Shown here piece after piece: positions 1 to 18,499 of a DNA stretch of 18,499 nt. The DNA comes from Gammaproteobacteria bacterium (GTDB lineage: Bacteria > Pseudomonadota > Gammaproteobacteria > HK1): contig JAGRHX010000140.1 of assembly GCA_020444775.1 (NCBI GenBank), forward strand, positions 1 to 18,499, in the 5' to 3' direction. Below the pieces are notes generated by a model, which saw only the letters and a program-made list of their open reading frames with translations, did no database searches and was not told the DNA's origin. The number at the start of each line of letters is the position of its first letter. The first letter of the stretch is position 1. The position numbers were made by a program, and so were the translations under genes.

Positions 1-33
1 GTGATGCGCCAACATCTGGAAGCCACCCGACAT
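1..33 (-). CDS. Possible 5' end of a leftward gene, cut by the window edge
   Basis: On the minus strand an ATG at 33-31 opens a frame of 11 codons (MSGGFQMLAHH) that runs off the left edge. It lies about 75 nt downstream of a leftward GGAAC-N16-CGTT promoter-like site at 107-131, which is the main reason to list it. No convincing Shine-Dalgarno sequence is visible before this ATG, and the fragment is far too short to assign a family. An ATG near 91, inside a small GC/AT hairpin, is an alternative start. Treat this as a placeholder for whatever gene the leftward promoter serves. Confidence 0.25.
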   Translation of the reverse strand, partial: MSGGFQMLAHH

Positions 34-106
34 TGGCCGAGCGCCCCGCTTCGGCAGGAGGCCAGATTCAGGGCACGCGGCCGCCAGGGCATTTTTTGCC
101 CCGATC

Positions 107-131
107 AACGTTGTTCTTGGTAATGGGTTCC
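107..131 (-). promoter_or_regulatory. EcfG-like promoter, leftward
   Basis: Read on the minus strand this is GGAAC, 16 nt, CGTT: the -35 is at 131-127 and the -10 at 110-107. This matches the published EcfG (ECF15) general-stress consensus exactly in both boxes and in spacing. It points out of the window to the left, away from the GH15 gene. Only the core boxes match; the flanks differ from the two sites at 5033 and 6349, which resemble each other more. Confidence 0.45.
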
Positions 132-235
132 CGCTCGACCATCCATGGCGGCCCGCGCGCGTGCAGCAATTCGCATCCATGCTGACAAGTGCATGGAACC
201 GGTGACGGGTTGCGCGATCGCCATGCATGAACGTT

Positions 236-266
236 TTGACACGACCCGACATCGTCCGCGTAACGT
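236..266 (+). promoter_or_regulatory. Weak sigma-70-like promoter candidate for the GH15 gene
   Basis: A perfect TTGACA lies at 236-241, about 90 nt before the GH15 start at 329. The best -10 partner is poor: TAACGT at 261-266 with a long 19-nt spacer. A second possible -10 (TAGTAT, 286-291) has no good -35. The site is listed only because the -35 box is exact and the location is right. Confidence 0.2.
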
Positions 267-328
267 CACGAGGTGACAGCAACGGTAGTATTGGAAGGGT
301 TCTTCAAGCAGCACGAAGTGAGGCGACC

Positions 329-2218
329 ATGAGCGCGCGAATCGAGGACTATGGATTCATCGGCAACATGGTCACCGGAGCCCTGGTCGGTCGGGACGGC
401 TCCATAGACTGGCTGTGCCTGCCCGATTTCGACTCGGATGCCTGCTTCGCGGCGCTGATCGGCAACCAGCACAACGGCCGCTGGCGAATCGCGCCGGCAG
501 ACACGTCGTCGGCTTCGCAGAACCATGTCTCCCGTCGCTACGTGCCGGGCACGCCGGTGCTCGAGACCACGTTCTCGACCGCGCAGGGCACGGTGACCGT
601 CACCGATTTCCTGCCGTTGAGCGACGATCCCGAGATTGTCGAATTGGTCCGTATCGTCCGTGGTCTGGAGGGACGGGTCGAGATGGATCTGGACGGAGTG
701 ATGCGCTTCGACTTCGGTAAGACCGTACCCTGGGTACGCAAGCGCGACTACGGCATCCACGCGGTTGCAGGCCCCCATGCGATAGAGTTCGTGACACCAG
801 TGGCCTTGCATGGCGAGGACCACCGTACGGTCGCGCGATTCACGGTAGAGCAAGGCGACTCACTACCGTTCACCCTCGCCTATCACCCTCACACCCGCAG
901 GCCTCACTTCATTGGCGACCGCGCGGTCCAGCTTGCCGATACCATTGCCTGGTGGCAGCGCTGGTCCGGTGTATGTCGGCTCGATTCCATCGCCGACAAA
1001 CGCTTGCGTGATGCGGTGACCCGCTCGGTGATAACCCTGAAGACGCTCACCTACCATCCCAGCGGCGCAATCGTCGCGGCACCTACCACCTCATTGCCAG
1101 AGGAACCGGGCGCGGACCGAAACTGGGATTACCGGTACTGCTGGCTCCGGGATGCCACCTTTGCTCTTTACGCGCTGGCCAACACCGGCTACTTCGGCGA
1201 GGCTCAGGCCTTCAGGGAGTGGCTGCTGCGAGCCGCGGCGGGTGAGCCGAGTCAGACCCAGATCATGTACGGGCTACGTGGTGAGAAGCGTCTGACCGAA
1301 CAAACCCTGGACTGGCTGGAAGGCTACGCGGGCAGCCGGCCGGTGCGCGTCGGCAACGCAGCCTTTGATCAGCGTCAGCTGGATGTCTACGGTGAGTTGA
1401 TGGACGCACTACACATGGCGCGCAAGTCTCGCCTCGGACCGGAGCACGACGCCTGGCATTTTCAGAAGGTGCTGATAACCAGATTGGAACGCTTGTGGCG
1501 CGAGCCAGACAAGGGGATCTGGGAGATCCGCGGCCCGGCGCAGAATTTCGTCTATTCGAAAGCCATGGCCTGGGTGGCGTTCGACCGTGCCGCGCAGGCG
1601 GTCGAGCGCTGGGGTCTGGACGGACCGGCAGACCGCTGGCGCCAGATCTGCGACGAGATACGCGAGCAGATCCTGACCCGGGGCTTCAACCCTGCGCGCA
1701 ATACCTTCAAGCAGAGCTTCGAATCGGACCAGACGGATGCATCGCTTCTGCTACTAGCACCTGTCGGCTTCATCGCCGCGGACGATCCACGCTATCGGGG
1801 CACGGTCGAAGCCGTCGAGCATGACCTGATGCGTGATGGTCTGTTGCTGCGCTACAGCTCAAAGACCACCGACGACGGGCTCAGCGACCAGGAGGGCACG
1901 TTCTTGATCTGCAGTTTCTGGCTGGTCGACGCCTATGCGCTGATCGGGCGGCGCGAAGATGCGCGGGCGTTGCTCGATCGACTGCTGTCGCTGCGCAACG
2001 ACCTGGGTCTGTTATCGGAGGAATATGACCCGACGAGGAAACGCCTGCTGGGCAATTTCCCGCAGGCATTCTCACACATCGGGTTGGTGAACTCGGTGTT
2101 CAACCTCCTCGAGACATCCGGCCCATCCGCGCAGCGCTCGGACCTGGACACCACGCCCGTGCCCGGGTCTGGCGGACATGCGTCGGAACGAGTGAAGCAC
2201 ACGCCGACGCTAGTCTAG
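329..2218 (+). CDS. Glycoside hydrolase family 15 protein (glucoamylase/trehalase-like)
   Basis: A 629-aa cytoplasmic enzyme predicted to release glucose from alpha-glucosides; relatives include actinobacterial GH15 trehalases and glucoamylase-like enzymes. The N-terminal trehalase-like domain shows IEDYGFIGNMVTGALVGRDG (5-24), followed by IDWLCLPDFDS. The (alpha/alpha)6 barrel has NWDYRYCWLRDATFALYAL (from about 265), DVYGEL near 350, DQEGTFLICSFWLVDAYAL (about 520) and the C-terminal signature EEYDP then GNFPQAFSHIGL (564 onward), where the family's acidic catalytic residues lie. I chose ATG 329 because GTGAGG sits 5 nt upstream and the family homology begins right there; the frame stays open upstream to 227, but that stretch looks non-coding. 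There is no signal peptide. The stop overlaps the convergent fused-enzyme gene by 9 bp. The true substrate (trehalose, isomaltose or other) cannot be read from the sequence. Confidence 0.92.
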   Translation: MSARIEDYGFIGNMVTGALVGRDGSIDWLCLPDFDSDACFAALIGNQHNGRWRIAPADTSSASQNHVSRRYVPGTPVLETTFSTAQGTVTVTDFLPLSDDPEIVELVRIVRGLEGRVEMDLDGVMRFDFGKTVPWVRKRDYGIHAVAGPHAIEFVTPVALHGEDHRTVARFTVEQGDSLPFTLAYHPHTRRPHFIGDRAVQLADTIAWWQRWSGVCRLDSIADKRLRDAVTRSVITLKTLTYHPSGAIVAAPTTSLPEEPGADRNWDYRYCWLRDATFALYALANTGYFGEAQAFREWLLRAAAGEPSQTQIMYGLRGEKRLTEQTLDWLEGYAGSRPVRVGNAAFDQRQLDVYGELMDALHMARKSRLGPEHDAWHFQKVLITRLERLWREPDKGIWEIRGPAQNFVYSKAMAWVAFDRAAQAVERWGLDGPADRWRQICDEIREQILTRGFNPARNTFKQSFESDQTDASLLLLAPVGFIAADDPRYRGTVEAVEHDLMRDGLLLRYSSKTTDDGLSDQEGTFLICSFWLVDAYALIGRREDARALLDRLLSLRNDLGLLSEEYDPTRKRLLGNFPQAFSHIGLVNSVFNLLETSGPSAQRSDLDTTPVPGSGGHASERVKHTPTLV

Positions 2219-4324
2219 AGTCTCCGGGCAAAGCGAGCGCGCGAGCAGGTCGAGGAACAGACCGACATCGGTGACGATTCCGGTGGACTCCACGCTGCCG
2301 CGGTCGGCGAGCTTGGTCACGACCGACGGATTGATATCCACACACACCAGATGCACACCGGCCGGAGTCATGTTGCCTGTGGCAATCGCATGTAGCATCG
2401 AAGACAACATCAGGACCAGATCGGCGCCACGAATGGCTCGCGCATATTCTCTTTGTGCCTCGATCAAATCCATCACCGTCTCGGGCAGTGGACCATCGTC
2501 GCGGATTGAGCCCGCGAGCACATAGGGTATCTGCTGGCGCACGCACTCGAACATCACGCCGCCGCTTAGAATGCCCTGCTCGACCGCGGCGCGGATCGAG
2601 CCTGCTTCTCGAATCGTGTTGATCGCGCGCAGGTGATGCTGGTGTCCCCCCTCGACACCGACCCCGTGGCGCAGGTTCACACCCAGCGAGGTGCCATAGA
2701 GATTTGACTCGATGTCGTGAACCGGCAGGGCATTGCCGGTGAGCAGCGCCTGAACATAGCCGGCGCGGATCAGCCGAGCAAGGGACGGACCAGCACCGGT
2801 ATGCACCACTACCGGGCCGGCCACGACCACGGTCCTGCCGCCACGCGCACGTAGTCTGCGCATCTCCAAGGCCAGCTCTTCGATGGCCCCGGCCACGCGG
2901 CGCTCGCTCGAGGCCGCCGCGGTCATGAAGCCGAATTCCGCCTCGGCGCGCCGCATATCCGGCGTGCGAACCCTCACACCTTCGACACCGCAGACCACCC
3001 GGTCGGCGACCTGCAGGTCACGCATCAGCACGCAACGGGCCTGGTGCCGCGCGGCTTCTTCCGAAACCACGATCACCCCGTCCATCCGCTCGTTCTGCAC
3101 ACGCAGCCATTGCCCCTGCACCCGCACCGAGGTGGGATAGATGGTCGTGCTGTAGAAATCCCTCGGCGCCACCCCCGGCGCACGAACCTCCACCAGCCGC
3201 GCATCAGCGACTTCGTGGGCAACGTTGGCGCCATGCCCGCGCAGGCGCTCCAGAATCGATTCCAGACACTGCTCGTCCGGGGCACTGACACTCAGGCGCA
3301 CATAGGATGGCTGGTCACGACGGCCGCCGGCCCGCAGCTGGTCGATGGTGAAGCTGCCCCCGGCGACCGATATGACGTCGAGCATGCTGTTCAACTTGCC
3401 GGTGTCGAGCAGATGTCCCTGCATCTCCAGCGCGGCGTTGCGGATCGGCGAGACCAGGGGCGGGCGTGACGACGGTTGTGCTGCACTCTCCTGGGCCAGC
3501 AACAGCGCCAGGCACTTTGCCGCGCCACCCGCCTTGAGGAACTCGCTCAAGGCAACGACGATGGGCTCGTAGCCCCATGCACGAAGACGTCGTGCCAGCG
3601 CTTCGGAGACCTGATTGAGGACCAGCGTCGAGCCCAGCCGGATTGCATTGCATGCAAATCCGGCGGCATCCTCATGACCGATCTCCAACCGTCTTTCGGC
3701 CGGCACCCGGCTCCGGATACGCTGCAAGGATGCCTCGTCGAAGGCCGCCGGGTAGTACATGACGCGAGCGTCGGGCAGGGGTAGGAAGCAGGTGTCCAGA
3801 TGGTAGAAACGCTCGTCCACCAGACGTAGCGAGATCACCTCCAGATTGAGCAGCTCGCACAGCTCGCGGTGGGCTTGGAGTCCGGTTCGAACGCCATATC
3901 CGGCCCACAACAAGCCGCTGCCTTCGTCTGAAGGCCAGAGCAGGGCGTCACCCTCACCCTCGAACGGATGGTCCTGTGACAACTGCAGGACCTGAAAGCC
4001 CTGCGCCTCGAACCAGGCCTGCACATGCGCCACCTCCGGTGCTCGTTGCACCACGCTGAACACCGACGGGACGAAGCGTGTGTCGATGACAAAGCCACCG
4101 TTCGCGGTGAAGCACATATCCGGCAGCCCGGCGACGGGTTGCAACAGCGCCACGTCGGCTTGTCTGGCCAGCGTGTCGTGCAGTATCCGCCATTGGCGAC
4201 ATGCGACCGATGACGAGGCCTGACCGACGTTGCCCTCCATCCAGGGGTTGATCACGTACTCGACACCGAAATGCTCCGGTGCGCACATCAGCAATCGTGC
4301 TCTGGACGCTCCCCGGCTGTTCAT
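2210..4324 (-). CDS. argZ: Bifunctional arginine dihydrolase / ornithine cyclodeaminase-type protein (ArgZ/AgrE-like)
   Basis: A 704-aa fusion. Residues 10-285 form a guanidine-modifying (amidinotransferase-fold) domain: MCAPEHFGVEYVINPWMEGN near the start, FTANGG (72-77), FYHLDTCF with His175, and GGAAKC with Cys271 as the likely nucleophile. Residues about 295-410 resemble the TIGR00300 LOR/SDH domain. Residues about 440-700 form a nucleotide-binding domain with NLYGTSLGVNL, GGHQHHLRAINTIREAG and a terminal Rossmann-like segment (VHLVCVDINP). In cyanobacteria, proteins of this architecture and length turn arginine into ornithine with release of two NH3 and CO2 (ArgZ), and the C-terminal part can form proline from ornithine (AgrE). 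The order of domains, the length and the active-site motifs agree; activity on arginine is inferred. The ATG at 4324 has GAGGG 6 nt upstream. The gene follows the DUF2934 gene on the same strand after 125 bp and could share its transcript. Confidence 0.88.
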   Translation of the reverse strand: MNSRGASRARLLMCAPEHFGVEYVINPWMEGNVGQASSSVACRQWRILHDTLARQADVALLQPVAGLPDMCFTANGGFVIDTRFVPSVFSVVQRAPEVAHVQAWFEAQGFQVLQLSQDHPFEGEGDALLWPSDEGSGLLWAGYGVRTGLQAHRELCELLNLEVISLRLVDERFYHLDTCFLPLPDARVMYYPAAFDEASLQRIRSRVPAERRLEIGHEDAAGFACNAIRLGSTLVLNQVSEALARRLRAWGYEPIVVALSEFLKAGGAAKCLALLLAQESAAQPSSRPPLVSPIRNAALEMQGHLLDTGKLNSMLDVISVAGGSFTIDQLRAGGRRDQPSYVRLSVSAPDEQCLESILERLRGHGANVAHEVADARLVEVRAPGVAPRDFYSTTIYPTSVRVQGQWLRVQNERMDGVIVVSEEAARHQARCVLMRDLQVADRVVCGVEGVRVRTPDMRRAEAEFGFMTAAASSERRVAGAIEELALEMRRLRARGGRTVVVAGPVVVHTGAGPSLARLIRAGYVQALLTGNALPVHDIESNLYGTSLGVNLRHGVGVEGGHQHHLRAINTIREAGSIRAAVEQGILSGGVMFECVRQQIPYVLAGSIRDDGPLPETVMDLIEAQREYARAIRGADLVLMLSSMLHAIATGNMTPAGVHLVCVDINPSVVTKLADRGSVESTGIVTDVGLFLDLLARSLCPETLD

Positions 4325-4449
4325 GCTTTGCCCTCATGCGACTTGCCGCTCGCTTGACGTCCCCTCACCTGCCAGCCCGACTTTGGCCCGAGCCAATTTG
4401 GATCATGCGTTCTATACGCCGACCAGGGCCAGCCGATGATAGGGGCCGT

Positions 4450-4713
4450 TCAGTAGCCGGGCGGATCGCTGGCCGGAAAGGACTCGTCCGCGGCCTCGTC
4501 GACCTGGTCCCAGCTCGGCGGTCTCGAGCGCATCGCCGACGTCCCGGCTGGACGGATCACCGATTCGCCCGCAACAGTGTCGTCCCCGCCGTTCAGCACC
4601 CGCTGCTCGGCCTCGAACCAGATCTCCTCGGCGCGTCCCTCGGGCATGCCCCGGCCCTGCCAGATCCTATAGGCAAGCTCACGGACACGCTGCTCATGGT
4701 GGGTTTCGTTCAT
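4450..4713 (-). CDS. Small DUF2934-family protein
   Basis: An 87-aa soluble, charged protein. Residues 9-40 carry the DUF2934 pattern: an RELAYRIWQ helix, a GMPEGRAEE turn, then IWFEAEQRVL. The C-terminus (DEAADESFPASDPPGY, 72-87) is a short motif common at the ends of small proteobacterial stress-type proteins. DUF2934 has no known biochemical function. The ATG at 4713 is chosen because GGAGGG lies 4 nt upstream; the longer frame back to 4833 would read through a GC-rich tandem repeat and is unlikely to be translated. It is divergent from the universal stress protein gene, with a 455-bp gap, and 125 bp upstream of the ArgZ-like gene. A role in stress response is only a contextual guess. Confidence 0.8.
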   Translation of the reverse strand: MNETHHEQRVRELAYRIWQGRGMPEGRAEEIWFEAEQRVLNGGDDTVAGESVIRPAGTSAMRSRPPSWDQVDEAADESFPASDPPGY

Positions 4714-5032
4714 CACACCCTCCGCGTCTGACTGCATCATCTGACCACATTGCCTGACCGGGCTCGGCACCGGTTTGGCCGGTCCCCCCGGGTTTGGCCG
4801 GTCCCCCATGCATCGGCCAGGGTTCGGCTGCACCTTTGGTCGTGCATTGCGTGAGTTCCGCAGTCACCTTATCTGCAAGTCGCATGCCGCGCGCTGATTG
4901 GCCGAGCACACCGGGTTGGAGCGCCCCCATCTCGTCGCGATTCGCTGTCTTGTGTATCGATGCATCTGGCATCGCTCCCGAGCACTACGGTGATGCCCCG
5001 CATGTCATCGGCAGGGCCCGAAGGGTCGCAAT
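4714..5032. other. Divergent intergenic region, DUF2934 / universal stress protein
   Basis: This stretch holds a 17-bp tandem repeat and, at its right end, the EcfG-like promoter of the stress protein gene. Open frames exist on both strands but none has a ribosome site plus recognisable protein content. A promoter for the leftward DUF2934 gene must lie here, but I see no clear match. Confidence 0.5.
4772..4807. repeat. Two-copy 17-bp direct repeat
   Basis: GGTTTGGCCGGTCCCCC occurs at 4772-4788 and again at 4791-4807, a period of 19 bp. It lies 59 bp upstream of the DUF2934 start. It may be simple slippage or a pair of binding sites. Confidence 0.8.
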
Positions 5033-5057
5033 GGAACCGGGACCCGTCACGTGCGTT
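5033..5057 (+). promoter_or_regulatory. EcfG-like promoter of the universal stress protein gene
   Basis: GGAAC at 5033-5037, 16 nt, CGTT at 5054-5057. The site shares the 10-mer GTGCGTTGGT (5051-5060) with a second site at 6367-6376, and both read GGAACCG at the -35. It lies about 110 nt before the stress protein start and points toward it. The match to the EcfG general-stress consensus is exact. That the local sigma factor (6592-7089) reads it is an inference. Confidence 0.6.
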
Positions 5058-5108
5058 GGTGCTGATGAATGCGCGTGGACCGTCAAGGACGGCACCAGGC
5101 ACTGACGA

Positions 5109-5140
5109 TTGGGGCGACTGTCGGTTGGGGCGACGGTCGA
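5109..5140 (+). repeat. 16-bp tandem duplication in the stress-protein leader
   Basis: TTGGGGCGACTGTCGG (5109-5124) is followed at once by TTGGGGCGACGGTCGA (5125-5140), 14 of 16 positions identical. It sits between the EcfG-like promoter and the start codon, so it would be in the 5' leader of the mRNA. Confidence 0.7.
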
Positions 5141-5168
5141 TCGGGCCATGATCCATCTGGAAAGCCTC

Positions 5169-6059
5169 ATGTACAAAGACATTCTGGTCAATCTCAGCGG
5201 GCGTGCCGAACGGGACGAGTCGTTGCTGACGACAACCTGCAAGCTGGCCGCGGCGCACGGCGGACGCGTGTACGCGATGAAAGACGACGTCTCGGTATCC
5301 ATCGCGGCACTACCGTATGGACACCCGGTAGGCGCCGGCGTAGGCACTGCATATCTTGCCAGCGAGCTCAATCGTCGCCGGGTCGAATCACAGGAACGGG
5401 TACGGGCCTGGTTCTCGGACTTCGTCGACAGGGGCAGACGCGATGGCACCGCGTCGATGCCCAACACCGTTGCCTGGCTGTCGGCCGACGGCCTGCCCCA
5501 CTCGGCGCTCGACGAAATCTGGCGTCGCATGGACCTCATGGCCTTCTCACAGCCCGAGGACGGCGGAACCGGCACCTACACCTTCGAAAGAGCGCCCGAA
5601 GTCGCCATCCGATCCGGACGCCCGGTGCTGCTCTGTCCTGCCGAGGCTCCGCCGACGCTGGGCAAACGGGTGCTCGTCGCCTGGAACGGCTCGCGCCAGG
5701 CCGCCCGCGCCACGCACGATGCGCTGCCGTTGCTGACCCGAGCCGACGAGGTCATCGTCGCGACCATCGACGCGAGTGCCACCGAGGCGGCTGCCGAGAC
5801 CGTCGCCGCGGACAGCCCGGACGTGCTGCCGGACATGGCGGCGCACCTCGAGGCCCACGGGGTACCGGCCAGGGCACTGCATGTCCCCAGGAACGGACAA
5901 TCCGCGGCCGAGCAGCTCTGCAGCGTGGCCCGAGAGGAGGATGTGGATCTGCTGGTGATGGGCGTGTACGGCCATTCGAGACTACGCGAGCTCGTGTTTG
6001 GCGGCACCACCCGCGAGATCCTCGCGCATCCGGTCGTGACGACCTTGTTGTCGCATTGA
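5169..6059 (+). CDS. Tandem-domain universal stress protein (UspA family)
   Basis: A 296-aa soluble protein with two Usp folds. The first (1-158) begins MYKDILVNLSG and has lost the nucleotide-binding glycines at its C-terminal end. The second (165-296) begins KRVLVAWNGSRQAARA and keeps the ATP-binding loop GVYGHSRLRELVFGGT (265-280), which fits G-2X-G-9X-G with the following small residues. Proteins of this architecture act in survival of stasis, oxidative or envelope stress; exact partners are unknown. ATG 5169 is preferred, with a weak GGAAAG 4 nt upstream and family homology starting at this Met; an in-frame ATG at 5148 is possible but has no ribosome site. An EcfG-like promoter stands about 110 nt upstream. 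The gene converges with the sigma factor gene across a 530-bp gap. Confidence 0.9.
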   Translation: MYKDILVNLSGRAERDESLLTTTCKLAAAHGGRVYAMKDDVSVSIAALPYGHPVGAGVGTAYLASELNRRRVESQERVRAWFSDFVDRGRRDGTASMPNTVAWLSADGLPHSALDEIWRRMDLMAFSQPEDGGTGTYTFERAPEVAIRSGRPVLLCPAEAPPTLGKRVLVAWNGSRQAARATHDALPLLTRADEVIVATIDASATEAAAETVAADSPDVLPDMAAHLEAHGVPARALHVPRNGQSAAEQLCSVAREEDVDLLVMGVYGHSRLRELVFGGTTREILAHPVVTTLLSH

Positions 6060-6153
6060 TACGACCGTGTGACAACGAGCCACGCCGCGGACCGGCCACA
6101 CGCAAGACCAGTCGGGTCGGTACACGTACATCCGGACATCGCGCGGATCATTT

Positions 6154-6189
6154 GAACCGCCATTGGTTGCTGACAACCAATGGCGGTTC
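6154..6189. terminator. Perfect 16-bp inverted repeat, possible bidirectional terminator
   Basis: GAACCGCCATTGGTTG (6154-6169), loop CTGA, CAACCAATGGCGGTTC (6174-6189), with no mismatch. It stands 95 bp after the stress-protein stop, between two convergent genes, so termination for both is a natural reading. No T-run follows on either strand, so it is not a classic intrinsic terminator. A protein-binding palindrome or RNA-stabilising hairpin is also possible. Confidence 0.55.
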
Positions 6190-6348
6190 GAGATTCCGGT
6201 TTACCGCGGGCGTGTTCGGGTTCGGGAAGTCGAAGGCCGGGCATTTCAGCAAGACACAGAGCACCACGCACGCCGACGACATCACGGTCCACGAGGTCAA
6301 TGTGCGCGGCGCACCCGCGCATACCGGTCGGAGCAGAAGCCACACTTG

Positions 6349-6373
6349 GGAACCGAGCGTCGGCATGTGCGTT
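6349..6373 (+). promoter_or_regulatory. EcfG-like promoter with no clear gene downstream
   Basis: GGAAC at 6349-6353, 16 nt, CGTT at 6370-6373, followed by GGT as in the 5033 site. The two sites share GTGCGTTGGT exactly. It points right, toward the 3' end of the leftward sigma gene whose stop is at 6592. A transcript from about 6380 would be non-coding or encode only a short peptide, and beyond about 210 nt it would be antisense to the sigma mRNA. Confidence 0.5.
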
Positions 6374-6591
6374 GGTCTCGCATGAATGCCTCCGGGATTT
6401 CATCGACACGAGATACACACAAAGGCTGCGACCGGCGGTGGGCTCGCCCGACTGGCCCGATGCTGCCAGCAGTAGACGAACATGCGGGTCTTGCATGTGA
6501 TGACCAGGGAGCTGGGTATGGTGTCCTACCGATACCACCGTGGTCTACGGCGCTCACTCTGAGCCTTCCAATGGCGACATCTCGCCAACGA

Positions 6592-7089
6592 CTACGCAAG
6601 CGGGTCGACACCATCCAGCGCTCGACGCAGCGCTCGCCGACCACGTGATACCCGCGACTTGACGGTACCGACCGCGATACCCTCCGAATCGGCAATCTCC
6701 TCGTAGGACTCGCCGCCCAGCGCGACGCGCTCGATCAAGGCAACCTGATGACCGGGCAGCTGGCGGAGCGCGTTGGACAGCACTTGCAGATGCACCTCCT
6801 GCTCCTGGTCAGGCTGTCTGCTCGGCAAGGATCGGGACGCGATGTCGATGTCGATGTGCACCGCGTTGTGACTGGGACGTCTGAGATTCGAGACATGCAG
6901 GTTGTGCAGTATCGCGAACAGCCACGCGCGCAGATTGGTTCCAGATCGATACTGACAAGATCGAGACAGCGCCCGCTCGATGCTGTCCTGCACGAGGTCG
7001 TCAGCCTCGGTGGAATCCCGGGTGATGCTCAGTGCGTAGCGCTTGAGGTGCGGGATCCAGGCCTCTATGTTCTGGTAGACGTCATTCAT
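6592..7089 (-). CDS. ECF-type RNA polymerase sigma factor, EcfG-like
   Basis: A 165-aa sigma-70 family protein with only regions 2 and 4. Region 2 (about 10-75) includes LKRYALSITRDSTEADDLVQ then TNLRAWLFAILHNLHVSNLR. Region 4 (about 100-155) includes LPGHQVALIERVALGGESYE, EEIADSEGIAVGTVKSRVSR and a basic end, the helix-turn-helix that reads the -35 element. The ADDLVQDS...NLRAWLF pattern is like the EcfG/RpoE-type general-stress sigma factors. ATG 7089 is chosen because GGAG lies 5 nt upstream and homology starts there; the frame open to 7203 carries no family sequence. No anti-sigma factor gene (NepR-type or zinc-binding) lies beside it, which is unusual for ECF factors. The matching GGAAC...CGTT sites nearby suggest it controls the stress protein gene. 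Which ECF group it belongs to needs a profile search. Confidence 0.9.
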   Translation of the reverse strand: MNDVYQNIEAWIPHLKRYALSITRDSTEADDLVQDSIERALSRSCQYRSGTNLRAWLFAILHNLHVSNLRRPSHNAVHIDIDIASRSLPSRQPDQEQEVHLQVLSNALRQLPGHQVALIERVALGGESYEEIADSEGIAVGTVKSRVSRGRRALRRALDGVDPLA

Positions 7090-7555
7090 GGCGAGCTCCG
7101 CTTGGATGCCTTCGCTGCACACATCGTGAACGGCACACCACGCCTCGAGACCGACTGACGGTCGGCACGCCCGAGCGGCGCACGGCGATGGGATTGACGG
7201 CATGCGCGTTCCGGGATCATCGATGCGAGCACCATGCCAGGTGCAAGGCAGTACCCCGGACGCTGCGCCTGAGCGACGCCGTCAGGCATGGCATTCGGGG
7301 CTGGCGCCCCGCCATCGGCGACGCTCAGCACCTACAGGGTGACCCGGCGTGACAGAACCCCGGCTGCCATTCCAAGAACCAGATGCCCGCAACGAGGCAG
7401 AACGTGCGCAGCTGGGGGACCAGGCTGGGAGCGATGCACGGCGGCCTCCGTGCACTGACGTCAGCCGCGCTACAATGCCCGGTCAACCGTCGTCTGGCTT
7501 CGCGGGGGTCCCTCGTGGCCATGCCGGCGAAGCCCTTCATGTCGAGGATCCGTTC
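7090..7555. other. Divergent intergenic region, sigma factor / dehydratase
   Basis: About 470 bp between the divergently read sigma gene and dehydratase gene. The dehydratase frame is open back to 7349, but that part is low-complexity and precedes the ribosome site. A TACAAT hexamer at 7471-7476, 80 nt before the dehydratase start, resembles a -10 box but has no matching -35. No GGAAC...CGTT site was found here, so autoregulation of the sigma gene through that motif is not supported. Confidence 0.4.
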
Positions 7556-9427
7556 ATGCCGAGCCAGTCACCCCCTGTACTCATCGACACCAACCCCGGC
7601 CGTAGCGCCCAGACCTACGGCATCGCCCGCGAGATCGGTACCGATATCGAGCTCGCGCATGCGCCCTCGGTGGGCGTCATCGGTAACAAAGGCGACAGCC
7701 AGTGTTATCTGGGCGTGCAGCACAAGGTCGAGGTCATCCAGGCCTGTCTGCGTCGCCGCATCGGCCGGGAGAGCGGCCAGCTCGCCATGCGGCTGGTGCA
7801 GCCGGAGTACACGGTGGCCACCTCCGATGGCATGCGCAATGGCACCCGCGAGATGCGTTACTCGCTGATCGGGCGCGAGGTCACCCACGACGGCGTCTGC
7901 GAGCACCTCAGCGCGAGCGGGCTCGAGGGCACCATCGCCGTGGTTGCCTGCGACAAGCCGCCGGTCGGCACGCTGGCCGCGATCCTCGAGCACAACCGAC
8001 CGGCCATCATCATGTCCGATGGTCCGATCCACCCGGGCCGGGACTCGGTGACCGGCGAGTTGCTGGATATCGTCAGCGGTTTCCAGGCAGCGGGCAATCC
8101 GGACGAGGCGCTGAAGAAGCGCATCGCCTGCGAAGCCTGCCCCGGCTACGGAAGCTGTGGCGGCATGTTCACCTACAACACCATGCAGACCTTCATCGGC
8201 GTGGTCGGCATGCAACCACTGCACATGGTGGCCGCCCCGTCGGACGACCCGCGTCGGGTCGAGTCCTTCCCGGACGAGCTGGTCGATCACCTGAGCATGA
8301 TGATCGACAAGGGCATCACGCCGCGTGACATCGTCACCCGTGATGAGCTGCGCAACGCCGTGATCGTCGCGATGGCTATCGGCGGATCGACCAACGTGGT
8401 GCTACACGCGCCGGAGCTGGCGCGCGCCGCGGGCTTCGCGGACTTCTGGCGGGAAATCATGACACCGCAGGAATTCAACCATCTGTCCCAGCACATGGTG
8501 CCGGTGCTGGTCGATGCCCGTCCCTTCGGCCGCTACTCGATGGTCGACATCGATGAGAAAGGCGGCGTCCAGGTGATCGTCAAGGAGCTGCTGGCGGCCG
8601 GTCTGCTGAACGGCGAGACCCTGACCTGCACCGGCGAGACGCTGGCCGAGCAGGTGGCCCGGCTGAACCCGCCGGCACCGGACGGCGATGTCGTGCATAC
8701 CGTGCAGAACCCTTACAAACCAACCGGCGGGCTGCGCGTGCTGGGCGGCAATCTGTCACCGGCGTTCAGCGCCGTGCTCAAGCTCGCCGGTGTCGAGGGT
8801 GGGTTGGAAGACAATGTCTTCCGTGGCCGCGCACGGGTATTCGACGGCGAGCGTGGACTGCTCGACGCCCTGGCCGAGCATCCCGAGCGCTTTGCCAATC
8901 ACGACATGGTGATCGTCCGCTACGAGGGCCCGAGCGGTGCGCCGGGCATGCCGGAGATGCTCGATTCGACCTCGCGTATCACCACCTTGTGCCGGGAGCG
9001 TGGCATCGTCGTCGGGCTGATGACCGATGCGCGCTTCTCAGGCGGCTCGGTCGGGCTGGTGATCGGGCATGTCGGTCCAGAGGCGGCGCTGGGGGGGCCA
9101 ATTGCGTTCATCGAGGATGGCGATGAGATCGTCGTCGATCTGAACAGCAACGAGCTCAATTGTCCGGCGCTCGAGGACGCCGGATTGTTGCAGGCGCGCA
9201 AAGCCGCATGGCAGAAGACGGTGGATGCAAATGATGGCATGCATCCGTCCTGCGGCATGGCCGACACCCGTTTGTTGAATCGGATGCGGCGCTCGGCAGT
9301 GTCGGCCATTCATGGCGCCGGCATGCACCCGGACCGACAGCTCTGGGTCAAGGCGCCTCGCGCGGCCGAGCGTTCCGGCTTCGTGCCCAAGAACAAGTGG
9401 CGTCCGGGTCTGGAAAAGGCATTCTGA
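7556..9427 (+). CDS. IlvD/Edd-family Fe-S dehydratase
   Basis: A 623-aa cytoplasmic enzyme of the dihydroxyacid/6-phosphogluconate dehydratase family, which removes water from a sugar acid or 2,3-dihydroxy acid to give a 2-keto acid, using an Fe-S cluster. Three cysteines stand where the family holds its cluster: Cys50 (GDSQC), Cys132 (ACDK) and Cys201 (GYGSCGGMF). Other family marks are SDGM then RYSLIGRE (90-108), DGPIHPG (155-161), DIDEKGGVQVIVKELL, YEGPSGAPGMPEML and DARFSGGSVGLVIGHVGPEA, the last with the active-site serine. The sequence departs from standard IlvD (GNKGDSQC instead of the TPCN-type segment; CDKPPVG instead of CDKTxPG), so it is probably a paralogue with another substrate, perhaps a sugar acid. 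ATG 7556 is favoured by GAGGA 7 nt upstream. A hairpin follows the stop by about 20 bp. Confidence 0.85.
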   Translation: MPSQSPPVLIDTNPGRSAQTYGIAREIGTDIELAHAPSVGVIGNKGDSQCYLGVQHKVEVIQACLRRRIGRESGQLAMRLVQPEYTVATSDGMRNGTREMRYSLIGREVTHDGVCEHLSASGLEGTIAVVACDKPPVGTLAAILEHNRPAIIMSDGPIHPGRDSVTGELLDIVSGFQAAGNPDEALKKRIACEACPGYGSCGGMFTYNTMQTFIGVVGMQPLHMVAAPSDDPRRVESFPDELVDHLSMMIDKGITPRDIVTRDELRNAVIVAMAIGGSTNVVLHAPELARAAGFADFWREIMTPQEFNHLSQHMVPVLVDARPFGRYSMVDIDEKGGVQVIVKELLAAGLLNGETLTCTGETLAEQVARLNPPAPDGDVVHTVQNPYKPTGGLRVLGGNLSPAFSAVLKLAGVEGGLEDNVFRGRARVFDGERGLLDALAEHPERFANHDMVIVRYEGPSGAPGMPEMLDSTSRITTLCRERGIVVGLMTDARFSGGSVGLVIGHVGPEAALGGPIAFIEDGDEIVVDLNSNELNCPALEDAGLLQARKAAWQKTVDANDGMHPSCGMADTRLLNRMRRSAVSAIHGAGMHPDRQLWVKAPRAAERSGFVPKNKWRPGLEKAF

Positions 9428-9803
9428 CCCCACGATAACGGTGGAACCGTCGCCGGGGCTTGCCCGGCGACGCTACCGACCGCCCCTCGGACCGCGCTCC
9501 CAACGCGTCACGGCTGTTCAGCACACATCGTGACATCGACCCGATACAAAAGAACGAACAACGGGCAGTATCCGGCCGGAATCTGCGTGAACGTCGAAGG
9601 AAGAAGGGGTCGAATGAAGAACTGATCGCCGCGGCACATCATGAAAGTGCGGCCTCCACCAGTCGTCCACCTTCGACATTCGATTGCGCCGCGCGGAATC
9701 ACTTTGCTAGCATCGGTTGGATGGTCGCCTCATCCGCGCGGATGCATCTCGTCGTTGCACGCGTTTTCCGGCCACATTCCGCCCCAGACCCTGGAGGTTC
9801 ACC
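9428..9803. other. Intergenic gap before the monooxygenase/TRAP operon
   Basis: 376 bp. It holds the hairpin at 9448-9472 and a modest sigma-70-like promoter candidate (TTGCGC at 9684-9689, 18 nt, TAGCAT at 9708-9713) about 90 nt before the first monooxygenase start. No coding frame here has a ribosome site and recognisable content. Confidence 0.4.
9448..9472 (+). terminator. GC-rich hairpin after the dehydratase gene
   Basis: CGTCGCCGGG (9448-9457), loop GCTTG, CCCGGCGACG (9463-9472): a perfect 10-bp stem beginning 20 nt after the dehydratase stop. No T-run follows. Its place suggests transcript end formation or 3'-end protection, separating the dehydratase from the next operon. Confidence 0.6.
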
Positions 9804-10892
9804 ATGGAATTCGGGGCCATGTTGTTGCTTTCCCGCCCACAGGGACGGTCACAGGCGGATGTATATCGACAGGCGCTCGAACAGATCGAGCATGCGGAAG
9901 CGCTCGGCTTCGATGCCGTGTGGCTGGCTGAGCACCACTTCTCGCCTTACGGCCAGTGTCCCAGCACGCTGACCATGGCCGCGCACGTCGCGGCCCGTAC
10001 GCGGCGCGTGCGTATCGGCACCGCCGTCATCATCCTGCCATTCTGGAATCCCGTTCTGGTCGCCGAGGAGGCAGCGCTGGTCGATCAGCTCAGCGATGGA
10101 CGCCTGGACCTCGGTATCGGCCGCGGCTATCAGTGGCACGAGTTCCAGGGCTTCAATCTGTCCATGGAGGAGAGCCGCACGCGATTCCTGGAAAGCGTGG
10201 ACATCATCCGCAAGGCCTTCGTAGAGGACCGTTTCGACTACCAAGGTGAGCATTATCGGTTCCGCGATCTCAGCGTCGACCCCAAACCCCTGCAGCAACC
10301 CCATCCGCCGATCTGGGTAGCCGGTGTCAGTCCACAGACCATTGCCTGGATTGCCGAGAACGGCTTCTACAGGCTGAGCGCGGCGACCAAGACGCTCGAG
10401 CAGCTGAAACGTGACGATGCCCTGTTCCAGGATGCGCTGCGCAAGGCCGGTCGTCCGCCACCGGACAAGAATCCGCTGCTGCGCATCGTCCATGTCGGCG
10501 AGGACGAACACAGCTGCCGGGCGGACATGGAGGAACCGATCCGCTGGTTCTTCGCCATGCAGGAGCGGATCGTGCGCCCACCCCAGTGGGACGATCTACC
10601 GGACCAATATGCATACTACCGAAGGGCTTTCTCCAAGCTCGGCAACATCGACTACGATTTCGCGACCCGTCATCAGATGCTGGTCGGCAGCGCCGAGGAC
10701 GTGACCCGGCGACTGATCGACCTGCACGACGGTCTGGGATTCAACCATCTCATGTGTCAGTTCGCACTCGGCATGCTGTCACACGAGAAGACCATGCAGT
10801 CCATGGAACGGTTTGCACGGGACGTGATGCCGGTGCTACGACAACGGCACGCACAGACCCGAGAGGCAGACGCCACGAATGCCGCCTCATGA
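9804..10892 (+). CDS. LLM-class (luciferase-like) flavin-dependent monooxygenase, first copy
   Basis: A 362-aa TIM-barrel oxidoreductase that uses reduced FMN (or possibly F420) and O2. Family marks: GFDAVWLAEHHFSPYG (35-50), AARTRRVRIGTAVIILPFWN (63-82), PVLVAEEAALVDQLSDGRLD (83-102), LGIGRGYQWHEFQGF (103-117), HPPIWVAGVSP in the middle, and GFNHLMCQFALG near the end. Start ATG 9804 has GGAGG 6 nt upstream. It is the first gene of a + strand block with a TAXI-TRAP transporter, a second luciferase-like enzyme and a CoA-transferase. It aligns without gaps with the second copy (14161-15225) over the first 120 residues, so the two are paralogues. No flavin reductase is encoded in the window. The substrate cannot be told from sequence. 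Confidence 0.92.
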   Translation: MEFGAMLLLSRPQGRSQADVYRQALEQIEHAEALGFDAVWLAEHHFSPYGQCPSTLTMAAHVAARTRRVRIGTAVIILPFWNPVLVAEEAALVDQLSDGRLDLGIGRGYQWHEFQGFNLSMEESRTRFLESVDIIRKAFVEDRFDYQGEHYRFRDLSVDPKPLQQPHPPIWVAGVSPQTIAWIAENGFYRLSAATKTLEQLKRDDALFQDALRKAGRPPPDKNPLLRIVHVGEDEHSCRADMEEPIRWFFAMQERIVRPPQWDDLPDQYAYYRRAFSKLGNIDYDFATRHQMLVGSAEDVTRRLIDLHDGLGFNHLMCQFALGMLSHEKTMQSMERFARDVMPVLRQRHAQTREADATNAAS

Positions 10893-10977
10893 CGAGCAGC
10901 ACGCGTTCAGAACGATAAACGACGACAACCACCATCGAACGGCCGCTGCGTGTCCGCGCCGGCCTGGGAGGACCACC

Positions 10978-11985
10978 ATGTTTGCATGCATTCGCGGCGC
11001 CGCGACCCTTGCGGTCGGGCTCGGCCTTGCGCTGGGCGGCGCAACCGGCCTGGTGAACGATGCCCAAGCGCAGACCCGCTACGCGGTCGCCACGGGATCG
11101 CCGACCAGCGGCTACTACCGGCTCTTCTCACCCGCCGCCGAATACATCAACCGGAACTCCGAGAAGATACGCCTGACTCCGCTGTCCACCGACGGCAGCA
11201 CCGAGAACTGCCGCCGTGTGGGCGGGGGCGACATCAAGTTCGGCATGTGCACGACGCTCGACCTGCCCAACGCCTGGAACGGCCGCGAGCCGTTTCCGGA
11301 GGCGTTGCGCGACATCCGTACCGCGGGCCCCGATCTGGGCGCCATCGTCATGCATTTCATGGTCCGTAAGGACTCCGGCGTGAACAGCTTCGCGGACCTC
11401 GCCGGCAAGGCCTTCGGCTGCGGCGCCCCCGGGTCCAGCGCCACCCAGATCTGCAAGGACGTGCTCACCCAGCTCGGCCTCATCGACAAGGTGGACGTGG
11501 TCGAGCTGCCCTTCGACCAGCTCGGCGACATGGTCTCGAATCGAGACATCGTCGGCATGTCACGCGGCATGATCGGATTGCCCGCGGGCTTTGCACAGGA
11601 GCTCAACACTCGGGTGCCGCTTCGGGTGCTCGATGTCAGCGTGATCACCGACGACGCCGCCAAGCTCAAGGAGATGCCCTCGGTCAGCAAGATGACCATC
11701 CCCGCCGGCACCTATGACTGGCAACCGGAGCCCATCAACACGATCTGGGTAGGCAGCTACTTCATCGTCAACAAGAACGTGCCCGATGACGACGTCTACG
11801 AGTTCGTGCGACTGGTGAATTCCCAGGGCATGGTCGACCACATGCAAACGGCTTTCAAGGCACATGGATTCTATCCACGTAACAAGGACCCGCTGAGCGG
11901 GCTGCTGGTGCCGTTGCATCCCGGCGCGGAACGGTTCTGGAAGAGCACCGGGGTGTCGATCCCGGCCCCCGCATTGGGCGACTGA
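10978..11985 (+). CDS. TAXI-family TRAP transporter solute-binding protein
   Basis: A 335-aa secreted or periplasmic receptor. Residues 1-31 form a signal peptide: basic start, hydrophobic AATLAVGLGLALGGATGLV, cleavage likely after AQA (29-31). The mature protein begins QTRYAVATGSPTSGYYRLFS, the TAXI-type ligand fold opening, and contains STDGSTENCRRVGGGDIKFG, the family's typical loop. TAXI receptors bind small organic acids or amino acids and deliver them to a TRAP permease driven by an ion gradient. ATG 10978 is chosen for GGGAGGA 5 nt upstream and the signal peptide; the open frame reaches back to 10879 and overlaps the upstream gene, but has no leader there. It lies 85 bp after the first monooxygenase and 126 bp before its permease, with a hairpin between. 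Confidence 0.92.
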   Translation: MFACIRGAATLAVGLGLALGGATGLVNDAQAQTRYAVATGSPTSGYYRLFSPAAEYINRNSEKIRLTPLSTDGSTENCRRVGGGDIKFGMCTTLDLPNAWNGREPFPEALRDIRTAGPDLGAIVMHFMVRKDSGVNSFADLAGKAFGCGAPGSSATQICKDVLTQLGLIDKVDVVELPFDQLGDMVSNRDIVGMSRGMIGLPAGFAQELNTRVPLRVLDVSVITDDAAKLKEMPSVSKMTIPAGTYDWQPEPINTIWVGSYFIVNKNVPDDDVYEFVRLVNSQGMVDHMQTAFKAHGFYPRNKDPLSGLLVPLHPGAERFWKSTGVSIPAPALGD

Positions 11986-12018
11986 GTCCGACGCCTGAGT
12001 CGAACGACTGAACTGGAC

Positions 12019-12052
12019 GCCTGACCGGCCGCGCTCGTCGGCCCGGTCAGGC
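12019..12052 (+). promoter_or_regulatory. Intra-operon hairpin between receptor and permease
   Basis: GCCTGACCGG (12019-12028) pairs perfectly with CCGGTCAGGC (12043-12052). The loop contains a further CCG/CGG pairing, so the full stem may reach 13 bp with one bulge. It begins 33 nt after the receptor stop and ends 59 nt before the permease start. Such hairpins often protect the 3' end of receptor mRNA or cause partial termination, so that more receptor than permease is made. No T-run follows. Confidence 0.6.
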
Positions 12053-12111
12053 CTGTCCGCCCCACTGCCAGACCTCGGCTACCCCGGCAACCACGGGGAG
12101 GTTGGTTCGTC

Positions 12112-14079
12112 ATGCGTCAGATCATCGCCAGAATCATGGATCTGCCTTCGCCGCGAGAGCTCGAAGGCTGGCACGATCGGATCTACCTGGCGCTGTGCTT
12201 CGCGCTGGTCGGGCTGGTCTTCTATCACGCCGGCCCCGCGTTTCTCGGCCGTGTCACCACCGAGTACGGTCGCGGCCTGTTCCTGGTCATCGTCTACGCG
12301 ATGGTCTTGATCCGCTATCCGGCGATGCCTGCCGCCGACGGCCCACGTGTACCGTGGTACGACTGGCTGCTGGTCGTCATCAGCACCCTGGCCATCGGCT
12401 ACTGGATCGTCGAGTTCAGACCCCTGATGGCGCGAATCGGCGCCCCAACACCGGCGGATCTGGTGTTCGGCAGCGCCGCGGTGCTGATCTCGCTCGAAGC
12501 CGCGCGACGCGCGTTGGGCTGGGCGGTCACCCTGGTGAGCGCGCTGGCGCTGCTGTACGGCTTGTTCGGCAACCACTTCCCTATCGAGAGTTTCGCCCAT
12601 CAGGGGTTGAGCTGGGCAACGCTCATCAACGGCATCTATTCGCTGAACGGCATCTTCGGCTTCGTGCTCAACGTGATCATGACCTTCATCGTGATGTTCG
12701 TGATCGTCGGCGCGATGCTCGAGGCCTTTGGCGCCGGCGTGCTGCTCACCGAGCTGCCGTTCGCACTGTTTGGTCGCTTCCCCGGTGGGCCGGGTATCGC
12801 CGCGGTTACCGGTAGCACCATGTTCGGCATGATCTCGGGCAGCGCGACCGCGAACACCGCAGCCACCGGCGCCTTCACGATTCCGATCATGAAGCGAGCC
12901 GGCTATCCACCACATATCGCCGGTGCCATCGAGCCTGCCGCCTCAACCGGCGGCATGTTCATGCCACCGGTGATGGGCGCCGGCGCGTTCATCATGGCCG
13001 ATCTCACAGGCGTGCCCTATCTGCAGATCGTTGCGATCAGCGTGGCGCCGGCACTGATCTACTTCTTCTCCGTCGCGGTCGCCTGTTACACCGAGGCCGG
13101 ACGCCACGGCATCAGACCACTCAGCGCCGAGGACCGACCGGATCTCGGCCCGCTGTTGCGACGGGGCTGGTACTTCGTGCTGCCGGTGGTGTTGCTCATC
13201 TATCTGATGGTCGACGGCTACACGCCACCGCGAGCAGCCTGGTGGGCGGTCATCGCCACCCTGGTGCTGTCGGTGGGCGCTCGGGCCATCGGCCGAAGAA
13301 GACGCGAGCAACGCGTCAGCGAGATGGGACGCGAGGTGCTGTGGGACATCGGCAAGGGCATCCGCCTGGCCGGTGGCTCGGCGCTGGTGGTGGCGGCGTT
13401 GACCGGGGCGATCGGCATCATCGTCTCGGTGGTCTTCCAGACCGGCGTCGGCTTCATGCTGACCTCGTCCATACTCGATATCACCGGCGGGCATATGTTC
13501 CTCGCGATCGTGATGTCACTGTTGCTCTCGTACGTGCTGGGGATGGGCATGCCGGTGACGGCGGTGTACGTGCTGCTCGCGGTGCTGTTCGCGCCGGCGC
13601 TGAAGTCCATGGGCATGCCGCTGCTCGCGGCGCACATGATGCTGTTCTGGTTCAGTCAGAGCGCCAACATCTCGCCACCGGTCGCCATCGCGGCGTTCGT
13701 CGGCGCAGGTATCGCCAAGGCGGATCCGATGAAGACCTGCATGGCAGCATTCCGCTATTCAATGTTCCTGTTCATCATGCCGCTGCTGTTCGTGTACACA
13801 CCGATCCTGATGCCGGATGGCATGACCTGGACAGTGGCGATGATCATCGCGGGGGCGCTGCTCAGCACGATTCCGTTCTCGGCCAGCTTCTCCGGGTTCC
13901 TGCTTCGCCGCCTCGCCACCTGGGAGCGAGCGGTGTTGCTGTGCACCGCGATCGGACTGGTCTTCCCGCAAGCCGCGGTGACCGCGGTGGCGCTGGCGAC
14001 ATTCCTGCTGCTGCTGTGGCATCTGGCCAGACCCGTCCCGGGACACGCCGCCGCCGGCGCGGTCGGCGGTTCCGACTGA
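12112..14079 (+). CDS. TRAP transporter permease, fused small and large subunits (DctQM type)
   Basis: A 655-aa inner-membrane protein. The N-terminal part (about 20-155) has several membrane helices (IYLALCFALVGLVFYHA, GLFLVIVYAMVLI, WLLVVISTLAIGYWI, VTLVSALALLYGL) and stands for the small subunit. The rest is DctM-like, with ISGSATANTAATGAFTIP (241-258), STGGMFMPPVMGAGAFIMA (278-296) and the second-repeat counterpart NISPPVAIAAFVGAGIAKAD (from 519). Fused permeases of this kind normally pair with TAXI receptors, and one is encoded just upstream. ATG 12112 has GGGGAGG 10 nt upstream, a little far; ATG at codon 9 is an alternative. Import is expected to use a Na+ or H+ gradient, as known for TRAP systems. 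The stop is 81 bp before the second luciferase-like gene. Confidence 0.93.
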   Translation: MRQIIARIMDLPSPRELEGWHDRIYLALCFALVGLVFYHAGPAFLGRVTTEYGRGLFLVIVYAMVLIRYPAMPAADGPRVPWYDWLLVVISTLAIGYWIVEFRPLMARIGAPTPADLVFGSAAVLISLEAARRALGWAVTLVSALALLYGLFGNHFPIESFAHQGLSWATLINGIYSLNGIFGFVLNVIMTFIVMFVIVGAMLEAFGAGVLLTELPFALFGRFPGGPGIAAVTGSTMFGMISGSATANTAATGAFTIPIMKRAGYPPHIAGAIEPAASTGGMFMPPVMGAGAFIMADLTGVPYLQIVAISVAPALIYFFSVAVACYTEAGRHGIRPLSAEDRPDLGPLLRRGWYFVLPVVLLIYLMVDGYTPPRAAWWAVIATLVLSVGARAIGRRRREQRVSEMGREVLWDIGKGIRLAGGSALVVAALTGAIGIIVSVVFQTGVGFMLTSSILDITGGHMFLAIVMSLLLSYVLGMGMPVTAVYVLLAVLFAPALKSMGMPLLAAHMMLFWFSQSANISPPVAIAAFVGAGIAKADPMKTCMAAFRYSMFLFIMPLLFVYTPILMPDGMTWTVAMIIAGALLSTIPFSASFSGFLLRRLATWERAVLLCTAIGLVFPQAAVTAVALATFLLLLWHLARPVPGHAAAGAVGGSD

Positions 14080-14160
14080 GATCACGACCCGACCACGGCT
14101 CTGGATCACGGCCCCGGACCAAGGGCCTGCGCCCGGCCGTCGAACACGAGGAGCTTGACG

Positions 14161-15225
14161 ATGGCACGTTTCGGTCTGTTCCTGCATGCATCCGATCGGC
14201 AGGTGCCACGCGATCGATTGTTCGAAGAGCTCAGCGAGGAGGCAGTGCTCGCCGAGTCGGTCGGTTTCGAGGCGTGCCTGATCGCCGAGCACCATCAAAG
14301 CCCGAACGGTCACTATCCCGCGCCACTGATGCTGGCCGCGGCCATCGCCGCGCGCACCCAGCGTATCCGGGTCGGCTCCAGCGTGCTGCTGGCGCCCTTG
14401 TATCACCCGGTGCATCTGGCCGAGGAGAGCGCGATGCTGGATGTCATCTCCAGCGGCCGAGCGATCCTGGGCTTGGGGATCGGCTACTCACCACGTGACT
14501 TCGATCCCTTCGGCGTGTCACTCGGTGAGCGGGCCAGCCGCATGGAAGACCACCTGCGTTTCCTGAAGCAGGCCTGGACCCGAGACCATGTGAGCTTCGA
14601 CGGCAAGCACTACAGTTTCGAGGACGTATCCATACATCCAAAGCCCGTGCAGCAACCGCACCCGCCCATCTGGGTGGGTGGCGCGGTGCCGCGTGCCATC
14701 GACCGCGCCGCGCGCTACGGCGATGCATGGATCGGCTTTCCGTTCTACGACGTCGACGGCGTCGCCGAGCGGGCCAAGCTGTATCGAGAACGCGCCGCCG
14801 TGCACGGCCGCGGCGCCACCGTGGCGCTACGACGCGACGTCTGGGTGGCGCAGGACCGGGACACGGCGTTCGCCGAGTACCGACCTGCCATCGAGTCCTT
14901 CCAACGCTTCATGCGCGAGCTGCACAGCGCCGACGCCTGGTTTCGAGAGCTACACGATCGCGACGCGCAGGAGCAGGTGGTGACCGAACGGCTGCTGCTC
15001 GGCACCCCCGAGGACTGCGTTCGCACGGCCCGGCGCTACATCGAGCAGGCCGGCGTGGACTGGTTCATCATGCGTTTCCGTCAGCCTGACGGTCCCTCGC
15101 ACGAGAAGGTGATGCGCGCCATCGAGCTGTTCGGACGCGAGGTGGTGTCCAAGCTCGCGCCCGCCACGCCGCCGGATTCGATGCTCGCCGACCCGATCGG
15201 TGGAGCCTGTGAGCGCACGGAGTAG
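14161..15225 (+). CDS. LLM-class (luciferase-like) flavin-dependent monooxygenase, second copy
   Basis: A 354-aa TIM-barrel flavin enzyme. Family marks: GFEACLIAEHHQSPNG (35-50), AARTQRIRVGSSVLLAPLYH (63-82), AEESAMLDVISSGRAILGLG (87-106), GYSPRDFDPFG (108-118), HPPIWVGGAVPRAI, and a C-terminal VDWFIMRFRQP. It aligns residue for residue with the first copy over the first 120 positions (shared AEHH.SP.G, AART.R.R.G, PV..AEE.A). The two could be subunits of one heteromeric enzyme, as in luciferase LuxAB, or act on successive substrates. ATG 14161 has GAGGAG 7 nt upstream; an in-frame TTG at 14155 is too close to it. Only 6 nt separate its stop from the CoA-transferase start, so the two are cotranscribed. 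Confidence 0.92.
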   Translation: MARFGLFLHASDRQVPRDRLFEELSEEAVLAESVGFEACLIAEHHQSPNGHYPAPLMLAAAIAARTQRIRVGSSVLLAPLYHPVHLAEESAMLDVISSGRAILGLGIGYSPRDFDPFGVSLGERASRMEDHLRFLKQAWTRDHVSFDGKHYSFEDVSIHPKPVQQPHPPIWVGGAVPRAIDRAARYGDAWIGFPFYDVDGVAERAKLYRERAAVHGRGATVALRRDVWVAQDRDTAFAEYRPAIESFQRFMRELHSADAWFRELHDRDAQEQVVTERLLLGTPEDCVRTARRYIEQAGVDWFIMRFRQPDGPSHEKVMRAIELFGREVVSKLAPATPPDSMLADPIGGACERTE

Positions 15226-15231
15226 CCGAGC

Positions 15232-16425
15232 ATGACGCTGCCACTTCAAGGTATACGCGTGCTCGAGCTGGCGCGCACGGTTGCCGGACCGTTCTGCTCG
15301 ATGACGCTGGCCGACATGGGCGCCGAGGTGATCAAGATCGAGGAGCCCGGCCGCGGCGACGATGTGAGGTATCTGGCACCACAGGTCGATGGTGTCAGCA
15401 GCGTCTTCGCGCTCGTAAACCGCAACAAGCGATCGGTGACCCTCGATCTGCGCCTGGAAGAAAGCCAGTGCGTCCTCCATGAACTTGTGAAAAGCTGCGA
15501 TATCGTGGCGGAAAATTTCTCGACCGGTGTCGTCGACAAATACAACCTCTCCTACGAGGTGCTCAGCAGCATCAATCCTCGCCTCATCTATTGTTCGGTC
15601 AGCGGATATGGACGGCAAGGCGAATTCGCAAGGCGCCCCGGGTTCGACCCGGTCGTGCAGGCGGATGCCGGATTGTTTTCGATCAACGGGGCCGCTGACG
15701 GTCCACCAACCCGCATCGCGGCACCGATTGTCGACGTCGGGTCGGGCATGTCCGCGCTCAATGCGATTCTTGCCGCGCTCTACACGCGGGAGAAGACTGG
15801 GCGAGGACAATATGTCGAGGTCGCCCTGTTTGACGTTGCCGTCGCACTATCAAGCTATTTTGCGATGAACTACCTGATGACCGGCAGCAGCCCGAACAGA
15901 CTGGGCAACGATTCATCGACGTCGCAACCGGTTGGGCTTTTTTCCGCCAGCAACGGCACTTTCTATCTGAGTTGCTCCAATGACCGGTCGTTTCGCAAGC
16001 TCGCTGCCTGCATCGATGCGCCAGCGCTCGTCGACGATCCGCGGTTTGCAACCAATGCCGACCGGTGCGCCAACGGCGATGCCCTCAGAGAGGAGCTCGC
16101 GGCGATCTTCAACACCATGGACTGCGATACGATCGTGGGAGAAATGCTAACAGCCGGTGTACCGGTTGGCCGCACTTTCACGATTGGCGAGGCGCTTGAA
16201 TCTCCGGTTGCCAGATCGCGTGGGACGGTGAGCAACGCCGTGCGTGCGAACGGACGACCCGTCCCCAACGTCAAGGCGCCCTTCGATCTCCACGGTACGC
16301 CATTGCTCGCACCGAAGGCCTGCCCGGAACTCGGTGAGGCCAACCAATGGTTTCTCGACGAAATCCTGGGCTGCGATGAGGCGCGTGCCGCTGAACTGGC
16401 TGCAGCGGGCGTGTTTGGACAATAA
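15232..16425 (+). CDS. Class III (CaiB/BaiF) CoA-transferase
   Basis: A 397-aa cytoplasmic enzyme that moves CoA between carboxylic acids through an enzyme aspartyl-CoA intermediate. Family marks: LQGIRVLELARTVAGPFCSM (5-24), LADMGAEVIKIEEPGRGDD (26-44), NRNKRSVTLDLR (63-74), CDIVAENFSTGVVDKYNLSY (89-108), SVSGYGRQG (122-130), RPGFDPVVQADAGL (135-148) whose Asp139 is the likely nucleophile by family pattern, and REKTGRGQYVEVALFD. It begins 6 nt after the second monooxygenase, with GGAG 9 nt upstream inside that gene's end. It probably activates the transported acid or a product. GC content is about 65% at its start but about 48% by 15481-15540, and stays lower to the end, so the gene spans a composition break while its protein reads as an intact family member. 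Confidence 0.92.
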   Translation: MTLPLQGIRVLELARTVAGPFCSMTLADMGAEVIKIEEPGRGDDVRYLAPQVDGVSSVFALVNRNKRSVTLDLRLEESQCVLHELVKSCDIVAENFSTGVVDKYNLSYEVLSSINPRLIYCSVSGYGRQGEFARRPGFDPVVQADAGLFSINGAADGPPTRIAAPIVDVGSGMSALNAILAALYTREKTGRGQYVEVALFDVAVALSSYFAMNYLMTGSSPNRLGNDSSTSQPVGLFSASNGTFYLSCSNDRSFRKLAACIDAPALVDDPRFATNADRCANGDALREELAAIFNTMDCDTIVGEMLTAGVPVGRTFTIGEALESPVARSRGTVSNAVRANGRPVPNVKAPFDLHGTPLLAPKACPELGEANQWFLDEILGCDEARAAELAAAGVFGQ

Positions 16426-16554
16426 GCCTGATCCGCGCCAACTTTCGTTTCGATGAAGCGCATGCAGCCCAGCGCGGGACATGATCTGTAGTGCGCGATG
16501 ACGACGCGATACAAATTCCTGGTGGCCCACAGGGGCTACGGCGCTAGACTTTGA

Positions 16555-16572
16555 ACCGGCAACTTTGCCGGT
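16555..16572 (+). promoter_or_regulatory. Small stem-loop just upstream of the methyltransferase ribosome site
   Basis: ACCGGCA (16555-16561), loop ACTT, TGCCGGT (16566-16572): a perfect 7-bp stem ending 3 nt before the GTGAGG ribosome site at 16576-16581. It could serve as a terminator for the CoA-transferase gene or affect translation of the methyltransferase; nothing in the sequence decides between these. Confidence 0.45.
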
Positions 16573-16586
16573 CCTGTGAGGCGATC

Positions 16587-17411
16587 ATGAACGATAGCCC
16601 GAGCTATCAGTCGTACATGCGAAGCCCGTTTCGCAGCATCAAGCACACGACATATTTCCGCGTGTACGACGAACTGTTCGACAAGTATCGCGGAAAACCT
16701 GTCACATTTGTCGAAATCGGGGTGCTCGGTGGAGGGTCGCTGTTCATGTGGCGCGATTTCTTCGGGCCAGAGGCGAGGATAATCGGGGTCGACCTCAATC
16801 CGAATGCGAAGAAGTGGGAGGAGCACGGCTTCGAGATCATCATCGGCAGCCAATCGGATGAGGCGTTCTGGTCCTCTTTCAGGAATGAGATCGGTGCTGT
16901 CGACATCGTTCTCGATGATGGCGGTCACACCTATGATCAGCAGATCACGACCGTCGAATGTCTTCTTGAAAACATCGGGGACGGCGGCATGCTCGTCGTG
17001 GAGGATACGCACACTTCCTACATGCAGGGCTTCGGTCCGAGGAAATACTCCTTCATCGAGTATTCAAAGATCATGATAGACGTGATCAATCATCGATTTA
17101 ACAAGTTTTCCGAGAACCGGGACCATCGCGTCTGGTCGGTTGAATTCTTTGAATCCATCGTTGCCTTCAAGGTCAACCGTCCCGCCAGTACGCTGGAGTC
17201 CCGGCCAACCGAAAACGAAGGCGAATTCGATCGCGCAAGGGATTTTCGCTACCGCGACAATGCGACGGTTACCAAAATCAATCAGGCCGAGCGCGCGCTG
17301 AAGGACTATGGTTTTCTGCCAGACTTGTCTGCAGTGTTCGCGTTTGTCCGCGATATGGCTGTCCGCCGGAAATTCAGGGCGAGGAAATACTTCAACAAGC
17401 CCATGAAGTAG
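16587..17411 (+). CDS. Class I SAM-dependent methyltransferase, MycE/cephalosporin-hydroxylase-like
   Basis: A 274-aa cytoplasmic protein. The SAM-binding motif is TFVEIGVLGGGS (40-51) followed by ARIIGVDLNP (63-72). Asp110-Asp111 in IVLDDGGHTYDQQ and Glu139-Asp140 in VVEDTHTSY fit the metal-binding and catalytic pattern of the MycE group, which methylates sugar hydroxyls of macrolides; many relatives sit in surface-glycan clusters. The target here is unknown. ATG 16587 has GTGAGG 5 nt upstream; the frame opens 36 nt earlier without a ribosome site. Base composition is markedly lower in GC than the operon to the left (21 of 60 bases at 17041-17100), which suggests separate origin. It is followed by an FkbM methyltransferase gene on the same strand after about 195 bp. 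Confidence 0.85.
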   Translation: MNDSPSYQSYMRSPFRSIKHTTYFRVYDELFDKYRGKPVTFVEIGVLGGGSLFMWRDFFGPEARIIGVDLNPNAKKWEEHGFEIIIGSQSDEAFWSSFRNEIGAVDIVLDDGGHTYDQQITTVECLLENIGDGGMLVVEDTHTSYMQGFGPRKYSFIEYSKIMIDVINHRFNKFSENRDHRVWSVEFFESIVAFKVNRPASTLESRPTENEGEFDRARDFRYRDNATVTKINQAERALKDYGFLPDLSAVFAFVRDMAVRRKFRARKYFNKPMK

Positions 17412-17606
17412 AGCGCGGCTTGCGATCCATGGGGCGCTGCCGCGCCAGATCCCGCTTGATCTTTTCGATTTCACTGCCTCTAATCGCGCTCCCACCCCCT
17501 CTGAAAATGGGCATGCCGCGCTGGTCGGGCTGCGACAAGACGGCATGAACATAGCGGGCGTTGAGCGCCTTTGATTTGATAAGCCGGACAGGAAGCGGAA
17601 CGTCGC

Positions 17607-18419
17607 GTGACGACTTTGAGGCGGGTGTTCAGGGTCCTTGGCAGAGACGGTTTCAGAGGGAGCGCGCTCTTTCTCAGGGCGGGTATCGCATATGCGAAAC
17701 TGGCGCTCCTGAGACGGCTCGATCGGCCGGTGGTTGATACCGCATACGGGTTGAAATTGTCGGCCAACTACAATGACGAGACGTTCAAATTCTATGTCAG
17801 TGGCGCCTATGGCACCTTCTATTGGGACCGGATCGGGAAATTCGCTGTTCCGTTTGTCTTTCTGGATATCGGCGCCAATCAGGGACTCTATGCAATCGGC
17901 GCGGCCAAGAACCCGCTGTGCGTCGCCAGCTATGCGTTCGAGCCGGTCCCTCACACGTTCGACTTCCTGAAGGCGAATATCGCCCTGAACGGCGTCACAG
18001 ATCGCTGCATCCCGGTTATGAAAGCGGTCGGAGAACGTCATGGCGTGGCTGAAATCGCATTGAAGGAAGGGCACAGCGGCGTTGCGACACTGGCAGGCTC
18101 AAACCTGCTGAAGGCGGTGGCACAGACGCGGGCATCGGTCGCGATGATCGATGGCAGGGACCTTGAAAAGCTGATCGAACCGGTCGACAGGCCGATCCTC
18201 GTCAAGATTGACGTTGAGGGCTATGAAAGCGTGGTCATCGACCAGTTGCTCAAAACTTCCATTGCCGGACGGATCGCGGAAGCGTTTCTCGAGATCAACG
18301 AGGACTGGGTCGACGTCGACGGCATCAAGAACCGGCTGCGTGGCGCCGGACTGGCACATTTCATGAAGGTCGGCGCCGGGCGGCAATACGATCTGCTCGC
18401 TACGCGCGAGCCGGTATGA
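17607..18419 (+). CDS. FkbM-family SAM-dependent methyltransferase
   Basis: A 270-aa protein. SAM-binding motif I is FLDIGANQGLYAIGAA (85-100), followed by FEPVP (111-115) in place of the usual acidic loop, LKANIALNG (121-129), and the FkbM signature KIDVEGYE (200-207). FkbM enzymes O-methylate sugars or polyketides; in bacteria without antibiotic clusters they usually modify surface polysaccharide. The N-terminal 45 residues are basic and hydrophobic (ALFLRAGIAYAKLALLRRL) and may contact the membrane. The start is GTG 17607 with CGGAA about 6 nt upstream; no ATG is available before residue 138, so a non-ATG start is required. It lies close behind the MycE-like gene and probably works on the same product. 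A strong stem-loop follows the stop. Confidence 0.88.
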   Translation: MTTLRRVFRVLGRDGFRGSALFLRAGIAYAKLALLRRLDRPVVDTAYGLKLSANYNDETFKFYVSGAYGTFYWDRIGKFAVPFVFLDIGANQGLYAIGAAKNPLCVASYAFEPVPHTFDFLKANIALNGVTDRCIPVMKAVGERHGVAEIALKEGHSGVATLAGSNLLKAVAQTRASVAMIDGRDLEKLIEPVDRPILVKIDVEGYESVVIDQLLKTSIAGRIAEAFLEINEDWVDVDGIKNRLRGAGLAHFMKVGAGRQYDLLATREPV

Positions 18420-18426
18420 AAAAGCA

Positions 18427-18457
18427 ATCGCCGACGGCCGGTTCGGCCGACGGCGAT
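18427..18457. terminator. Stem-loop after the FkbM gene
   Basis: ATCGCCGACGGCC (18427-18439), loop GGTTC, GGCCGACGGCGAT (18445-18457): 12 of 13 positions pair. It begins 8 nt after the FkbM stop and is likely the transcript end. No T-run follows, though a run of A precedes it, so on the minus strand it would be followed by T residues and could end a leftward transcript as an intrinsic terminator. Confidence 0.65.
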
Positions 18458-18499
18458 ACCTGTGCCATTGTTCGACAAGAGCGCCTGACTACTCCGGCA

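Follow-up and report, generated by a model that had tools for sequence, protein, structure and literature searches.

Three GGAAC-N16-CGTT sites and a candidate EcfG-like sigma factor in a contig labelled Gammaproteobacteria

The ECF sigma factor EcfG (ECF15) and its promoter motif, GGAAC-N16-CGTT, have been described as exclusive to the Alphaproteobacteria (PMC3892343). EcfG is described as being under the control of NepR and PhyR (PMC8999054), and the canonical factor as autoregulated (PMC8103513). A table of EcfG-dependent genes of Sphingomonas, in which the promoter sequences are given, includes a trehalohydrolase and GlgX (PMC6599016). In the titles and abstract openings of the open-licence papers listed, no orphan or non-alphaproteobacterial EcfG system is described.

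The stretch of DNA analysed here, 18,499 nucleotides in all and referred to as the window, had been read from its sequence before, and that sequence-only reading proposed that a local ECF sigma factor reads three promoter sites of the EcfG type. All three sites were found where they had been placed and match GGAAC-N16-CGTT exactly, and the ECF sigma reading frame on the minus strand was likewise borne out (Table 1).

Table 1. Positions of the sites and genes of the window that bear on the analysis.
Feature	Position	Strand	Basis and remarks
Site 1, GGAAC-N16-CGTT	107..131	minus	exact, intergenic; any target would be off the left edge
GH15 / trehalase-like glycoside hydrolase	227..2218	plus	Pfam PF00723 and PF19291; start codon uncertain
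DUF2934 protein	4450..4734	minus	Pfam PF11154, matched in the longer ORF 4450-4833; start inferred
Site 2, GGAAC-N16-CGTT	5033..5057	plus	exact, intergenic; usp start about 110 nt downstream
Universal stress protein (usp)	5169..6059	plus	Pfam PF00582, 51 bits
Site 3, GGAAC-N16-CGTT	6349..6373	plus	exact, intergenic; oriented towards the sigma gene's 3' end
ECF sigma factor, 165 aa	6592..7089	minus	Pfam PF22029, PF08281, PF04542 and PF04545
Dihydroxy-acid dehydratase	7556-9427		

The three sites are real and exceed what chance would give. For this motif, which was picked post hoc after inspection of the window, shuffled versions of the window held on average 0.14 matches, the figure of about 0.14 that had been calculated before, and none of the 200 shuffles contained three. 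When the spacer was varied from N8 to N25, N16 gave three matches and every other spacing 0 or 1, and the reversed control pattern gave 0 matches in the window. The observation that no exact site lies in a coding region also stands, since all three are intergenic in a gene set that was assembled in this analysis and covers 84% of the window; by the same gene set, the one-mismatch N16 sites (5/5) fall within genes. Sites 2 and 3 are identical at 22 of 28 bases, and ATGAATGC continues both of them after a short offset; their alignment was equalled by none of 4807 other intergenic pairs.

Site 2 is the one that had been noticed ahead of the universal stress protein gene, and it does lie there. 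The GH15 / trehalase-like gene is divergent from site 1, and neither this gene nor the DUF2934 gene has a motif site of its own. Site 3 is followed by no evident gene on the same strand for 1.18 kb (before 7556). An 88-codon ORF 3' of site 3 was rejected as a gene, as its GC content by codon position does not follow that of the genes in the window, and a structured RNA at the same place was rejected on a fold z-score of 0.00; a search of the whole window against Rfam at gathering scores returned no match. A transcript from site 3 would pass through 6380-6591, where there is no coding signal and the fold is ordinary, and enter the sigma gene antisense.

Other features of the window were noted. 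Short tandem direct repeats of 19 nt (4772-4809) and 16 nt (5101-5132) precede the DUF2934 and usp genes, and about 95 nt past usp there is a perfect inverted repeat at 6153-6190 (arms 6154-6169 and 6174-6189, with a 4-nt gap) that would form a strong hairpin, z-score of -7.96, without a T run. The product of 2210-4324 resembles a bifunctional arginine dihydrolase / ornithine cyclodeaminase of the ArgZ type (932 bits vs a cut-off of 1025), and its C-terminal part scores above the TIGR00300 cut-off. The dehydratase is 84% identical to a protein labelled Gammaproteobacteria, with alpha- and betaproteobacterial labels at 78-79%, and it groups with the gammaproteobacterial row in a tree of few labels and modest support; in the class of G001, it was matched at E 1e-200 in 3/369 genomes, at 76-78% identity. 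The nearest relatives of the Usp protein are weaker and partly alphaproteobacterial; a 195-aa protein (P0121) from another public contig, of 1.2 kb, is identical to 60% of it.

We then consider the sigma factor itself. Pfam recognises sigma region 2, region 4 and the PhyR sigma2 domain, and the protein carries the loop GTNLRAWLF and the region-4 sequence GTVKSR. PRK12547 (NCBIfam, cut-off of 219 bits), which we take to be the EcfG model from the scores of three NepR-linked EcfGs that pass it at 227, 241 and 255 bits, gave the window sigma 105 bits and its relatives P0002, L003 and L052 101, 121 and 122 bits, respectively; among the best 25 of 79 NCBIfam families, the window sigma passes the general ECF superfamily model alone. 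On profiles made in-house it scored 214 bits with its own clade, 158 with the ECF26-like set, 153 with a further alphaproteobacterial set and 141 with EcfG, the label ECF26-like being provisional and derived from an upstream lipoprotein-like ORF judged by eye in L002 and L009. In a careful tree of 82 proteins the window sigma falls in a 22-member clade with support of 100/99, apart from the ECF26-like sigmas and apart from the NepR-linked EcfG clade, which has a long stem. A quick tree had made the two clades sisters; the 82-protein tree keeps them apart, a constraint joining them is not rejected (p-AU 0.185), and the sister relation to EcfG is not firm. A plain EcfG (ECF15) identity was rejected on the PRK12547 score, which is below a cut-off that the NepR-linked EcfGs pass, and on the separate clade. 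The sequence comparisons suggest instead a factor that resembles EcfG and sits in its own clade, for which membership of ECF15 is not supported.

The nearest named relative of the window sigma, P0002, is 66% identical and comes from a Gammaproteobacteria MAG. Together with the dehydratase, and with few labels to go by, this makes the host of the window probably a gammaproteobacterium. The sigmas of L003 and L052 share 44-45% identity with the window sigma among the matches listed, and nearer relatives may exist. A sigma match at E 1e-20 was obtained in 37/369 genomes of the class of G001, with a best identity of 47% among the matches listed, in 2/48 genomes of the order of G360, at 34 and 35% identity, and in 0/4 genomes of the order of G195; a search of viral contigs for relatives gave no useful lead.

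The absence of a neighbouring nepR or phyR, as claimed from the sequence, was upheld for the window. A NepR profile made here had no match in its six frames, and the alignments of a PhyR query were limited to 13 residues (E 0.78) and to part of the sigma itself at 22.6% identity (E 0.047). The minus-strand ORF at 7086-7331, overlapping the start of the sigma gene, was tried as NepR and rejected, the NepR profile being without a match. The small minus-strand frames beside the sigma gene were also unconvincing as an anti-sigma gene by codon-position GC, the profile search having covered NepR only. Upstream of the sigma gene there is no site with an N16 or N17 spacer, be it exact or with one mismatch, and thus no sign of the autoregulation that is usual for canonical EcfG.

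The same profiles were applied to genomes with relatives of the window sigma. Across 56 genomes the NepR profile was above its cut-off in 11 and absent from G375 and G397, the genomes that hold the clade sigmas L003 and L052, and PhyR was positive in 6/21 genomes, the source of the query included, all six of which also have NepR; it was found in neither G375 nor G397 among the 21, nor in G548. In G375 and G397 nothing matches the canonical EcfG profile better than the clade sigmas themselves (126-138 bits), whereas in four control genomes the NepR-linked EcfGs reach 234-328 bits. These results are suggestive of two genomes without NepR, PhyR and canonical EcfG, an absence that is weak evidence as both assemblies may be incomplete. 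In G548, a 20-kb locus (L220) has 8 motif sites and two EcfG-like sigmas (135-153 bits on the canonical EcfG profile), each then followed by a small reading frame, together with a weak NepR-profile match of 12.5 bits; attention to it arose post hoc, and its sigma lies outside the clade of the window sigma, the one of the two included in the tree being placed in another clade.

We counted exact sites around sigma genes of different types. Three clade loci had flanks of 16-20 kb, L003 and L201, both from G375, and L052, from G397, with 9 (in 20.5 kb), 0 and 2 sites, respectively, or 11 sites in 57 kb vs 2 matches of the reversed control. The NepR-linked set of 19 loci contained 49 sites in 376 kb vs 4 reversed; it consists of 18 loci of a Rhodobacterales EcfG branch and L204, and its nepR genes were identified by eye in eight loci and by Pfam for L204 and assumed from the tree for the rest. 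Six further NepR-linked loci outside the locus table (L205-L210) had 4, 0, 2, 3, 2 and 0 sites. In 70 loci with other ECF types there were 11 sites in 1202 kb vs 18 reversed, or 0.18 per 20 kb, which is background; the locus table is without L203, which is on the same contig as L004, and L220 stands outside the 70.

The loci could also be divided by two residues, an N in the region-2 loop and a K in region 4 (GTxKSR), both of which the window sigma carries. There were 68 sites in the 25 loci with this combination, a post hoc rule for which 18/25 loci are of one Rhodobacterales branch, and a site was present in 9/67 loci with other or unread combinations. With the Rhodobacterales branch excluded, 4/7 N/K loci have a site vs 9/67 (Fisher 0.016), and 5/8 when L052, which was counted apart, is added (Fisher 0.005); with both the branch and L204 excluded and L052 not added, the count is 3/6 (Fisher 0.052).

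In the whole genome of G375 the motif occurs 58 times and the reversed pattern 26 times, three overlapping opposite-strand pairs among the latter meaning that not all are independent. Nine of the 58 sites are inside the 20.5-kb locus of the sigma, L003 (binomial 6.6e-11), and a tenth is 1.2 kb beyond. By a simple gene call, 25/58 sites lie between genes vs 2/26 for the reversed control; the island accounts for 10/10 and the rest of the genome for 15/48, which is a modest excess over the reversed pattern (Fisher 0.018). Sites that are intergenic and lie at most 300 nt from the start of a gene on the same strand number 7/10 in the island, 11/48 elsewhere and 0/26 for the reversed pattern. The island sites adjoin genes for MgtC, an EncFtn-like ferritin, an encapsulin and a Usp by Pfam, the spacing of the Usp site being N17, and the other five L003 genes scanned with Pfam showed no family or one below the cut-off. 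G397 displays no overall excess across the genome, with 26 motif vs 24 reversed matches. Its L052 locus has two sites (p 0.02 against the rate of this genome), the one gene scanned there with Pfam matched no family, and nothing yet marks the neighbourhood as a stress island. Across 38 genomes the raw genome-wide counts were not discriminating, as is expected if most matches lie within genes.

Taken together, we lean slightly towards an orphan EcfG-like ECF factor that would drive nearby GGAAC-N16-CGTT promoters without the NepR/PhyR switch. The comparisons of sequence support such a reading of the promoters mainly through L003 and G375, a single independent locus and the genome that contains it. 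Weighing against it are L201 without sites, G397 without an excess, the unclear product of site 3 and the 44-45% identity between the sigmas of L003 and L052 and that of the window, and by profile score the window sigma appears no nearer to EcfG than to the two other sets. Chance matches to a nine-base pattern that was picked post hoc would be another explanation, and one could point to the small number of sites, one of which has no evident gene and another of which is at the edge of the window; we consider this improbable in view of the shuffles, the enrichment of N16 alone, the intergenic position of every site and the clustering round the sigma of a relative.

The sites could be genuine and have another reader. 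Elsewhere in the genome there might be a canonical EcfG with NepR and PhyR that uses them, the local sigma being an EcfG2-like paralogue. Half of the completed alphaproteobacterial genomes are reported to have at least two EcfG-like copies, of which the primary one is typically beside nepR (PMC3892343), and PhyR, NepR and EcfG are encoded together in a complete cluster that has motif sites (L106 905-2655; L204 9645-11395) in G281, a genome taken from the same class as an assembly with Gammaproteobacteria as its title, the class being presumed from that title. G375 and G397, however, have clade sigmas and, as far as these possibly incomplete assemblies go, no NepR, PhyR or EcfG of the NepR-linked type, and the sites in G375 cluster round the orphan clade sigma, so that we hold this explanation to be unlikely. 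It is less probable still, and about on a par with chance, that a different ECF sigma whose -35 box is of the GGAAC type, ECF26-like or RpoE-like, reads the sites while the local sigma has its targets elsewhere. The ECF26-like profile scores the window sigma slightly above the EcfG profile, and RpoE6 of S. meliloti, an ECF26 factor, is described with a motif resembling that of ECF15 (PMC6180224), but the same source reports the ECF26 consensus as GGAATA/GT, and the 70 loci with ECF26-like and other types have the motif at background.

If the local orphan factor is indeed the reader, it would guide RNA polymerase to the GGAAC-N16-CGTT promoters in the neighbourhood of its gene. The putative targets are usp from site 2, a gene left of the window edge from site 1 and, from site 3, a transcript that is short or antisense. 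The target genes would presumably be induced by stress. As no anti-sigma is seen, the simplest guess is that the sigma is controlled through expression of its own gene, although a further regulator may act on it. Of the proposal that the sigma reads these sites, we retain that it is the best candidate reader and that the sites resemble EcfG-type promoters; binding is inferred, and membership of the protein in ECF15 is unsupported. More tentatively, and with some doubt, there may be a whole clade of orphan EcfG-like sigmas, in a gammaproteobacterial lineage and some alphaproteobacteria, that use the EcfG promoter without the partner switch and drive compact stress islands next to their own genes. 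If true, a stress regulon would have kept or regained the promoter code and not the control circuit. An orphan sigma on the EcfG promoter outside the Alphaproteobacteria would separate the two, and the small locus would lend itself to asking how a sigma of this kind is held inactive and then activated.

Among the described systems, the ECF26 factors of S. meliloti (RpoE1/3/4/6, PMC6180224) and EcfG2 of R. etli (PMC3892343) were compared by description. The window sigma is like ECF26 in its similar overall score on the ECF26-like profile. It differs in that no anti-sigma partner is seen beside it, that its region 4 reads GTVKSR and not the GTxMSR of the ECF26-like loci here, and that those loci have the motif at background. 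With EcfG2 it shares the character of an EcfG-like sigma for which autoregulation is not evident, but of the 19 units with lowered expression in the ecfG2 mutant of R. etli only one is reported to match the motif, whereas the local sites of the window are exact. Unlike EcfG (ECF15), the window sigma belongs to a separate clade and scores below the PRK12547 cut-off, no nepR or phyR was found with it in the window, it has no self-promoter of the motif type, and its host is probably not an alphaproteobacterium. Like EcfG, it has GGAAC-N16-CGTT sites in its vicinity with a stress gene behind one of them, and in the alignment it carries the loop GTN and the region-4 K.
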